Assembly (NCBI RefSeq): GCF_014196455.1
Contig: NZ_JACIDS010000006.1
Span: 1 to 64,000 of the forward strand
DNA length: 64,000 nucleotides
Direction of reading: 5' to 3'
Origin: Kaistia hirudinis
GTDB taxonomy: Bacteria > Pseudomonadota > Alphaproteobacteria > Rhizobiales > Kaistiaceae
Shown here: in pieces, positions 1 to 64,000 of the stretch
How the letters are laid out: each line of letters starts with the position of its first letter
How positions within the stretch are numbered: position 1 is the first letter of the stretch
Notes under the pieces: model-generated
Told to the model about the DNA's origin: nothing
The model's input: only the letters and a program-made list of their open reading frames with translations
Database searches by the model: none
Translations under genes and position numbers: made by a program

Positions 1-275
1 ACGTCAGCACACCGCCTATTCGGGATATTGTATACCGGACCAATCCCCGCGCAAGACCATTCTCGCGCCAAACCAACCACAAGGACGGTGATTTCGGGGG
101 CAACAAGCCTACGGGCGCATCAGCGCGCCGACGCCGGCCGTGCGCTCGGCCCTCCCGCAGCCTCGGCGTCGGGGCTTGAGAATACCTTGGCCGGCTCAAG
201 GCATGGGCCATGGCGAAAAGGACCGCGGGTCGACCCGTATCGACGGCCTCGTCGCCATTCCCTTGGAGCGGCGCG
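1..275. other. gene-free left edge
   Basis: No coding region is supported here. The short open frames across this stretch overlap one another on the opposite strand to hcaR, have no recognisable protein content, and run on into the hcaR coding region as antisense shadows. No clear promoter, hairpin with a T tract or repeat was seen. Confidence 0.4.
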
Positions 276-1208
276 CTATCGGCCCTGCCGGCCCGGCGGC
301 TCCTCGGTCTGCGGTTCCTGGCTCGCCAGGCGAAAGGCGGCGCGGACGAAATTGCGGAAGGTGGTTGCCGCCTCCGACGGATCGGCGCGCCGCCAGGCCA
401 TGATCAGCGGCGCCGGCGCCGCCGGATCGGCCAAGGGGCGCGTCGTGACGTTGCGGAAGACCAGCTCGCTCGCATAATCGGGCAGCAGCGCGACGCCGCC
501 GCCCATGCTGACGAGGGTCAGCAGCGTCAGCACATTGTCGGCATCCTGCCCGGAGCGCATCGCGATGCCATGGTCGGCGAGCCAGTCCTGCGTGATGCCA
601 TGCAGCACGCCGGCCTGGCGGGGATTGATGCGCACGAGGTTCTCGCCTGCAAGATCGGCGGCCGTGATCGCCGGGCGGGCGGCGAGCGCGTGATCGGCGG
701 GGAGTACGGCGACCATGCGCTCTTCGAGGACCGCCTCGCTGGTCAGGCGCTCGTCGTGCAGGGGCGGGCGCATGAAGGCGATGTCGATCGAACCCTCCAG
801 CAGCCCCTCCTCGAGCGCGCCGGTGGGCAGGTTGTGAAAGGTCATGGCGAGGGCGGGCATGCCGGCGCGCATCAGCGGCAGGACGCGCGGGAAGATCTTC
901 ACCTCGGCCGCCGGCACGAAGCCGACCTTCAGCGTCGCCTGTGCGGGACCGGCCGCCTGGCGCGCCAGCTGGCAGGCGCGCTGCGCCTGCGCCAGCACGA
1001 GCCGCGCCTCGTCGAGGAAGACACGGCCGGCCTCGGTGAGCGCGACGTGCCGCTTATTGCGCGAGAGCAGCGCCACGCCGACCTCGTCCTCGAGATCGCG
1101 AATCTGCTGGCTGAGCGAGGGCTGGGCCGTGTGCAGCCGCTCCGCGGCGCGCGTGAAGTTCAGCTCCTCGGCCACCGCCACGAAATAGCGCAGATGCCTC
1201 AGCTCCAT
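276..1208 (-). CDS. hcaR: LysR-type regulator, HcaR-like activator of phenylpropionate dioxygenase genes
   Basis: This is a 310-residue LysR-family regulator with an N-terminal winged helix-turn-helix (residues about 1-60, beginning MELRHLRYFVAVAEELNFTR) followed by a periplasmic-binding-protein-like effector domain. The N-terminus closely resembles E. coli HcaR as I remember it, and the gene is divergent from a complete hcaEFCBD set, as in E. coli. By analogy it should activate hcaE in response to 3-phenylpropionate or cinnamate. I chose the ATG at 1208 because MELRHLRYF is the family N-terminus; the frame stays open six codons further upstream. The identity rests on family resemblance plus context, and the inducer is inferred. 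Confidence 0.88.
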   Translation of the reverse strand: MELRHLRYFVAVAEELNFTRAAERLHTAQPSLSQQIRDLEDEVGVALLSRNKRHVALTEAGRVFLDEARLVLAQAQRACQLARQAAGPAQATLKVGFVPAAEVKIFPRVLPLMRAGMPALAMTFHNLPTGALEEGLLEGSIDIAFMRPPLHDERLTSEAVLEERMVAVLPADHALAARPAITAADLAGENLVRINPRQAGVLHGITQDWLADHGIAMRSGQDADNVLTLLTLVSMGGGVALLPDYASELVFRNVTTRPLADPAAPAPLIMAWRRADPSEAATTFRNFVRAAFRLASQEPQTEEPPGRQGR

Positions 1209-1325
1209 CCGCCTATTTAGACGCAAAACCTCTCACTGTCCAAGTTATAAAGTATTTCCATCCGGCCGGCGCTGTGTGCAGTTTCGAGGAATTCAAGAAG
1301 AAGCAACAACGCTAGGAGGAGCGCT
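1209..1325. promoter_or_regulatory. hcaR-hcaE divergent control region
   Basis: This 117-bp spacer separates the divergent hcaR and hcaE genes and is AT-richer than its surroundings around 1240-1260. A small dyad core ATA-N3-TAT (1247-1255) lies within a T-N11-A-like context typical of LysR boxes. A strong ribosome-binding site (AGGAGG, near 1315-1320) precedes the GTG start of hcaE. The operator assignment is inferred from position and shape only. Confidence 0.4.
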
Positions 1326-2690
1326 GTGGACGACTTGTTGCATGTCCGTTCCCTCGTCAATTCGCGCGAAGGCACCGTAAAGCCGGCGATCTACACCGAT
1401 CCCGACATTTATCGGCTGGAGCTCGAGCGCATCTTCGCCCGCAGCTGGCTGTTTCTCGCCCATGAAAGCATGATCCCGAAGGCGGGAGACTTCTTCACCA
1501 CTTACATGGGCGAAGATGCCGTGCTCGTCGTGCGGCAGAAGGACGGTTCGGTCGAGGCTTATCTCAACCAGTGCCGGCACCGCGGCATGCGCGTTTGCCA
1601 TGCCGATGGCGGCAATACGCGCGCCTTCACCTGCCCCTATCATGGCTGGTCCTACGGGCTCGACGGCGCGCTCAATTCCGTGCCGCTCGAGAAGGAGGCC
1701 TATCGCGACCAGCTCGACAAATCGAAATGGGGTCTGACCCGCGTCACGCGGATCGCCACCTACAAGGGCCTGATCTTCGGCAATTGGGACGCCACCGCCC
1801 CGGATCTCGAAGACTATCTGGGCGATATGAAGTGGTATCTCGACGGCTTCCTCGACCGCCGGGCCGGCGGCACCGAGGTGCTCGGCGGCGTCCATAAATG
1901 GACGATCGACTGCAACTGGAAATTCGCGGCCGAGCAGTTCTGCTCCGACCAGTATCACGCGCCCTATACCCACGCCTCGGCGATCCAGGTGCTGCAGCCG
2001 ACGGCGGCGAACAAGGCCGACGGCTCGCCGCTCGGCGAGGGCCAGACCGCGAAGCCGGTCTGGGCCGATGCGCTCGGCGGCGTGCAGTTCTCCGGCAACG
2101 GGCATGGCTCGGCCTTCTTCTTCACCGGAAAGCCGGACGCCAATGTCTGGGTCGGCGGACAGGTGTCGGCCTATTTCCGCGAGCATTATCCCGAGGCGGT
2201 CGCCCGTCTCGGCGAGGTGCGCGCCAAGCGGCTCGCCGGCCACAACACGATGTTCCCGACGCTCTCCTGGCTGAACGGGACGCAGACGCTGCGCGTCTGG
2301 CATCCGCGCGGGCCGGACAAGATCGAGGTCTGGGCGTTCTGCATCGGCGACAAGGAAATGCCGGACGACGTCAAGGATGCGTTGATCAAGAGCCATGCCC
2401 GTTCCTTCGGCCCGGCCGGCTTCCTGGAGCAGGACGATTCGGAGAACTGGGTCGAGGTGCAGAAGGTGCTCAAAGGGCACATGGCCCGCCGGACCGATTT
2501 CTGCATGCAGATGGGGCGCGGCTTCGAGGAGCGGCGCAGCGACGGCATTCCCGGCCTCACCAACTACACCTTCGCCGAGACGGCGGCGCGCGGCTTCTAC
2601 CAGCACTGGGCCGACATGATGTCGGCCGAGAACTGGGGCGAGATCGAAGCGCTCGCCAAGGTGTCCGAGAAGGAGCTGGCCGATGTCTGA
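1326..2690 (+). CDS. hcaE: 3-phenylpropionate/cinnamate dioxygenase, large (alpha) subunit
   Basis: This is the Rieske non-haem-iron oxygenase alpha subunit (454 residues) of the hydroxylating dioxygenase that adds O2 across the ring of 3-phenylpropionate or cinnamate to give the cis-2,3-dihydrodiol. The Rieske cluster ligands are C83/H85 and C103/H106. The mononuclear iron site is seen as D208-Q-Y-H211-A-P-Y-T-H216. Long stretches match E. coli HcaE (for example [35 protein letters not shown]). The start is GTG with an AGGAGG site 6 bases upstream. It overlaps hcaF by 8 bases, which indicates translational coupling. Substrate is assigned by resemblance and by the linked mhp genes; biphenyl-type dioxygenases are more distant relatives. 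Confidence 0.95.
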
Positions 2691-3261
2691 TCTCGCAATC
2701 CTCGAAAAACCGGCGGTCGCGAACGAGAAGCTGGAAAAGCTCGCCGCCGAGATCGTTCGCGTGCCGCTCGAATTGCAGCGCGAGATCGAGCAGTTCCTCT
2801 ATTTCGAGGCCTCGCTGCTCGACGACTGGCGCTTCCGCGACTGGCTGGAGCTGTTCGCCGAGGATGTCAGCTATGTGCTGATGACCAACACGCAGTCGCA
2901 GACCCGCGACCGCCGGCGCGGCGTGCATCCGCCGCTGACCTATATCTTCAACGAGGACAAGTACCAGCTGGAGCGGCGCGTCGCGCGGCTCGAGACCGGC
3001 ATGGCCTGGGCGGAGGAGCCGCCCTCGCGCACGCGCCACCTCGTCGCCAATCTCCGCGTCCTGTCCTATGACGGCGAGGTGGTGGAGACGGCGAGCAATT
3101 ATCACATCCACCGCGCCTCGAAGCAGACGGATCTCTACTCCTTCGTCGGCACGCGCCGCGACAAGCTCCGCCGCGTCGGTTCCACCTGGCAGATCTTCGA
3201 GCGCCGGATGGAACTCGATCAGTTCGTGCTCGTCGCCCCCAACATCTGCATCCTGTTCTAG
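2683..3261 (+). CDS. hcaF: 3-phenylpropionate/cinnamate dioxygenase, small (beta) subunit
   Basis: This 192-residue protein is the beta subunit of an aromatic-ring-hydroxylating dioxygenase, an alpha+beta cone fold that packs against HcaE and has no cofactor. Signature stretches include [26 protein letters not shown] and [18 protein letters not shown], which match E. coli HcaF closely. It is about 20 residues longer than that protein at the N-terminus. The ATG lies inside the end of hcaE, preceded by AAGGAG, so the two subunits are probably made in a coupled ratio. hcaC follows after 3 bases. Confidence 0.94.
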
Positions 3262-3264
3262 AAA

Positions 3265-3600
3265 ATGAGCCAGATTCACGTCTGTTCCATCGGCGACCTG
3301 CCGCCCGGCGAAGCCCGCCGGGTGGAGGCCGAGCCGGCCGTCGCCGTGTTCCATGTCGGCGACGCATTCTACGCCGTCGCGGACCTGTGCACTCACGCCA
3401 CCGCGTCGATGTCGGAGGGCTATGTCGACGACGACGCGACGGTCGAATGTCCGGTGCATGCCGCGCGCTTTTGTCTCAAGACCGGGCGGGCGCTCTGCCT
3501 GCCCGCGACCGAGGCGCTGCGCACCTTTCCGATCGTCATCCGCGACGGCGAGGTTTATGTCGACATGAGCGCCGACGCGCTCAGCGAGGCGGCGGAATGA
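3265..3600 (+). CDS. hcaC: Rieske-type ferredoxin of phenylpropionate dioxygenase
   Basis: This 111-residue Rieske ferredoxin passes electrons from the reductase HcaD to the HcaEF oxygenase. The [2Fe-2S] ligands are C42-T-H44 and C62-P-V-H65. The ASMSEGY and FCLKTG segments match E. coli HcaC. The gene starts 3 bases after hcaF ends, and its TGA overlaps the ATG of hcaB (ATGA). It belongs to the hcaEFCBD operon. A nitrite-reductase small-subunit-like ferredoxin is the only alternative by fold, and the context excludes it. Confidence 0.94.
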
Positions 3601-4409
3601 GCTGGCTCAAGGGCGAGGCCTGCCTCGTCACAGGTGGCGGCTCCGGCCTCGGCCGGGCGCTCGTCGAGCGCTTCCTCGCCGAGGGCGCGCATGTCGGCGT
3701 GCTCGAACGCGCGCCGGACAAGATCGACCAGCTCAACGCCGATTTCGGATCGGACGTCGTCGCGATTCAGGGCGACGTCACCGATATCGCGGCCAATGAG
3801 GCGGCTGTCGCCGCGATGGAAGCCAAGTTCGGCAAGCTCGACTGCTTCATCGGCAATGCCGCGATCTGGGACCATGGCGCGAGCCTCGTCGCCACCGACG
3901 CGCAGCAGCTGGCGCGCGGCTTCGACGAACTCTTCGCCGTCAATGTGAAGGGCTGCCTGCTGGGAGCCAAGGCCGCGGCGCCGGCGCTGATCCGCTCCGA
4001 AGGCTCGATGATCTTCACGCTGTCGAACTCGGCCTTCTATCCCGGCGGCGGCGGGCCGCTCTATACTGCCTCCAAGCACGCGATCGTCGGGTTGATCCGC
4101 GAGCTCGCCTATGAGCTGGCGCCCAAGGTTCGCGTCAACGGCGTCGGGCCGAGCGGCATGGCGAGCGATCTGCGCGGGCCGGCGGCGCTCGGCCAGCAGG
4201 ACCGCCGCATCATGGATTCGCGCTCGCCCGAGGCGATCCGCGCCATCCTGCCGCTGCAGTTCTTCCCCGATCCGGCGGATTTCACCGGGCCTTTTGTGCT
4301 GCTCGCCTCGCGCGCCAACAACCGCACGCTGAGCGGCGTCATGATCAATGCCGATTGCGGGCTCGGCATCCGCGGCATCCGGCACGTCGCGGGCGGGCTC
4401 GATCTCTAA
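3597..4409 (+). CDS. hcaB: cis-2,3-dihydrodiol dehydrogenase of the phenylpropionate pathway
   Basis: This 270-residue short-chain dehydrogenase oxidises the cis-dihydrodiol of phenylpropionate to 2,3-dihydroxyphenylpropionate (or the cinnamate analogue) with NAD+. Visible are the nucleotide-binding TGGGSGLG near residue 12, the active-site Y-T-A-S-K, and an HcaB-like C-terminus ([23 protein letters not shown]-type ending). The gene starts inside hcaC (ATGA overlap). Its sequence follows E. coli HcaB almost throughout, so the function is secure apart from the exact range of diols accepted. Confidence 0.95.
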
Positions 4410-4488
4410 GCGATCACGCCGCACGACCGTCCCCATGCCTGTTCCCCACAAAGGCAAGCCGCAGCGAAGCGGCGATCGGAGGACACCC

Positions 4489-5763
4489 ATGAACGCCCAC
4501 CAGCATCCCGATCCGGTCGGTCATCCATCGGCCGACGACCGGCGGAGTTTCGTCATCGTCGGCGGGGGCCAGACCGGCGCGGTCGCGGCCATCGCGCTCC
4601 GCGACGAGGGCTTTGCCGGCCGGATCATCCTGGTCGGCGAGGAGCCGCACCTGCCCTATGAGCGTCCGCCGCTCTCCAAGGATGTGCTGATCCAGCCGGA
4701 ACGGGCCAAGGTCACGATTCATGACGCGGGCGTCTACGCCGACCGGGCAATCGAGACGCGTCTCGGCCGCCGCGCCGCCGCGATCGATCGCGGCGCCCGG
4801 ATCCTTACGCTCGATGACGGCGAGGCGATCGCCTATGACCGTCTGCTCATCGCCACCGGCGCGCGTCCCCGGCCCTATCCGCTGCTCGACGCGCTCGGCG
4901 CCGGCGTCTTCACCATGCGCACGCTCGGCGATGCCGAGGCGCTGCGCGCCGCGATCGGGCCGGGCAAAAGGCTGCTCGTGGTCGGCGGCGGCGTCATCGG
5001 GCTCGAGGTCGCGGCCAGTGCGACCGTGCTCGGCGCCTCAGTCACGGTCATCGAGCGCGGCGACCGGCTGATGGCCCGCGCCGCGCCGCAGCCGCTCGCC
5101 GATGTCCTGATGGCGCTGCACCGGGCCCGGGGCGTCACCTTTGCCTTCGGAGCCGCTCTGGCGCGCGCGGAGCGCGAGGCCGGCGGCGGATTCGTGCTGA
5201 CCTGCGAGGATGGGCGCTCCTTCGAGGGCGACGTCATCGTCTATGGCATCGGCGTTGCGCTCAACACCGAGCTCGCCGCCGCGGCGGGGCTCGCCGTCGA
5301 CAATGGCATCGTTACCGACGAATACGGCCGCACCTCCGATCCCGCCATCTTCGCGGCCGGCGACGTCGCGCATCAATGGCGGCCGGTGCTCGGCCGGCAT
5401 GTGCGCCAGGAGACCTGGCAGAACGCACGGGTGCAGGGCGCTGCTGTCGCCGCCGCGATGGTGCGCGACGTGCCCTGCGCGGACGAGCTGCCCTGGTACT
5501 GGACCGACCAGTATGAGAGCAATTTCCAGGTTGCCGGCTCCCCCGAGGCGGCGGACTGGATCCGGCGCGGCGATGATGCAGCCGCGCGCTATACGCTGTT
5601 CGGCGTCACCGACGGGCGCATCGTCGGCGCGGTGACCGTCGACAATGGCCGCGAGATGCGGCCGGCCAAGGATCTGATCGCCTCGGGCCGCGTCATCGCC
5701 GATCTCGATGCGCTGCGCGATCCGAAGCAGGATCTGCGCAAGCTCGCCGCGGCCCTGCGCTAG
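4489..5763 (+). CDS. hcaD: ferredoxin reductase of phenylpropionate dioxygenase
   Basis: This 424-residue FAD/NAD(H)-dependent reductase supplies electrons to HcaC. It shows the FAD-binding IVGGGQTGAVAA near the N-terminus, the HLPYERPPLSKDVL segment typical of the BphA4/HcaD family, a second dinucleotide fold (VVGGGVIGLEVA) and the FAAGDVA motif. I chose the ATG at 4489 because GGAGGA precedes it and because the upstream open frame overlaps hcaB. An 80-base gap separates it from hcaB, larger than the other hca spacings. It is the last gene of the hca operon and faces mhpE across a repeat-filled spacer. Confidence 0.93.
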   Translation: MNAHQHPDPVGHPSADDRRSFVIVGGGQTGAVAAIALRDEGFAGRIILVGEEPHLPYERPPLSKDVLIQPERAKVTIHDAGVYADRAIETRLGRRAAAIDRGARILTLDDGEAIAYDRLLIATGARPRPYPLLDALGAGVFTMRTLGDAEALRAAIGPGKRLLVVGGGVIGLEVAASATVLGASVTVIERGDRLMARAAPQPLADVLMALHRARGVTFAFGAALARAEREAGGGFVLTCEDGRSFEGDVIVYGIGVALNTELAAAAGLAVDNGIVTDEYGRTSDPAIFAAGDVAHQWRPVLGRHVRQETWQNARVQGAAVAAAMVRDVPCADELPWYWTDQYESNFQVAGSPEAADWIRRGDDAAARYTLFGVTDGRIVGAVTVDNGREMRPAKDLIASGRVIADLDALRDPKQDLRKLAAALR

Positions 5764-5820
5764 AGCGGTTCATTTCTTGTCGGAATCGGGTGCAGTTGAC
5801 CAACCCGCTCCGACAAAGCT

Positions 5821-5926
5821 CCGTCATCCCAGGCACTTGACCCCGGATGCATCCAGCCACGCCGCTGGTGGTCTAGCCTCCCAATGCTCCGGCTGGATGG
5901 ATCCCGGATCAAGTCCGGGATGACGG
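5821..5926. repeat. large intergenic palindrome (RIME/REP-like)
   Basis: The two arms, 5821-5858 and 5891-5926, are near-complementary over about 36 bases, from CCGTCATCCC on the left to GGGATGACGG on the right, around a 32-base loop. The right arm contains the CCCGGATCAAGTCCGGGAT-type core that recurs in many Hyphomicrobiales genomes. It lies between convergent operons, where a folded transcript could act as a terminator or RNA stabiliser. That it is a dispersed family is from general knowledge; only one full copy is visible here. Confidence 0.7.
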
Positions 5927-6027
5927 CGGAGTGGGTTGCGCCGTCGGGGCTTCAATCAAAGGAAGAACGACTCAACGGTCGATCGGCATTCAGGTTCGAG
6001 CGAACCCTCATTCGCCCAGCCGGTGTC

Positions 6028-6050
6028 ATTGCCGGGCTTGACCCGGCAAT
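6028..6050. repeat. short palindrome ATTGCCGGG...CCCGGCAAT
   Basis: A short inverted repeat is centred on the TTGA of a second dispersed-repeat core (TTGCCGGGCTTGACCCGGCA). It is related in style to the larger palindrome 100 bases upstream but is a distinct sequence. Confidence 0.6.
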
Positions 6051-6229
6051 CCAGACTTTCTGTCCGTGTTGAAGCGCACGCTTCCGGAAGGCCCGATCAT
6101 GAGCCAATTCCGGAATTCCTTTGCCGCCTCACGAAGAAGCCCCACAGCCGGATGACTGCGGGGCTTCCCTCGTCCGGGACGGGCGCGAGGCCCTCGCCTG
6201 CGGGGGGCGGGCGCCCGGAACGATCTGTG

Positions 6230-7264
6230 TCAGGCTGCGGATTTCCGCGCCTCGATCAGGTCGAGTGCGACGTCGATGATCATGTCCTCCTGCCCGCCGA
6301 CCATGCGGCGGCGGCCGAGCTCGATCAGGATCTCGCGCGTGTCGACGTCATAGACGCGCGACGCCGCCTCGGCATGGCGCAGGAAGCTCGAATAGACGCC
6401 CGCGAAGCCGAGCGCGAGGCTCTCGCGGTCGACGCGCACGGGCCGGTCCTGCAGCGGGCGGACGAGATCGTCGGCGGCATCCATGAGCTTGTAGAGATCG
6501 CAGCCCGTGGCGACGCCCATGCGTTCGAGGACGGCAACCAGCGCCTCGATCGGCGCATTGCCGGCGCCGGCGCCCATGCCGGCGAGGGAGGCGTCGACGC
6601 GGACGGCGCCTGCCTCGATGCCGGCCACCGCATTGGCGACGCCGAGCGTCAGATTGTGATGCGTGTGGACGCCGACCTCGGTCTCCGGCTTCAGCGCCGC
6701 CCGCAGCGCGCGGACGCGCTCGGCATATTGGCCGGGCAGCAGCGCGCCGGCGGAATCCGTCACATAGACGCATTCGGCGCCGTAGCTCTCCATGAGCTTC
6801 GCCTGTTCGGCCAGCACCTCGACCGGCGCCATATGCGCCATCATCAGGAAGCCGACCGTATCCATGCCGAGCGCGCGCGCCGCCTCGATATGCTGGCGCG
6901 CAACGTCCGCTTCCGTGCAATGGGTGGCGAGGCGGACCGAGCGGGCGCCGGCCTCATAGGCGGCCTTCAGATCGTGCACCGTGCCGATGCCGGGCAGGAG
7001 CAGCGTCGTCACGACGGCGTGCGAGCACACCTCCGCGACGGCGGCGATCCACTCGGCATCGTCATGCGCGCCGAAGCCATAGTTGAACGTCGAGCCCGAG
7101 ACGCCGTCACCATGCGTGATCTCGATCGCATCGACCCTGGCGGCGTCGAGCGCGGCGGCGATCCGACGCGCCTGGTCGAGGCTGTATTTGTGGCCGACGG
7201 CGTGCATGCCGTCGCGCAGCGTGACGTCCTGGACATAGATCTTGTTCGGGTCGCGGCGCGCCAT
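6230..7264 (-). CDS. mhpE: 4-hydroxy-2-oxovalerate aldolase
   Basis: This 344-residue DRE-TIM aldolase cleaves 4-hydroxy-2-oxovalerate to pyruvate and acetaldehyde. The N-terminus carries the family signature [15 protein letters not shown]; metal-binding histidines are seen in the [14 protein letters not shown] segment. It forms a channelling complex with the acetaldehyde dehydrogenase MhpF. Its ATG overlaps the mhpF TGA (ATGA), which marks coupled translation, and it is the last gene of the mhpBCDFE operon. The start at 7264 is preferred over an upstream in-frame one inside mhpF because the family begins near this point. Confidence 0.95.
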
Positions 7265-8211
7265 CACGCGGCCTCCTTCTGGATCAGCCGGCCGGCCCAC
7301 AGATCGGCGGCGGCGAGGGCGGCGGACGTCATGATGTCGAGATTGCCGGCATAGGCGGGCAGGTAGTGCGCGGCGCCCTCGACCTCGAGCAGGACGGTGG
7401 TCTTGAGGCCGGAGGCCGGCCCGATACCGGGGATGCGGACGGGGGCGTTGTCGCCGATGCGCTCGAATTGCGGGCGCTGCTTCAGGCGGTAGCCCGGCAC
7501 ATATTTCTGGACCGCGGCGACCATGGCGAGGATCGAGGCCTCGATCTCCTCCGGCTCGCCGCCCTGCGACAGCGTGAACACCGTGTCGCGCATGATCAGC
7601 GGCGGCTCGGCCGGGTTGAGCACGATCACCGCCTTGCCGCGCTCGGCGCCGCCGACGATCTCGATCGCCTTCGACGTGGTCTCGGTGAACTCGTCGATAT
7701 TGGCGCGCGTGCCCGGCCCGGCGGATTTCGAGGCGATCGAGGCGACGATCTCGGCATAGACGAGGCGCTTCGCGGCGCGCTTGACGGCATTGACGATCGG
7801 GATTGTCGCCTGGCCGCCGCAGGTCACCATGTTGACATTGGGCGCGTCGAGCGTCGCCTCGCCATTGATGACGGGGATGGTGAAAGGCCCGACGGCGGCC
7901 GGCGTGAGGTCGATGACCTTCTTGCCGTCGGCGCGCAGCAGCGCGTCATTGTGGACATGCGCCTTGGCCGAGGTCGCGTCGAACACCACGCGGATGTCCT
8001 TGTATTCGGGCATGCGGCGGAGGCCGTCTATGCCCTCATGGCTCACCGGCACGCCGAGCCGGGCGGCGCGGGCGAGGCCATCCGAGGCCGGATCGATGCC
8101 GATCATCGCGCCCACGGCGAGATTCTTCGACGTGCGCATGACCTTGATCATCAGGTCGGAGCCGATATTGCCCGAGCCGATGATGGCGCATTTCACTCGT
8201 GTCGCGCTCAT
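7264..8211 (-). CDS. mhpF: acetaldehyde dehydrogenase (acylating)
   Basis: This 315-residue enzyme converts acetaldehyde, NAD+ and CoA to acetyl-CoA. It has an N-terminal Rossmann fold ([17 protein letters not shown], residues about 6-22) and the catalytic cysteine in the [12 protein letters not shown] segment. It partners MhpE, so that volatile, toxic acetaldehyde is passed on directly. The start at 8211 fits the family N-terminus; the longer open frame runs into mhpD. Ten bases separate it from the mhpD stop. Confidence 0.95.
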
Positions 8212-8221
8212 GGCGCCTCCG

Positions 8222-9022
8222 TCAGTTCGTGAAGCGGACGCGCACCGGTCCGAAGCCGTCGATGCGGGCCGTATAGACGCCGGGTTCCTTGACCGCGGCC
8301 ATCGGTCCGAGCGCGCCGGTGAGCACGACATCGCCGGCCCTCAGCGGCGAGCCGGCCGCGACCATCGTGTCGGCGAGCCAGCGCGCGGCGTTGACCGGGC
8401 TGCCGAGGCAGGCCGCGCCCGAGCCGCGCGAGACCTCGACGCCGTCGCGCTCCAGCGTCATGGCGCAGCCGACGAGGTCGACGCTTGAAAGGGCGAGCGG
8501 TCGGCTGCCGAGCACGAAGCGCGCGCTGGAGCCGTTGTCGGCGACCGTGTCGGTCAGGCGGATGTTCCAGTCGGCGATGCGGCTGTCGACGATTTCCAGC
8601 GCAGCCACGGCGAAGGCGGTGGCGCGGAAGATGTCGGCGGCGGTGTGCCGCTCGCAGGTCAGGTCGCGGTCGAGCACGAAGGCGATCTCCGCCTCGACCT
8701 TGGGCTGGATCAGCTCGGCGAGCGGGATATCCTCGCCGTCGCCGACGGCCATTGCCGCGAAGAGCGCGCCGAAATCGGGCGAATCGACGCCGAGCTGGGC
8801 CTGCACGGCCTTGGATGTCAGCCCGATCTTGCGGCCGACGAGGCGCTCGCCGGCGGCGATGCGGCGGTGGGTCAGTTCGGCCTGCACGGCATAGGCGATG
8901 TCGGTCGCAGACCGCGCGCCCGCCAGCGCGGCGATTTCGTCGCGGATCGGCGGGCAGGGCGTGCGGCTTGCTTCCGCCGCCGCCAGGCGATCGGCCAGAC
9001 GGGCGACCGGTTCGTCAGTCAT
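8222..9022 (-). CDS. mhpD: 2-hydroxypenta-2,4-dienoate hydratase
   Basis: This 266-residue member of the hydratase/decarboxylase (FAH-like) family adds water to 2-hydroxypenta-2,4-dienoate to give 4-hydroxy-2-oxovalerate. [17 protein letters not shown] and the metal-site stretch [11 protein letters not shown] are typical. It sits third in the mhpBCDFE order, as in E. coli. The ATG at 9022 gives the family-length protein. Dienoate hydratases and 4-oxalocrotonate decarboxylases are hard to separate by sequence alone; operon position decides for the hydratase. Confidence 0.93.
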
Positions 9023-9057
9023 GGGACATATCCTCGACGGGAGGGGCCGCGCCGCTT

Positions 9058-9969
9058 TCAGGCGGCGATGGGAGCTGCCTCGGGAACCGGCTCGTTCTTC
9101 AGGAAGGCGAGGTGGATCCGGTTGAACGTCTCCGGATCCTCGAATTGCGGCCAGTGGCCACAGCCCGCCATGACGGTGAACAGCGCGCCGGGGATCATCG
9201 AGGCGATGCGGCGGCCCTCGCTCACGTCCGCCGTCGGATCGTCCGAGGTCCACAGCACCAGCGTCGGCGCCTTGATGCGCGCGTAGTCGGCCGGATAGAT
9301 GAGGTTGCGCTTCCGCGTCTCCATGTCCTGCAGCACCATGTTGTGCTTCATCGCCTCGGCCATGCCGGGCTGGGCATAGATCGCCTGGCGGCAGGCGACG
9401 AGGTCGTCATAGGCCTTGGACTTGTCGGCCATCAGCCACTCGACGCGCGCCCTGATGAATTCCCAGCTCGGCTCGGACGCCGCCCGCATCGACAGCGTCT
9501 TGATCCGCTCCATCACGACGGGATCGGCCTGCGACCCGCCGGCCGTGTTGAGCACCAGCCGATCGACGCGCTCGGGATGATCCGCCGCGATGCGCGAGGC
9601 GACCCAGCCGCCGAGCGACTCGCCGGAGATCGATGCCTTCTCGAAGCCGAGCGTGTCGAGCAGGCGCAGCACATGGTCGACATAGTGGCGGATCTCGCGA
9701 TCCTCGGCCTTCTTGTCGGTCCAGCCATGACCGATCAGGTCGATCGCCCAGACGTCGAAATGCTCGCCATGCGAGGCGAGGTTGCGGATATAGGCCTCGG
9801 CATGGCCGCCGACGCCGTGCAGCAGAAGGAGCGGCGGGGCGCCGGTCCTGCCGGCATGCAGATAGCGCGTGCGGATGCCGCCGGCGTCGAGGAAGCCCTG
9901 CGAGAAGGAGACGCCCTGCAGGTCGCGCCAGATGCTGCGATAGGGAGCGGGGGAAGCGGTTTCGCTCAT
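9058..9969 (-). CDS. mhpC: 2-hydroxy-6-oxonona-2,4-dienedioate hydrolase (C-C bond hydrolase)
   Basis: This 303-residue alpha/beta hydrolase cleaves the ring-fission product to 2-hydroxypentadienoate plus succinate (fumarate from the cinnamate branch). The nucleophile S118 is in SGESLGGW, the oxyanion region is LLHGVGGHAEAY, the acid lies in the WTSDDPT stretch and the histidine in GCGHWPQFEDP. It lies second in the mhp operon, 38 bases after mhpB. The start at 9969 gives a family-length protein; an upstream in-frame extension is very arginine- and histidine-rich and unlikely to be coding. Confidence 0.94.
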   Translation of the reverse strand: MSETASPAPYRSIWRDLQGVSFSQGFLDAGGIRTRYLHAGRTGAPPLLLLHGVGGHAEAYIRNLASHGEHFDVWAIDLIGHGWTDKKAEDREIRHYVDHVLRLLDTLGFEKASISGESLGGWVASRIAADHPERVDRLVLNTAGGSQADPVVMERIKTLSMRAASEPSWEFIRARVEWLMADKSKAYDDLVACRQAIYAQPGMAEAMKHNMVLQDMETRKRNLIYPADYARIKAPTLVLWTSDDPTADVSEGRRIASMIPGALFTVMAGCGHWPQFEDPETFNRIHLAFLKNEPVPEAAPIAA

Positions 9970-10007
9970 GGGTGCTGTTCCGTGGTGATGGATCGGAGGG
10001 ACCGGCC

Positions 10008-10967
10008 TCAGGCGGCCTGCCTGGCGGCGGCGCGGGGCGTCGCGGTGGTCAGCGCGATGCCGGTGATCCACTCCTGGATCGGCTCGTAGAAGCCGATCTC
10101 GGCCTCGTAGCCGCCGGCCGCGGAGAGCGCCGCGAGGGCCGCGACCCAGGTGCGGACCTCATGCGCGCCGCGCCCGGCGAGGCGGGTCACCTCATTATCG
10201 TCCCAGGCATCGCCGACCGTGAGGTCGCCGCGCACGAGATGGTCGAGGAAGTCGCGGTCCCATTCGGGATTGAGCGGCCGCAGTTTCGAGGTACCGGCGA
10301 CATAGTCGTGCCCGGCGCCATAGACGCGGGTCTGGCGGGCGAGGCGGGCGGCGTGGCTCGCGGCGCGGCCGTCGATCAGCTTCGCCCGCGCCTCGGGGGT
10401 GGCGCCGGTGAGCGCAGGGATCGGCGGATCATGCGACAGGCCGCCGGAGGCGAGCACGGCCACATTGACGTCGATCGCCTGCGCCCAGCGCCCCACCGCC
10501 TCACCGAAGGCGCGAACACGGGCGAAGGTTGGCCGCGGCGGGGCGGCGCAATTGATGAAGACGGGGATGATGCGGGTGAGCGGATGGATCGCCGACAGCA
10601 GTTCCACCGGCTGCGTCGCGCCGTGGTCGACCTGCATGCGATAGGAGATCGCGGCGTCGATGCCGTCCCGCGTGACGCTCGCGGCGAGCGACGCGGCGAG
10701 GTCCTCCGGCACGTCGAGCGCGCCCGGCACCGACCCGAAATCCCCGATCGAACTCGCGACCGCGCCGATGCAGAAGCTCGGCATCAGATCGTAGAAGAAA
10801 CCGTTGAAATGATCCGGGAAGAAGACGATGACGACGTCCGGTCCCCAGTCGGCGACCTGTCGTGCCGCCTTGGCGATCGCTGCCTCGAAGCGCTTCTCCA
10901 CCGGCGCCGGCGCCCGGTTCTTGTCCATCAGGGGCGAATGACTGATACAGACCGCGCCGCTCAGCAT
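10008..10967 (-). CDS. mhpB: 2,3-dihydroxyphenylpropionate 1,2-dioxygenase (class III extradiol)
   Basis: This 319-residue LigB-type extradiol dioxygenase opens the ring of 2,3-dihydroxyphenylpropionate (or dihydroxycinnamate) next to the diol. The iron-ligand region SHSPL near the N-terminus, PDHFNGFFYD, MQVDHGATQP, GGLSHDPP and the C-terminal THEVRTWVA-type region follow E. coli MhpB closely. It is the first gene of mhpBCDFE, divergent from mhpR. There is no mhpA (3-hydroxyphenylpropionate hydroxylase) upstream, so its diol substrate must come from HcaB. Confidence 0.96.
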   Translation of the reverse strand: MLSGAVCISHSPLMDKNRAPAPVEKRFEAAIAKAARQVADWGPDVVIVFFPDHFNGFFYDLMPSFCIGAVASSIGDFGSVPGALDVPEDLAASLAASVTRDGIDAAISYRMQVDHGATQPVELLSAIHPLTRIIPVFINCAAPPRPTFARVRAFGEAVGRWAQAIDVNVAVLASGGLSHDPPIPALTGATPEARAKLIDGRAASHAARLARQTRVYGAGHDYVAGTSKLRPLNPEWDRDFLDHLVRGDLTVGDAWDDNEVTRLAGRGAHEVRTWVAALAALSAAGGYEAEIGFYEPIQEWITGIALTTATPRAAARQAA

Positions 10968-11115
10968 GGCATCCTCCGCATGTTCTCGCCGCGATGCGAT
11001 CGATGGCGCCGCGGCTCTGCTCGTTTCTTGGCCGGCACGCTAGGCCTCGCCGCTGGCGCGGTTCAAGCAAGGCGTGCTATCTGTGCACTTGGTGAACACC
11101 GAGCGGGATAAGGCC
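10968..11115. promoter_or_regulatory. mhpB-mhpR divergent control region with candidate MhpR operator
   Basis: This 148-bp spacer lies between divergent mhpB and mhpR. An imperfect palindrome, GTGCACTTGGTGAACAC (11083-11099), contains paired GTG/CAC arms. From memory it resembles the GTGCAC-type operator described for E. coli MhpR. It lies about 115 bases upstream of the mhpB start and 17 bases before the preferred mhpR ATG, so one protein could activate mhpB and repress its own gene. No convincing -35/-10 pair was assigned. Confidence 0.45.
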
Positions 11116-11949
11116 ATGGAGGGCACCTACAAGCCGGTGCGCGCGCTGGAGCGGGGCATCGTTCTCCTCGCCGAGCTCGGCCGGCGCGGACGGGCGGCCC
11201 CTTCGGAACTGGCGCGGGCCTGCGGCATCGACCGCACCACGACCTATCGCCTGCTGGCGACGCTGGCGCGGCAGGATCTCGTGCTGCGCAGCCCGTCGGA
11301 CGAGAGCTGGAGCCTCGCGCCCGGCGTGCGGCGGCTCAGCGAAGGCTTGAGCGACCATGACGAGATCAGCAATGTCGTGGCGCAGGAGATGGTGCGGCTG
11401 CTGCCGCTGGTGCGCTGGCCGAGCGATTTCGGCACCTTCGAAGGCGGCGGCGTCCTCATCCGCGAATCCACGCATCGCTACAGCCCGTTCTCGATCCACC
11501 GCGCCATGGTCGGCCGCTACCGTCCGCTGACGCGCTCGGCCATGGGGCGGGCGATCCTGGCCGCCGCCGGCGCGGAAGAGCGCGAGACCATGCTGGAGAT
11601 CGCGGCGCGCTCGGACGCCGTCGACGCGGCCGATGCCGCCGACCGGCGCCTGGTCGCGCGGCTTGTCGCCGAGACGCAGGCGCGCGGCTATGGTGCCTCG
11701 ATCGGCGGCTCCGAGGCTGCGATCAGCGCCATCGCCCTGCCGGTGCACGCGCCGAGCCGGGCGACCGGGCAGCGCCGCGTCATGGGCGCCGTCAACATCA
11801 TCTTCTTCCGCTCGGCCATGACGATCGAGGAGGCCGCCGCGCGCCATTTGGAGTCGCTGCGGGCCTGCGTCGAGACGATCGAGCGGCGCTTCACCGAAGC
11901 CGCCGAGCCCGCTCTGGCTTCCAGCGGCACCGATGACGGCGCCGCGTGA
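11116..11949 (+). CDS. mhpR: IclR-family regulator, MhpR-like activator
   Basis: This 277-residue IclR-family regulator has a winged helix-turn-helix at residues about 8-65 ([13 protein letters not shown]...[13 protein letters not shown]) and a C-terminal effector domain. [33 protein letters not shown] and the [15 protein letters not shown] end resemble E. coli MhpR. It is divergent from mhpB, the E. coli arrangement. The expected inducer is the pathway diol or 3-phenylpropionate derivatives (inferred). I prefer ATG 11116; a longer version from 11074 would run through the candidate operator. Confidence 0.88.
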
Positions 11950-12002
11950 GCGAGAACCCTTTTCCCGCCGGCGCGCGCCGGCTCCACATGAGAGAACGCC
12001 CG

Positions 12003-12428
12003 ATGGCCAGCCTCACGCCCTTCCATATCGCCTTCCCCGTGGACGACCTCGCCGCGGCGCGCGCCTTCTATGGCGATCTGCTCGGCTGCCCGGAGGGCCG
12101 CAGTTCCGACAGCTGGATCGATTTCGACCTCTATGGCCATCAGATCGTCGCGCATTGGAAGCCGAAGGCACCGGGTGACGCGCCGCATCACAATCCCGTC
12201 GACGGCCATGACGTGCCGGTGCCGCATTTCGGCGTGGTGCTGGCGATGGAGGATTGGGAGGCGCTCGCCGAACGGCTGAAGGCCGCTGGCATCGCCTTCG
12301 TGATCGAGCCCTATGTGCGCTTCAAGGGCCAGGTCGGCGAGCAGGCGACGATGTTCTTCCTCGATCCGGCGGGCAATGCGCTCGAATTCAAGGCCTTCGC
12401 GGATATTGGCCAGCTCTTCGCCAAATAG
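12003..12428 (+). CDS. VOC-superfamily (glyoxalase/dioxygenase fold) protein
   Basis: This protein of about 141 residues has a single vicinal-oxygen-chelate fold. The segments [38 protein letters not shown] and [15 protein letters not shown] show the paired beta-alpha-beta-beta-beta modules with likely metal ligands His, His and Glu. It follows mhpR closely, and a GTG start at 11946 would overlap the mhpR stop. I prefer ATG 12003 because the fold begins immediately there. Its substrate is unknown. It could be an accessory aromatic-ring or lyase enzyme of the island, or unrelated. A hairpin follows the stop. Confidence 0.8.
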
Positions 12429-12455
12429 CGTCCCGTGGGCTGAACCGGGGTGTGC

Positions 12456-12482
12456 GAAGGCCGGGCGATCGGCCCGGCCTTC
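12456..12482. terminator. bidirectional terminator-like hairpin
   Basis: An 11-bp perfect stem (GAAGGCCGGGC / GCCCGGCCTTC) encloses a 5-base loop between the convergent VOC and RidA genes. There is no clear T tract on either strand, so it may slow rather than fully terminate transcription. Confidence 0.55.
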
Positions 12483-12499
12483 GATCGTGGCAAGCGAGA

Positions 12500-12880
12500 T
12501 CAGCGCGTCTCGGGGATCGCGGCGATGCAGTCGATCTCGACCTGGATGCCGATCAGCTGGGCGCCCACGGTCGTGCGGGCCGGGGCGCGGCCCTTGAAGA
12601 AGGTCTTGTAGATCTCGTTGTACTCGCCAAAGCGGGTGACGTCGGCGAGATAGGCATTGACCTTCACGGCGCGGGAGAGGTCCGTGCCGACGCCCTTGAG
12701 GATGGTCTCGAGATTGGTCAGCGTCTGGCGCACCTGCCCGGCGAAATCGTCGGGCATCCGGCCTGTCGCCGGATCGACCGGACCCTGGCCGGAGACGAAG
12801 GCGAAGCCGTTCGCCACCACCACATGGGAATAATGGCCGCCATGCGGGGCGGCGCCTTCGATATCGATCGCGTCGGGCAT
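12500..12880 (-). CDS. RidA/YjgF-family protein
   Basis: This 126-residue RidA-family protein belongs to trimeric enzymes that hydrolyse reactive enamine/imine intermediates from PLP enzymes. The stretches FAFVSGQGPVDPATG and VKVNAYLADVTRFGEYNEIYKTFF, and the C-terminal arginine-containing ARTTVGAQLIGIQVEIDCIAAIP segment, are family hallmarks. The ATG at 12880 is preceded by GAGAGG. It may belong to one of the diverged RidA subfamilies found in catabolic islands; the specific substrate is not known. Confidence 0.88.
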   Translation of the reverse strand: MPDAIDIEGAAPHGGHYSHVVVANGFAFVSGQGPVDPATGRMPDDFAGQVRQTLTNLETILKGVGTDLSRAVKVNAYLADVTRFGEYNEIYKTFFKGRAPARTTVGAQLIGIQVEIDCIAAIPETR

Positions 12881-13162
12881 ATTACCTCTCAAGGAGCCAC
12901 GGGAGCGTGGCCGTCTTCGGAACCTGATGGCGTGCGACGCGGTCTCCTAGCCGAAGACCGCGAACGCGCGACCTCCCATAGCAGCTTGCGGCGTTCCTGT
13001 TGACCGGCTGCTGCATGGGCGGCCGCACTTGGGGCGCGCGGCGGGCAGGACGAAACGGCACTCGACGGGCCGGCGCCGCGTCGTTACGACAGGGCCGCCG
13101 GCCATCGCTTCAGCCAGCCCCTCCCGGCCGGACCACCGACGAACCCCGACGGACCTAAAGAC
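12881..13162. other. gene-free divergent spacer
   Basis: This stretch lies between divergent ridA-like and M20-peptidase genes. It contains a loose inverted repeat (GCGGTCT...AGACCGC) near 12938-12962 but no ORF with protein character and no recognisable operator. Confidence 0.4.
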
Positions 13163-14326
13163 GTGATCGAACTCGAATCGGCGGCCGAACTCCTCTCGGC
13201 CATGGTCGCGATTCCCTCCATCAATCCGAGCTTTCATCGCGACGGCCTGCCGCCTGCATGGTTCGGCGAGGCGCGCATGGCGCGGTTCGTCGCCGACTGG
13301 CTCGCGGCGGAAGGCTTCGCCGTTTCCCTCGACCTGGTGGAAGAAGGCCGGCCCAATGTCGTAGCCGAGCTGCCCGGCGCCCCCGGTGCTCCGACGCTGC
13401 TCTGGGAGGGTCATCTCGACACGGTTCAGGTCGATGGCATGGAGGCGCCCTTCACGCCGCGCCGCGAGGGAAACCTGCTTTTCGGACGCGGTGCCGTCGA
13501 CGACAAGGGCTGTCTCGCCACCTTCATGCTGGCGTTGCGGGAACTCAAGCGCCGTGGCCACACGGCGTCAGCCGTGACCTTTCTCGCTGCGATCGACGAG
13601 GAGGTCACGTTCAAGGGCGTCACGCATCACCTGAAGACCCATGGCCCCTATGATGGCGGCGTCGCCGGCGAGCCGACTGGCCTCGATCTCTATTGCGCCT
13701 GCAAGGGCGCCGTGCGCTGGCATATCGACGTGCTCGGCCGCGCCGCCCATGCCTCGCGCCCGCATGAGGGACGGAACGCGATCACCGCCACGGGCCCGCT
13801 GCTCGACTTCCTGGCCGACTACATGGCGCGGACGCAGTCGCGGCACAGCCATCCCCTGCTCGATCCGCGCACGCTGACCTGCACGATGATCGCCGGCGGC
13901 GACGGACCGAACAGCATTCCCTCGAAGGTGCGGCTCACCTTCGACTGCCGCCCCCTGCCGGATCAGACGGGATCGGAGATCTGGGAGGAGATCGCGGCGG
14001 CGGTCGCCGGCTTCGCGCCGCCCGAGGGCATCCGCTACGTCATGCACCGGCCCTTCATCGATGCCGCCTCCATGGATGTGCCGACGGGGGCGGGCATCGT
14101 GACCGCGCTCAGCGCGGCGGCGCGGGCCGAAGGCGGCACGGCGCGGATCCTCGGCGCATCCTTCGGCTCCGACGCCAGCTCGATGACCCGGGCCGGCACG
14201 CCGACGGTGATCTTTGGGCCGGGCGATATCAAGGCCGCGCACGCCATCGACGAACACGTCGACCTCGCCGCGATCGTCGCCGCAGCGAACGCCCTGGTGC
14301 GCCTCGCGGAGACGTTTCGGGTGTGA
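13163..14326 (+). CDS. M20-family metallopeptidase (ArgE/DapE/CPG2-like deacylase)
   Basis: This 387-residue di-zinc amidohydrolase belongs to the M20 family. Metal-site motifs are WEGHLDTV (H, D), GRGAVDDKG (D) and AIDEEVTFKGV (E, E), followed by GEPT; the lid/dimerisation domain holds the RAAHASRPHEG histidine, and a final metal histidine lies near AAHAIDEH. Acetylornithine deacetylase, succinyl-diaminopimelate desuccinylase and acylamino-acid hydrolases share this layout, and nothing in the context picks one. The start is GTG 13163, where the fold begins. Confidence 0.88.
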   Translation: MIELESAAELLSAMVAIPSINPSFHRDGLPPAWFGEARMARFVADWLAAEGFAVSLDLVEEGRPNVVAELPGAPGAPTLLWEGHLDTVQVDGMEAPFTPRREGNLLFGRGAVDDKGCLATFMLALRELKRRGHTASAVTFLAAIDEEVTFKGVTHHLKTHGPYDGGVAGEPTGLDLYCACKGAVRWHIDVLGRAAHASRPHEGRNAITATGPLLDFLADYMARTQSRHSHPLLDPRTLTCTMIAGGDGPNSIPSKVRLTFDCRPLPDQTGSEIWEEIAAAVAGFAPPEGIRYVMHRPFIDAASMDVPTGAGIVTALSAAARAEGGTARILGASFGSDASSMTRAGTPTVIFGPGDIKAAHAIDEHVDLAAIVAAANALVRLAETFRV

Positions 14327-14352
14327 GGTGAGAGGGGGCTCTCGCTCCCTTT

Positions 14353-14481
14353 CTTCACCTCCCCCTAAGGGGGAGGTCGACGGCCGCAGGCCGGCGGGAG
14401 AGGGTTTAGGGAACTCTCCGGAGAAGCCGTAAACCCTCACCCGGCGCTACGCGCCGACCTCTCCCTCAGGGAGAGGTGAAG
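14353..14481. repeat. large imperfect palindrome, dispersed-repeat type
   Basis: The left part, 14353-14406, contains CTTCACCTCCCCC and a GAGAGGGTTTA end. The right part, 14431-14481, reads AAACCCTCACCC...GGGAGAGGTGAAG, so the two halves pair end to end. Smaller nested hairpins sit within each half (CCTCCCCCTAAGGGGGAGG and CTCTCCCTCAGGGAGAG). This layout is familiar from intergenic repeats of Hyphomicrobiales. It separates the convergent M20-peptidase and holA genes. Confidence 0.7.
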
Positions 14482-14551
14482 AACAGGGCGCTGTACGGCT
14501 CTCGGCTCCGTCCTGGCACTCAATCCTCGACGCCCGTCTACCCACCCGCCC

Positions 14552-15586
14552 TCAGGCCGCCGGACGCCGTGCCTGGCGGGCCATGACGGCGATGGAGAGC
14601 AGGGCCTGGCCGATGATCTCCTCGCCGATCGCCGCCTTCAGCCGGCTGTCGAGGATGGCGCGGTCGAGCCGGTCCAGCGCCGCGAGCAGCCGCTCCGAAG
14701 ACCAGAGCCGCACCGCCTGCTCGAGCTTCGCCTTGCGCTGGAAGAACACGCCGCCGGCCATGTCGATCGCGGCCTGCTGCGGCGCGCCGGCCTCGATGGC
14801 GGAGCGGATCTTGTGCAGCGTCTGGAAGTGCCTGAGCGCCGACGAGGCGACGACGAAGGCCGGTGTTCCGGAGGCGAGGATGCGGCGGAAATGGCGGTCG
14901 AAGGTCTCGGCATCGCCCATCGCGGCGGCATCCACCGCCTCGTCGGCCGCGAAGCCGCCGCCATCGCCGATCACGGCGCGGATGTCGGCGACGTCGATCT
15001 CGGTCCGGCCGCGCGCATAGAGCGCCAGCTTGACGAGTTCGGAGCGGCTCGCGAGGCGGTCAGCGCCGAGCTGCAGCTTCAGCAGCGTCCGCGCCTCGGG
15101 CGTGAGGCGGAAGGCGGAGAGCTCGCTTTCGATGAGGCGATCGAGCGCGGCGCCCTCATCGGCATAGCAGGCGATCGCCGCCGCACCGAGTGCGGCCTCG
15201 CACAGCTTCCTCAGCCCGACGCCCTTGCGGATTTCGCCCGCCTCGAGCACGACCCAGCTGTCGCGCGGCGGCGCAGCCAGCACCGCCGTCACCGCGTTCA
15301 GGATCGGCCGGTTGCCGGAGACGCGCACGCGGATGACGCGCGAACCGCCGAAGAGCGGGATGGTGTTCGCCTCGTCGGCGAGCCTGCCGGGGTCCGAAGC
15401 GATCTCGGCGGCTTCGAGCCGCACCAGACCGAACGCGTCGTCGGCGCCGCCAAGCACGGTCTTGCAGAAATTGGCGGCCCGCTCCGAGATGAGACCGCTA
15501 TCCGTGCCGTGCAGCAGCACGACCCGGACGGCCGGGTCGGGGCGCGCCAGGACGCGATCGGCATCCTGCGGCCGTATCGCGACCAT
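14552..15586 (-). CDS. holA: DNA polymerase III subunit delta
   Basis: This 344-residue protein is the delta subunit of the replicative clamp loader, which opens the beta clamp. It starts MVAIRPQDADRVL, then LLHGTDSGLI, and has the C-terminal helical collar domain (QTLHKIRSAIEAG, FFQRKAKLEQAVRLWS). The ATG at 15586 is preceded by GGGAGAAGAG. It is downstream of lptE and leuS on the same strand, the usual Hyphomicrobiales order leuS-lptE-holA. Confidence 0.93.
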   Translation of the reverse strand: MVAIRPQDADRVLARPDPAVRVVLLHGTDSGLISERAANFCKTVLGGADDAFGLVRLEAAEIASDPGRLADEANTIPLFGGSRVIRVRVSGNRPILNAVTAVLAAPPRDSWVVLEAGEIRKGVGLRKLCEAALGAAAIACYADEGAALDRLIESELSAFRLTPEARTLLKLQLGADRLASRSELVKLALYARGRTEIDVADIRAVIGDGGGFAADEAVDAAAMGDAETFDRHFRRILASGTPAFVVASSALRHFQTLHKIRSAIEAGAPQQAAIDMAGGVFFQRKAKLEQAVRLWSSERLLAALDRLDRAILDSRLKAAIGEEIIGQALLSIAVMARQARRPAA

Positions 15587-15605
15587 CTGCTCTTCTCCCG
15601 TTCGC

Positions 15606-16238
15606 CTACATCGAATTGGAGATGATCGACGGCGTTCCGCCGGCCGGCAGGTTCGGGCCCTTGACGGTGCCCAACTGCGCCGGAGGCATGTCCTTGGCGA
15701 TGGCGAGCGCGATGCGGAGGCGAATCTCGTCGGCGACGGATTCCGCGGCGCGGTTCTCGGCGTCGATCCGCGCCCGCACATTCGCGAAGTTCTGGTTCGA
15801 GCGGTTATAGGTCGCAAGGCCCGTCGAGACCGATCGACCGAGCAGGCGATCGTCGGCGATGGTCCGAAGCTCGTATTTCACCTGGACGCTGACCTGATAG
15901 GCCGGCGCCGTCTCGTCCTTCGCGAATCCGAGCCGCTCTTCCGAGTTCGCAACGTCGATGTTGAGCACGTAGCGCGGCGGCGGCGTCGCCTTGCCGCCGC
16001 TGAACGCGAAGAGCAGGTTGTTGCGCACTTCCTGCCCGACGCGCGTGGTTGCTGCGCTTACGGTGATGGCGGACAGGTCGACATTCGACTTCAGGCCGTC
16101 CTTGGTCGCCGTCTCGACCGGCATATAGACGGGATGGACGGTGCAGCCCGCCAGGAGCGCGACCGCTCCCAGCGCCGCGAGGGCTCCGCGGCGCGTGGCG
16201 CGCCCCGTCGTACCGGAACGGCGATCAGACGACGACAT
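15606..16238 (-). CDS. lptE: LPS-assembly lipoprotein LptE
   Basis: This 210-residue outer-membrane lipoprotein is the plug of the LptD translocon that inserts lipopolysaccharide. It has a basic N-terminus ([10 protein letters not shown]), hydrophobic core and lipobox LLAGC with the acylated Cys near residue 32, then HPVYMP typical of the alphaproteobacterial family. It overlaps the leuS 3' end by 14 bases and is followed 19 bases later by holA, so the three are probably one transcript. Confidence 0.9.
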
Positions 16239-18846
16239 TCACGATCCTCTTCGGCACGATGACGATCTTGCGCGGCGAACGGCCCTCGAGCGCACGGGCA
16301 ACGCCGTCGAGCGCGAGCACCGCCTTCTCAATATCAGCATCCGAGGCCGTTGCCGAGATGGTGAGTTCGTCCCGCTTCTTGCCGTTGATCTGGACGGGCA
16401 GCGTCATCTCGTCCTCGACCAGCAGCGCGGCATCTGCGACCGGCCAGGGCGCTTCCGCGACGAGGCCTTCGCCGCCGAGCACGGTCCAGCATTCCTCGGC
16501 GAGATGCGGGATCATCGGCGCGATGACGCCGACCAGCATCCGGGCGCCTTCGAGCAGCGCCGCCGCCTCGTCGGCCGGCAGAGCGCCCGCCCGCGCACGA
16601 GCTGCGTTCACCGCGTCGGCATAGCCGTTCACATAGGCATGCACCCGCGCGACGGCGACGTTGAAGCGCAGGCGATCGAAATCCTCCGCCACATGGGCGA
16701 CGAGGCGGTGCGCCGCGCGGCGGATCGCCGTCGCCTCGGGCCCGAAGGTGGTAGGGGCGACCGGCGTAGGGCCGGCGAGGTCGACGGCCTCGTTGACGAG
16801 ACGCCAGATGCGCTGGGCAAAGCGCCAGGCGCCCTCGATGCCGGCCTCGGTCCATTCGCTGTCGCGCTCCGGCGGCGTGTCGGAAAGCATGAACCAGCGC
16901 GCGCAATCGACGCCGTAGCTGTCGGCCACCACTTCCGGCGGCACGACATTCTTCTTCGACTTCGACATCTTCTCGGGCGGGCCGACCGTCACCGGCTCCT
17001 CGGTGCCCTTGCGGACAGCCGTCCCGTCGGAGCGCTTTTCGACCTCTTCCGGGAACAGCCACTTGCCGGCTGCGTCCTTGTAGGTCTCGTGGACGATCAT
17101 GCCCTGGGTAAAGAGACCGGCGAAGGGCTCGGCGACCGAGATGCGTCCGCAGGCCGTCAGCGCGCGGGTAAAGAAGCGCGAATAGAGCAGGTGCAGGATC
17201 GCGTGCTCGATGCCGCCGATATATTGATCGACCGGCAGCCAGTGATCGACCGCCTCTTTCGCCAATGGCGACATGTGGGCGGAACTGGCGAAGCGCGCGA
17301 AATACCAGGACGAGTCGACGAAGGTGTCCATCGTGTCCGTCTCGCGCACCGCCGCCGTGCCGCATTTCGGACAGGCGACGTGCTTCCACGTCGGATGGCG
17401 GTCGAGCGGGTTGCCCGGCCGGTCGAATGTCACGTCCTCCGGCAGGCGAACCGGCAGGTCCTCCTTCGGCACCGGAACCGGGCCGCAGCTCGGGCAATGG
17501 ATGACCGGGATGGGGCAGCCCCAATAGCGCTGGCGCGAGATGCCCCAGTCGCGCAGGCGGAAATTCACCTGGCGCTTGCCCTGCGGCGCGTTGCCAAGCG
17601 ACTGATTCTCCAGCCGTTTCGCAACCGCGTCCTTGGCATCGGGAATGGACAGCCCGTCCATGAAGGCGGAATTGAACAGCGTGCCGTCGCCGTCATAGGC
17701 GATGTCGCCGACGCCGAACGATGCCGGATCCTCGCCTTCCGGCAGCACGACGGGCTTGACCGGCAGGCCGTATTTCCGGGCAAAGTCGAGGTCGCGCTGG
17801 TCATGTGCCGGGCAGCCGAAGATCGCGCCCGTGCCATAGTCCATCAGGATGAAATTGGCGACATAGACCGGCAGGAACCAGCCGGGCACCAGCGGGTGCT
17901 CGGCCTTCACGCCGGTGTCGAAGCCGAGCTTCTCCTGCGTCTCGATCGCCTCGGCCGAGGTTCCGCCGCGCCGACATTCGGCAATGAATTCAGCGAGTTC
18001 GGCATTCTCCTCGGCGAGCTTCTCGGCGAGGGGATGGTTGGCGGCGATGGCGAGGAACGAGGCGCCGTAGAGCGTATCGGGCCGCGTCGTGTAGATCTCG
18101 ATCTCGCTGGTGCCGAGCGGCGTGGTCGACGCGTCGAGCTGGAAGCGCAGCGACAGGCCCTCGGACCGGCCGATCCAGTTGCGCTGCATCAGGCGGACCT
18201 TGTCCGGCCAGCGGTCGAGCGTATCCAGCGCCGAGAGAAGCTCCTCGGCGAAGGCGGTGATCCGGAAGAACCACTGCGAGAGCTTGCGCCGCTCCACCAG
18301 GGCGCCGGAACGCCAGCCGCGCCCGTCGATTACCTGCTCATTGGCGAGCACGGTATTGTCGACCGGGTCCCAGTTGACCTCGCTCTCCTTGCGATAGACG
18401 AGGCCCTTGTCGAAGAAATCGACGAAGATCTTCTGCTGTTCGGCATAATAGGCCGGATCGCATGTCGCGATCTCGCGGCTCCAGTCGAGCGAGAGGCCGA
18501 GCAGCTTCAGCTGCGCCTTCATCGTCTCAATGTTCTCGTAGGTCCAGACCTTGGGATGGCTGTTGCGCTCGATGGCGGCATTCTCGGCCGGCAGGCCGAA
18601 GGCGTCCCAGCCCATGGGATGCAGGACGTTGAACCCCTTCATGCGCTTGAAGCGCGCGACCACGTCGCCCATGACATAGTTGCGGCCATGGCCGATATGG
18701 ATGCGCCCCGAGGGATAGGGGAACATCTCCAGCACATAGTATTTCGGCCGCGGATCGTCGTTCTTCGTCTCGAAGATGCCGCGCTCGGCCCAGACGCGCT
18801 GCCAGCGCGGTTCGGCGTCGCGGGGATTGTAGCGTTCTTGCGTCAT
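16225..18846 (-). CDS. leuS: leucyl-tRNA synthetase
   Basis: This 873-residue class I synthetase charges tRNA-Leu. The HIGH motif is H50-I-G-H53 and KMSKS lies in [11 protein letters not shown]; the CP1 editing domain is between them ([29 protein letters not shown]), and a zinc-binding module is visible ([14 protein letters not shown]). The start at 18846 gives [16 protein letters not shown], the normal N-terminus. It is the first gene of the leuS-lptE-holA unit and is divergent from the YggS-type gene. Confidence 0.97.
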
Positions 18847-19048
18847 GATCCGTCGTCGAATTGGTAAGGCCGCGGCCGGGCGCGCCGCTGGAAGGATTGC
18901 GCCTTGCGGCAGGTTGCGACCTTCACCAGAAAGCTGCCGCCCGGTCAACCGCCATGGCGGCCGAATGGCGGATCGGTTGAGCCGCGGCGCCGGGCGTGGT
19001 AGGGCCGGCCGACCCTTTCGATCCGCCGTCCCTCACATCCGGCAGGCC

Positions 19049-19732
19049 ATGTCCGACAGTCTCGAAGCCCGCCTCTCAGCCGTTCGCGGCCATATCGCCG
19101 CCGCCGAAGCCGCCGCGCATCGGCCCAAGGGATCGGCCCGCCTCATCGCCGTGTCGAAGACGTTTCCCGCCGAGGCGATGGAGCCGGCGATCGCGGCCGG
19201 GCAGCGCCTCTTCGGCGAGAACCGCGTCCAGGAGGCGCAGGCGAAATGGCCGGCGCTCGTCGCGGCGCATCCCGATATCGAGCTGCACCTGATCGGTCCG
19301 CTGCAATCGAACAAGGCGCGCGAGGCCGTCGCTCTGTTCGATGCCATCCACACTGTCGACCGCGACAAGATCGCCGGCGCCCTCGCCGAAGAGATCACGC
19401 GCCAGGACAAACGGCCGAAGCTGTTCGTGCAGGTCAATACGGGGCTGGAGCCGCAAAAGGCCGGCATCGCGCCGCGCGAGGCCGCGGCGTTCGTGGAGCG
19501 CTGCCGCACCGAGCATGGCCTCGCCATTGGCGGGCTGATGTGCATCCCGCCGGCGGCCGAGGCGCCTGGCCCTCATTTCGCGCTGCTAGCCAAGCTGGCG
19601 GGCGAGATCGGCCTTGCCGAGCTTTCCATGGGCATGAGCGGCGACTATGAGACGGCGGTGGCCTTCGGCGCGACCTATGTCCGTGTCGGCGGCGCCATTT
19701 TCGGCTCGCGCGCCTATCCGCCCTCAGCGTAA
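19049..19732 (+). CDS. YggS/PLPBP-family pyridoxal phosphate homeostasis protein
   Basis: This 227-residue single-domain alanine-racemase-fold protein binds PLP and buffers its level. The PLP lysine is K37 in LIAVSKTFP; GENRVQEAQAKW, HLIGPLQSNK, FVQVNTGLEPQKAG and the phosphate-binding LSMGMSGDYETAV are characteristic. The ATG at 19049 matches the family start. Its last 9 bases overlap the convergent deoxyribosyltransferase-family gene. Confidence 0.93.
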   Translation: MSDSLEARLSAVRGHIAAAEAAAHRPKGSARLIAVSKTFPAEAMEPAIAAGQRLFGENRVQEAQAKWPALVAAHPDIELHLIGPLQSNKAREAVALFDAIHTVDRDKIAGALAEEITRQDKRPKLFVQVNTGLEPQKAGIAPREAAAFVERCRTEHGLAIGGLMCIPPAAEAPGPHFALLAKLAGEIGLAELSMGMSGDYETAVAFGATYVRVGGAIFGSRAYPPSA

Positions 19733-20299
19733 GCCGGCGCGCTCCGCCAGCAGCTCCAGACAGTGCTCGAAGGCCGTCGTGTCGGTATAGAGGCGATCCG
19801 GCGCGGCATCGTGCACGATGAGCGCGCCGCCGCGGCGCTCGATGCCGCCCTGCATCATCAGATTATCGGCCATGTCGACATCCTCGATCATCAGGCCATC
19901 GGCGCCGCGCAGCCGTCCGTCGCTGCCGTGGTGGACGTCGCCGCCATAATGGGCGACCGCGCGCTCGCGCATCGGCGCCGCGACGTTGGTGTAGCCATAG
20001 GCGAGCTTGCCGCGCGCGCACATATAGCCGAGCTCGAAGCAGGTGCCGGTGTCGGCGGAAAGCCCGTGATAGGGCGTCAGATTGGCGATGATGGCATCGG
20101 CATTGTCCATCATGCTTTCGTCGACCGCGCTGATCGCATGCCCGAGTTGGCGCTTGGTCGGCTGCGGTGGGATCGCCAGATCGCCGGGCGCCAGCGGGAT
20201 GAGACCGGCGGCACGCGTCAGCGCGATCTTGCGGTCGAGCTGCTCGCGGGCATTGGCCAGGAAGACCTCCGGACCGGCGAGATAGACTTTGAGACTCAT
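19724..20299 (-). CDS. nucleoside 2-deoxyribosyltransferase-family protein
   Basis: This 191-residue protein has the nucleoside 2-deoxyribosyltransferase fold: VYLAGPEVFLANA at the N-terminus, ADAIIANLTPYHG, and the DTGTCFELGYMCARGK segment carrying the expected catalytic Glu. Enzymes of this family exchange or hydrolyse the base of deoxynucleotides, and some act in nucleotide-pool sanitation. The substrate is not evident. The start at 20299 is chosen for MSLKVYLAGP; the frame extends upstream without family character. Confidence 0.85.
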   Translation of the reverse strand: MSLKVYLAGPEVFLANAREQLDRKIALTRAAGLIPLAPGDLAIPPQPTKRQLGHAISAVDESMMDNADAIIANLTPYHGLSADTGTCFELGYMCARGKLAYGYTNVAAPMRERAVAHYGGDVHHGSDGRLRGADGLMIEDVDMADNLMMQGGIERRGGALIVHDAAPDRLYTDTTAFEHCLELLAERAGLR

Positions 20300-20413
20300 G
20301 ATGGTGCCACAGGCTGGGGAGCGATCGCGCCGGAATGGTGCGCCGCAGCATTGTTGCGCGATCTCATCGGGCATCGCAAGCAATCGGCAGAGCTTCACGG
20401 CGCCGCGCCGGCC

Positions 20414-20442
20414 ATATTCCGGGTCTCGGATATTCCGGGTCT
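20414..20442. promoter_or_regulatory. tandem 13-bp direct repeat in a divergent spacer
   Basis: Two perfect copies of ATATTCCGGGTCT (20414-20426 and 20430-20442), 16 bases apart start to start, lie between the divergent deoxyribosyltransferase-family and stress-like genes. The spacing is less than two helical turns. It may be an operator, or just a decayed repeat with a CCGGGTC core like those elsewhere in the window. Confidence 0.3.
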
Positions 20443-20571
20443 TGGGATGGGGATAACCGGGTCATCCCAGTCGCGGCGTTCGCGCGCATCCGGCTTGCCA
20501 ACCTTGTGCCGCGCCGCGTGCAACCGCTAGGATGAATCGACAGCAAACCCGTGTTCTGGGGAGAGGAACGC

Positions 20572-21192
20572 ATGGCCAACAATGCTTCGGAGACGACGAG
20601 CGGCGAATATACTTACGAGGAGCGGGAGGCCGTCGGCATCTTCAGCGACGAGGCTTCGCTCAATGCCGCGGTCGATGCCCTGATGCAGGCGGGCCTGCGG
20701 CAGGAAGACATGAGCGTGCTCGGACATAGCGAGCGGCTCGCCGGCATGTCCGTGCAGCAACTGGAAGATCGCGCCGATGCGCCGCGCGCCGCCTATTCGG
20801 CGCCGGATGCGCGCGTCGAAGGGCTCGCGGCCCTGACCGGCGGTCCTGCGCTCGTGGTCGGCCTCGGTGCCGCAGCGGTGCTGGGCTCGGCCGGCGCCGC
20901 GCTGATCCCGACCATCGCGATCACCGCCGGCAGCGCCGCCGGGTCGGGCGCCGTCGGACTTCTGCTCGCCCGTCTCTTCGGGCGCAAGCATGGCCGCTCG
21001 GTCGAGGAACAGATCGCCGCCGGGGGGCTGCTGCTCTGGGTTCATGCAGCCGATTCCGCCGACGACGAGAAGATCCTCGGCATCCTCAAGAGCAACGGCG
21101 CCAAGGATGTGCATGTCCATGTCCTCACGAAGAACTGGGGCGTCGACGAGGTGCCGCTGCACGACTTCAACCCCGATCCGCTGCTCAAGTAG
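20572..21192 (+). CDS. hypothetical stress-like protein with glycine-rich hydrophobic centre
   Basis: This 206-residue protein has three parts. The N-terminal module (YEEREAVGIFSDEASLNAAV, then DALMQAGLRQEDMSVLG) looks like the YflT/general-stress-17M type. Central glycine/alanine-rich hydrophobic segments (residues about 85-135: GGPALVVGLGAAAVLGSAG, GSAAGSGAVGLLLARLFG) could insert in or lie along membranes. A C-terminal domain contains LLLWVHAADSADDEKILGIL. The ATG at 20572 is preceded by GGGGAGAGG. Such proteins are often part of general stress regulons in alphaproteobacteria. The function is unknown. Confidence 0.8.
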   Translation: MANNASETTSGEYTYEEREAVGIFSDEASLNAAVDALMQAGLRQEDMSVLGHSERLAGMSVQQLEDRADAPRAAYSAPDARVEGLAALTGGPALVVGLGAAAVLGSAGAALIPTIAITAGSAAGSGAVGLLLARLFGRKHGRSVEEQIAAGGLLLWVHAADSADDEKILGILKSNGAKDVHVHVLTKNWGVDEVPLHDFNPDPLLK

Positions 21193-21233
21193 CGCCGCTC
21201 GCGCCCGGCGGCTTCGGCCGCCGGGTCCGCCGC

Positions 21234-22088
21234 CTAGGAGGCCGCCCGGCTTTCGCGCATGGTCAGCAGCGCGCCGATGAAAAAGCCGAGCGCGCCGAGC
21301 AGAAGATTGATGTTCGAGACCGCCGGAATCCATGACGGCTCGGGTCCCGCGGGGACGAAGGCGAGGATCGCCGCGATCATGAAGGCGATGCAGCCGAGAA
21401 GATTCACGAAGACGATCTGCCAGGCGAGATCCTTCGGCTTCCAGCTCCAATAGCGATGGCTCGTCTCAATGAAGGCGAGATAGCCGGAAATGAGGAAGAG
21501 CGCTGAGCCGATCATGTCCGGCGTCCAGATGAACAGGTCCTGCGCGGTCGCGGAGGGCGGGGCCAGGATCGCGTCGAACGTATTGAAATTGAACGCGACC
21601 GTGCCGAGGAACTGCGTGAAGGTGCTGAGCCAGCCGGCGCTCGTCGGATGCCAGCCGATCAGCGCGACGCGGCGCTCTTGTCCAGCCGGCGGATCGACCA
21701 TGAACTCGCTCGCGTTGGCCGCCTGGAAGTGCTGCAGGTAGCCGGCGATGGTGAACGGGATCGAGCCGGCGAAGAAGACCATATTGGTCCATAGCGCCGG
21801 CCATGCCCCGGCCGAGGCCGGGACGAGGCTCAACACGCTGCCCAGCATGAACAGGAATGCGCCGACGGCAAAGATCGCGCCGACGCTCCAATTATAGGCG
21901 GCGCTTTGCCAGAACGGCCGTCCGGCCGGATCGAGCGCCCGGTGGCGGAGGTCGAGCCCCTTGCGATGCTGGCGTGCGAGCCAGACGATGCGTTGGCCGG
22001 CTCGCGTGAAGCTGAGGCGCGTCGCGAAGGGTCCTGGCCCTTCGATCGCGATATGGAGGCCGCTCGGATGCAGGAAATGGCGCTTCAT
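21234..22088 (-). CDS. multi-pass membrane protein, YrhK-like
   Basis: This 284-residue integral membrane protein has about six hydrophobic segments (for example VGAIFAVGAFLFMLGSVLSL, TNMVFFAGSIPFTIAGYL, IVFVNLLGCIAFMIAAIL, LLLGALGFFIGALLTM). The alternation resembles two YrhK-like repeats. An HFQAANASEF segment sits between halves. It lies downstream of, and on the same strand as, the Ntn amidohydrolase and glutamate decarboxylase, so may share their transcript. The function is not known; the YrhK assignment is by pattern only. Confidence 0.7.
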   Translation of the reverse strand: MKRHFLHPSGLHIAIEGPGPFATRLSFTRAGQRIVWLARQHRKGLDLRHRALDPAGRPFWQSAAYNWSVGAIFAVGAFLFMLGSVLSLVPASAGAWPALWTNMVFFAGSIPFTIAGYLQHFQAANASEFMVDPPAGQERRVALIGWHPTSAGWLSTFTQFLGTVAFNFNTFDAILAPPSATAQDLFIWTPDMIGSALFLISGYLAFIETSHRYWSWKPKDLAWQIVFVNLLGCIAFMIAAILAFVPAGPEPSWIPAVSNINLLLGALGFFIGALLTMRESRAAS

Positions 22089-22187
22089 AAGATGGGCATC
22101 GGGCGGGACGGGATGGCATGAGCCGGCGGCCCTGCGGCGCGCCGGCACCATGGCGGCGGAAGGACGGTCCGGATGGTGGACCTTGCG

Positions 22188-23303
22188 TTACCGCGCGGAT
22201 GAACCCTTCAGCAGCGAGGTTCCATCGCCGGCGAGAGCGCCCAGCTTTCCGAACGGGACCACGGCCGGGGCGGTCAGCGCGGAAAGCGCCTTCAGGTCAA
22301 AGGACGAATAGTTGAGGCTCCGATAGTCGCGGATGAAGAACAGTCCGCGGTCGAGATCGGACAGGTTGGTCCACGACGTGAACTCGGTCGCATAGGGTTC
22401 CTTGCCGTCCTGCTGCAGTCCCTGCACCTCGAGATGGCCACCGCCCTGCTCGGGATAATCGATGCTCGCGCCGCGGGGCCGGTCGAAATTGTTCATGATG
22501 TGGGCGAGCGTCTGCACCGCCAGATCGGGTTCGGCGGCCTTCTCGGTGAACTCAGCATAATACGCCGCCCGCACGAAGCGGCCGACCGAAGTGTTCGAGG
22601 CCGGCAGGCCGGCGGTCGCAATGCCGGAATCGGGCTGGGCCGCGGCGTAGGCACCGAACGTCGCCGAGGATTTATCGACGTTGGACAAGAAAGTGTAGTT
22701 GTTGAGATTGACGAGGTGCCAGTCGAACTTCGGGCCGTTGGTCATGACGCCGACCGGATTGTCGTAGACGGTCATGATGCCGTGGTCGAACTCGATCACC
22801 AGCGCCGCGCCGCTCGCATCATGCACGACATAATGGAAGGGCGATTCGACGCCACCGAGCAGGGCGAGGGGCTGCAGCATGATCGGCTGCTCGTCGAGCG
22901 CGGCCTTGACCTCCTCGACGGTGGCGAACTGGCCGAGCGCCCACAGGCCGATATCGGATGCCGACAGCACCGACTTCGTCGCTTCCACCGCCGCCTGCTT
23001 GCCCGCAGCCGTGGGATAGGACAGCAGGCTGAAGGTCAGCCCCTTGTCATTGAGACCTTCGAGCACCTTGAGATCACCGATGCCGATCGGCTTGTCCGGA
23101 GTGGGCAGGCGGTAGGGCATCGTGACGGCGATGGTGCCATGGCGCGTGGCGAAGGTCGCAGGCGCGTGTCCCTCGATGGCCGAGGTCACCGAGAAGCCCG
23201 GCGGATAATAGGCGATCTGGTAGGGCAGATCGATCGTGAGCTCCAGAGTGCGCCCGAAATAGACCTTGCCGGCCGCGTCCTTGTAGCTGAGCGACGTACA
23301 CAT
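22188..23303 (-). CDS. linear-amide C-N hydrolase (choloylglycine/penicillin V acylase family)
   Basis: This 371-residue Ntn hydrolase has Cys2 as nucleophile, exposed once the initiator Met is removed (M-C-T-S-L-S). Typical pieces are YFGRTLEL with the active-site Arg, GLNDKGLTFSLLSYP, and later N-containing stretches (SPFHYVVHD, MTNGPKFDWHLVNL). There is no signal peptide, so it is probably cytoplasmic. Substrates of this family range from conjugated bile salts to N-acyl homoserine lactones and penicillin V; in a soil or water alphaproteobacterium the last two are more plausible. It lies downstream of glutamate decarboxylase. Confidence 0.85.
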   Translation of the reverse strand: MCTSLSYKDAAGKVYFGRTLELTIDLPYQIAYYPPGFSVTSAIEGHAPATFATRHGTIAVTMPYRLPTPDKPIGIGDLKVLEGLNDKGLTFSLLSYPTAAGKQAAVEATKSVLSASDIGLWALGQFATVEEVKAALDEQPIMLQPLALLGGVESPFHYVVHDASGAALVIEFDHGIMTVYDNPVGVMTNGPKFDWHLVNLNNYTFLSNVDKSSATFGAYAAAQPDSGIATAGLPASNTSVGRFVRAAYYAEFTEKAAEPDLAVQTLAHIMNNFDRPRGASIDYPEQGGGHLEVQGLQQDGKEPYATEFTSWTNLSDLDRGLFFIRDYRSLNYSSFDLKALSALTAPAVVPFGKLGALAGDGTSLLKGSSAR

Positions 23304-23432
23304 GTGAGAGCGTTCTCCAGATCCGGAATGGCGCGTTCGCGGAAAAGCGGGATGCGGGTTCGGCGGCTTCCGCTGCCGCCGCCCTGTTCGATGGACGTGC
23401 CGCGGCGCTTGGCGCGCGGCGCGTCAGGGGCT

Positions 23433-24839
23433 TCAATTGTGGTTGAAGCCGCCGGCCTCGTCCTTGGTCATCGGCTGGACGACGGGGTGCTTGGCGAAGA
23501 ATTCGACGGAGCGCTTCAGGTCCTCAAGCAGCAGGCTGGCGAGATCATGGCTCACGCCATGCCGCACGAGGATGCGCTGGATTACGAGGTCCTGGCGGTT
23601 GGCCGGCATCGAATAGGCCGGCACCTGCCAGCCGCGGCTCCGCAGCCGGTCGGCGAGGTCGTAGAGCGTGTAGCCGCCGATCCCGCCCTCGTCCTTGAGC
23701 TTCCAGCACAGCGCCGGAATGCCGGCCTGGCTATTGCCGTCGAACAGGATCTCGAACGGGCCGATCGCCGCGATCTCCTTGGCGAGGAACTGCGCCGTCG
23801 CGTAGCAGGCATCGTGGATCTTGGCGTAGCCCTCGCGGCCGAGACGCAGGAAATTATAGTACTGCGTGATCACCTGCCCGCCCGGACGCGAGAAGTTGAG
23901 CGCGAAGGTCGGCATGTTGCCGCCGAGATAATTGACGTTGAAGACGAGATCCTCGGGCAGGTCGCTCGCCTCGCGCCAGACGACCCAGCCCACGCCCAGC
24001 GGCGCGAGGCCGAACTTGTGGCCCGACGCATTGATCGATTTGACGCGCGGCAGGCGGAAGTCCCAGGGCACGTCCGGCGCGCAGAACGGCGCCAGGAAAC
24101 CGCCGCTGGCACCGTCGACATGGATCGGAACGTCGAGGCCCGTCTCAGCCTGGAGCTTGTCCAGCGCATCGCTGACCGCCTTCACCGGCTCATACTGGCA
24201 GGTGAAGGTGACGCCCATGGTCGGCACGACGCCGATCGTGTTCTCGTCGACCCGCTTCAGCACCTCCTCGGCGTTCATGATCAGCCGGTCGCCCTCGAGC
24301 GGAATCTCGCGGAGCTCGACGTCGAAATAGCGCGCGAATTTGTGCCAGCAGATCTGCACGGGGCCGCAGATGAGATTGGGCTTGTCGGTCGGCAGCCCGG
24401 CTGCCGCGCGCTTCTTGCGCCACTGCCATTTGAGCGCCAGCCCCCCGAGCATGGCCGCCTCGGATGAGCCGACCGTCGAGCAGCCGATGGTGCCCTTCGG
24501 ATCGGGCGAATTCCACAGATCGGCGAGCATGTTCACGCAGCGCGCCTCGATCTCGGCGGTCTGGGGATACTCGTCCTTGTCGATCATGTTCTTGTCGATC
24601 GACAGCGCCATCAGGTCGCGGATCTCGTCGTCGACCCAGGTCTGGCAGAAGGTCGCGAGGTTCTGGCGCGAATTGCCGTCCAGCATCAGCTCGTCGCGGA
24701 CCGCCGCGAAGACATGGCGCGGATCGGCCTCCGACGGCGGGAACGCGAATTTCGGCAGGGCGCCGGAGAGGTCGACGGCCGAGTAGACGTCGTCCAGCAG
24801 TTCATCGCGGAGAGCGTTCTTCGAAGGATCTGATGTCAA
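23433..24839 (-). CDS. gadB: glutamate decarboxylase
   Basis: This 468-residue group II PLP decarboxylase converts glutamate to GABA and CO2, consuming a proton. Clear motifs are [34 protein letters not shown] (as IHVDGASGG) and the PLP lysine in [17 protein letters not shown]. The length equals the usual 465-470. The start is TTG 24839, supported by GAGGAG eight bases upstream. No GadC-type antiporter is beside it in this window. An Ntn amidohydrolase and a membrane protein follow on the same strand. Confidence 0.93.
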
Positions 24840-24891
24840 GCCTCGATCTCCTCAGTCAGCTAGGAACAGATGAGCGGGCCGCATGGCGCGG

Positions 24892-26430
24892 CTACTGCGA
24901 TGATGTCAGGGCGGAGGCGTCGCGGGACGTCATCCGGCCGAGCACGAAGGCGAGGTTCGATGCGGCGACGAGCGAGGCCGTATAGGCATCCGCCTGCGCC
25001 TGGCGCGCCGTGAGCAGCCCGCTGTCGGCGGCCGTCGCCGTGGTGATGTCGCCGACGCCGGCGCGATAGGAATCGAGCGCCGCATCATAGGTGACGGCGG
25101 CGGCCGAGGTCAGCGCCGTGGCCGCGCGGTAGGAGGCGAGCGCCGAGCGCAGCGTATCGGCGCTGACGACGATCTCGCGCGCCGCGTCGTCGCGCGTCCG
25201 CTGGAATGTCGCCTCGCTCGCGGCGGCGAGCGACTGGGCATTCTTGAGCTGGGCTTCCCGGAGGCCGCCGTCGAAGAGCGGCATCGTCGCGCCGACGACG
25301 ACGCCGGTCGCCGCCGATTGCTGGCCGATCGTCGGCATGCCAGAGGCGCTCAGATTGGTGTTGCCGCCGGCGGCGACGGCGCCGAGATAGACCTTGGGCA
25401 TGAATTCCGCCTCGGCGGCCGTGATGCCGGCCTGGCTCGCCTTCATCGCGGAGAAGGAGGCGAGCACGTCCGGGCGCTGTGCGAGCGCTGCCTTGATCAT
25501 CTGCTCCGTCGGCGCGCCGACGCTGTCGGGCAGCCGCCGCGATCCGGATTCCGAGACGCGGAGCTGCGTTACCGGCGAGACGCCCATCGCGCCGAGGAGC
25601 GCCTGATAGGCGTCTTTCTCCTGGCCCTGGGACTGGACGAGCCCGAACTGCGCCTGCGCCACCGCCTGTCGGGCCTGCGCGAGCTCGACGGTGGTGCCGA
25701 TCCCCTTGTCGACCCGTGCCTGCGCCGCCGCTTCGATCTTGCGGCTGTTGGCGAGGTTCTGGTCGGCGATGCGTACGCGGCTCCGCGCGGCGCCGTAGAG
25801 ATAATAGGTGCGCGTGACGTCGTAGATGATCTTTTGGTGCACGCCGTTGAACAGGACGTTCGCGGCCGCCGAATTGTGTTGCGCCGCCTCGTGCAGCGCC
25901 TTGCGCTGTCCGAAGTCGAACACCAGCCATTGCAGCGCGATCTGCGGTGACACGCCGCTGACCGTGGTGGTGACCTCGTCCTGATTGCCGATCGCGACGG
26001 GGAGCGGCGCCGAATAGCTCTGCGAGCCGCCGATCACGTTGGCGGAGATGTAGGGCAGGTAGGTCGCCTCGACCATGCCGGCCGCGAGCGCCGCCTGCCG
26101 CGCGGTCTGCCAGGCGATGCGGGTGGCCGGGTTCTGCGTCTGCGCGATGTCGATCAGCTCGGGGAGGCCGTAGACCTTGTTGCGTTGGATGCCGGGCGTC
26201 GGCTGGAGCGCCGAGACGGCATCGTCGGACCGGACGCCGAAGTCGTTCGCGCCGCTCCTGCCGCCCGCCTTGGTGGCCGCCGCTTCGGATGGGGGCTTCC
26301 ACGGCGTGGACGGGTCGCTCGGCGCGTTTTCGAGCATGCTCGAGGTGCAGGCGGCGAGCGAGCCGCCGATCAGCACCGCAAGCGCGAAGCCGAAGAGCCT
26401 GACGGCAGGGAGTCGCATCGTGCTCGCCAT
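24892..26430 (-). CDS. mdtP: outer-membrane efflux lipoprotein, TolC/NodT family (MdtP-like)
   Basis: This protein of about 512 residues is the outer-membrane channel of the tripartite pump encoded with mdtO and mdtN. It has a signal peptide with lipobox (SLAAC, Cys near residue 28) and two long coiled-coil/beta-barrel repeats (YGLPELIDIAQTQNPATRIAW; LAQRPDVLASFSAMKASQAG). ATG 26430 is chosen; a GTG at 26439 would overlap the mdtO stop. It is last in the ytcA-mdtN-mdtO-mdtP order known from E. coli. Confidence 0.87.
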   Translation of the reverse strand: MASTMRLPAVRLFGFALAVLIGGSLAACTSSMLENAPSDPSTPWKPPSEAAATKAGGRSGANDFGVRSDDAVSALQPTPGIQRNKVYGLPELIDIAQTQNPATRIAWQTARQAALAAGMVEATYLPYISANVIGGSQSYSAPLPVAIGNQDEVTTTVSGVSPQIALQWLVFDFGQRKALHEAAQHNSAAANVLFNGVHQKIIYDVTRTYYLYGAARSRVRIADQNLANSRKIEAAAQARVDKGIGTTVELAQARQAVAQAQFGLVQSQGQEKDAYQALLGAMGVSPVTQLRVSESGSRRLPDSVGAPTEQMIKAALAQRPDVLASFSAMKASQAGITAAEAEFMPKVYLGAVAAGGNTNLSASGMPTIGQQSAATGVVVGATMPLFDGGLREAQLKNAQSLAAASEATFQRTRDDAAREIVVSADTLRSALASYRAATALTSAAAVTYDAALDSYRAGVGDITTATAADSGLLTARQAQADAYTASLVAASNLAFVLGRMTSRDASALTSSQ

Positions 26431-26435
26431 CCCCG

Positions 26436-28319
26436 TCACCCCGCAGCCAGTTGTTCGATGCGGCGCAGCCGCGCCGCGATGTCGCCGGTTCCATCGTCGG
26501 TCGCCTCGGCCGGCTGGTCGGAAGACGGGGCAGCGGCAGACCGCCCGCCGATCCGTTCGGCCACGCGATCGAGCCGGCGCGGCACATCGTCCGTCGGGGC
26601 GGGTGCGAAGAGGAGCATGGGCAGGAATGCCCGCGTCTCGGCGATCAGATCGCGCAATTCGGCGATGCGCGCGGCCGATGGGCGCTCCGAGGCCGGCTCG
26701 AACGGCAGCAGGGCCAGCTGTTCGCGCGCCTTGGCCGTCTCCGTCTCGATGATTTCCGCGTCCGCGAGGGCGGCGATCCGCGCGTCGGGCGCCAACGTCG
26801 CGAGGCGCGACAGTGCGGCGAAGACGCGCGCCAGCCGTTCGCGGATCTCGACGATGGCGCTCTTGGGCCAGATGCTCGTGAAGAAGAGATAGACGACGAC
26901 ATTGCCGAGTAGGATGCCGACGATGCGGTCGCGGCCGGAATCCATGCTGCTGCTCGGCGCGAAGCCGTCGAGCACCGTCAGCAGGAAGGCGAGCCCGACC
27001 TGGACGCCGGCATAGGAGATGCGCTCATTGCCGGTCGACACCCAGGCCGCCACGAGAATGGCGCCGAAGACCAGCGCCATCAGCCCGCCGACCGATTCGA
27101 GATGCGGGATGACGTAGAGGATGGAGAGGAAGCCCATCGCGGCGCCGACCAGGCAGCCGGTGATGCGGAGGATCAGCTTGTGAACCGTCTCGGCGGTGGT
27201 GCCGAGGGCAGCGACGTAGCAGGTGATCATCGCGGTGTGGATGCCCTGCCAGTTGATCAGCGAATAGATGAGGTAGCAGGAGATCGCCGCCGCCGTGGTC
27301 TTCAGCGCATAGCGCTGATAGTCGGGATTGGTGAAGGCGTCGGCGGCGAGGAAGGGCGGCTTGGCGGGTGCCTCGTCGGAGCCGCCATTTTGCTGCGACA
27401 ATCCCGCAAGCGCCGTGCGGAGGGCACCGAGCGCCGGCGCGTCCGTTGCCGAAGCTTGGCTCGTGCCCTCGGGGCGGTCGCCCTTGCCGACGGCGTCCGC
27501 TGCCGCGCGCAGCTGCCGCACGAGCCCGTCCCGGACGTCGCGTGTCATCTCCGCCGGCAGGGCAGCGATCGCGAGCATCAGGCGATAGCTGTTCATCGCC
27601 GCGCCGCGCAGCCAGGTGACATAGGCGGTCGGCGCCGTATGGAAGATTGTCGCCAGCATCGCCTGCTGGCCGATATCGGCATTGCCTTCGGCGAGCGGCG
27701 GCTGCACGCGTCCGGCGTCCGCCTCATCGAGTGCCTCGGCGGATGCCTTCAGACGTTCCACGATGGTGTCGCGCATCAGTTTGTGCGGCGAGGTGCCGAG
27801 CACGAGGTTGAAGACGATCATGAGCGCCATCGGCACGCAGGCCATCTGCCAGGCATAGAGCAGGCCGCGGGTCACGATCTCGCCGGCCGGAACCTGGTCG
27901 ACCAGCGTGAGAACGAAGACGATCACCAGCGCGATGATCGAGCCGATCTCGCCCAGCTGCGATGCGGCGCCGAGGAACACGAACACGAACGAAATCAGCG
28001 CCATCACGGCAATCCGCAGCAGCGGCGAATCGGCCGTCGCCTGCACGAGCGGCGCCATGGCGAGCACCACGACGCTGGCCAGGATGATCAGCCCGATCGA
28101 CTGCCCGACATTCTGGGCGCCGTTCGGCTTCATCAGGAAGATGATGAGATAGCAGCCGATGGCCGATTCCGGGATCTTGTAGACCATGGCGACGCCGGCG
28201 ACGATCGCGCAGAGCAGCGCGACCCGCCAGGTCATGGCAAGGCGGCCCGGGAAGGGCTGGAGGTCGCGCGCGGTCTGGCGTGCCACGGCGCGCCAGGGGA
28301 ACTCAGCAGCTCTGGCCAT
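26436..28319 (-). CDS. mdtO: FUSC-family inner-membrane efflux protein (MdtO/AaeB-like)
   Basis: This 627-residue protein has two hydrophobic halves of about five to six membrane segments each (residues about 30-185 and 345-480) separated by and followed by soluble helical regions. This is the FUSC/aromatic-acid exporter layout. IPESAIGCYLIIFLMKPNGAQN-type opening and NWQGIHTAMITCYVAALGTTAE are family-like. It overlaps mdtN by 17 bases. Such pumps export aromatic acids or amphipathic drugs; the substrate here is unknown. Confidence 0.88.
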   Translation of the reverse strand: MARAAEFPWRAVARQTARDLQPFPGRLAMTWRVALLCAIVAGVAMVYKIPESAIGCYLIIFLMKPNGAQNVGQSIGLIILASVVVLAMAPLVQATADSPLLRIAVMALISFVFVFLGAASQLGEIGSIIALVIVFVLTLVDQVPAGEIVTRGLLYAWQMACVPMALMIVFNLVLGTSPHKLMRDTIVERLKASAEALDEADAGRVQPPLAEGNADIGQQAMLATIFHTAPTAYVTWLRGAAMNSYRLMLAIAALPAEMTRDVRDGLVRQLRAAADAVGKGDRPEGTSQASATDAPALGALRTALAGLSQQNGGSDEAPAKPPFLAADAFTNPDYQRYALKTTAAAISCYLIYSLINWQGIHTAMITCYVAALGTTAETVHKLILRITGCLVGAAMGFLSILYVIPHLESVGGLMALVFGAILVAAWVSTGNERISYAGVQVGLAFLLTVLDGFAPSSSMDSGRDRIVGILLGNVVVYLFFTSIWPKSAIVEIRERLARVFAALSRLATLAPDARIAALADAEIIETETAKAREQLALLPFEPASERPSAARIAELRDLIAETRAFLPMLLFAPAPTDDVPRRLDRVAERIGGRSAAAPSSDQPAEATDDGTGDIAARLRRIEQLAAG

Positions 28320-29352
28320 GGTGCACGGTTACAGTCGCGGAGGCTCCGATACGCATCAGCTCGTCGGGCGGATCAAGCAGGCGGATCCGGACGGGAAAGC
28401 GCTGCGCGACGCGCACCCAGTCTAGATTCTTCGGCACGATCGGCATGGTGCGCGGAAGGTTGATCACGTCCTGCGAAGCGACGCCCCAACCCGTCCCCTC
28501 GACGCGGCCACGGATCGGGACCGTCCGGTCCGCGAGCGTGTAGACGGTCGCGCAATCACCCACCGCGATGGACGGCAGTTCCGTCTCGAGGAACGCGGCC
28601 GAGGCGAACCATTCGGCGGTGTCGATCAGCGTGAAGACGGACTGGCCGGTGAGGACATATTCGCCCGGCGAGGTCGCGAGCCCGACGACCTTGCCGGCAA
28701 ACGGCGCCCGGATCGTTGCATCGTCGAGCGCCCGCTGCGCGATCGCCAGCGCCGCGCGGCGGGCCTCCACCAAGGCGATGGAAGCGGCGGCGTTGCTGAC
28801 CAGCGCGTCGGCCGCCTCCTCCTGATGCAGCGCCTGACGGAGGCTCACCTCCGCGTCGCGCTTGGCCGTCGCGGCATCGTCGACCTGCTGCGCGCTCACA
28901 TAGCCCTTGGGGCGGAGCGCCTGCAGCCGCGCGAGCGTCTGCGTGGCGAGGTCCAGATTCGAACGCGCGCGCGAGACCTGCTCGGTCGCGATGACGGCAT
29001 TGGAGCGCTCGGCGGAGACGGTGCGCGCCTGGTCGGCCTCGGCGGCTTCGGCGATCTTCAGATCGGCTTCCGCCTGTTCCACGGCGAGGCGGAAGGGCAC
29101 CGGGTCGAGCGCGAACAGCAGCTGGTCCTTGGCGACCGTCTGGTTCTCCTTGACGTCGATGGCCGCGATGCGCCCGGGAACCGCCGAGGAGATGTTCACG
29201 ACGCTCGCCGTCAGCACGGCGTCCTGCGACAGCGGGTTGAGATCGGCATTGCGGAAATAGCGCATTCCGAGAAACACCGCCGCGGCGACGGCGGCGAGGC
29301 TCACGACGACGCCGACGGCCTGGGCGGCGCGGGGCTTGTGATCCGGATGCAA
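28303..29352 (-). CDS. mdtN: HlyD-type periplasmic adaptor of an efflux pump (MdtN-like)
   Basis: This 349-residue membrane-fusion protein has one N-terminal membrane anchor (residues about 10-30), split lipoyl halves (VNISSAVPGRIAAIDVKENQ and TIRAPFAGKVVGLATSPGEY) flanking a coiled coil, then a beta-barrel domain (LIDTAEWF). The end DWVRVAQRFPVRIRL...RIGASATV resembles E. coli MdtN. The start is TTG 29352, supported by GGGAG upstream; only three bases separate it from the ytcA stop. Confidence 0.88.
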   Translation of the reverse strand: MHPDHKPRAAQAVGVVVSLAAVAAAVFLGMRYFRNADLNPLSQDAVLTASVVNISSAVPGRIAAIDVKENQTVAKDQLLFALDPVPFRLAVEQAEADLKIAEAAEADQARTVSAERSNAVIATEQVSRARSNLDLATQTLARLQALRPKGYVSAQQVDDAATAKRDAEVSLRQALHQEEAADALVSNAAASIALVEARRAALAIAQRALDDATIRAPFAGKVVGLATSPGEYVLTGQSVFTLIDTAEWFASAAFLETELPSIAVGDCATVYTLADRTVPIRGRVEGTGWGVASQDVINLPRTMPIVPKNLDWVRVAQRFPVRIRLLDPPDELMRIGASATVTVHHGQSC

Positions 29353-29355
29353 GGC

Positions 29356-29634
29356 CTATCTCCCGAAGCCGGCGATGGAGGCCAGGAACCCGATCGAAGC
29401 CGCAATGCAGACATAGACGGGGAGACGCATGGGAAGCGCGTCATCGATGCCGAGAGGGATGAAGATGAACCGGATCGCGACGGCGCCCAATATGCCGGCG
29501 AGGGCGCATGCCAGCCAGGACGGGAAATAGGCGCCGAACAGCGCGATGGAAGGCGCGCCGACCGGAACGCAACCGCCCAGACAAAGGGCTGCCACGAGAC
29601 TGCCGGCGACGATACGCAGCTGACCGGACCTCAC
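29356..29634 (-). CDS. ytcA: YtcA-family small lipoprotein of the mdtNOP efflux operon
   Basis: This protein of about 92 residues has a lipoprotein signal (LVAALCLGGC) and two membrane segments. The PSIALFGAYFPSWLACALAG stretch matches the conserved core of E. coli YtcA, which precedes mdtNOP there. I prefer GTG 29634 because GGGAGG lies 5 bases upstream and the product then equals the family length; an ATG at 29646 has no ribosome-binding site. As the small membrane partner at the head of the operon it probably assists the FUSC component, but its role is not known. Confidence 0.8.
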   Translation of the reverse strand: MRSGQLRIVAGSLVAALCLGGCVPVGAPSIALFGAYFPSWLACALAGILGAVAIRFIFIPLGIDDALPMRLPVYVCIAASIGFLASIAGFGR

Positions 29635-29968
29635 GCGGCCTCCCATGCCGGTTGCATTGCACAATGCCTCGGGGCGACCGGCGTAGCCTCCGGGGCGCAA
29701 GTCCAAACCGCGTGCGGTCGGCCTGAGCGATCTCCGTCGAATCTAGCGCAGGACCTAATGGAATTTGGTAAACGCAACAAGCTAAGATTGACTTATCGAT
29801 ATTCACACGCGCGGCGTTGGCAGAATGGGACTTTCTCCGATAAATCGGATCGACCCTCTGCCGTTACTTCGGCCTGGTTCGCCCTGGGAGCGTGGGGACA
29901 ACCACCGGCGCGCACGAAAAAAGGGGCGGAAATGATCCGCCCCCTTCTCGGTCTGATTCGGATCCAGG
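29635..29968. other. spacer between the mdt operon and the Tat-hydrolase gene
   Basis: This stretch of about 330 bp contains the terminator of the hydrolase gene and, presumably, the promoter of ytcA-mdtNOP. An AT-richer stretch at about 29750-29815 is the likely promoter site. No ORF with protein character was seen beyond the doubtful N-terminal extension of ytcA. Confidence 0.5.
29915..29944 (-). terminator. rho-independent terminator of the Tat-hydrolase gene
   Basis: Read on the minus strand, an 8-bp stem GGGGCGGA/TCCGCCCC with a 5-base loop is followed by TTTTTTC. It begins about 25 bases after the hydrolase stop codon. It is one of the cleanest intrinsic terminators in the window. Confidence 0.9.
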
Positions 29969-30946
29969 TCAGCCCTTCACGAAGGCGAGCAGGTCCGGAT
30001 TGATGGTATCGGCGTGGGTGGTCAGCATGCCGTGCGGGAAGCCCGGATAGATCTTGAGCGTGCTGTTCTTGACCAGCTTGGCCTGGAGCAGCGCGGCGTC
30101 CTTGTAGGGCACCACCTGGTCATCGTCGCCCTGCAGGACGAGCGTCGGCACGGTGATCGCCTTGAGGTCGTCCGTCTGGTCCGTCTCGGAGAAGGCCTTG
30201 ATGCCCTCGTAATGCGCCAGCGCGCCGCCCATCATGCCCTGGCGCCACCAATTCTGGATGATGCCCTGCGAGACCTTCGCGTCCGGCCGGTTGAAGCCGT
30301 AGAAGGGGCCCGAGGCGACGTCGAGATAGAACTGGGAGCGATTGGCGGCGAGCGCCGAGCGGAAGCCGTCGAACACCTCGATCGGCGTGCCGTCGGGATT
30401 GCCCGGCGTCTTCACCATCAGCGGCGGAATGGCGGCGACGAGCACGGCCTTGGCGACGCGGCCCTGCGGCTGGCCGAACTTCGCGACATAGCGGGCGACT
30501 TCGCCGCCGCCGGTCGAATGGCCGATATGGATGGCGTTCTTGAGGTCGAGATGCTCGGCAACGGCAGACGCGTCGGCCGCATACTGGTCGATGGTGTTGC
30601 CGGTGGAGACCTGCGAGGAGCGGCCATGGCCGCGCCGGTCATGGGCGACGACGCGATAGCCGTTCGCCAGGAAGAACAGCATCTGGTTGTCCCAGTCGTC
30701 CGAGGACAGCGGCCAGCCGTGATGGAAATGGATCGGCTGGGCGTCCTTCGGACCCCAATCCTTGAAGAAGATCTCGGTGCCGTCGCTCGTCTTGATGAAT
30801 CCGCTGCTCATGACGTGGTTTCCTTCTGCGTTGAGGTGTGGGGTTGAGGCCTGCGCAAGGGTCCGGGCGGAGAGGAAAGCCGCCGCGAGACTGGTCGTTC
30901 CGGCGAGGAACGCTCGCCGGGTGGGGGTGAAGCCGTGGCTGGACAT
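29969..30946 (-). CDS. Tat-exported alpha/beta hydrolase, non-haem chloroperoxidase type
   Basis: This 325-residue protein starts with a twin-arginine signal ([18 protein letters not shown]10-R11) and a cleavage region near LAQAS, followed by an alpha/beta hydrolase: [12 protein letters not shown] (oxyanion), nucleophile Ser in IGHSTGGGE, Asp in QGDDDQVVP and His in YPGFPHGM. It resembles cofactor-free bacterial haloperoxidases/esterases (peracid-forming). Most of that family are cytoplasmic, so the Tat signal is notable. A 37-codon ORF ends five bases upstream, a candidate regulator site lies further upstream, and a strong terminator follows. The physiological substrate is unknown. Confidence 0.88.
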
Positions 30947-30951
30947 GACGG

Positions 30952-31065
30952 CTAGCCGAGGTGGTGCCAGGTCGCCGGCGGGGTGAGCCTTCCGGCGCCG
31001 CGCGGCTCGATCGTCCGGGCGGCGATGATCATCGCCGGACGAACCTTCATATTGATCTTGCTCAT
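30952..31065 (-). CDS. small ORF (37 residues) upstream of the Tat-hydrolase
   Basis: This is an ATG-initiated frame of 37 codons beginning [18 protein letters not shown] and ending TWHHLG. CGGGAGCG lies just upstream as a ribosome-binding site, and the stop falls 5 bases before the hydrolase ATG, which itself lacks a good site. Translation of the small ORF could therefore couple to the hydrolase. It begins about 80 bases downstream of regulator-site copy A, so it is the first frame of that transcript. The peptide is basic with an aromatic/His tail. I do not recognise it, and it could be only a leader. Confidence 0.4.
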
Positions 31066-31144
31066 GAATTCGCTCCCGAGCCGTTGACTTGATCAGGCTA
31101 TGACTCGGGGGGCAGTCTTTGAATTCTACGCTCGGTTCATTGGG

Positions 31145-31161
31145 TCATACGAAGGTGTGGG
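31145..31161 (-). promoter_or_regulatory. 17-bp element, copy A (upstream of sORF-hydrolase)
   Basis: On the minus strand it reads CCCACACCTTCGTATGA. It matches the consensus CCYAMAC-N4-GTATGA shared by four intergenic sites at 31.1-34.4 kb. It lies 80 bases upstream of the small-ORF start and is oriented toward that gene. It probably binds the FixJ-type regulator encoded nearby (inference). Confidence 0.6.
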
Positions 31162-31188
31162 TTCGCGCCCGGCATAAGGCCAGGGCGA

Positions 31189-31566
31189 TCAGGCCGGCCG
31201 GCGCGTGACGGCCTCGGCCAGATGATGGGCGATTGCGTCGCCATCGGCGGGCTTGTCGAGGAAGCAGCAGGCGCCCGCGGCCATCACGCGCTCGCGCGTC
31301 GCCCGGGTCGGGAAAGCCGTCATGAAGATCATGGGGAAGCGGCGTCCCGCCGCGATGAGCGCGGCCTGGAGCTCGTCGCCGCTCATTTCCGGCATCTGGA
31401 TGTCGGCGATCATGCAGTCCGGATCGCCGTTCAGCTCGTCGGCGAGGAAATCGACCGCGGACGCATAGCTGCGGGCGTCATAGCCGAGCGAGCGCACGAG
31501 GCTCGCGAGCGAGGTGCGGACGCCGTGATCGTCGTCGACGATGGCGATGATGGGCGGTTGAGCCAT
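31189..31566 (-). CDS. single-domain response regulator (receiver only)
   Basis: This 125-residue receiver domain has no output domain. The acidic pocket is in IVDDDHG (residues about 9-15), the phosphoacceptor is D55 (MIADIQMPEMSG), followed by MTAF and K in FLDKPADG. It could act as a phosphate sink or allosteric partner of the histidine kinase encoded at 32334-34214. It has its own upstream copy (B) of the 17-bp element, suggesting feedback control by the FixJ-type regulator. Confidence 0.9.
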   Translation of the reverse strand: MAQPPIIAIVDDDHGVRTSLASLVRSLGYDARSYASAVDFLADELNGDPDCMIADIQMPEMSGDELQAALIAAGRRFPMIFMTAFPTRATRERVMAAGACCFLDKPADGDAIAHHLAEAVTRRPA

Positions 31567-31655
31567 TCCTTGATGTCCTTCGCGCCGTGTCGCACGAAAG
31601 AAGCGTCCGATGCGCGGCCTTAGCTCTATATGGCGCCCCGAAGCCCGCTACGGAA

Positions 31656-31672
31656 TCATACGGAGGTTTGGG
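31656..31672 (-). promoter_or_regulatory. 17-bp element, copy B (upstream of the single-domain receiver)
   Basis: It reads CCCAAACCTCCGTATGA on the minus strand and lies 90 bases upstream of the receiver gene start, oriented toward it. It is in the short spacer after the FixJ-type regulator's stop codon, so the receiver gene probably has its own promoter. Confidence 0.6.
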
Positions 31673-31680
31673 CCGCCGCC

Positions 31681-32337
31681 TCAGTTACGCGCAATGCCGA
31701 GCGCCTCGGCCTTGCGGACGAGGTCGGCGAGCGAGCGGACGCCCATCTTGCGCATGACATTGCCGCGATGGATCTTCACCGTGATCTCGCTGAGGCCGAT
31801 CAGCCCGGCGACCTGCTTGTTCATCAGCCCGGCGACGACGTGGCCCATGACCTCGCGCTCGCGCGGCGTCAGCGTTTCATATTCAGCCCGCAACCCGTCC
31901 CGCGCGGCGCTGTCGCTGCGCCGCTGCCGGTCGCGCTCGATCGCCGCCGTGACGGCATCCAGCATGTCCTGGTCGCGAAAAGGCTTGGCCAGAAAGTCGA
32001 CGGCGCCGGCCTTCATTGCCCGCACGCTCATCGGGATGTCGCCATGGCCGGTCATGAAGACGATCGGCAGCAGGATGCCGTGCTTTGCCAGCTGCGCCTG
32101 AAAATCGAGGCCGCTGATGCCGGGAAGGCGCACGTCAAGAATGAGGCAGCCGACGAGGTCGGGGAGCTTGTCCTGAAGCAATTCGGCCGGGGAGCCATAG
32201 AGGCGCGTTGCGAGCCCGATCGACCGGATGAGGCTGTCGAGCGAATCCCGCACGGCCGCGTCATCATCGACGATGACGACGAGCGGCAGCGCGCTGGAGG
32301 GCGTCGAAGCGCCACGTGTCGAGTTCGGACCGGTCAT
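31681..32337 (-). CDS. FixJ/NarL-type response regulator
   Basis: This 218-residue transcription factor has a receiver domain (phosphoacceptor D68 in LILDVRLPG; T in FMTGHGDIPMSVRAMKAGA; K in FLAKPF) and a LuxR-type helix-turn-helix at residues about 150-205 (LTPREREVMGHVVAGLMNKQ, TVKIHRGNVMRKMGV). Its ATG overlaps the kinase stop (ATGA), so the two form one cognate pair. It is the most likely protein to bind the four 17-bp elements around this locus. Confidence 0.93.
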   Translation of the reverse strand: MTGPNSTRGASTPSSALPLVVIVDDDAAVRDSLDSLIRSIGLATRLYGSPAELLQDKLPDLVGCLILDVRLPGISGLDFQAQLAKHGILLPIVFMTGHGDIPMSVRAMKAGAVDFLAKPFRDQDMLDAVTAAIERDRQRRSDSAARDGLRAEYETLTPREREVMGHVVAGLMNKQVAGLIGLSEITVKIHRGNVMRKMGVRSLADLVRKAEALGIARN

Positions 32338-34214
32338 GCCGATGCTCCTGCCGGTGGCGCGGGAAGCGACAGGCGGAAGGTCGCGCCCCCGCCGGGGCGG
32401 CTCTCGACCGACAGCGCGCCGCCATGAGCTTCCGCGGTCGTGCGGCAGATCGCAAGGCCCATACCCATGCCCTGTTCCTTGGTCGTGAAGAAGGGATCGA
32501 ACAGCCGTTCCAGGTGATCCGCGGCAATGCCGGGTCCAGTGTCGGCGACCGTTATCGTGATCATGTCCGCGGACGCCAGCGCGGCTTCGATCGAAAGCCG
32601 TCGCTCTCCCGGATGATCGGCCATGGCCTGGGCGGCGTTGACCATGAGGTTGACCAGGACCTGCTGCAGCTGGATCCGATCTCCGATCACCGCCGGCAGT
32701 CCTGGCGCGACCGCAATGCCCGGCGTCACGCCGGCGCGCGCCAGCTCGCGTTCGACCAGTTGCACCGCCTCGGCCACGAGATCCGCAATGTCCAGTTCGT
32801 CGCGTTGCTCGGGCGCCTTTCTGAGGAAGGCGCGGACCCGCTTCACGATCTCGCTCGCCCGCCGTCCTTCGGCGACGAGCCGCGTGATCGATGCCTCGAC
32901 CTCGACGAGGTCGGGCGGCTCGCGCCGCATCCAGCGCATCGCCGCCTCGCCATTGGTGACCACGGCCATCAGGGGCTGGTTGACCTCATGCGCGATCGAA
33001 GCGGTCAGCTCGCCGAGCGTGGCGACGCGGGCGGCATGAGCGAGTTCAGCCTGAGCCGCCAGCACGGCCTCCTGTGCCTCCTTGCGCTCGGTGATGTCGA
33101 CGACGAACACCAGCGCGTTGCTGTCCGGATCATCCGGCTTCGGGAAGGTGATCGCGAAGATGACGGGAACGCGGCGGCCGTCGATGTGGACGATCTCCGT
33201 CTCGCCTTCATAGAAGCTCTCGCCGCGCGCGAAGGCAGCAAGCGCCCTGGCAAAAGTGTCGTCCCGCTCGGAGAGCACGTCGTCGACGGTCTCGATGAAC
33301 TCCGACGCGCTCCCGGCGCCGACCATGGACAGGAAGGCCGGATTGACGTCGACGATCGGTGTCAGTCCGCGGGCCTCGGCCATGAATTCGGGGTGCGCGA
33401 CGAGATACGCCTCGAGCGTCTGGCCCTCGGCGAGGGGCAGGGCCGCGAGCGCCGCCCCGACGCCGTTCCAGTCCTCCTGGACGACGCCGATGCGGCTCGC
33501 ATCGAACATGCGCCGGTAGCGTCGCTCGCTGCGGACCAGCGCCGCATAGGCCGCCCGCCGTTCGGTAACGTCCGTATGGGTCTCGAGAACTCCGATCGGC
33601 CGGCCCAGCGCGTCGCGCCGCAGCGCCCAGCGGCTCTCGACGACGAGGCGGGCGCCCGACCGCGTGGATTGCTCCAGCGTGCCGTCCCAGCGCCCGGTCT
33701 CGAACAGGGTCGATTCGATTGCGGCCCGGTCGTCCGGATATCGCGTCTGAAGCAGTTCGTCGGCGACGCGCCCGATCGCCTCCTCGAACGACCAGCCATA
33801 GATCTCCTGCGCCGCGTTGTTCCAGAAGATGATGACGCCGGTCGCGTCGCGGACGAAGATCATGTCGTGCGACAGGTCGAGCAGCTGCGCCTGTGCCACG
33901 AGACGTCCGGTGGCGGCCTGGTTCTGCAGCGCGAGCATGGTGGCGATGCCGATCGCGGCCAGGCTCACGATCGCGCGGAGCGTCGCGGCGCCGGCGTGCT
34001 CGAAGCCATGCGAGACGCCATAGGCCGAGAGCGTCAGGGCGAAGGCCACGGCCGCGGCGACGAGGATGTCGCGGCGGTGGCCCGTCCGGGCAGCCAGCAG
34101 GATGACGAGGACATAGAGGACCGCCACGGCGCCTTCGAGCGGCGAGAGCAGGTCGAACAGGAAGATCGCGACGGCGAGGACGGCCGCCGCGGCGCGGGAT
34201 GCGGTGGCGCTCAT
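32334..34214 (-). CDS. membrane PAS-domain sensor histidine kinase (FixL-like)
   Basis: This 626-residue kinase has a four-segment N-terminal membrane region (residues about 8-97), PAS 1 (about 105-225, HDMIFVRDATGVIIFWN), PAS 2 (about 230-380), and a HisKA domain with the phosphoacceptor H409 in ASIAHEVNQPL. The HATPase domain has VLVNLMVNAAQAM and ADTGPGI, ending in GMGMGLAICRT. The short membrane head looks like an integral sensor with almost no periplasmic loop. The input signal is unknown. It is translationally coupled to the FixJ-type regulator and has an upstream copy (C) of the 17-bp element. Confidence 0.92.
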   Translation of the reverse strand: MSATASRAAAAVLAVAIFLFDLLSPLEGAVAVLYVLVILLAARTGHRRDILVAAAVAFALTLSAYGVSHGFEHAGAATLRAIVSLAAIGIATMLALQNQAATGRLVAQAQLLDLSHDMIFVRDATGVIIFWNNAAQEIYGWSFEEAIGRVADELLQTRYPDDRAAIESTLFETGRWDGTLEQSTRSGARLVVESRWALRRDALGRPIGVLETHTDVTERRAAYAALVRSERRYRRMFDASRIGVVQEDWNGVGAALAALPLAEGQTLEAYLVAHPEFMAEARGLTPIVDVNPAFLSMVGAGSASEFIETVDDVLSERDDTFARALAAFARGESFYEGETEIVHIDGRRVPVIFAITFPKPDDPDSNALVFVVDITERKEAQEAVLAAQAELAHAARVATLGELTASIAHEVNQPLMAVVTNGEAAMRWMRREPPDLVEVEASITRLVAEGRRASEIVKRVRAFLRKAPEQRDELDIADLVAEAVQLVERELARAGVTPGIAVAPGLPAVIGDRIQLQQVLVNLMVNAAQAMADHPGERRLSIEAALASADMITITVADTGPGIAADHLERLFDPFFTTKEQGMGMGLAICRTTAEAHGGALSVESRPGGGATFRLSLPAPPAGASA

Positions 34215-34381
34215 GGGCGGCTGCTGGCTGAGGCCGGCCCCGCCTGGGCGCAGGCTACAGCCTCGGATTCCGACCGCGCCGCCTCATCCGCTCTTCTCGC
34301 AACCATCGTCCCCGCCAGTCCCTTTGTTCGCGCGCGCGAACCATTCAGACGACAGTCGCATCAAATCCGTGCGGCAGGAAG

Positions 34382-34398
34382 TCATACAGGAGTTTAGG
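34382..34398 (-). promoter_or_regulatory. 17-bp element, copy C (upstream of the histidine kinase)
   Basis: It reads CCTAAACTCCTGTATGA on the minus strand, 168 bases upstream of the kinase start and oriented toward it. With copy D it forms an inverted pair separated by 17 bases. Confidence 0.6.
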
Positions 34399-34415
34399 GG
34401 GCGGGCCCACCGAGG

Positions 34416-34432
34416 CCTAAACCGAGGTATGA
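34416..34432 (+). promoter_or_regulatory. 17-bp element, copy D (upstream of dps)
   Basis: It reads CCTAAACCGAGGTATGA on the plus strand, 147 bases upstream of the dps start and oriented toward it. It suggests that dps belongs to the same regulon as the two-component genes. Confidence 0.58.
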
Positions 34433-34578
34433 GCCGGCCATCCGCAAGGGCGATGGAGGCAGCGAGAGCCGGAATTTAGGTTGGGTGCATCGGACAGCGA
34501 GCCCGGCGATGACGGGTTTCTCCGGTCCCGGCGGGCATGAGCCCAGCCGGCCGTCCACCCAAGCGAGGATCTTCGATC

Positions 34579-35097
34579 ATGAGCGAACTCTCCGTTGCCG
34601 GGCGCCAGGCCGCCCCGCTCCACACCCCGACCGATCTCGGCGCCGAGGCCACGGCGGATATCGCGGCGGCGCTGACCGGCGTGCTCGCCGACATGTTCGC
34701 GCTCTATCTCAAGACCAAGAATTTCCACTGGCATATGTCGGGGCCGCATTTTCGCGACTATCACCTGATGCTCGATGAGCAGGGCGACCAGATCTTCGCG
34801 ACGACCGATGCGCTCGCCGAACGGGCCCGCAAGGTCGGCGGCACGACGCTGCGCTCGATCGGCCATATCGCCCGCCTCCAGCGCCTGCTCGACAATGATG
34901 CGGCCTATGTGACGGCGCAGGACATGATCGCCGAACTCGCCGACGACAATCGCCGCCTGACTGGCTTTCTGCGCGCAGCGCATGGCGTCTGCGAGACGCA
35001 TAACGACGTGGCCTCGACCAGCCTCATCGAAGTGTGGATCGACGAGGCCGAGCGGCGGAGCTGGTTCCTGTTCGAGGCAACCCGCGCGCCTCGCTGA
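34579..35097 (+). CDS. dps: Dps-family DNA-protecting ferritin
   Basis: This 172-residue Dps protein forms a 12-mer that oxidises and stores iron using H2O2 and shields DNA in stress. The inter-subunit ferroxidase region is visible as KNFHWHMSGPHF followed by LDEQGDQIF, with a second conserved stretch DVASTSLIEVWIDEAERRSW near the C-terminus. The ATG at 34579 follows AAGCGAGG. A hairpin follows the stop. A decayed, internally deleted copy of this gene plus its hairpin lies at 45.9-46.1 kb. Confidence 0.94.
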   Translation: MSELSVAGRQAAPLHTPTDLGAEATADIAAALTGVLADMFALYLKTKNFHWHMSGPHFRDYHLMLDEQGDQIFATTDALAERARKVGGTTLRSIGHIARLQRLLDNDAAYVTAQDMIAELADDNRRLTGFLRAAHGVCETHNDVASTSLIEVWIDEAERRSWFLFEATRAPR

Positions 35098-35113
35098 TCC
35101 GCCGCGGTCTTGA

Positions 35114-35150
35114 TGGAGGCGCCGGCATGATCTGCCGGCGCCGCTTGGTT
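35114..35150 (+). terminator. hairpin after dps
   Basis: A 9-bp stem GGCGCCGGC/GCCGGCGCC with a loop of about 8 bases (at about 35120-35145) begins about 20 bases after the dps stop, followed by GCTTGGTTT. The related hairpin after the dps pseudogene shows it was duplicated with the gene. Confidence 0.6.
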
Positions 35151-35161
35151 TCAGAGGCGCG

Positions 35162-38100
35162 TCAGAAGTCGATGCTGAACTTCGCGCCGAGCGTCTGTGC
35201 CGTCGTCGTGCTACCGAAGGCGCCCTGGTAGTTGATGCGCACCACCATGCCGTTGCCCGGCATGAGGTCGGCACCGGCGCCGACCTTCCACAGAACCTGG
35301 TCCATCGTCGCGCTGACGGTGAAGGGATCGGTGATGGTGTCGGCGGCGAAGGACCCGACCAGCTTGGCCTCGTCGTTCGAATAGACCGTCACGCCGCCAC
35401 GCACATAGGGCCGCAGCAGGAAGTCGTTCGCCAGCGCCACCTGCCCGCCGAACTCGACGGCCGGGGTGGCGCTGTAGACGGTTTGGCTCGACCCGTCGAT
35501 GCTCACCGCCGTGATGCCGCCCGTTTCCGTGAACGCACTCTGGTTCGAATAGACGGCGTCGAAATCGATCTGCGGCTTGGCGTAGAGGTTCGCCGACTGC
35601 AGCGTATAGGCGGCACGCAGCCTTGCATCGAGCACGCCGAGATTGGACGTGCCGGACAGGTTGTCGTTGATCGTGCCGAAGGAGACCGTGCGGTTGGCGT
35701 CATAGGCGCCGTAGCTGCCCGAGAGAGACGCTGCGAGCAGCAGCGGCCCGGGCACGTATTTGATGACCGCGCCGCCGTTGAAGGCATTGATGCTGCTCGA
35801 TCCGCCCTGATTGTCGCGGATATTGCCGCTGGTCGCGCCGAGCGCGAAGCCGACGCGCCAGTCGCTCGCGGTGGCGAACTGGGCGCCGCCTGCGAAGTTC
35901 CACGTGTCGCTGTCATAGCCGACATTGCTCGCCGTGGCGTCCTGCTGAAGGTTGCGATAATCGCCCCTCAGCCAGAAGCACTGGCCTTCGGCACCGAAGT
36001 AATTGGCGCCGCCCTCGACCTTGCAGCTCATCAGGCTGTCGGAGAAGTCGGAGATGCCGATCGTCGCGGCCTGCTCATTGGCGAGGTAGATGTTCGGCGA
36101 CATCTGGTTGAGCGCCACGTTCACCGCGCCGAGCAAATTGAGATTCACCAGGTTCTGGGCGATCGGGTAGAGCGCGCTGGTATTGTTGATGCTGCGGTTC
36201 AGATAGGCGCCGATCGGAATGCCGTTCCCGGTCACGCCCGCGGGCGCGAAGTTGAAGCCGTCGATGACGAGCGTGGCGCTGTCCGAGCCTTGCCCGTAGT
36301 CGATGGAGCTGATCACCACTGGGTTGTAATAGGAGAGGCTCTTCTCCGTGACGCCCTCGCCGGTCGTCAGGAAGGTGTAGCGCTGCGCGCCGGCCTTGAA
36401 GTTCTCGAAGTTGACGCCGAGCGTGCCGGCGAGGCTTGCCGAGCCGCTGACATTGACGACGTCCGAGAGGCTGTTCGCCATGTCGACGTCGATCGCCAGC
36501 GTGCCGAGCGGCGTGTTCACCAGCGATCCGGTGAAGGCCGTGGTCGCCACCGTGCCCTTGCCGCCGATGGAGAGCGTGCCGCTATTGGTCAGGACGCCGG
36601 CGGTCCCGATATCGACCGTGTTGCCCATGTCGAACAGCGCGCCGCTGGCGTTGTTGAACGTGTTGTCCCAGTTGGCCAGGTCGACATTGCCGATGATCGT
36701 GCCGTAGTTGGTGATCGCCGTCGTCGTGTAGATCTGGTCGACATCGCTCGCCTGGATGGCAAGGGCGTTGATGCCGGCCGTGTTCTGGATCGTGCCGTAA
36801 TTGGTGAGCGTGTTGGCCGCGCCGATGTCGAAGCTGACACCTGCGCCGCCGGCGCCGCCCTGGACCGTCCCGCCACTGATCGTGACGCCGAGATTGCCGT
36901 AACCGCCGACCTCAATGCCGCTGACGGCGCCCCAGATGTTGCCATTCGTGGCGACGGAGACAGCAGCCTGCGACGAGGTGGCGTGGATGCCGTCGCCGCC
37001 CCAGGCGGTGATGTCGCCGGTATGAACGACCGATACGGACTGGTCGTCGCTCTGGTTGCTGGCGACGATGCCGTCGGCGCCCGCGACGATGTTGCCGCTG
37101 CTGATCACGCTCACGCCGGCGCGGGCGGACGATGCCCTGATGCCTGCGCCGGTCGTGGAGGTGACGTTGCCGGTCTGCGTTACGGAGACGCCTTCCGCGT
37201 CGCTCTCATTGCTGGCCGCGATGCCGTCCAGATAGGCCGTGATGGCGCCGGAGTTCACGACAGAGACGAGCCCGGTCGGCGAGATGGCGGCGATGCCGCG
37301 ACCGGACAGGGCGTCGATGCTCCCGCCGGAATGCGCGATGGTCACGGCGCCGCCGCCGAGATTGGACGCGCTGATGCCGTCGATCTGGGCCAGGATTGTC
37401 CCGACGCTCGCAACCGAGATCATGCCCGAAAGCGAGGACGCCGTGATGCCGGAGCCGGCGTCGGAGGTGATCGATCCGTTCTGGGAGACCGATATCGATC
37501 CGTTGGCCCGCGTCGATGCGTTGATGCCGTCGAAATAGGCCGCCAGGGCGCCACTCGCCGTGACCGACACGTCGCCGCCGAAGGACGACGCCGAGATGGC
37601 GGTTCCGCCCTCTGCAGTCACACCATCATTCGCCGTGACGCTGACGGCGGCGGTGTCGCTGCCATTGTTGGCATAGATGCCGTCGAGCTTCGCGGAGACG
37701 GCGCCATCAGCGACCACCGTGACGGACCCGTTCGACGACGTCGCGACGATGCCGGTGCCGACGTCAGCGAGAACGGTTCCCGTCTGCGATACGGAAACGG
37801 CACCCGAACCCGAATTCGTCGCCGAGATGCCGGCCGCGCCCTCGAGCGCACCGATGGAGGTGATCGTGACGTCGCCGCCGATCGCGCTCGCGACGAGCGC
37901 CGTGCCGTTCTCGGCATAGACGTCGCCCGTCTGCGTGATGGTGACGCTCGTGGCAGTGCCGAGCGTCGCGGCCTGGATGCCGTCATTGGCGGCGCCGATC
38001 GCGCCGACATTGGTCACGCTGACGGCGCCGAGCGACGATGTCGCGATGATGCCGCTGCTGCCCCAGGAGGCGATGTCGCCCGAGCGGTTGACCGTGACCG

Positions 38101-41100
38101 CGCCGGCGCTGGTATTGAAGGCGTAGATGCCGGCCTGCTGCGCGGCGATGTCACCCGAACCGGTGACGCTCACCGTGCCGGACGGCGCGCTGGCATAGAT
38201 GCCGTAGCCACTGAGCGAGACGAGATCGCCGGTCTGGTTGACCGAGGTCGAGGCGCTGTTGGCGAGGGCGTAGACGGCGGTGTCCTGCGCGAGGATGTCG
38301 CCCGTCCCGAGGACGCTGACATTGCCGTTGGGAGAATGGGCATTGATGCCGTAGCGGCCGGCAATGATCGTGCCGGACTGGTCGACGGTCACCGGGCTCG
38401 AAGACGTGTTGCTGGCGTTGATGCCATCCTCGGCGGCAGCGATCGTGCCGACATTGGTCACGCTGACGGCACCGAGTGCCGAGGTCGCGATGATGCCGCT
38501 GCTGCCCCAGGAAATGATGTCGCCGGTGCGGTCGACCGTGATGGCGCTGGCGCTGTTGTTCGAGACCGAGATGCCCGCCTCCTGCGCGGCGATGTCGCCG
38601 GTGCCGGTGACGCTCGCCGTGCCGTTGGGCGCGCTGACATAGATGCCGTAGCCGCCGAGCGAGACGAGATCGCCGGTCTGATTGACCGAGGCGGACGCGC
38701 TGTTGGCGAGAGCGTAGACGGCGGTGTCCTGCGAGGCGACGTCACCCGTGCCGAGCACGCTGACATTGCCGCTGGGCGAGTGGGCATAGATGCCGTAGCC
38801 GCCGGCGAAGATGGCGCCCGACTGATCAATAGTAACGGCGCTCGACGATGTGTTGCTGGCGTTGATACCGTCGTCGGCGGCGATGATCGTGCCGGCATTG
38901 GTCACGCTGATGGCGCCGAGTGATGCTTTGGCGACGATGCCGCTGCCGTCGAAGGACGTGATGTCGCCGGTGCGATCGACTGTCACCTTGCCCATGCTGG
39001 TCGCATAGACGCCCGTCTCGAGCGACGTGATGTCGCCGGAGCCGGTGACGGTGGTCGTGCTGGCCGGCGCGCTGGCATAGATGCCGTAGCCATCGATCGA
39101 GGTGATGTCGCCGGACTGATGGACGCTGACCGTCGCGCTGTCGGCGACAGCGTAGACGCCGGTATCCTGCGCGGTGATATCGCCGGTGCCGAGCACATTG
39201 ACGGCCCCTTGCGGCGAAGTGGCGTAGATGCCGTAGCCGCCGGCAAGGATGGAGCCGGACTGGTCGACCGTCACGGCATTCGCGGAGCCGTTGACGGCAT
39301 AGATGCCGTCCTTCGCGACGTCGATCGTGCCGTCATTCGTGACGCTGACGGCGCCGAGGGTCGCGGTCGCGACGATGCCGCTGCCGTTCTGGGAATAGAT
39401 TTCGCCGGAGCGGTCGACCGTGGCGGAGCCCGTGCCGAGGGTCGTAGCCATGATGGCGGTGTCGCCCGACGCCACCCTGCCGGAGCCCGTCACGGAGACG
39501 CCGCCCCATGGGGTGCTCGCATAGATACCGTAGCCGCCGAACGAGACGATTTCGCCGGACTGGTTGACCGAGACGTTGCCGCCATCGGCCAGCGCATAGA
39601 CGGCGGTGTCGCCCGACAGGATGTTGCCGGTCCCGAGCACGTTCACCGAGCCATTGGTCGAATAGGCGTAGATGCCGTGGTCGAGGGCGATGATGGAACC
39701 GGACTGATCGACCGTCACGGGGCTGGCGGACTGGTTGGTCGCCGAGATGCCGTCGTCGGCGGCGATGATCGAGCCGGAATTGGTCACGCTGACCGCGCCG
39801 ATCGACGAGACGGCGATGATGCCGCTTCCGCTCTGGGAATTGATATCGCCGGAGCGATCGACCGTTGCGGTCCCGTAGCTTGCCGCATAGAGCGCCGTCT
39901 GCTGCGCGGCGATCGAGCCGGAACCGGTCACGGACACCGTGCTGAAGGGCGAGCTGGCATAGATGCCGTAGCCGCCGGACGAGACGATGTCGCCAGTCTG
40001 GTTCACCGAGGTGGCGGCGCCATCGGCGAGCGCATAGACACCCGTATTGCCGGACTGGATGTCGCCCGTGCCGAGCACGCTGACGGAGCCGTTGGTCGAA
40101 TAGGCATAGATGCCATAGCCGCCGGCCGTGATCGAGCCGGACTGGTCCACGGTGACGGCGCGATCTGACGTGTTCTGGGCCTGGATGCCGTCGCCGGCAG
40201 CGATGATCGCACCGGAATTGGTGACGCTGACGATGCCGCGCGAGGCCAGCGCGACGATGCCGCTGCCGCTCAGGGAGGTGATGTCGCCGGAGCGATCGAC
40301 GGTCGCGGGGGTGTAGTTGCCCGTGCTGTCGACATAGACGCCGGTCTTCTCGGACAGGATCGATCCCGACCCCGTCACGCTGGCGGCGCCGTCCGGCGCA
40401 TAGACATAAATGCCGTTGCCCGCGTGCGAAACGATGTCGCCGGTCTGGTTCACCGTGGCGCTGCTGCTGTCCGCCAGGGCGTAGACGCCGGTGTCATAGG
40501 CGTCGATGTCGCCGGTGCTGACGACATTGACCGTGCCGTTGGAGGAATGGGCGTAGATGCCCATCCCGCCCGAGGAGAAAATCTCGCCGGTCTGGTCGAC
40601 CGTCAGGCTGCTGGTCGATGTGTTCTCGGCAGAGATACCGGTGTAGCCCGAGCGGATCGTGCCGTCATTGGTGACGGATACCGCGCCATTGGCGGCGGAG
40701 GCGAAGATGCCGTAGCCGCTCGTCGCGTCGATGTCGCCGGTATGGTCGACCGACACCAGGCTGCCGTCGCTCGAGGTCGCGTAGATGCCGTTCGTGGCGG
40801 CCCGGATGTCGCCGTTGACGGTGACCGAGACGTCGCCGGTCGGCCCGACGCTGCCGGACGAGGCAGCGTAGACACCGTTCGCCGTCGTCGAGGTGATGTT
40901 GCCGGTGTGGTCGACCGTGACGTCGCCGGAGCCGTGGCTCTCGAGGTGGATCGCGTTAAGGCCCGCGACGAAATCGCCACGGCTCGTCTCCGAGACGTCG
41001 CCCTGACCCCAGAGATAGATGGCGTGGGCGTCCTCGGCCGTAATGTCGCCGCGCTGCACGAGCGTGACGTCGCCGCTCTCGTGGCTCACCAGACCGATAC

Positions 41101-41725
41101 CGTCGGTCTTCACGTCGATATCGCCGACGACGACCGCCGCGATCGCGCCATTGGTGTCGGCATTGATGCCGGCGCCGCCGGAAGAGGTGAGGTCGCCGAG
41201 CTGGCGGATGTCGATGGCGCCGCTGTCGGTGCCATGCAGGCGGATGGTGTCGAGCGCGGCATCGATGTCGCCGCGATTGTTCAGCGTGATGGTGCCGCCG
41301 GTCTCGACATTGATGCCCGAGCCATCCTGCGAGGTGATGTCGCCGCGGTTGCGGATGGCGACGGCCCCCGTGCCGAAGCTCTTGGCCGAGATGCCGTCGG
41401 CGCCGAGCCCGCTGACCGCGATCGCGTGGGTTCCGAGCTGGCTGTTGATGGTGATCGCGCCATTGGTCTCGAAGCTGATGCCGTCGACCCCGGGGGCAGG
41501 GGTAATGTCGGTGTTGAGGAAGCCGATATTGAGCGCGGTGATCGGATCGGTCAGCGAGACGCCGGACGACACGTTGCCGCCGCAGAACACCGTGGTGCCG
41601 AAGACGAAACAGGCCGCCCAGGCCTGGCCGCCCGGCATCAGCACGGCGGTGCTGAGCGCGGCGCCGGCGAGGAGGGCCTTTCGTCCGAACCGGGAAGGAC
41701 GGTTCGGACGCGCAAGGTGCGTCAT
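35162..41725 (-). CDS. giant repeat-rich autotransporter (type Va secretion)
   Basis: This 2187-residue surface protein has three parts. The first is a signal peptide (FGRKALLAGAALSTAVLM...AWA|A, cut near residue 37). The second is a very long glycine/serine/valine-rich passenger built of repeats of about 24 residues (pattern GIYA-S-G-VSV-G-G-I), predicted to form a beta-helix. The third is a C-terminal beta-barrel (about the last 290 residues, ending in the typical aromatic residue: KFSIDF). Six of the higher-order repeats, 146-150 residues each, are nearly identical (separate entry). Low-cysteine composition is usual for such passengers. The likely role is adhesion or biofilm formation. A glycosyltransferase and a small coupled ORF lie immediately upstream. 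Confidence 0.92.
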   Translation of the reverse strand: MTHLARPNRPSRFGRKALLAGAALSTAVLMPGGQAWAACFVFGTTVFCGGNVSSGVSLTDPITALNIGFLNTDITPAPGVDGISFETNGAITINSQLGTHAIAVSGLGADGISAKSFGTGAVAIRNRGDITSQDGSGINVETGGTITLNNRGDIDAALDTIRLHGTDSGAIDIRQLGDLTSSGGAGINADTNGAIAAVVVGDIDVKTDGIGLVSHESGDVTLVQRGDITAEDAHAIYLWGQGDVSETSRGDFVAGLNAIHLESHGSGDVTVDHTGNITSTTANGVYAASSGSVGPTGDVSVTVNGDIRAATNGIYATSSDGSLVSVDHTGDIDATSGYGIFASAANGAVSVTNDGTIRSGYTGISAENTSTSSLTVDQTGEIFSSGGMGIYAHSSNGTVNVVSTGDIDAYDTGVYALADSSSATVNQTGDIVSHAGNGIYVYAPDGAASVTGSGSILSEKTGVYVDSTGNYTPATVDRSGDITSLSGSGIVALASRGIVSVTNSGAIIAAGDGIQAQNTSDRAVTVDQSGSITAGGYGIYAYSTNGSVSVLGTGDIQSGNTGVYALADGAATSVNQTGDIVSSGGYGIYASSPFSTVSVTGSGSIAAQQTALYAASYGTATVDRSGDINSQSGSGIIAVSSIGAVSVTNSGSIIAADDGISATNQSASPVTVDQSGSIIALDHGIYAYSTNGSVNVLGTGNILSGDTAVYALADGGNVSVNQSGEIVSFGGYGIYASTPWGGVSVTGSGRVASGDTAIMATTLGTGSATVDRSGEIYSQNGSGIVATATLGAVSVTNDGTIDVAKDGIYAVNGSANAVTVDQSGSILAGGYGIYATSPQGAVNVLGTGDITAQDTGVYAVADSATVSVHQSGDITSIDGYGIYASAPASTTTVTGSGDITSLETGVYATSMGKVTVDRTGDITSFDGSGIVAKASLGAISVTNAGTIIAADDGINASNTSSSAVTIDQSGAIFAGGYGIYAHSPSGNVSVLGTGDVASQDTAVYALANSASASVNQTGDLVSLGGYGIYVSAPNGTASVTGTGDIAAQEAGISVSNNSASAITVDRTGDIISWGSSGIIATSALGAVSVTNVGTIAAAEDGINASNTSSSPVTVDQSGTIIAGRYGINAHSPNGNVSVLGTGDILAQDTAVYALANSASTSVNQTGDLVSLSGYGIYASAPSGTVSVTGSGDIAAQQAGIYAFNTSAGAVTVNRSGDIASWGSSGIIATSSLGAVSVTNVGAIGAANDGIQAATLGTATSVTITQTGDVYAENGTALVASAIGGDVTITSIGALEGAAGISATNSGSGAVSVSQTGTVLADVGTGIVATSSNGSVTVVADGAVSAKLDGIYANNGSDTAAVSVTANDGVTAEGGTAISASSFGGDVSVTASGALAAYFDGINASTRANGSISVSQNGSITSDAGSGITASSLSGMISVASVGTILAQIDGISASNLGGGAVTIAHSGGSIDALSGRGIAAISPTGLVSVVNSGAITAYLDGIAASNESDAEGVSVTQTGNVTSTTGAGIRASSARAGVSVISSGNIVAGADGIVASNQSDDQSVSVVHTGDITAWGGDGIHATSSQAAVSVATNGNIWGAVSGIEVGGYGNLGVTISGGTVQGGAGGAGVSFDIGAANTLTNYGTIQNTAGINALAIQASDVDQIYTTTAITNYGTIIGNVDLANWDNTFNNASGALFDMGNTVDIGTAGVLTNSGTLSIGGKGTVATTAFTGSLVNTPLGTLAIDVDMANSLSDVVNVSGSASLAGTLGVNFENFKAGAQRYTFLTTGEGVTEKSLSYYNPVVISSIDYGQGSDSATLVIDGFNFAPAGVTGNGIPIGAYLNRSINNTSALYPIAQNLVNLNLLGAVNVALNQMSPNIYLANEQAATIGISDFSDSLMSCKVEGGANYFGAEGQCFWLRGDYRNLQQDATASNVGYDSDTWNFAGGAQFATASDWRVGFALGATSGNIRDNQGGSSSINAFNGGAVIKYVPGPLLLAASLSGSYGAYDANRTVSFGTINDNLSGTSNLGVLDARLRAAYTLQSANLYAKPQIDFDAVYSNQSAFTETGGITAVSIDGSSQTVYSATPAVEFGGQVALANDFLLRPYVRGGVTVYSNDEAKLVGSFAADTITDPFTVSATMDQVLWKVGAGADLMPGNGMVVRINYQGAFGSTTTAQTLGAKFSIDF
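37946..40603 (-). repeat. six tandem 438-450 bp super-repeats inside the autotransporter
   Basis: Counting from the TVDQ-type starts, units begin at 40603, 40153, 39715, 39271, 38833 and 38389 (reading leftward), giving periods of 450, 438, 444, 438 and 444 bp. Each unit encodes six beta-helix turns (TVDQSGSI, VLGTGDI, VNQTGDI, VTGSGSI, VDRSGDI, VTNSGTI). Whole-codon period changes keep the frame. Copies 5 and 6 look most alike at DNA level. The array should be prone to copy-number change by recombination. Confidence 0.9.
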
Positions 41726-41760
41726 TGCGCGGCGCCTGGCCGGTGCTCTGTGCTGCGAGT

Positions 41761-41877
41761 TCAAGACTGGTTCCCCCGAACGCCCCGGACGTCGATCCCT
41801 GTGGCTTCCACAGCGACCCCGCCCATTTCCAACCATTCCCGGCTCACGCCGGACTTCAAATTCTCGACGCCGCTCAT
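41761..41877 (-). CDS. small ORF (38 residues) coupled between glycosyltransferase and autotransporter
   Basis: The ATG overlaps the glycosyltransferase TGA (ATGA) and the frame runs 38 codons, beginning MSGVENLKSGVSREWLEMGG and ending VRGVRGNQS, with its stop 35 bases before the autotransporter ATG. The overlap geometry matches other true coupled pairs in the window. The peptide is soluble in character with mixed charge. I do not recognise it. It may be a real small protein or a coupling frame that carries ribosomes to the autotransporter start. Confidence 0.42.
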   Translation of the reverse strand: MSGVENLKSGVSREWLEMGGVAVEATGIDVRGVRGNQS

Positions 41878-44297
41878 CGCGTGTCCCCGCTCGTGGTCAG
41901 CGCCATGCCGGACACGCGTTCCAGATCGCCGGACGCGGGCATATCCGTCCCGGACGCATCGGCCGCGCCTGAGGCGAGGACAGCAGGCTTGCCCGCGATC
42001 GACGTCATGAAGGCCCCGATCATCGACGCTTGGACGGGCGTTGCGGCTGCCAGCGACGCGCGCGCCGCGCCGATCGGTTCCGCGACGGCGAATCCGCCCT
42101 GGTGCAGGGCGCCAGTGGCGTCGGCGTTCTTCGACGGGCTGCTCGCGCCGAACTGCAGCGGCGTGGCGACGAAGATGGCGGCCAGCAGCCCCGCGCCGAC
42201 GAGCCGGCCAGGCCTTGCGGCAAAGGGTGCGAACGAGGCCTCGCGAAGCCGTGCCATGGCGTCGGCGAGGCGCGTGCGCATGCCGAGCGCAAGGTCGGAC
42301 ACGCCATTGCGGAAGCCGATGAAGCGATGCAGGCCGTAGAAGTACAGCGTTACGTTGGCGGCCGGGATGATGGTGCCGAGATATTCGCGCGAGAGCAGTC
42401 CCTGCACGACATAGACCGTCATCAGCGCCAGCATGAAGCTGTTGAAGAGGAAGGCATAGGGGGGCACGAAGGTGCGGTTGGCGACCTTGGGCGTGCGCGA
42501 GAAGCTGCCCTTGCGGCCCGTCACGATCTGGCGGATCGACGCAGCAATGCCGGCGAAGCTCACTGGCAGCAGCATCAGATTGAGCGCGCAGACGGCGAAG
42601 AGGTCGCGGATGCGATAGCCGAGCCGCTTCAGGTCGGTCCCGTAGAGCAGGAAATACGGGAGCATGACGAAGGGCGTCCAGATCAGGGCGCGCCCGTCGC
42701 GGCTCGCCCAGACCATCAGCGTGAAGACGGCCGCGTTGCCGATCAGCGGCGAGAGAAGATAGTGCGAGCGCAGCGTCAGCTCGGGCAGCCGGCGGAGGCG
42801 TCCCCGTGAGCCGAGATACTGCTTCAGCAGCATCGGGAAGATGATCAGCCCGCCATTGCTCCAGCGCTTGCGCTGGATGGCGAGGGCGCCAAAATCGCCG
42901 GGCGTCGCGCTGTAGGCGAGCGGCGCGAAGAAATTGTGCACCGACCAGCCCGCATGCAGCAGATCCACGGTCGAGCCCGTGTCCTCGATCACGGTGTCGT
43001 CCTGGATGAAGACCGCGCAAGATTTGCCGTTCTCGACCTGCTCGCGCCGGATGTCCTCGAGGGCCGCGAAGCGGATCAGGGCATTGGCGCCCACCCAATA
43101 GGAAGCGTTGTAGAAGGTCGCGCCCTGGTGGACGAGGTACTGGATGTCGGTGGTCGCACCGGCGATCCGCTCCACCGTTTCCTTGCTGTCCGGGAAGGCC
43201 AGATAGGGGGTCTGCGCGACGCCGAGGCGGTCCTCGGTCTCGAGGACATGCGCGAGCTGGAGGATATAGTCGCCGCGGATGACGCTGTCGGCGTCGAGCG
43301 TCAGGACATAATCCGAGCCCGGGATGAACAGGCCGTCGGCACCCTCTGGCGCCTGCTCGATGACGCGCCGGCCCGCCGTCGTGCGCACGACATGGGACGC
43401 GCCCATCAGCCCGATATAGGCGTTGAGGTTCATCGCCTTGTTGGGTGCATGCGAGAGATTGGCGAAGGTCTTGCGCTGGAACGAACTGATGTCGTCGCAG
43501 AACAGCGTCGCCAGCTTGGCATATTCCCGGTCGAGATCATCGACGGTCAGCGCGCGCGCGGCGATCTTCGTCGCTTCATGCTCGTAGCGGCGGCGAAGAT
43601 CACGCAGGATCCGCTCGACGAAGAATCGGTCGACATGCGCGAATTCCGGGGTGGCATCGGCCTCGAAGAAGCGGGCGCGCTCCTCGAGCCAGTCGGCGGC
43701 ACGGCGATAGTTCAGAGCCAACCGCCGCGCCTCGTCGGGGAGCGAGATCGCGCCCATCTCCGATCGCAGCCGCCACGCATCCTGCTCGGTGCGGAACGCC
43801 GCGATCGGCTTCGCGATCATCTCGCGTACTTCGGCGACGGCACCGAGGCTGGTCGCGATCGACTCGCGGTCGGATGGCGGGTCGTCGACCAGAAGGACGA
43901 TGCGGCGATTGGCGTAGCGGGCGAGCGCCGCCGACAGCATCGTCATGACGATGACGCGGCGCTCCTCCCGGTAGGACGGGATCAGGATCGCGACCGTGGG
44001 GGCGTCGGGCGCGAAGAGATACTCGACCTCGGCATCCGAGAACAGGCGATGGCGGGCAGCGCGGCGGGCGGAGCCGAAGCGGCTGAGCTGATAGGCGGTG
44101 CAGCAATAGAACAGGCCGATGAGCAGGCCGTAATAGAGCACCCGGTCGCTGACCTGCATGGTGACGTTGAAATGCAGATGCAGCCCCAGCGCCGTGAAGC
44201 AGGTGACGGAGACGAGCAGAAGCACCAGCACCCGGCTGGTCTCGCCGGGCACCATGCGTCTGATCATGTTCGAGGCCGCTTGTGCGGGAGAGTTCAT
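41874..44297 (-). CDS. membrane-bound family 2 glycosyltransferase (cellulose-synthase-like)
   Basis: This protein of about 807 residues has two N-terminal membrane segments, a large cytoplasmic GT-A domain (IPSYREERRVI; DXD-type TLDADS; ED in FIQDDTVIEDTG; QRKRW as the Q-x-x-R-W motif) and four to five C-terminal membrane helices. This is the layout of processive beta-glycan synthases such as BcsA/MdoH relatives. An unusual tail of about 110 residues follows the last helices. The ATG at 44297 is chosen over 44312 without strong site support. It probably makes or extends an exopolysaccharide; a role in modifying the neighbouring autotransporter is only a guess. Confidence 0.86.
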   Translation of the reverse strand: MNSPAQAASNMIRRMVPGETSRVLVLLLVSVTCFTALGLHLHFNVTMQVSDRVLYYGLLIGLFYCCTAYQLSRFGSARRAARHRLFSDAEVEYLFAPDAPTVAILIPSYREERRVIVMTMLSAALARYANRRIVLLVDDPPSDRESIATSLGAVAEVREMIAKPIAAFRTEQDAWRLRSEMGAISLPDEARRLALNYRRAADWLEERARFFEADATPEFAHVDRFFVERILRDLRRRYEHEATKIAARALTVDDLDREYAKLATLFCDDISSFQRKTFANLSHAPNKAMNLNAYIGLMGASHVVRTTAGRRVIEQAPEGADGLFIPGSDYVLTLDADSVIRGDYILQLAHVLETEDRLGVAQTPYLAFPDSKETVERIAGATTDIQYLVHQGATFYNASYWVGANALIRFAALEDIRREQVENGKSCAVFIQDDTVIEDTGSTVDLLHAGWSVHNFFAPLAYSATPGDFGALAIQRKRWSNGGLIIFPMLLKQYLGSRGRLRRLPELTLRSHYLLSPLIGNAAVFTLMVWASRDGRALIWTPFVMLPYFLLYGTDLKRLGYRIRDLFAVCALNLMLLPVSFAGIAASIRQIVTGRKGSFSRTPKVANRTFVPPYAFLFNSFMLALMTVYVVQGLLSREYLGTIIPAANVTLYFYGLHRFIGFRNGVSDLALGMRTRLADAMARLREASFAPFAARPGRLVGAGLLAAIFVATPLQFGASSPSKNADATGALHQGGFAVAEPIGAARASLAAATPVQASMIGAFMTSIAGKPAVLASGAADASGTDMPASGDLERVSGMALTTSGDTR

Positions 44298-44881
44298 TCG
44301 GAGACACCGCAAGGCGCACCGCGAGGGCTGCCCTGAGACCGTCAGGCCGACATGCGCGAGACGCGCTGCCGAGCCGCACGGGAAGAAGACGCTGGAATAA
44401 GCGGTCGTGGCGAAGGCCGCTCGGTGGCGCGCTGCTAGCGGCTGAGGGGGGCCGGCGGCCTAGGCGTCGATTGCCTGCCGCGTCGCGGTGTCGCACGGCG
44501 CGATATCGGCGCCGTCCATGCCATTGCGTTCATCGTCTTGCCCCCATCGTGAACCCGAGACAAGGCCGCACAAACAGCCGATCACGCGGACTTTCGTTCG
44601 CGACATTCGGATGACAACAGCTTGATCTTGCCGGGTTTTGGCCCATCAGAACGATATCCGGCATGGGATACACGCGCAACGACACCGCCCGGCCGGAGCG
44701 GGGATGCGGTCAAATTTCGCCATGCTTCCGCGTGGCCTGCTGAGGCACTGTGGCGATAAGGTCACGACGTCGACCCGTGACCTTTGATATCCCGAAACCC
44801 GGCGCCGCGTATGGCGACGCAGACGCCCGGCCTGCCAATATGGTCGGGCCCGATCCGGGGCACGAGGGGAGACGTCGGTCC
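44298..44881. other. gene-free divergent spacer
   Basis: This 584-bp stretch lies between the divergent glycosyltransferase and Sel1-repeat genes. Open frames here have no protein character. An AT-richer stretch lies at about 44610-44680. No operator of the 17-bp type and no intrinsic terminator was seen. Confidence 0.5.
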
Positions 44882-45853
44882 ATGCAATCGCGCAGCACAG
44901 AGCATCCCGACATCTGGCATCGCCATGCGGTCCGCCGCGGCCTCGGCGCGGCCATGCTGGCCGCGATCATCCAGTTCGGGGGCGGCGCCCTGGCGCTGGC
45001 AGGGCCGAATGAAGCCGGCGACAAGGCACTCGCGGCTGGCGATTGCTTCCATGCCCTTGCCTATTACCGGATGGCGGCGGACAAGAACGACGCCTGGGGC
45101 CAGCTCAATGTCGGCAAGCTCTATGAGGCGGGAAACTGCGTCAAGCAGGACTATAAGGAAGCGGCCAAATGGTACAAATGGTCGGCCGGCAAGAATAACA
45201 GTTGGGCCCAATACAGCCTCGGCCTTCTCTACGAGTCGGGCAAGGGCGTGCCGCAGGACGACAAGAAGGCGGCGGAGCTGTTTGCAAAATCCGCGGCGCA
45301 GGACAATCCCTGGGGTGTCTACAGCCTGGCTCGCGTGCTCGAGGCCGGCAAGGGCGTCGCAGCGGATCCGGTCGCGAGCCTGAAGGACTATGAGAAGGCG
45401 GCCGAGCTCGGCAATGCCTGGGCGCAGTATACGCTCGGCGATAAGTATTTCGAGGGCAAGTCGGTCCCGAAGGACATCAAGAAAGCCGCCCAATTCTACC
45501 AGAAGGCTGCCGATCAGGGTAATGCGTGGAGCCAGTTCAAGCTCGCGCAGATGTATCTCTCAGGGCAGGGCGTGAAGAAGAACGCCAAGACGGCCGCTAC
45601 CCTGCTCAAGGCATCGGCTGACCAGGGCAATGCGCTGGCCCAGGCGAGCTATGCCTCGCTGCTGGAGAGCGGCAATGGCGTGAAGGCGAGCCGCAAGGAG
45701 GCGCTGCGCTACTACCAGCTCGCCGCCGCTCAGCCCGGCGCCCCCGCCTATGTAAAGGCCCGGATCAAGGCACTCGGCGCTCCGGCGCCGAAGCAGCAGG
45801 AACAGGCCAAGGCCCCAGCGCCAACGCCGGCTGCCGCTCCGGCAGCGCAGTAA
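44882..45853 (+). CDS. secreted Sel1-repeat (TPR-like) protein
   Basis: This 323-residue protein has an N-terminal export signal (residues about 18-42: VRRGLGAAMLAAIIQFGGGALALAG-type) and about seven Sel1-like repeats of 36 residues (pattern A-x2-Y-x2-A-A-D-x-N-x-W-x-Q-x2-L-G-x-L-Y-E-x-G), ending in a Pro/Ala/Gln-rich tail. Unusually, most repeats share N-(A/S/P)-W at the turn. Such periplasmic scaffolds bind proteins in envelope, stress or exopolysaccharide systems; no partner can be named. ATG 44882 gives a normal signal peptide; the longer frame from 44750 does not. Confidence 0.88.
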   Translation: MQSRSTEHPDIWHRHAVRRGLGAAMLAAIIQFGGGALALAGPNEAGDKALAAGDCFHALAYYRMAADKNDAWGQLNVGKLYEAGNCVKQDYKEAAKWYKWSAGKNNSWAQYSLGLLYESGKGVPQDDKKAAELFAKSAAQDNPWGVYSLARVLEAGKGVAADPVASLKDYEKAAELGNAWAQYTLGDKYFEGKSVPKDIKKAAQFYQKAADQGNAWSQFKLAQMYLSGQGVKKNAKTAATLLKASADQGNALAQASYASLLESGNGVKASRKEALRYYQLAAAQPGAPAYVKARIKALGAPAPKQQEQAKAPAPTPAAAPAAQ

Positions 45854-45879
45854 AGGCTCCATGTCGGCGGGCCACGCCC

Positions 45880-46074
45880 CGTCTCGGCGCCGACGCCACG
45901 TCGCATATCGCGGCGGCGCCGACCGGGGCGTTCGCCGACGACAATCGCCGTATGATGGACGCCTCGGCCAGCCTCATCGACGTGTGGATCGACGAGGCGG
46001 AGCGCCGGTGCTGGTCCCTGTTCGAGGCGAACCGGCGCCCCGCTGAGGCAGGAAGATGTATGGCGCCGGCCTGA
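45880..46074 (+). pseudogene. decayed, internally deleted copy of dps
   Basis: In one frame this reads R-L-G-A-D-A-T-S-H-I-A-A-A then T-G-A-F-A-D-D-N-R-R, and S-L-I-D-V-W-I-D-E-A-E-R-R. These are three separate parts of the dps product at 34579-35097. The DNA is very similar to dps in these blocks and also keeps the downstream GGCGCCGG hairpin. The first junction falls at CTCGCCGAC, a short repeat present twice in intact dps, so the deletion probably arose by recombination between direct repeats. There is no start codon in frame and the ferroxidase centre is missing, so no function is expected. Confidence 0.85.
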
Positions 46075-46137
46075 TTTCCGGCGCCGCGCGTCTGCGGCAG
46101 CCTTCCCCTGCTGAGCCCGCGCAATTCTCGATTTCGT

Positions 46138-47283
46138 TCAGCCGAGACCGAACCAGCGCGCGCGCCGGCTGGAGCCGAAGAATTCCTTGTCCTTCCGAAG
46201 GTCGACCGAGGGTTCGTAATAGTTTCCGGTCGGGGTCGGGCCGGAGAAGAAGTCGACCTCGACCTTGCCGATGCGCCCCGCGCCGAACTCGATGTAACAG
46301 GTGCCGAAGCCATTATAGGGCACGACGTCGCCGCTCTCGCGCAGCCGCGCGATCAGCGCGCTGGCGACGGCCCGGGCCGCTCCTTCAGCGAAGACGCCCG
46401 CCTTGGGCGTGCCGGTATTGGCACCGTCGCCGACCGCATAGACGTTCTCGTATTTCGTCTCGAGGGTGCGGGGATTGACCGGGATCCAGCCATTTTCCGA
46501 CATGCCGCTTTCGAGGACGACGGGTGGCACGCGATGCTTGGGAACGCCGAGGAACAGGTCGAACGGCATTTCGCGTCCATCGTCGAGCGTTGCGACATTG
46601 CGATCATTGTCGATCGAGGCGACGCGCCGGCCGCCGACGAAGTCGATATTGCGTTCCGCGAAGGCGGCCATGAGCGCGCGCGACGTTTCGGGCGACGGGG
46701 GAACCGGCGTGCCGAGCGGCAGGACGAGCGTGATCTCGCACGCCTCGCGCACGCCGCGCTTCACGAGATAGTCATGCAGCATCAGGGCACATTCGCTCGG
46801 CGCGGGCGGGCACTTGTAGGGCGCGCCACACACGCCGATGAGCGCCTTGCCGCCGGTGAAGGTCGGCAGCACGCCGCGGAGCCGTTCCGCGCCCGGGACC
46901 GAATAGAACTCCGTGGTTCCCGAAAGTCCGGGCGTCGCGTTGAAATCATATTCGGCCCCCAGCGCGACCACGAGATAGTCGGCGTCGAAAACGCCGTCAT
47001 CCGTGGTGACGCGACGCCGCTCGGGATCGATGCCCGTGATGGTGCGCTTCAGGAGGCGCACGCCGGGCTTCGCATAGTGGCTGTAGGGCAGACGGACAGA
47101 TTCGGGTTCCCGGTGGCCGAACATCACGTCGAGCTTGGAAAACCCGAAGACGAAGGCGTCGCCCTTGTCGATGAGCGTCACGTCGATGCTGTCGCCCAAG
47201 GCTTCGGAAAGAAGTGTGGTGAGCTCCAGACCGCCGAATCCGGCGCCAAGGACAACGATGCGGGGCTTGCTTGCGGTAGTCAT
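46138..47283 (-). CDS. FAD-dependent pyridine nucleotide-disulfide/sulfide:quinone-type oxidoreductase
   Basis: This 381-residue flavoprotein has an N-terminal FAD fold (RIVVLGAGFGGLELTTLL), a central segment with two cysteines (GVCGAPYKCPPAPSE), and VYAVGDGANTGTPKAG as the second FAD signature. The length and the cysteine placement resemble the sulfide:quinone oxidoreductase group and related NDH-2-like proteins, though the full three-cysteine pattern was not confirmed. It is next to a 1-Cys peroxiredoxin on the same strand, hinting at sulfur or peroxide redox work. The acceptor is unknown. Confidence 0.82.
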   Translation of the reverse strand: MTTASKPRIVVLGAGFGGLELTTLLSEALGDSIDVTLIDKGDAFVFGFSKLDVMFGHREPESVRLPYSHYAKPGVRLLKRTITGIDPERRRVTTDDGVFDADYLVVALGAEYDFNATPGLSGTTEFYSVPGAERLRGVLPTFTGGKALIGVCGAPYKCPPAPSECALMLHDYLVKRGVREACEITLVLPLGTPVPPSPETSRALMAAFAERNIDFVGGRRVASIDNDRNVATLDDGREMPFDLFLGVPKHRVPPVVLESGMSENGWIPVNPRTLETKYENVYAVGDGANTGTPKAGVFAEGAARAVASALIARLRESGDVVPYNGFGTCYIEFGAGRIGKVEVDFFSGPTPTGNYYEPSVDLRKDKEFFGSSRRARWFGLG

Positions 47284-47398
47284 GACTGTCTCTCCATTCC
47301 TTGGATGTGCGGATCGTTTGCCCGGGCCATCTGGTCCCGGGCGGCGTATGGAAGAGAGGCGGCGAGGGCGCAGTCGCGCGTCCTCGCCGCATTTGGCG

Positions 47399-48064
47399 TC
47401 AGGTCAGCACGGGCTGCGGCACGATGCGGATATAGGGCTTCGGCTCCTTCCAGCCCTGCGGATAGAGCCTGCGCGCCTCCTCGTTGGAGACGGAGCCCGC
47501 AATGATGACGTCGTCGCCGGGCTGCCAGTTGACGGGCGTCGCGAGGCGATGCTTGGCGGTAAGCTGGAGACTGTCAATGACGCGGAGGACTTCGTCGAAG
47601 TTCCGGCCGGTTGTCATCGGATAGGCGATCATCAGCTTGATCTTCTTGTCCGGCCCGATGATGTAGACGGTGCGCACGGTCTGGTTGTCCGCCGCCGTCC
47701 TGCCATCCGAGCTGTCGCCGGCCGCTGCTGGCAGCATGTCGTAGAGCTGCGAGATCGCCAGCGAGGGGTCGCCGATCATCGGAAAGTTGGGAGCGACCCC
47801 CTGCGTCTCGCCGATATCGGCGGCCCAGCCGGCGTGTCTTTCGACCGGATCGACGGAGAGGCCGATGACCTTGACCCCGCGCTTGTCGAATTCGGGCTTG
47901 AGGCGCGCCATGTAGCCGAGCTCCGTCGTGCAGACCGGCGTGAAATCCTTGGGATGGGAGAAGATGATCCCCCAGTCCTTTCCGAGCCATTCGTGAAAGG
48001 AGATCCGGCCCTCGGTGGTATCGGCTGTGAAATCGGGGGCGATATCGTTGATTCGAAGCGTCAT
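47399..48064 (-). CDS. 1-Cys peroxiredoxin (Prx6 type)
   Basis: This 221-residue peroxiredoxin of the AhpC-TSA family reduces H2O2 and organic peroxides. The peroxidatic C45 is in FTPVCTTELG, with active-site R in the VYIIGPDKKIK neighbourhood and the C-terminal Prx6 extension (VNWQPGDDVIIAGSVSNEEA). It is divergent from a BTAD-type regulator and 115 bases upstream of the FAD oxidoreductase, so it may be the head of a two-gene operon. Confidence 0.93.
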   Translation of the reverse strand: MTLRINDIAPDFTADTTEGRISFHEWLGKDWGIIFSHPKDFTPVCTTELGYMARLKPEFDKRGVKVIGLSVDPVERHAGWAADIGETQGVAPNFPMIGDPSLAISQLYDMLPAAAGDSSDGRTAADNQTVRTVYIIGPDKKIKLMIAYPMTTGRNFDEVLRVIDSLQLTAKHRLATPVNWQPGDDVIIAGSVSNEEARRLYPQGWKEPKPYIRIVPQPVLT

Positions 48065-48212
48065 TGGCGTGTCCCTTCCAACCGGAAATTCGATTGCATG
48101 GGCACGATAGGAAACCTATGTTCCGCCATCGTTCCTCGGCGAACGCCACTTGGTGAAGGCCGCTCTTTGGCGGCCTTGTGCCGCGTGGCAGCCCTCATGC
48201 GACGGTGCCGGC

Positions 48213-49916
48213 TTGCGTGTCTCGATCAGTCTGCTCGGTCGTTTCGAAGTCGCCCTTGACGGTCGTCCGGTTCCCGCCGCGGAATGGCGTCGCGATCGTG
48301 CCGCCGCGCTGGTGAAGCTACTCGCTATTTCGCCGGCTCATCGCATCCATCGCGAGCAGGCAATGGCCATCTTCTGGCCCGACCTCGACACGGAGGCGGC
48401 CGGAGCGAATTTGCGCAAGTCCATTCACTTCGCGCGTCGCGCCCTCGGCGTGCACGACCTCATCCAGCTCAGCAACGACGTCGTCGCGCTCGCGCCGGGC
48501 GAGGATCTGGAGATCGACACGGAGCTGTTCGAGGCTGCTCAAAAGGTTGCGCTCGGCAGCAAGGAACCCGGCGCGCATGAACGCGCGGCCGATCTCTATA
48601 CCGGTTCGCTCCTCCCCGACGATCCCTATGCCGAATGGCTCAACGGTCCGCGCAGCCGCCTGCAGCAGCTCTATGCCGAGTTGCTGCGGGCCGGGTCGCT
48701 CTGGCAGCGCCTGATCGTGCTCGATCCGACGGACGAGCAGGCCCAATGCGCGCTGATGCAGGCGGCGCTCGATGCCGGCAATCGCGGTGAAGCGATCCGC
48801 CAGTTCAATCAGCTTCGCGCCAATCTGCGTGCAGAGCTCGGCGTCGGCCCGAGCGCGGCGGCGATCGCGCTCTATGAGAGGGCGCTGGCGCTGGCGGGCG
48901 CCGAGCCCGAAAGTCCGTCGGACCAGATCCGTGCCTCGCTCGCCTGGGGACTGGTCCACCTTCAGAGCGGCGCGTTCGACAAGGCCGGCGAGATCGCGCG
49001 CCAGACCCGCGATCTGGCGCTCGGTGCGGGCCTCGCGCGCGAGGTCGGCGAGGCGAGCGCGCTGCTCGGGCTCGCCGCGAAGATGCAGGATCGGTGGCGC
49101 GAACTGTTCCGTTCCGAATTCATCGAATGGGTTCGCGCCAAGCCGACCTTCGTCCAGCAGGTCTTCGACGGTCATCTCTGTCTTTCGGAATTCTGCCTGT
49201 GCAGCCCGTCGGGCCACGGCTATGTCGCCGAGCAGGCGCGCGAACTGCGCGCTGTCGCCGTCGACGCCGGCTCGACCGCCGGCGCGGCACTCGCCAGCCT
49301 GCTGCTCGGAGAGGCGGCTCTCTTTTCGGGCGAGCTCGATCAGGCGGAGCAGTTTCTGGAGGAGGCCGAGCGCCTGCTTCGGGAGGCGGATGCCGTTGCC
49401 GGCCGTGTCCTCGCCCTCGAAAGGCTGGCCGAGATCGCGTTGGAGCGGGGTCAGAACTGGCGCGCCAATCGCCTGATCCAGCGGGGCCTTGCGGAGGCCG
49501 AGCGATCCTGGCTGTCGCCGCATCTCGTGATGCGGATGCAGGCCCTTGTCGTGCGCGCCGCCCCGACGCCCGAAAAGGCCGCGGAAGCCATCCTTGCCGG
49601 CGACCGGCTGCTGACGAACGGTGCTTGTCAGCCCTGCTCCATGGCGCTGCGCACCGCGTCGGTGATCGCCCTGGCCGAGGCCGGTGAACTCGACGATGTC
49701 GATCGTCGCCTGAGCGAGGCCGAACGGATCGCGGGCATGTGGCATGGAGGGCCGTGGGTCGCCGCGCTCTGGGAGGCGAGAGGCGTCCAACGGCGCGCGC
49801 AGAACAAGGAAGTCAGGGCATTGGCGGCCTTCGACGAGGCGGCGTCGCGTTTCGAGGAGCTCGGTCGCCCGCGCGATCAGGCCCGCTGTCTGGCGCGCAT
49901 GGAGACGCCGAACTGA
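48213..49916 (+). CDS. BTAD/SARP-type transcriptional activator
   Basis: This protein of about 567 residues has an N-terminal winged-helix/BTAD module (SISLLGRFEVALDGRPVPAAEWRR; residues about 1-235, with the AIFWPDLDTEAAGANLRKSIHFARRALG DNA-binding part) and a long helical TPR-like C-terminal half (residues about 240-560) with several Cys (CLSEFCLC, CQPC). It lacks an ATPase domain. The start is uncertain: TTG 48213 gives MRVSISLLGRF, the usual family opening, but the site is weak; GTG 48153 and TTG 48150 also fit. It is divergent from the peroxiredoxin and probably regulates it. The clustered cysteines could sense redox state (inference). Confidence 0.8.
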   Translation: MRVSISLLGRFEVALDGRPVPAAEWRRDRAAALVKLLAISPAHRIHREQAMAIFWPDLDTEAAGANLRKSIHFARRALGVHDLIQLSNDVVALAPGEDLEIDTELFEAAQKVALGSKEPGAHERAADLYTGSLLPDDPYAEWLNGPRSRLQQLYAELLRAGSLWQRLIVLDPTDEQAQCALMQAALDAGNRGEAIRQFNQLRANLRAELGVGPSAAAIALYERALALAGAEPESPSDQIRASLAWGLVHLQSGAFDKAGEIARQTRDLALGAGLAREVGEASALLGLAAKMQDRWRELFRSEFIEWVRAKPTFVQQVFDGHLCLSEFCLCSPSGHGYVAEQARELRAVAVDAGSTAGAALASLLLGEAALFSGELDQAEQFLEEAERLLREADAVAGRVLALERLAEIALERGQNWRANRLIQRGLAEAERSWLSPHLVMRMQALVVRAAPTPEKAAEAILAGDRLLTNGACQPCSMALRTASVIALAEAGELDDVDRRLSEAERIAGMWHGGPWVAALWEARGVQRRAQNKEVRALAAFDEAASRFEELGRPRDQARCLARMETPN

Positions 49917-49973
49917 TCTGGCGCTGGACGTGGACTTCTGACCGGAATCCGCCTTCTCCGCGCCTCGCCGTGG

Positions 49974-50234
49974 TCAGATCTCGACGTCGTCCCAGGGAAG
50001 GTCGGCCTCGTCGATCGGGTCGCGCTCGAATATGATCGAACCGTGCCGGTCGTCGTCGACCTCGATCACGCGCGCATACATCCCAAGCTCGGACGCCGAG
50101 TTGGCAAGATGCGTCGCCATCCTCAGCGCGTCGTCGTGCGATTCGAACCGGGCAACGGCGACACCGTCGTGGCTGATCATCGAACGGCCTTCGAAGCCGT
50201 CAAACTCGACATAATAATCTGCCGACTCGAGCAC
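49974..50234 (-). CDS. small acidic hypothetical protein
   Basis: This 86-residue acidic protein contains YYVEFDGFEGRSMISHDGVA and a helix (SHDDALRMATHLANSASELG), ending in acidic residues (DEADLPWDDVEI). The start is GTG 50234, backed by GGGGAGG upstream. The composition suggests a small alpha/beta fold. I do not recognise a family. It is a lone gene between the BTAD regulator and a small cysteine-pair protein. Confidence 0.72.
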   Translation of the reverse strand: MLESADYYVEFDGFEGRSMISHDGVAVARFESHDDALRMATHLANSASELGMYARVIEVDDDRHGSIIFERDPIDEADLPWDDVEI

Positions 50235-50419
50235 GCACGCCTCCCCGCTGCAACGATCGAATCTAGGCTGAGTCGGCCAGGCCCTCTGTGCCCATAAGGC
50301 AACAGCGCTTATCCGATCCTTGCATCATCGCATGGTTGCGGCAGCCCGTCGGGTCTTGCTCTCAGATTTCTCTGTGGACAATCGCCGCCGCCGGAGGGGC
50401 CCGCGTCCGAGACGCGGTC

Positions 50420-50671
50420 CTATTCGGACAGTTCGCAGCTGAAACGCAGTTCGAGATTGGGCGGCCGCGGCGCGGTCAGGAGGCGCTGGCCGGCGGCCCG
50501 GCATGCGGCCAGGGTACGGAAGCCTCCGACGGCCGACACAGACGAAGACACGGCGAGGCCCCTGGTCTCCTCTGTCGTGCCATAGACGATGGACAATATG
50601 ACGAGCACGTACAACGTCACCCCCCGGCGATCGTTCCATCGTGGGTAAAATCCCCACGATTGGTAGTCCAT
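50420..50671 (-). CDS. small secreted-like protein with a Cys pair
   Basis: This frame of up to 83 residues has one hydrophobic stretch (VTLYVLVILSIVYG) and a C-terminal block of the type FRTLAACRAAGQ...LRFSCELSE. The F-x-T-L-x-x-C...F-S-C pattern is common in short exported proteins of Hyphomicrobiales, where the two cysteines probably form a disulfide. The start may be ATG 50671 or GTG 50620 just before the hydrophobic segment. The function is unknown. Confidence 0.5.
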   Translation of the reverse strand: MDYQSWGFYPRWNDRRGVTLYVLVILSIVYGTTEETRGLAVSSSVSAVGGFRTLAACRAAGQRLLTAPRPPNLELRFSCELSE

Positions 50672-50729
50672 TTACATGAATTTGAAATGGTCTGCCAGTG
50701 AAGACAAGCGTCGGCTCAACGCGCCTGCC

Positions 50730-51533
50730 TCAAGCCGCAATGCGGGCTATTACAGGGACGTGATCGGAGGGGCGCGCCCAGCCGCGGGCCTCGCGCAGAA
50801 CCTCGATCCCGAGCAGGCGGCCGCGCAGCGGCGGCGTCACCCAGACATGGTCGAGCCGCCGGCCGCGATCGGAGGCGGCCCAGTCCTGCGCCCGGTAGCT
50901 CCACCAGGTGAACAGCTTCTCGTCGGACGGCACGAAATGGCGCATCGCGTCGATCCAGCCGCCGGCCTGCTGCACCGCGCCGAGCAGTTCCGTCTCGACC
51001 GGCGTGTGGCTGACGACATCCAGCAATTGCTTGTGCGACCAGACATCGTGCTCGAGCGGCGCGATGTTGAGATCGCCGACCAGGATGGCGGGCCGGTTCG
51101 TCTCCGCGCCGGTCAGCCAGGACTTCATCTCCTCGAGGAAGGCGAGCTTGTGCGCGAATTTCTCGTTGATGGCCGGATCGGGCTCGTCGCCGCCGGCCGG
51201 AACATAGAAATTGTGCAGCGTGATCGGCACGTCGCGATCGGGAAGCACGACCTGCACATGCCGGGCATCGTCCTTGCCGCAGAAGCCGCGCCGGCCCGAC
51301 TCCACGAAGGGATGGCGCGAGACGGTCGCGACGCCATGATAGCCCTTCTGGCCGTGCACGACCTGATGCTTGTAGCCGAGCCGCGTGAAGGCGCCGGCGG
51401 GAAAATTCGCCTCGGCGCACTTGATCTCCTGCAAGCAGAGAATGTCGGGGTTGTGAGCTTCGAGAAACGCGGTCACGAGATCGATCCGCAGCCGGACCGA
51501 GTTGATATTCCAGGTCGCGATCGTCAGCGTCAT
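50730..51533 (-). CDS. xthA: exodeoxyribonuclease III
   Basis: This 267-residue Mg-dependent AP endonuclease/3' exonuclease works in base-excision repair. Catalytic motifs are LQEIK (E36), YHGVA, GDLNIAP (Asp/Asn), the LDHVWV segment and the final SDHVP (Asp-His). The ATG at 51533 gives MTLTIATWNINS, the family start. It lies downstream of lolA and ftsK, as in many Hyphomicrobiales. Confidence 0.95.
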   Translation of the reverse strand: MTLTIATWNINSVRLRIDLVTAFLEAHNPDILCLQEIKCAEANFPAGAFTRLGYKHQVVHGQKGYHGVATVSRHPFVESGRRGFCGKDDARHVQVVLPDRDVPITLHNFYVPAGGDEPDPAINEKFAHKLAFLEEMKSWLTGAETNRPAILVGDLNIAPLEHDVWSHKQLLDVVSHTPVETELLGAVQQAGGWIDAMRHFVPSDEKLFTWWSYRAQDWAASDRGRRLDHVWVTPPLRGRLLGIEVLREARGWARPSDHVPVIARIAA

Positions 51534-51582
51534 CGAGCCATCCCCCCGTGCAATCCGCCGGGAATACGAAATTCGGGGCCGC

Positions 51583-51690
51583 GGGCCAAGAAGAGAAACG
51601 CCCAGCCCCGGGGGGAGGCTGGGCGTTGCGCTCGGGGCGCGTGGCGCCTGTCGGGGGGACAGGGCACCGGCGGGACTCTTGCTCGGTGAG
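51583..51690 (-). ncRNA. tandem-hairpin element between lolA and xthA (cuckoo-like)
   Basis: On the minus strand a first imperfect hairpin (51643-51668, CCTGTC/GACAGG core with a C-rich loop) is followed by CGCCCCGAGCGC and a strong second hairpin (51597-51627, AACGCCCAGCC/GGCTGGGCGTT, loop rich in CCUCCCCCC) and a T-rich tail TTTCTCTTCTT. It is built like the element downstream of amtB and shares its GCGCCCCGAGCGC linker. It lies 3' of lolA and may simply be its terminator. The lack of a perfect CUCCUCCC loop lowers confidence that it is a small RNA. Confidence 0.4.
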
Positions 51691-51797
51691 ACGGGGGGCA
51701 CTACCGAGCGTCGGGGCGTCCCGCTATGCCAATAAGATTGGAACGTCGCGCGGCGAATTCAAGCGGAAGGGAGCAATCCGTCTTCACATCGCCGCGA

Positions 51798-52448
51798 TCA
51801 GCGCAGTTTCGTGCTCGGCAGGTAGTAATCGATCTTGAAGTTCTTCGGATCGGCCGGCCGGCCGAGCTCGACATCGTAGATCGCGACCGAGGTGTCGAGG
51901 CCCTGCGCGTCGGTGACCACCCACTGGCGCAGCTCGAGGTTCTGCTTGTCGAAAATGAGCTTCAGCGAGCCGTCGCCGAGATTCGGATCCTGCGCGAGGA
52001 TCAGCGAGATCAGGTCCGGCTCTTCGACCAGCTTCTGGACGATGTCGGACGAGGTCAGGTCGATCCGGTCGGCGAGGAGATAGCGCAGCGGCGTCTTCGA
52101 CAGCGGATAGAGATCCTGCGTCATCATCTTGCTGTCGCGCACGGCCACCTGATTGCCGTCGCAGATCACGTCCATCTTGACCGGCGGGCTGTAGTGGAAG
52201 CGCAGCTTGCCTGGGCGCGAGATGAAGAACACGCCTTCCGACTGCTCGCCATTCGGCCCGAACTGGATGAAGCGGCCCTGCATGGTGCGGATCGAATTGA
52301 AGTAGTTGTTGATCTGCTTCAGCGTCGCCGCCTGGGTCGCGGAGAACGCCGCCTGCGCCGGTCGGGCAATGCCGGCGATGGCGAGCGCGAGGCCGGAGGC
52401 GATGAGGGCACGTCGCGTGGTGCCGGAAGCCGTGTTGCGTGCCGTCAT
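51798..52448 (-). CDS. lolA: outer-membrane lipoprotein carrier LolA
   Basis: This 216-residue periplasmic chaperone carries lipoproteins to the outer membrane. A signal peptide (TRRALIASGLALAIAG...AQA|A) precedes the LolA fold: INNYFNSIRTMQGRFIQFGPNG, GVFFISRPGKLRFHY, MTQDLYPLSKTPLRYLL. The TRRALIA start is twin-arginine-like. It lies downstream of ftsK, the usual neighbour in alphaproteobacteria. A two-hairpin element follows. Confidence 0.92.
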   Translation of the reverse strand: MTARNTASGTTRRALIASGLALAIAGIARPAQAAFSATQAATLKQINNYFNSIRTMQGRFIQFGPNGEQSEGVFFISRPGKLRFHYSPPVKMDVICDGNQVAVRDSKMMTQDLYPLSKTPLRYLLADRIDLTSSDIVQKLVEEPDLISLILAQDPNLGDGSLKLIFDKQNLELRQWVVTDAQGLDTSVAIYDVELGRPADPKNFKIDYYLPSTKLR

Positions 52449-52693
52449 GGCAATCCTTCGTGTCGCGAAGGCCGACCGGACGGCCGATTGCGGCCGGCCA
52501 TAGTCGGCCAGGGGTCAACGTGCAGCTCCGCCGCGGGGCGGTTTGTCGGCCCGCGGACATGGTCGCCGGGAAGCGCGGGCTCCGGCCGGAAGACCAGACC
52601 GATCCGGAATTGGCGGCGGAAGCCTCTCACGCTCCCTGCCGCTGCGGAAGGGATCTAGGTGTGCTTGATGGCGATTTCGCGGCTGGCCGCCGC

Positions 52694-55249
52694 TCAGAAC
52701 CGCCCCTCGTCCTCGCCGCCGACGAGGATTTCGCGCTTGCCGGCATGGTTGGCCGGGCCGACGAGCCCCTCCTTCTCCATGCGCTCGATCAGTGAAGCCG
52801 CGCGGTTGTAGCCGATCGAGAGCCGGCGCTGGATATAGGAGGTCGAGGCCTTGCGATCGCGCAGCACGACCGCCACCGCCTTGTCGTAGAGATCGTTCGA
52901 TTCTTCGCCCGACAGCAGCGAAGCCTCGCCGCCAGCGCCGCCCTCATCGCCCTCGCCGTCATCCTCGGTGATCGCGTCGAGATAGTCGGGCTGGCCCTGC
53001 ACCTTGAGATGGCGGACGACCTTCTCGACCTCCTCGTCGGAGACGAAGGGGCCGTGTACGCGCTGGATGCGGCCGCCGCCGGCCATGTAGAGCATGTCGC
53101 CCTGGCCGAGCAGCTGCTCGGCGCCCATCTCGCCGAGAATGGTGCGGCTGTCGATCTTGGAGGTGACCTGGAACGAGATGCGGGTCGGGAAGTTCGCCTT
53201 GATCGTGCCGGTGATGACGTCGACCGAGGGGCGCTGCGTCGCCATGATGACGTGGATGCCGGCGGCGCGAGCCATCTGGGCGAGACGCTGGATCGCGCCT
53301 TCGATGTCCTTGCCGGCGACCATCATCAGGTCGGCCATCTCGTCGATGATCACGACGATGTAGGGGATCGGATCGAGCGGCAGCTCCTCCTGCTCGTAGA
53401 CCGCCTCGCCGGTTTCCTTGTCGAAGCCGGTCTGGATCGTGCGCGTCAGCACCTCGCCCTTCTCGCGCGCCTGGCCGACGCGGGCATTGTAGCCGTCGAT
53501 GTTGCGCACGCCCACCTTCGACATCTTGCGATAGCGGTCTTCCATCTCGCGCACGGTCCATTTGAGCGCGACGACCGCCTTCTTCGGGTCGGTGACGACC
53601 GGCGTCAGCAGATGCGGGATGCCGTCATAGATCGACAGTTCCAGCATCTTGGGGTCGATCATGATCAGCCGGCAGTCGGCCGGCGTCAGCCGGTAGAGTA
53701 GCGACAGGATCATGGTGTTGATGGCGACGGACTTGCCCGAGCCCGTCGTGCCGGCGACGAGGAGATGCGGCATGCGGGCGAGATCGACGATCACCGGCTC
53801 GCCGCCGATCGTCTTGCCGAGGCTGATCGGCAGGCGCGCCTTCGACTTTTCGAAATCCTCGGCCGCCAGCATCTCGCGCAGATAGACCATCTCGCGCCGC
53901 GCATTGGGCAGCTCGATGCCGATCGCGTTCTTGCCGGGAATGACGGCGACGCGGGCGGCGATGGCGCTCATCGACCGCGCGATGTCGTCGGCAAGGCCGA
54001 TGACGCGCGAGGATTTGATGCCGGGCGCAGGCTCGAGCTCATAGAGCGTCACGACAGGGCCGGGACGGACATTGATGATCTCGCCGCGAATGCCGAAATC
54101 GTCGAGCACGCCTTCGAGCACGCGCGCATTCTGTTCGAGCGCGTCGAGATTGACCCGGGCGCGCGGGTCGACGGCCTTCGGCTCGGCAAGGAAATGCAGG
54201 GTCGGAAGCTCGAATGTCTCGGGCCGGAGCAGCGAGACCTGCGCCTCCTGCGCGAGCCGCTTGCCGGGCTTGGGACGGGCGGCCGGCGCCGTGACGCGCG
54301 GCGCGGCGGCGCTGGCGCGCTCCTGCGGCAGGTCGAGCGGCTCGTCATCCTCCTCGTCATGGAGATCGTCGAACGCCGAGGCCGCGGTGCGGGCCGGGCC
54401 GCCGAGCTGCGGCTCAACGCGCTCGCCCTTGCGTGCGGTGCGGATGGCGGCGACCGGCTCCTCGGCGCGGCGCCGGCGGAAGAGTCGCGCGGCGCCGGCG
54501 CGCAGCGAATAGCCCCAATGGGCGAGCGCCCCGAGCGGAACGGCGAGGAAGCCCGTGCCCTCGTCGCTCTCGTCGGCATCGTCGTCGTTGATCGGCTGCG
54601 CCGCGCGCCTGGCGCGGTTCTGCGCCGCCTCGCGGGTGGCGGCCTGGCGCGGTTCGCGGACCGGCCGGCGCGAGGGCACGAAGCCGAGCGCATGCGCCAG
54701 CGCGAGCGCCGCGAGGCAGGCGAAGACGAGCTGTGCCGCGCGCCGCCCGGTGAAGCTGTCGGCATTCGCGAAGATGAGGCCGGGAATGCGCGCGACGAGG
54801 TCGCCGAACACGCCGCCCATGCCCGTCGGCAGCGGCCAATGCGTGGTGACAGAGAGATAGGCAACGGCGGCAGCGCCGAAGATGCCGGCCGCCAGCCAGC
54901 TGGCGAGCATCGTGTAGCGGAAGCGGCGCTTGCCGGCGAAGAAGCCACGCCATCCCCAGATGACGGCGGGCACCAGCAGGACGACGACGGCGATGCCGAA
55001 GAACTGCATCAGCAGGTCGGCAATGATCGCGCCGGGCAGTCCGAGCGCGTTGGAGACCGGCTTGGCGACGGCATAGGACAGCGAAGGGTCGTCGACGGTC
55101 CATGTGGCGAGCGCGATGGCGACGGCAGCCGTTCCGCCGATGAGCGCGGCGCCAATAAGAAGCCCGAGATGGCGCTTGATGAAGGGGCGCAATCCCTCGG
55201 AGTCGGGGCCGATCGGAAGGCTGTCGGAGCGGATCGATCGCATCGTCAT
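52694..55249 (-). CDS. ftsK: DNA translocase FtsK
   Basis: This 851-residue septal DNA pump has four to five N-terminal membrane segments (residues about 25-190), a Pro/Ala/Arg-rich linker, then the RecA-like motor: Walker A GTTGSGKS in [16 protein letters not shown], Walker [27 protein letters not shown], and the C-terminal gamma winged helix ([21 protein letters not shown]). The linker is shorter than in E. coli. ATG 55249 follows AAGGA. It positions chromosome termini at division through KOPS and XerCD-dif. Confidence 0.96.
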
Positions 55250-55265
55250 GTCATGTCCTTCACGA

Positions 55266-56444
55266 TCATCCGAGGAGCTCGGCCATGCGGGAGAGCGCTT
55301 CGCGGGTCACATCGACGTCCTGGACCATTGCGACGCGCAGATAGGCATCGCCCGGATTGCGGCCCTGCGCGTCGGGGAGCGCGAGATAGCCGCCGGGGAT
55401 GGTGCGCACGCCGCCACGCTCCCAGAGCCGCACGGCGGCCGCCTCGCCGTCGCCGACCTGCAGCCAGAGGAAGAAGCCGCCCGCTGGAACCTTGCCGAGT
55501 CGCTCGCCGAGCATTGCCTCGGCCATAGCGAATTTCTCGTTGTAGAGCGCGCGATTGGCCTCGACATGGGTCTCGTCGCGATAGGCCTCGACGGCGACAG
55601 CCTGGATCGGCGTGGGCACCTGGGGCGCCGCCATGTTGCGCAGCCGCGTCCAGCCGGCGATGAAGCCGGGATCGCCGGCCGCGAAGCCGCAGCGCAGCCC
55701 CGGCAGGTTTGAGCGCTTGGAGAGCGAGTGGAAGGTGAGGACATTGCCATAGCCCTCGCCCATCGCATCGGCTGCCTCGAGCACGCCGGGCGGCGGCGTG
55801 GCGCGATAGATCTCGGAGTAGCACTCGTCCGCCAGGATCATGAAGTCGTGCGCCCGCGCCGCCTCGATCAGCCGCTTCCAGGCGCCGAGCGTTGCGACTC
55901 CGCCCTGCGGGATCGACGGCGAGGCGGCATAGACGGCGATGGTGCGGGCGAGCGTCTCTTCCGGGATCGCCGACAGGTCGGGCAGCGCGCCGCCGTCCTC
56001 CGGCTCATAGAGCACGATCTCGGCGCCGGCCGCTTCCGCCCCCGCCGCATAGGCCTGGTAGAACGGGTTGGGCAACAGCATGGCCGGGCGGGCGATGGCG
56101 CGCGAGCGCTCGCGCGCGCCGAGCGCGGCGAAGAACAGCCCCTCGCGCGAGCCGTTGAGCGGCAGAACCATCCGCTCCGGATCGATGGTGTGGACCAGCG
56201 CGTAGCGGCGTCCCAGCCATTCGGCGATGGTCGTGCGGAAATCGTCGGTACCGCGGATCAGCGGGTAGCGGCCGAAGGCGTCGATATGGGCGGCAATGGT
56301 CGGGCCGACGAAAGGCGGGACGGCATGCTGCGGTTCGCCGAGGCCGAGATTGATCGGCGCGCGTCCCGGCGGAATCCCCGCAAGGCGTTCGTTCAAACGG
56401 GCGAAGGGCGAGACGAGCCTCGTGGCGCTCGTGGTGCCGGCCAT
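55266..56444 (-). CDS. class I/II aminotransferase (DapC-like)
   Basis: This 392-residue PLP aminotransferase has [36 protein letters not shown], the active-site lysine in [16 protein letters not shown], and a C-terminal Arg in YLRVAM. It resembles N-succinyldiaminopimelate aminotransferases and LL-DAP-type enzymes near ftsK in many Hyphomicrobiales. The 16-base gap to ftsK suggests one transcript. Exact substrate is inferred, and other amino acids are possible. Confidence 0.85.
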
Positions 56445-56540
56445 GCCGATCCTCTCTGCGAATTGCGAGGGGATGTTAGCCGCCCTTGGTTAAGCCGCCT
56501 TTAACCATCGGCAGCCGGCCGCGGGAGAACGATCGGACCG

Positions 56541-56630
56541 AAAAGAAAAGGCCCCGGCGGGGAGCCGGGGCCAGGTTTCGCGCTCGGGGCGCACCCTTGG
56601 GAGGAGCGGTGCGCCAGGGGAGGCGAGGCA
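56541..56630 (-). ncRNA. cuckoo/alpha-r14-like small RNA candidate downstream of amtB
   Basis: On the minus strand there is a stem GGCGCACC/GGTGCGCC (56588-56615) whose loop is GCTCCTCCCAAG, containing exactly CUCCUCCC, the anti-Shine-Dalgarno loop motif of this Hyphomicrobiales RNA family. A GCGCCCCGAGCGC linker follows, then a second stem GGCCCCGGC/GCCGGGGCC (56551-56572, loop TCCCC) and the tail TTTTCTTTT, a good intrinsic terminator. It lies 3' of amtB, so it could be a processed 3' end or have its own promoter. It would act by base-pairing to ribosome-binding sites. Confidence 0.5.
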
Positions 56631-56640
56631 TCGCGAGGAC

Positions 56641-56662
56641 CGGGGCGCCCTGCGGCGCCCCG
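56641..56662 (-). terminator. GC-rich hairpin just after amtB
   Basis: A perfect stem CGGGGCGCC/GGCGCCCCG with a 4-base loop begins about 8 bases after the amtB stop, with no T tract. It may pause or protect the transcript; the true terminator is probably the T-tailed hairpin 90 bases downstream. Confidence 0.5.
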
Positions 56663-56669
56663 ACCGGGA

Positions 56670-58022
56670 TCAGGAGTGGTAGGCGCGCTCGCCGTGCTCG
56701 TTGATGTCGAGGCCTTCGCTCTCGACTTCCGGACGGACGCGCAGGCCGACGATGACGTCAACGATCTTGTAGAGGATCGCCGAGCCGACGCCGCTCCACA
56801 CGATGGTGAAGAGCACGGCCTTGACCTGGACCCACATCTGGCTGCCCATCGTCACGCCTTCGGCATAGCCCGTCCCGCCGAACGACGAGGAGACGAGGAT
56901 GCCGGTGCCGAGCGCGCCGACGATGCCGCCGATGCCATGGACGCCGAAGACGTCGAGGCTGTCGTCATAGCCGAAGGCGTTCTTGACCGTGGTGACGAAG
57001 AAGAAGCAGACGATCGAGGCAACGAAGCCGAGCACGATCGCACCGACCGGACCGGCGAAGCCGGCTGCCGGGGTGACCGCGACGAGGCCGGCGACGACGC
57101 CCGAGATCGCGCCGAGCATGGACGGCTTGCCGCGGACGATCCATTCGATGAACACCCAGCCGATGGCCGCGCCGGCCGTGGCGACGAAGGTGTTGATCGT
57201 GGCGAGACCGGCCGTGCCGTTGGCGGCCAGCGCCGAGCCGGCGTTGAAGCCGAACCAGCCGACCCACAGGAGGGAGGCGCCGATCATCGAGTTGGTCAGC
57301 GAATGGGGCGGCATCAGATCCTTGCCGAGGCCCATGCGCTTGCCGACCAGGATGCAGCCGACGAGGCCCGCAATACCGGCATTGATGTGAACGACGGTGC
57401 CGCCGGCGAAGTCGAGCGCGCCGTCCTTGAACAGCCAGCCGGTCGACTGCCAGACCGAATGCGCGATCGGCAGGTAGATGAAGGTGACCCAGAGGATCAT
57501 GAACAGCAGCACGGCGGAGAACTTCATCCGCTCGGCGAAGGCGCCGACGATGAGGGCCGGCGTGATCGCCGCGAAGGTCATCTGGAACACGATGAACACG
57601 TATTCCGGAATGCTGCCCGACAGCGTGTCCTTGTCGATGCCGGCGAGGAACGCCTTGGACAGGCCGCCGATGAGCGAGCTGCCGTCGGTGAACGCGAGGC
57701 TGTAACCGTAGAAGATCCAGATGACCATCACCACCGAGGCGATGAGCAGGCACTGCATCAGCACCGACAGCATGTTCTTGGCGCGGACGAGGCCGCCATA
57801 GAACAGGGCGAGACCCGGCACGATCATCATCAGGACCAGCAGGGAGGAGACGATCATCCAGGCGGTGTCGCCCGAGCTGAGCGTCGGGGCCGCCGCGGCG
57901 GCCGCAGCCGGCGCCGCATCGGCCGCCGGCGCGGTTGCGTCCTGGCCGAAGGCCATGGCGGTCATCGCCATCAGCGAGCCTGCCGCGCCCAGGACGGCAA
58001 AGGGGGCATTTCTGAACTTCAT
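56670..58022 (-). CDS. amtB: ammonium transporter
   Basis: This is a 450-residue Amt channel protein with an N-terminal signal/first segment, about eleven membrane helices and conserved pieces AWMIVSSLLVLMMIVPGLALFYGG, FAGGTVVHINAGIAGL (twin-His vicinity), LLWVGWFGFNAGSA, IGWVFIEW and FGVHGIGGIVGALGTGIL. ATG 58022 follows GGAGAGGA. It lies downstream of glnK, with which it should be co-transcribed under nitrogen limitation; GlnK blocks it directly. Confidence 0.96.
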   Translation of the reverse strand: MKFRNAPFAVLGAAGSLMAMTAMAFGQDATAPAADAAPAAAAAAAPTLSSGDTAWMIVSSLLVLMMIVPGLALFYGGLVRAKNMLSVLMQCLLIASVVMVIWIFYGYSLAFTDGSSLIGGLSKAFLAGIDKDTLSGSIPEYVFIVFQMTFAAITPALIVGAFAERMKFSAVLLFMILWVTFIYLPIAHSVWQSTGWLFKDGALDFAGGTVVHINAGIAGLVGCILVGKRMGLGKDLMPPHSLTNSMIGASLLWVGWFGFNAGSALAANGTAGLATINTFVATAGAAIGWVFIEWIVRGKPSMLGAISGVVAGLVAVTPAAGFAGPVGAIVLGFVASIVCFFFVTTVKNAFGYDDSLDVFGVHGIGGIVGALGTGILVSSSFGGTGYAEGVTMGSQMWVQVKAVLFTIVWSGVGSAILYKIVDVIVGLRVRPEVESEGLDINEHGERAYHS

Positions 58023-58176
58023 GAGTCCTCTCCTGTCGGTCCGACCGCTCGGCCGGCTGGCGGCATCGTGAACGCCCAGCCCCTCTTCGCGGCTGCTGGC
58101 AGCGGAATTCGCAATTCGATCAAACATTGTGCAGCTTACTCATCTCTCTCGCAGCGAAAGCGATCGCTGACTGGCG

Positions 58177-58789
<613 letters not shown>

Positions 58790-59659
58790 TCAAGCCCAGG
58801 CAGCCGGCGTTCCGACGGTCCGAACAAGGCCTTCCTGCGCGACGGAGGCGACGAGGCTGCCGTCCCGCTGGAACAGCGCGCCGCGATTGAACCCGCGCGA
58901 GGCGTGCGCCGAGGGGCTTTCGCTCACATAGAGCAGCCAGTCGTCGAAGTGGAACGGCCGGTGGAACCACATGGCGTGGTCGAGGCTGGCCACCTGCAGC
59001 GTGGGATCGAACACCCAGCGTCCATGCGCCAGCAGTGTCGTGTCGAGCAGCGTCAAATCCGATGCATAGGCGAGCACGATCCGGGCGAGCACGGCGTCGC
59101 CCTTCACATCGATGCGCGGCCGGATCCAGGTCGCCTGCCGGGCGGACGCGCCGTCGCGACGAAGATAGGCGCCGATGTCGATGGGGCGGATCTCGACCGG
59201 CCGTGGCCGGCCCCAGAACTTGTGCGCTGTCGCGGGCGCGTGGCGAAGAAGCTCGGCAAGGAACTCCGACTCCGGCGGCAGATCCTCCGGCGGCGGCACG
59301 ACGGGCATCGTCGCCTGGTGCTCGAGCCCGCCCTCTTCCTCGACATGGAAGGAGGCGGCCATGGAGAAGATGATCTGGCCGTGCTGCTCGGCGAGAACGC
59401 GCCGCGTCGAGAACGAACCGCCGTCGCGAATGCGCTCGACGGCATAGTCGATCGACGCGCGCGGATCGCCGGCCCGCAGGAAATAGCCGTGCAAGGAGTG
59501 GCAACCCCGCCCCTCGACCGTCCGCGACGCCGCCGCCAGAGCCTGGCCGAGAACCTGCCCGCCGAAGACGCGTTGCCAGCCGGGATCGAAGCTCCGACCG
59601 CGGAAGCGATTGTCGCCCTGCGGCGCGAGTTCCAGTATGGAGAGGAGATCGTCGGTCAT
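58790..59659 (-). CDS. tesB: acyl-CoA thioesterase II
   Basis: This 289-residue double-hotdog thioesterase has GQRVFGGQVLGQAL-type opening (VFGGQVLGQALAAASRTV), HSLHGYFLRAG, and a second hotdog with SLDHAMWFHRPF. It hydrolyses medium- to long-chain acyl-CoA and may relieve CoA sequestration. ATG 59659 is chosen; the upstream frame is arginine-rich and non-homologous. It is divergent from the UbiH-family gene. Confidence 0.93.
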   Translation of the reverse strand: MTDDLLSILELAPQGDNRFRGRSFDPGWQRVFGGQVLGQALAAASRTVEGRGCHSLHGYFLRAGDPRASIDYAVERIRDGGSFSTRRVLAEQHGQIIFSMAASFHVEEEGGLEHQATMPVVPPPEDLPPESEFLAELLRHAPATAHKFWGRPRPVEIRPIDIGAYLRRDGASARQATWIRPRIDVKGDAVLARIVLAYASDLTLLDTTLLAHGRWVFDPTLQVASLDHAMWFHRPFHFDDWLLYVSESPSAHASRGFNRGALFQRDGSLVASVAQEGLVRTVGTPAAWA

Positions 59660-59760
59660 GCCATCGTGCCGGCGGAGGACAGGGACGGCCGCCCGGCCGC
59701 ACCCCAATTGAGGCGCCGGCCGGTGCAAGTCAAGCCGCTGCCGCGCGAAAGGAGCCCGCG

Positions 59761-61023
59761 ATGAACCCGACCGTTTCGAGCGAAATCGGCGATGGCTCGG
59801 CCTCGGGCACGCCGGCGCGCTTCGATGTCGCGATCGCCGGTGGCGGCTATGTCGGCCTCTCGCTCGCGCTCGCGCTGAAGGCGGGCGAACCGTCGCTGGC
59901 GGTGGCGATCATCGACCCCGCGCCCCCTGGCGCCGCAGCGCGCGACACCCGCGCCTCGGCGATCGCGCCGGCGGCCCGGCGCATGCTGGAGGCGCTCGGC
60001 GTGTGGCAGGCCATCGCCGGCGAGGCCGAGGCGATCACCGAGATGGTGGTCACCGACAGCCGGTTGCGCGATCCGGTCCGGCCGGTCTTCCTCACCTTCG
60101 CCGCCGAGGCGCCGGAGGACGGTCCCCTCGCGCACATGGTCCCGAATTCCGTGCTGGTCGGCCAGTTGGCGGCCCGCGCGTCGGAGGCCGGCGTCGTGCG
60201 GATTACGGGCGCCGTCGCCGATTTCACCGCCCGGTCCGCAGGAATGGACGTGACGCTCGCCGATGGCAGCGCCTTCGCCTGCTCCGTCCTGGCGGCGGCC
60301 GACGGGGCTAAGTCGCGCCTTCGCGCGCTCGCCGGAATCCGTACGGTCGGCTGGGACTACGGCCAGTCCGGCATCGTCGCGACCGTCGAGCATGAATTGC
60401 CGCATGGCGGCCGGGCGGAGGAGCATTTCCTGCCGGCCGGGCCGTTCGCGATCCTGCCGCTGCCGGGCAATCGCGCCTCGCTCGTCTGGACGGAGAAGAC
60501 GGAGGCCGCGGAACGGCTGGTCGCCTCCGATGCGTTCACGCTCGCCTTCGAGCTCGAGCGCCGCTTCGGCCACCGTCTCGGTGCGATCAATCTCATCGGC
60601 ACGCCGCGCGCCTTCCCGCTCGGACTGCACATCGCGCGCAACTTCGTCGCGCCGCGGCTGGCGCTGTGCGGCGATGCGGCGCATGCGATCCATCCCATCG
60701 CCGGACAGGGTCTCAATCTCGGCTTCAAGGACGCGGCGGCTCTGGCCGAAGTGGTGATCGATGCCGCGCGGCTGGGGCTCGATCCGGGCTCGCCCGATGT
60801 TCTCGCACGCTATGAGCGCTGGCGGCGCTTCGACACCGTGCAGATGGGCGTGGTGACCGATGTGCTGAACCGGCTGTTCTCGAACGACAATGGCGCGCTG
60901 CGCGTCATCCGCGACATCGGGCTCGGCCTGGTCGAACGCATGCCGAAGCTGAAGCGCCGCTTCATCGACGAGGCGCGCGAAGGCGCCTCGGGCCCGAAGC
61001 TGCTGCGCGGCGAGGCCGTCTGA
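59761..61023 (+). CDS. UbiH/UbiF/COQ6-family FAD-dependent hydroxylase
   Basis: This 420-residue flavin monooxygenase has FAD-binding AIAGGGYVGLSLALAL, DTRASAIAPAARRML (residues about 60-75), ADGAKSRLR and GDAAHAIHPIAGQGLNLGFKDA. Family members hydroxylate the ubiquinone precursor ring. Alphaproteobacteria often have one broad enzyme or UbiL-type variants, so the position attacked is not assigned. It stands alone between tesB and the Trm112-family gene. Confidence 0.9.
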   Translation: MNPTVSSEIGDGSASGTPARFDVAIAGGGYVGLSLALALKAGEPSLAVAIIDPAPPGAAARDTRASAIAPAARRMLEALGVWQAIAGEAEAITEMVVTDSRLRDPVRPVFLTFAAEAPEDGPLAHMVPNSVLVGQLAARASEAGVVRITGAVADFTARSAGMDVTLADGSAFACSVLAAADGAKSRLRALAGIRTVGWDYGQSGIVATVEHELPHGGRAEEHFLPAGPFAILPLPGNRASLVWTEKTEAAERLVASDAFTLAFELERRFGHRLGAINLIGTPRAFPLGLHIARNFVAPRLALCGDAAHAIHPIAGQGLNLGFKDAAALAEVVIDAARLGLDPGSPDVLARYERWRRFDTVQMGVVTDVLNRLFSNDNGALRVIRDIGLGLVERMPKLKRRFIDEAREGASGPKLLRGEAV

Positions 61024-61033
61024 GGCCTTCCGA

Positions 61034-61234
61034 TCAGATATCCTCGAGCGGGCGCGCCTCGTCCGGCAGCATGATCGGGATGCCGTCGCGAATCGGATAG
61101 GCGAGCCGCGCCGCCCGGCTGACGAGTTCCTGCCGCTCCGGATCATAGCTGAGCGCGGTCTTGGTCAGCGGGCAGACCAGCATTTCAAGCAGCTTCGGGT
61201 CGATCCGGCTGGCTGGGCGTTCGAGTGCGGCCAT
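61034..61234 (-). CDS. Trm112/YcaR-family small protein
   Basis: This 66-residue Trm112-like protein contains [14 protein letters not shown] and [19 protein letters not shown]. It keeps only one Cys of the zinc-binding CxxC of E. coli YcaR-type proteins, so it probably does not bind zinc. Trm112 proteins activate methyltransferases; the partner here is unknown. It is third in a minus-strand set with the LON-domain and YbbN-type genes. Confidence 0.9.
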
Positions 61235-61247
61235 CGCGGCTTCGGCC

Positions 61248-61907
61248 CTATTGCAGCAGGGGCGCGGAATCGCCCTGCCGCGCGAGGGAGATCTCGGTGA
61301 GCGCGATCAGCGTCTCGGCACGGGCGCGAAGATCCGCCGCCTCCAGCAGCGCCTGCTTTTCCGCCGGCCCATAGGGGCTCATCATGGAGAGCGCATTGAC
61401 CAGCGTCTCGTTCGAGGTCTGGCCGATATTGTCCCAGTCCGCCTCCAGGCGATGGGCATCCAGATAGGCGCGGAAGACGTCGAGCAGCCGCCCGCGATCC
61501 ACGGCCTCGGCGCCTGCATTCTCCTGGAAATCCTCGAGAAACGGCTCCGCGCTCACGCGGCAGCGGCGAAAGCCCGCCTTGCCGTCCACCTCTTCAAGAA
61601 TCCGGAAGCGAGAGATGCCGGTCAGGCCGATCATGTAGCGGCCGTCATCGGTTTCGCCATAGGAGGTGATCCGCCCCATGCAGCCGATCGGAAACAGCGC
61701 GCCCTCGCCATCTTCCGACACCGGCTGGATCATGCCGATGATCCGCGTCGTCGCCATCGCCTCGTCGACCATGGCGAGATAGCGCGGCTCGAAGATGTTG
61801 AGCGGCATCTGCGCCCGCGGCAGCAGAAGCGCTGCCGAGAGCGGGAAGACCGGTATGATCTCCGGCAGATCTGCCGGAGATCGATAGGTGGCTCTGCCAG
61901 CCTGCAT
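61248..61907 (-). CDS. LON N-terminal (substrate-binding) domain protein
   Basis: This 219-residue protein consists of a stand-alone LON substrate-binding domain: [60 protein letters not shown]. There is no ATPase or protease. It lies between the YbbN-type chaperone and the Trm112-like gene (12 and 13 base gaps), an arrangement conserved in alphaproteobacteria. The function is not established; a protein-quality role is likely from its neighbours. Confidence 0.9.
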
Positions 61908-61919
61908 GCGTCTTACGCC

Positions 61920-62849
61920 TCACGAAAAGAGGAGGGAGGACAGCCGCCTGCGCCCCGAGAGGGTCGCCTCGTCGGTCATGCCCCAGGCCTCGAACAGCTG
62001 GACCAGCTGCTTGCGGGCCTTGTCATCTTCCCAATTGCGGTCGGCCTTCACGATTTCAAGGAGGAGATCGGTCGCGCCCTCCCGATCATCGCGCGCATTG
62101 CGCAGAAGGGCGAGATCGAACCGGGCCGCATGATCCTTGGGATTGGCCGCGATGCGCGCTTCGAGCTCCTGCTCCTCGCCGAGCTCGGCGGTCTGCTTCA
62201 GGAGTTCGAGCTGCGCCTTGAGGCCGGTGACGAGCGGGTCGGTCGCCGCCTTCTCCGGCAGGTCGGCGATCAACGCCTCGGCCTTGTCCGCTTGGCCCGC
62301 CGCGATATGGCAGCGCGCGAGGCCGACCAGCGCCGGCAGGTTCTCCGGCTCGGCGGCGAGGATGGCGGCATAGATCTGCGCAGCGTCCGCCGCGGCGCCC
62401 GAAGCGACGAGGGCTTCCGCCTCGGCCAGCGCCGCCTCGATCTCGCCGCCGCCGCCGGGGCCGGCCAGCTTCTCGATGAAGGCCTTGACCTGGCCTTCCG
62501 GCAGCGCGCCCATGAAGCCATCGACCGGACGGCCGTCGACGAAGGCGATCACGGCCGGGATCGACTGGATGCCGAGCTGGCCCGCCACCTGCGGATGGTC
62601 GTCGATGTTCATCTTGACGAGGCGCACCGCGCCCTTGGCGGCCTTGACCTGCTTTTCGATGATGGGCGTCAGCTGCCGGCAGGGACCGCACCAGGGCGCC
62701 CAGAAATCGACCAGAACCGGCTGCCGGCGCGATTCCTCCAGCACGTCCTTGGCGAAGGCCTGCGTCGTCGTCTCGCGGATCAGATCCTCGCCGCCGCCTG
62801 CGGCCGGCAGATCGAACGAATTTCCAAAACTGTAGCTGGGCTGGTTCAT
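61920..62849 (-). CDS. thioredoxin-fold/TPR co-chaperone (CnoX/YbbN type)
   Basis: This 309-residue protein has an N-terminal thioredoxin domain with W53-C-G-P-C57 (residues about 30-130) and a C-terminal TPR-like domain (EIEAALAEAEALVASGAAAD, DHAARFDLALLRNARDD). Proteins of this design hold unfolded clients and hand them to GroEL/DnaK under oxidative stress. Retention of the CxxC suggests redox activity. ATG 62849 fits the family start. Confidence 0.92.
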   Translation of the reverse strand: MNQPSYSFGNSFDLPAAGGGEDLIRETTTQAFAKDVLEESRRQPVLVDFWAPWCGPCRQLTPIIEKQVKAAKGAVRLVKMNIDDHPQVAGQLGIQSIPAVIAFVDGRPVDGFMGALPEGQVKAFIEKLAGPGGGGEIEAALAEAEALVASGAAADAAQIYAAILAAEPENLPALVGLARCHIAAGQADKAEALIADLPEKAATDPLVTGLKAQLELLKQTAELGEEQELEARIAANPKDHAARFDLALLRNARDDREGATDLLLEIVKADRNWEDDKARKQLVQLFEAWGMTDEATLSGRRRLSSLLFS

Positions 62850-62936
62850 CGGTGTGGCCTTGGTGCGTCCGCCTCGTGCGCTGCCAGCCGTCGCGGCCGG
62901 CGCGTTCGACGCCAAGATGGCGCTTCGGCTCGCGAT

Positions 62937-63455
62937 TTACAAATCCGCGGGCTCCGCACCCTCCGAAAAATCGACGAGGAGCGGATCATGTCCGGTGGCG
63001 GCGAAGAAGCGCAGCAGGTCGGCCCCGGCGATCGTCGTCGTCGCCGTATTGACGAGCGGATGGAAATTGGCGGCATCCGCCGCGGCAAAGCGCGCGTCCA
63101 GCACGAGTTGCACGCTGGGCGGGCGGTCATTGATGAGGGCGAAGGGCGTCACGGACCCCGGCGTGACGCCGAGCACGGCGAGTAGCCGCTCGGCCGAGCC
63201 GAAGGAGAGGCGGCCCCGCGCGCCGATCCGCTCATGCAGCCGCTTCAGATCGATCGCGGCGCCCTCCTCGGCGACGACGAGAAAGAGCGCATCCTTCTTA
63301 TCCTTGAGGAACAGGTTCTTGGCATTGAGCCCCGGCAGCACGCCGCGAAGCCGGCGGCTCTCCTCGACGGTGAACAGCGGCGGATGCTCTGTCGTCTGCG
63401 TGGCGATGCCGAGGCCGGCAAGAAAGGCGAAGAGGTCAGGCGCGGTGGCCGGCAT
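62937..63455 (-). CDS. YbaK/ProX-family aminoacyl-tRNA editing deacylase
   Basis: This 172-residue stand-alone editing domain has TTEHPPLFTVEESRRLRGVLPG, KNLFLKDKKDALFLVV (with the conserved Lys) and FHPLVNTATTTI. It resembles ProXp-ala/PrdX proteins that hydrolyse Ala-tRNA-Pro. ATG 63455 is chosen; the upstream frame is arginine-rich and non-homologous. Confidence 0.9.
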   Translation of the reverse strand: MPATAPDLFAFLAGLGIATQTTEHPPLFTVEESRRLRGVLPGLNAKNLFLKDKKDALFLVVAEEGAAIDLKRLHERIGARGRLSFGSAERLLAVLGVTPGSVTPFALINDRPPSVQLVLDARFAAADAANFHPLVNTATTTIAGADLLRFFAATGHDPLLVDFSEGAEPADL

Positions 63456-63890
63456 GGCAGGGCTCCGGAAGGGTCGCCATCTGATAGCGCCACCGCGCCG
63501 CGCGGCCAAGCGCGGGCGGCCGGTCGACAGCTGAGGCGGCGGTAGCGCGGCCACGATGCACGCCCTGGCCGCGCGTGCGGTGCTCATGCCCCAAGACCGA
63601 GCCTGGTGTGCTGGCAATCCCGAGAGCTTACCGCTACGGGCGGTCAGGCCAGATCGATGGACCTTGCCTCGGTCTATCCTCGGAACGAAGCGCCGCCACA
63701 GCCTGGGCGGCGGCGATCAGGAATGCCCTCAAGCAACCCGCGGGACCGCGAGGCCGCCAAAAAGTGGATGACGGCCCAAAGGGTCCCCGCCGACACCTAT
63801 CCACAGGCCTTGGCGAAACGACAAAAGCCTGTTGCATTCCCCCGATCCTTGCGCCATAAGGTGCGCCGTCCGGCAGCGCCGGGCACGGAT
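63456..63890. other. gene-free stretch before tRNA-Gly
   Basis: This stretch holds no supported gene. The last 60 bases hold a plausible promoter for the tRNA: TTGCAT (63832-63837), 17-base spacer, CATAAG (63855-63860). The remainder is GC-rich, and I see nothing recognisable in it. Confidence 0.4.
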
Positions 63891-63965
63891 GCGGGTGTAG
63901 CTCAGGGGTAGAGCATAACCTTGCCAAGGTTAGGGTCGAGGGTTCGAATCCCTTCGCCCGCTCCA
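63891..63965 (+). tRNA. tRNA-Gly (anticodon GCC)
   Basis: The cloverleaf is complete: acceptor GCGGGTG/CGCCCGC, D arm GCTC/GAGC, anticodon arm AACC-TTGCCAA-GGTT with anticodon GCC, T arm with GGTTCGAATCC, discriminator T and encoded CCA. Confidence 0.97.
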
Positions 63966-64000
63966 ATTTTCCGGCACCCACCGGAATGCGAAAAAGCCGC

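Follow-up and report, generated by a model that had tools for sequence, protein, structure and literature searches.

A box shared by dps, hydrolase, receiver and kinase-regulator units points to a probable regulon of an adjacent FixJ/StyR-type two-component system in Kaistia hirudinis

The window, that is, the whole 64,000-nucleotide stretch of Kaistia hirudinis DNA that was analysed, holds a compact locus in which genes for a histidine kinase, a response regulator, a single-domain receiver, an alpha/beta hydrolase and a Dps-like ferritin stand together with four exact copies of CCYAMACN4GTATGA. This is the strict pattern in what follows; the relaxed box read in relatives is YAMAC-N4-GTATRR. 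The features are:

29969..30946, minus strand: alpha/beta hydrolase of the non-heme chloroperoxidase family (PDB 1a88), with a twin-arginine-like N-terminus by reading
31095..31100, minus strand: predicted -10 of the hydrolase promoter (TAGCCT), a TANNNT 45 nt past the box
31124..31138, minus strand: weaker second box (GAACCGAGCGTAGAA), 21 bp downstream of site A, from the score peak at offset 21
31145..31161, minus strand: site A, the strong distal box (CCCACACCTTCGTATGA) upstream of the hydrolase, exact match
31189..31566, minus strand: single-domain receiver, FixT-like by arrangement (Pfam PF00072 only; alignment of 78 rows)
31625..31632, minus strand: predicted -10 of the receiver promoter (within CATATAGA), a CATAA/TATAG-like word after the box
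31656..31672, minus strand: site B (CCCAAACCTCCGTATGA), between regulator and receiver, exact match
31681..32337, minus strand: response regulator, receiver plus LuxR/GerE DNA-binding domain (Pfam PF00072, PF00196), the predicted binder
32334..34214, minus strand: histidine kinase with a hydrophobic N-terminus (by reading), two PAS regions, HisKA and HATPase (Pfam)
34382..34398, minus strand: site C (CCTAAACTCCTGTATGA), upstream of the kinase, exact match; its kinase class comprises 7 loci including the window
34416..34432, plus strand: site D (CCTAAACCGAGGTATGA), upstream of dps, exact match; its dps class comprises 14 loci including the window
34439..34453, plus strand: weak second box, 21 bp downstream of site D, a poor match in K. 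hirudinis
34477..34482, plus strand: predicted -10 of the dps promoter (TAGGTT), a TANNNT 45 nt past the box
34537..35097, plus strand: Dps-like ferritin (Pfam PF00210), start possibly 34580

The four copies reported by the first-pass annotation are thus borne out by exact matching. Its description of them as same-sense, with GTATGA nearest the gene, holds in its second half only, as sites A, B and C lie on the minus strand and D on the plus strand while GTATGA faces the gene in every case. Site A is 79 bases from the start codon of a 37-aa ORF (start 31065) and 198 from that of the hydrolase; the corresponding distances are 89 bases from site B to the receiver, 167 from site C to the kinase, and 104 or 147 from site D to dps, by choice of start.

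Along most of its length (residues 49-324) the hydrolase closely matches chloroperoxidase L, 1a88 (E 1.3e-133, 448 bits), by which its sequence would place it among the non-heme chloroperoxidases/perhydrolases. That it is exported, as had been proposed, is consistent with the twin-arginine-like N-terminus in K. hirudinis and is weakened by the absence of a signal peptide at the start in three of six relatives read. A counterpart of site A is present in L031, L037, L038, L042, L057 and L065, and in none of these six does an ORF similar to the 37-aa one lie between box and hydrolase; a conserved, unknown small peptide ahead of the hydrolase is thus not supported. L042 has an unrelated 32-aa ORF in that interval. 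The ferritin scores 63.2 bits against the Dps model NF006975, under its curated cut-off of 114, yet it matches PF00210 and the PDB stress proteins 8ff9 and 2chp, and we accordingly call it Dps-like. Dps is known to be controlled by OxyR, Fur and general stress sigma factors; it is a stress output in those systems as it probably is here, the difference being that this dps gene carries a predicted operator of an adjacently encoded two-component regulator.

The kinase reaches 215.5 bits against the FixL model NF041777, under the curated cut-off of 850, and its likeness to FixL is confined to the kinase core, residues 369-620 by that model and 371-620 in a second comparison. Haem sensing of the FixL type is unsupported, since the FixL sensor region is unmatched. 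For the regulator, FixJ (NF006900) is the best NCBIfam model, at 199.2 bits against a curated cut-off of 255; among solved structures, however, StyR (1yio, 198.9 bits) is nearer than FixJ (5xso, 156.4 bits), which corrects the earlier label ‘FixJ-type’.

In the 5,259,388-base genome, the strict pattern has exactly four matches, all at this locus, and the reversed pattern none. In 100 dinucleotide shuffles of the window not one exact match arose. Scans allowing mismatches gave no enrichment, with 39 matches against 59 for the reversed control at up to two mismatches in the genome, and 10 against a shuffle mean of 14.4 at up to three in the window; the signal thus resides in the exact sites, and a wider regulon in K. 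hirudinis was not found by the two-mismatch scan. One additional exact match to the core occurs in the genome, at C2:456766. The pattern was composed after the sites had been inspected, which makes statistics from the window alone weak and leaves related genomes as the independent test.

Among the matches listed, the relaxed box lies 3' of the regulator gene on the same strand at 60 of 79 related loci and is missing from the 170 nt after the regulator in the other 19. At these loci it never lies on the opposite strand after the regulator, nor does its reversed form occur, and control segments contain the box in 46 of 10,014 cases. If the four sites were a functionless cluster, arising by chance or from a repeat, the after-the-fact construction of the pattern might account for their apparent agreement; against this stand the empty shuffles and the retention of the box, and we consider such an origin extremely improbable, as the first-pass annotation had argued from the clustering. 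Two Bosea loci and one Hyphomicrobiales MAG have the whole order dps, kinase, regulator, receiver, hydrolase, each unit being faced by a box, and parts of the module are found in Devosia, Lysobacter, Stenotrophomonas, Bordetella and Achromobacter, so that order and boxes recur across alpha-, beta- and gammaproteobacteria. The gene contexts of L111 and L132, which had come out in the wrong orientation, were left aside. Because gene order and boxes recur in bacteria so distantly related, sequence comparison indicates that the motif is real and the adjacent regulator likely its binder. The proposal that a single motif ties four target units to one two-component regulator gains support from site, orientation and position being kept in other genera.

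Another regulator or a sigma factor might nevertheless bind the boxes, with the adjacent FixJ/StyR-type regulator a mere bystander. That the latter binds the boxes is a prediction, and 3 of the 40 strict sites in 15 genomes selected for holding boxes lie off the module. The other 37 are at the module (reversed control 0), whereas a global factor would be expected to leave sites genome-wide. It counts against our own reading that the strict pattern is not enriched in 40 relatives of K. hirudinis (10 sites against 18 reversed, or 14 against 18 with the K. hirudinis genome included). Among 13 congeners four have one strict site each, the reversed control likewise giving four; yet seven congeners have a diverged module, and in at least six of these variant boxes adjoin their own diverged regulator. 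We regard a bystander role as very unlikely. The three off-module sites, in G048, G051 and G052, were read by eye and assumed to be chance.

The regulator as candidate binder is further supported by its nearness to StyR. StyS/StyR and TodS/TodT of Pseudomonas serve aromatic catabolism through NarL/FixJ-type regulators of the same receiver and LuxR-type HTH make-up, StyR being the closest solved structure. StyR-like regulators may recognise ATAAACN4GTTTAT, according to PMC5874301, and our predicted box has only AAAC-N4-GT in common with it, its end being GTATRR instead of GTTTAT. The putative StyR contact residues Lys175, Val176 and His179 correspond to Lys, Ile and Gly here (alignment by reading). 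PMC2442086 describes phosphorylated StyR as activating from a site near -40, binding two sites cooperatively and, when bound to two sites, forming a repressive loop; an activating site near -40 and a cooperative second site are features that our predicted promoters would share. The systems differ in that just one kinase core was found in the module kinase, and in that the targets of StyR/TodT are catabolic operons, those predicted here being dps, hydrolase and receiver.

Across relatives, the predicted promoters fall into two types. The receiver type has a single box about 24 nt ahead of the -10; of 42 non-redundant receiver promoters, 18 show a CATAA/TATAG-like word 24-26 nt past it (shuffle mean 0.24, maximum 3). 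In the dps and hydrolase type a strong box is joined by a weaker one 21 bp further along, and TANNNT stands 45 nt past the strong box. Offset 21 is the top offset for the second box in the dps class and, among 43 offsets, in the hydrolase class, as high a score being reached in 0 of 500 shuffles for each; TANNNT at nt 45 occurs in 11 of the 12 dps promoters counted once each, L091 being the exception, and in all 5 of the hydrolase promoters so counted; the shuffles never exceed 2 and 1, respectively. Sites of the ‘other’ class have the tandem box at offset 21 too (0 of 500 shuffles as high) and no common TANNNT at nt 45, the best being 3 of 25 at nt 38. In the seven kinase-class loci neither a common -10 nor a tandem box was found. 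Receiver sites give a weak score peak at offset 38, reached by no shuffle, for which we have no explanation.

This geometry bears on the direction of control. The regulator might repress these promoters, or work both ways as StyR does, and the tandem boxes are reminiscent of the StyR loop on two sites; in the promoters of dps, hydrolase and receiver, however, the predicted -10 comes downstream of the boxes, and a 21 bp spacing suits side-by-side binding. We consider repression or two-way control unlikely and favour plain activation.

The role of the receiver is more delicate. It is a receiver-only protein whose gene carries a predicted operator of the adjacent FixJ-type regulator, an architecture like that of FixT, and the likeness to FixL-FixJ-FixT extends to the kinase core and the regulator family. 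The differences are the FixL match restricted to the core, the regulator score below the FixJ cut-off, the other targets, and the receiver itself, which has three cysteines in all (51, 100, 101) and thus no 4-Cys motif. Such a motif, binding Fe-S, has been described as unique to Caulobacter FixT, and Fe-S sensing of that kind is rejected here because the cysteines are too few. Instead of inhibiting the kinase in the manner of FixT, the receiver might serve as a phosphate sink, or as an adaptor that connects to another pathway: reading of its sequence shows the phosphorylation Asp together with the acidic residues and a C-terminal Lys, whereas phosphorylation of S. meliloti FixT went undetected according to PMC7078487. 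Position, predicted co-regulation and receiver-only architecture fit the FixLJT arrangement, so we find this alternative somewhat doubtful, if worth serious thought, and take the receiver to be most likely a FixT-like brake on the kinase.

We thus think it very probable that the four sites are operators of the regulator at 31681-32337 and that its phosphorylated form activates all four units, with the receiver most likely a FixT-like brake. What the comparison shows directly is the set of sites, how they are conserved, the spacing of the promoter elements and the linkage of the genes; that this regulator binds, that it activates, that the receiver feeds back and that the signal is oxidative are inferences from these. 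The kinase, probably in the membrane, would phosphorylate the regulator, and a dimer of the latter would bind YAMAC-N4-GTATRR and turn transcription on. At the receiver gene, it would occupy one strong box just upstream of the predicted -35 region, with the box centre near -44 as counted from the predicted -10. In the dps and hydrolase promoters the weaker box, 21 bp past the strong distal one, is spaced from the -10 like the receiver box; tandem boxes at that spacing suggest two dimers binding cooperatively. Through site C the kinase-regulator unit would be driven by the circuit to which it belongs. Protection against oxidants is suggested by the outputs, Dps-like and chloroperoxidase-type here and peroxiredoxin-like or FAD-monooxygenase-like elsewhere.

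More tentatively, and with rather less than even confidence, we propose a portable, self-contained stress circuit that crosses proteobacterial classes with its own operators, in which the receiver is switched on first from its single-box promoter, dps and the chloroperoxidase-type enzyme follow from their tandem-box promoters only once regulator phosphorylation is higher, and the box has spread into a dispersed regulon in Bradyrhizobium. The first-pass annotation called the regulon undescribed, and a search of the openly accessible literature yielded no description among the matches listed. A FixJ/StyR-type system of many soil and plant-associated bacteria hereby gains a predicted operator, a candidate regulator and a set of targets, which makes its signal testable with single promoters. 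If the proposal is correct, a Dps-like protein and a non-heme chloroperoxidase-type enzyme would answer to one dedicated sensor, and the module would be a case of a regulator moving along with its own operators. In congeners, a peroxiredoxin-like gene lies about 13 kb away.

The four copies of CCYAMACN4GTATGA claimed in the first-pass annotation are present, and a pattern scan of the window finds no other exact match. They and the genes of the module are arranged as follows:

29969-30946 (-), hydrolase
31145-31161 (-), site A, box before the hydrolase gene
31189-31566 (-), receiver
31656-31672 (-), site B, box before the receiver gene
31681-32337 (-), regulator
32334-34214 (-), kinase
34382-34398 (-), site C, box before the kinase gene
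34416-34432 (+), site D, box before dps
34537-35097 (+), dps

As had been described, the GTATGA end faces its own gene at each site, A, B and C being on the minus strand and D on the plus strand, and the earlier view that such a cluster is hard to get by chance agrees with dinucleotide shuffling, in which none of 100 shuffled windows held a match. The genome-wide scan suggested at that time (5,259,388 bases, 14 contigs) returned the same four sites as the only exact matches, and none for the reversed pattern. Relaxing the scan to up to two mismatches gave 39 matches genome-wide, fewer than the 59 of the reversed pattern, and thus no sign of a wider population of weak sites in the organism's own genome. 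Adjoining the hydrolase gene are genes for an MdtN-like adaptor and an MdtO/FUSC-like permease (26436-29352, -), preceded by no box at up to three mismatches in the window scan, and at 35162-41836 (-) is a 2224-aa ORF with, by reading, many imperfect internal repeats and an autotransporter-like C-terminus.

The box is conserved among relatives of the regulator. A search of the genome collection confirmed at least 511 relatives, the best 80 of which were analysed as loci (945,380 bases; L-numbers denote such loci, modules or contig regions of other genomes); the core AMACN4GTATGA has 63 matches there, in 36 of the 80 loci, and its reversed form two. With L105 set aside because its contig stops there, the relaxed form YAMACN4GTATRR follows the regulator match on its own strand, at most 170 nt away, in 60 of 79 of these best loci; neither the opposite strand over the same 170 nt nor the reversed pattern gave any match (0/79 each), and control segments from the same loci gave 46 in 10,014, including genuine sites at other places in the module. 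In Bradyrhizobium loci, the box found between regulator and receiver is a variant with GTATAA or GTATAG at its end. The 19 loci lacking a box within this distance are L060, L070, L071, L072, L074, L075, L082, L084, L086, L087, L088, L090, L093, L094, L102, L103, L106, L107 and L110, several of which have a box at another place. L060 and L110 belong to a record labelled Mycobacterium sp. KBS0706, probably wrongly; their regulator and receiver, and dps in L060, are close to proteobacterial ones.

With the window proteins as queries, the complete order (divergent dps, kinase, regulator, receiver, hydrolase), with boxes facing all of these genes except the regulator, was found in Bosea L037 and L038 and in one Hyphomicrobiales MAG, L042. 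The module order with three strict boxes occurs in Lysobacter L057 and Lysobacteraceae L065; two strict boxes are present in Bordetella L058 and Devosia L041, and one in Achromobacter L062 and Stenotrophomonas L046, L059 and L067, relaxed boxes raising the totals. Stenotrophomonas L031 stops at a contig edge, and L180, another contig of the same genome, holds the kinase end, a box and dps. In 15 genomes chosen because their loci had strict sites, YAMACCNNNGTATGA has 40 matches, 37 of them within module loci by coordinates (the L180 contig, or the regulator with about 6 kb on each flank) and three elsewhere; the reversed control has none in any of the 15. When 40 relatives were scanned together with the window organism, 10 of the 41 genomes yielded 14 matches to this motif, four of these matches lying in the organism's own genome, versus 18 for the reversed control; genomes without this form of the regulator thus show no enrichment of the strict motif.

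Two promoter geometries accompany the boxes. Relaxed sites were grouped according to the gene they precede, and redundancy was reduced to below 75% identity.

Relaxed sites by downstream gene, after thinning (before)
dps: 12 (15)
hydrolase: 5 (7)
receiver: 42 (66)
kinase: 6 (7)
other: 25 (32)

For the dps, hydrolase and 'other' classes, the best of 43 offsets for a second same-strand box is 21 bp, a score reached by none of 500 shuffles of downstream DNA in each class. Kinase sites show no tandem-box signal, their best score being matched or beaten in 252 of 500 shuffles (n=6), and the 42 receiver sites do not favour offset 21, showing a weak peak at 38 that no shuffle reached. All five hydrolase promoters (shuffles at most 1) and 11 of 12 dps promoters (the exception being L091; shuffles at most 2) have TANNNT 45 nt downstream of the box; in the window these are TAGCCT (hydrolase) and TAGGTT (dps). 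The 25 'other' sites have no TANNNT in common at this position. A CATAA/TATAG-like word occurs at nt 24-26 in 18 of 42 receiver promoters (shuffles at most 3). From the 21-bp tandem and the placement of these words, the box nearest the predicted -10 stands off from it by a similar length, about 24 nt, in both promoter types: a single strong box in receiver promoters, and in dps and hydrolase promoters a weaker one with a strong box two helical turns upstream. The second box of the window dps promoter is a poor match.

These conserved operators are linked to one regulator, and the proposal that the neighbouring regulator binds them is very probably right. It consists of receiver and GerE domains; among solved structures StyR (1yio) is the best match (198.9 bits; FixJ, 156.4), and FixJ is the top NCBIfam model with a score under the cut-off. 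PMC5874301 states that StyR-like regulators may recognise ATAAACN4GTTTAT and names Lys175, Val176 and His179 of StyR as putative DNA contacts; in the alignment with StyR these become Lys, Ile and Gly in the window regulator. According to PMC2442086, a site near -40 serves StyR-P for activation, and its binding to two sites is cooperative. PAS regions and a FixL-like core make up the recognisable parts of the kinase, no part of which matched the FixL sensor in family and structure-sequence comparison. The phosphorylated regulator would bind the boxes and activate transcription; the receiver, with its single strong box, might respond first and the tandem-box promoters later, after which the receiver would act as a brake on the kinase, as FixT does on FixL (PMC7078487). 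Cys51 of the receiver is invariant in a 78-row alignment that includes, in a few rows, the receiver portions of regulators; the window receiver has three Cys altogether. The circuit is of FixLJT/StyR type with its own operator and targets, not a categorically new system. No description of the regulon or box was found in the titles and abstract openings among the open-access literature matches listed.

We infer oxidative stress as the signal because the targets include a Dps-like protein, a chloroperoxidase-type enzyme (hydrolase residues 49-324 match chloroperoxidase L), a peroxiredoxin-like gene behind a box in two congeners (L129, L131) and a FAD-monooxygenase-like gene in Bosea L037 and L038 and in L060, the last two genes being named by reading rather than by family search. 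By reading, the window hydrolase has a twin-arginine signal-like N-terminus, and those of L031, L057 and L065 begin at the mature protein. The box at L042:8388 (-) and its promoter resemble those of the Bosea FAD-monooxygenase gene without that gene downstream, and are possibly a remnant of a lost gene.

A linked module is present in 7 of 13 congeners, whose regulators are 60-68% identical to the window's. In a tree of 43 regulators (the window's, 36 from the 80 loci and six congener loci), seven congener rows fall in a 15-row set on starred branches (97/88 and 97/96) with the window protein outside; the window's own side has unstarred support of 84/82. Because the congener regulators split off in this way, and because the highest identity of the window regulator is 83%, with Bosea L038, replacement of the module by transfer in the window organism would fit, and ancient duplication and loss might also have produced the split. 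Two congeners (L129, L131, L185, L186) have, by reading, a box before peroxiredoxin-like and DsbA-like genes about 13 kb from the module.

YAMACCTNNGTATRR has 27 matches versus two for the reversed control in eight genomes (six Bradyrhizobium, one Afipia, one Methylobacterium), at least 10 of the 27 at modules and the others dispersed, with Bradyrhizobium loci L194, L196, L202, L203, L208, L217 and L218 having such boxes around 1501. A -10 stretch resembling TACCTNCGTACAATTGA is common to several of the dispersed sites; at up to one mismatch that sequence occurs 12 times in five of the eight genomes (control, 0). The genes downstream include, by eye, those for NYN-like and small Cys-rich proteins.
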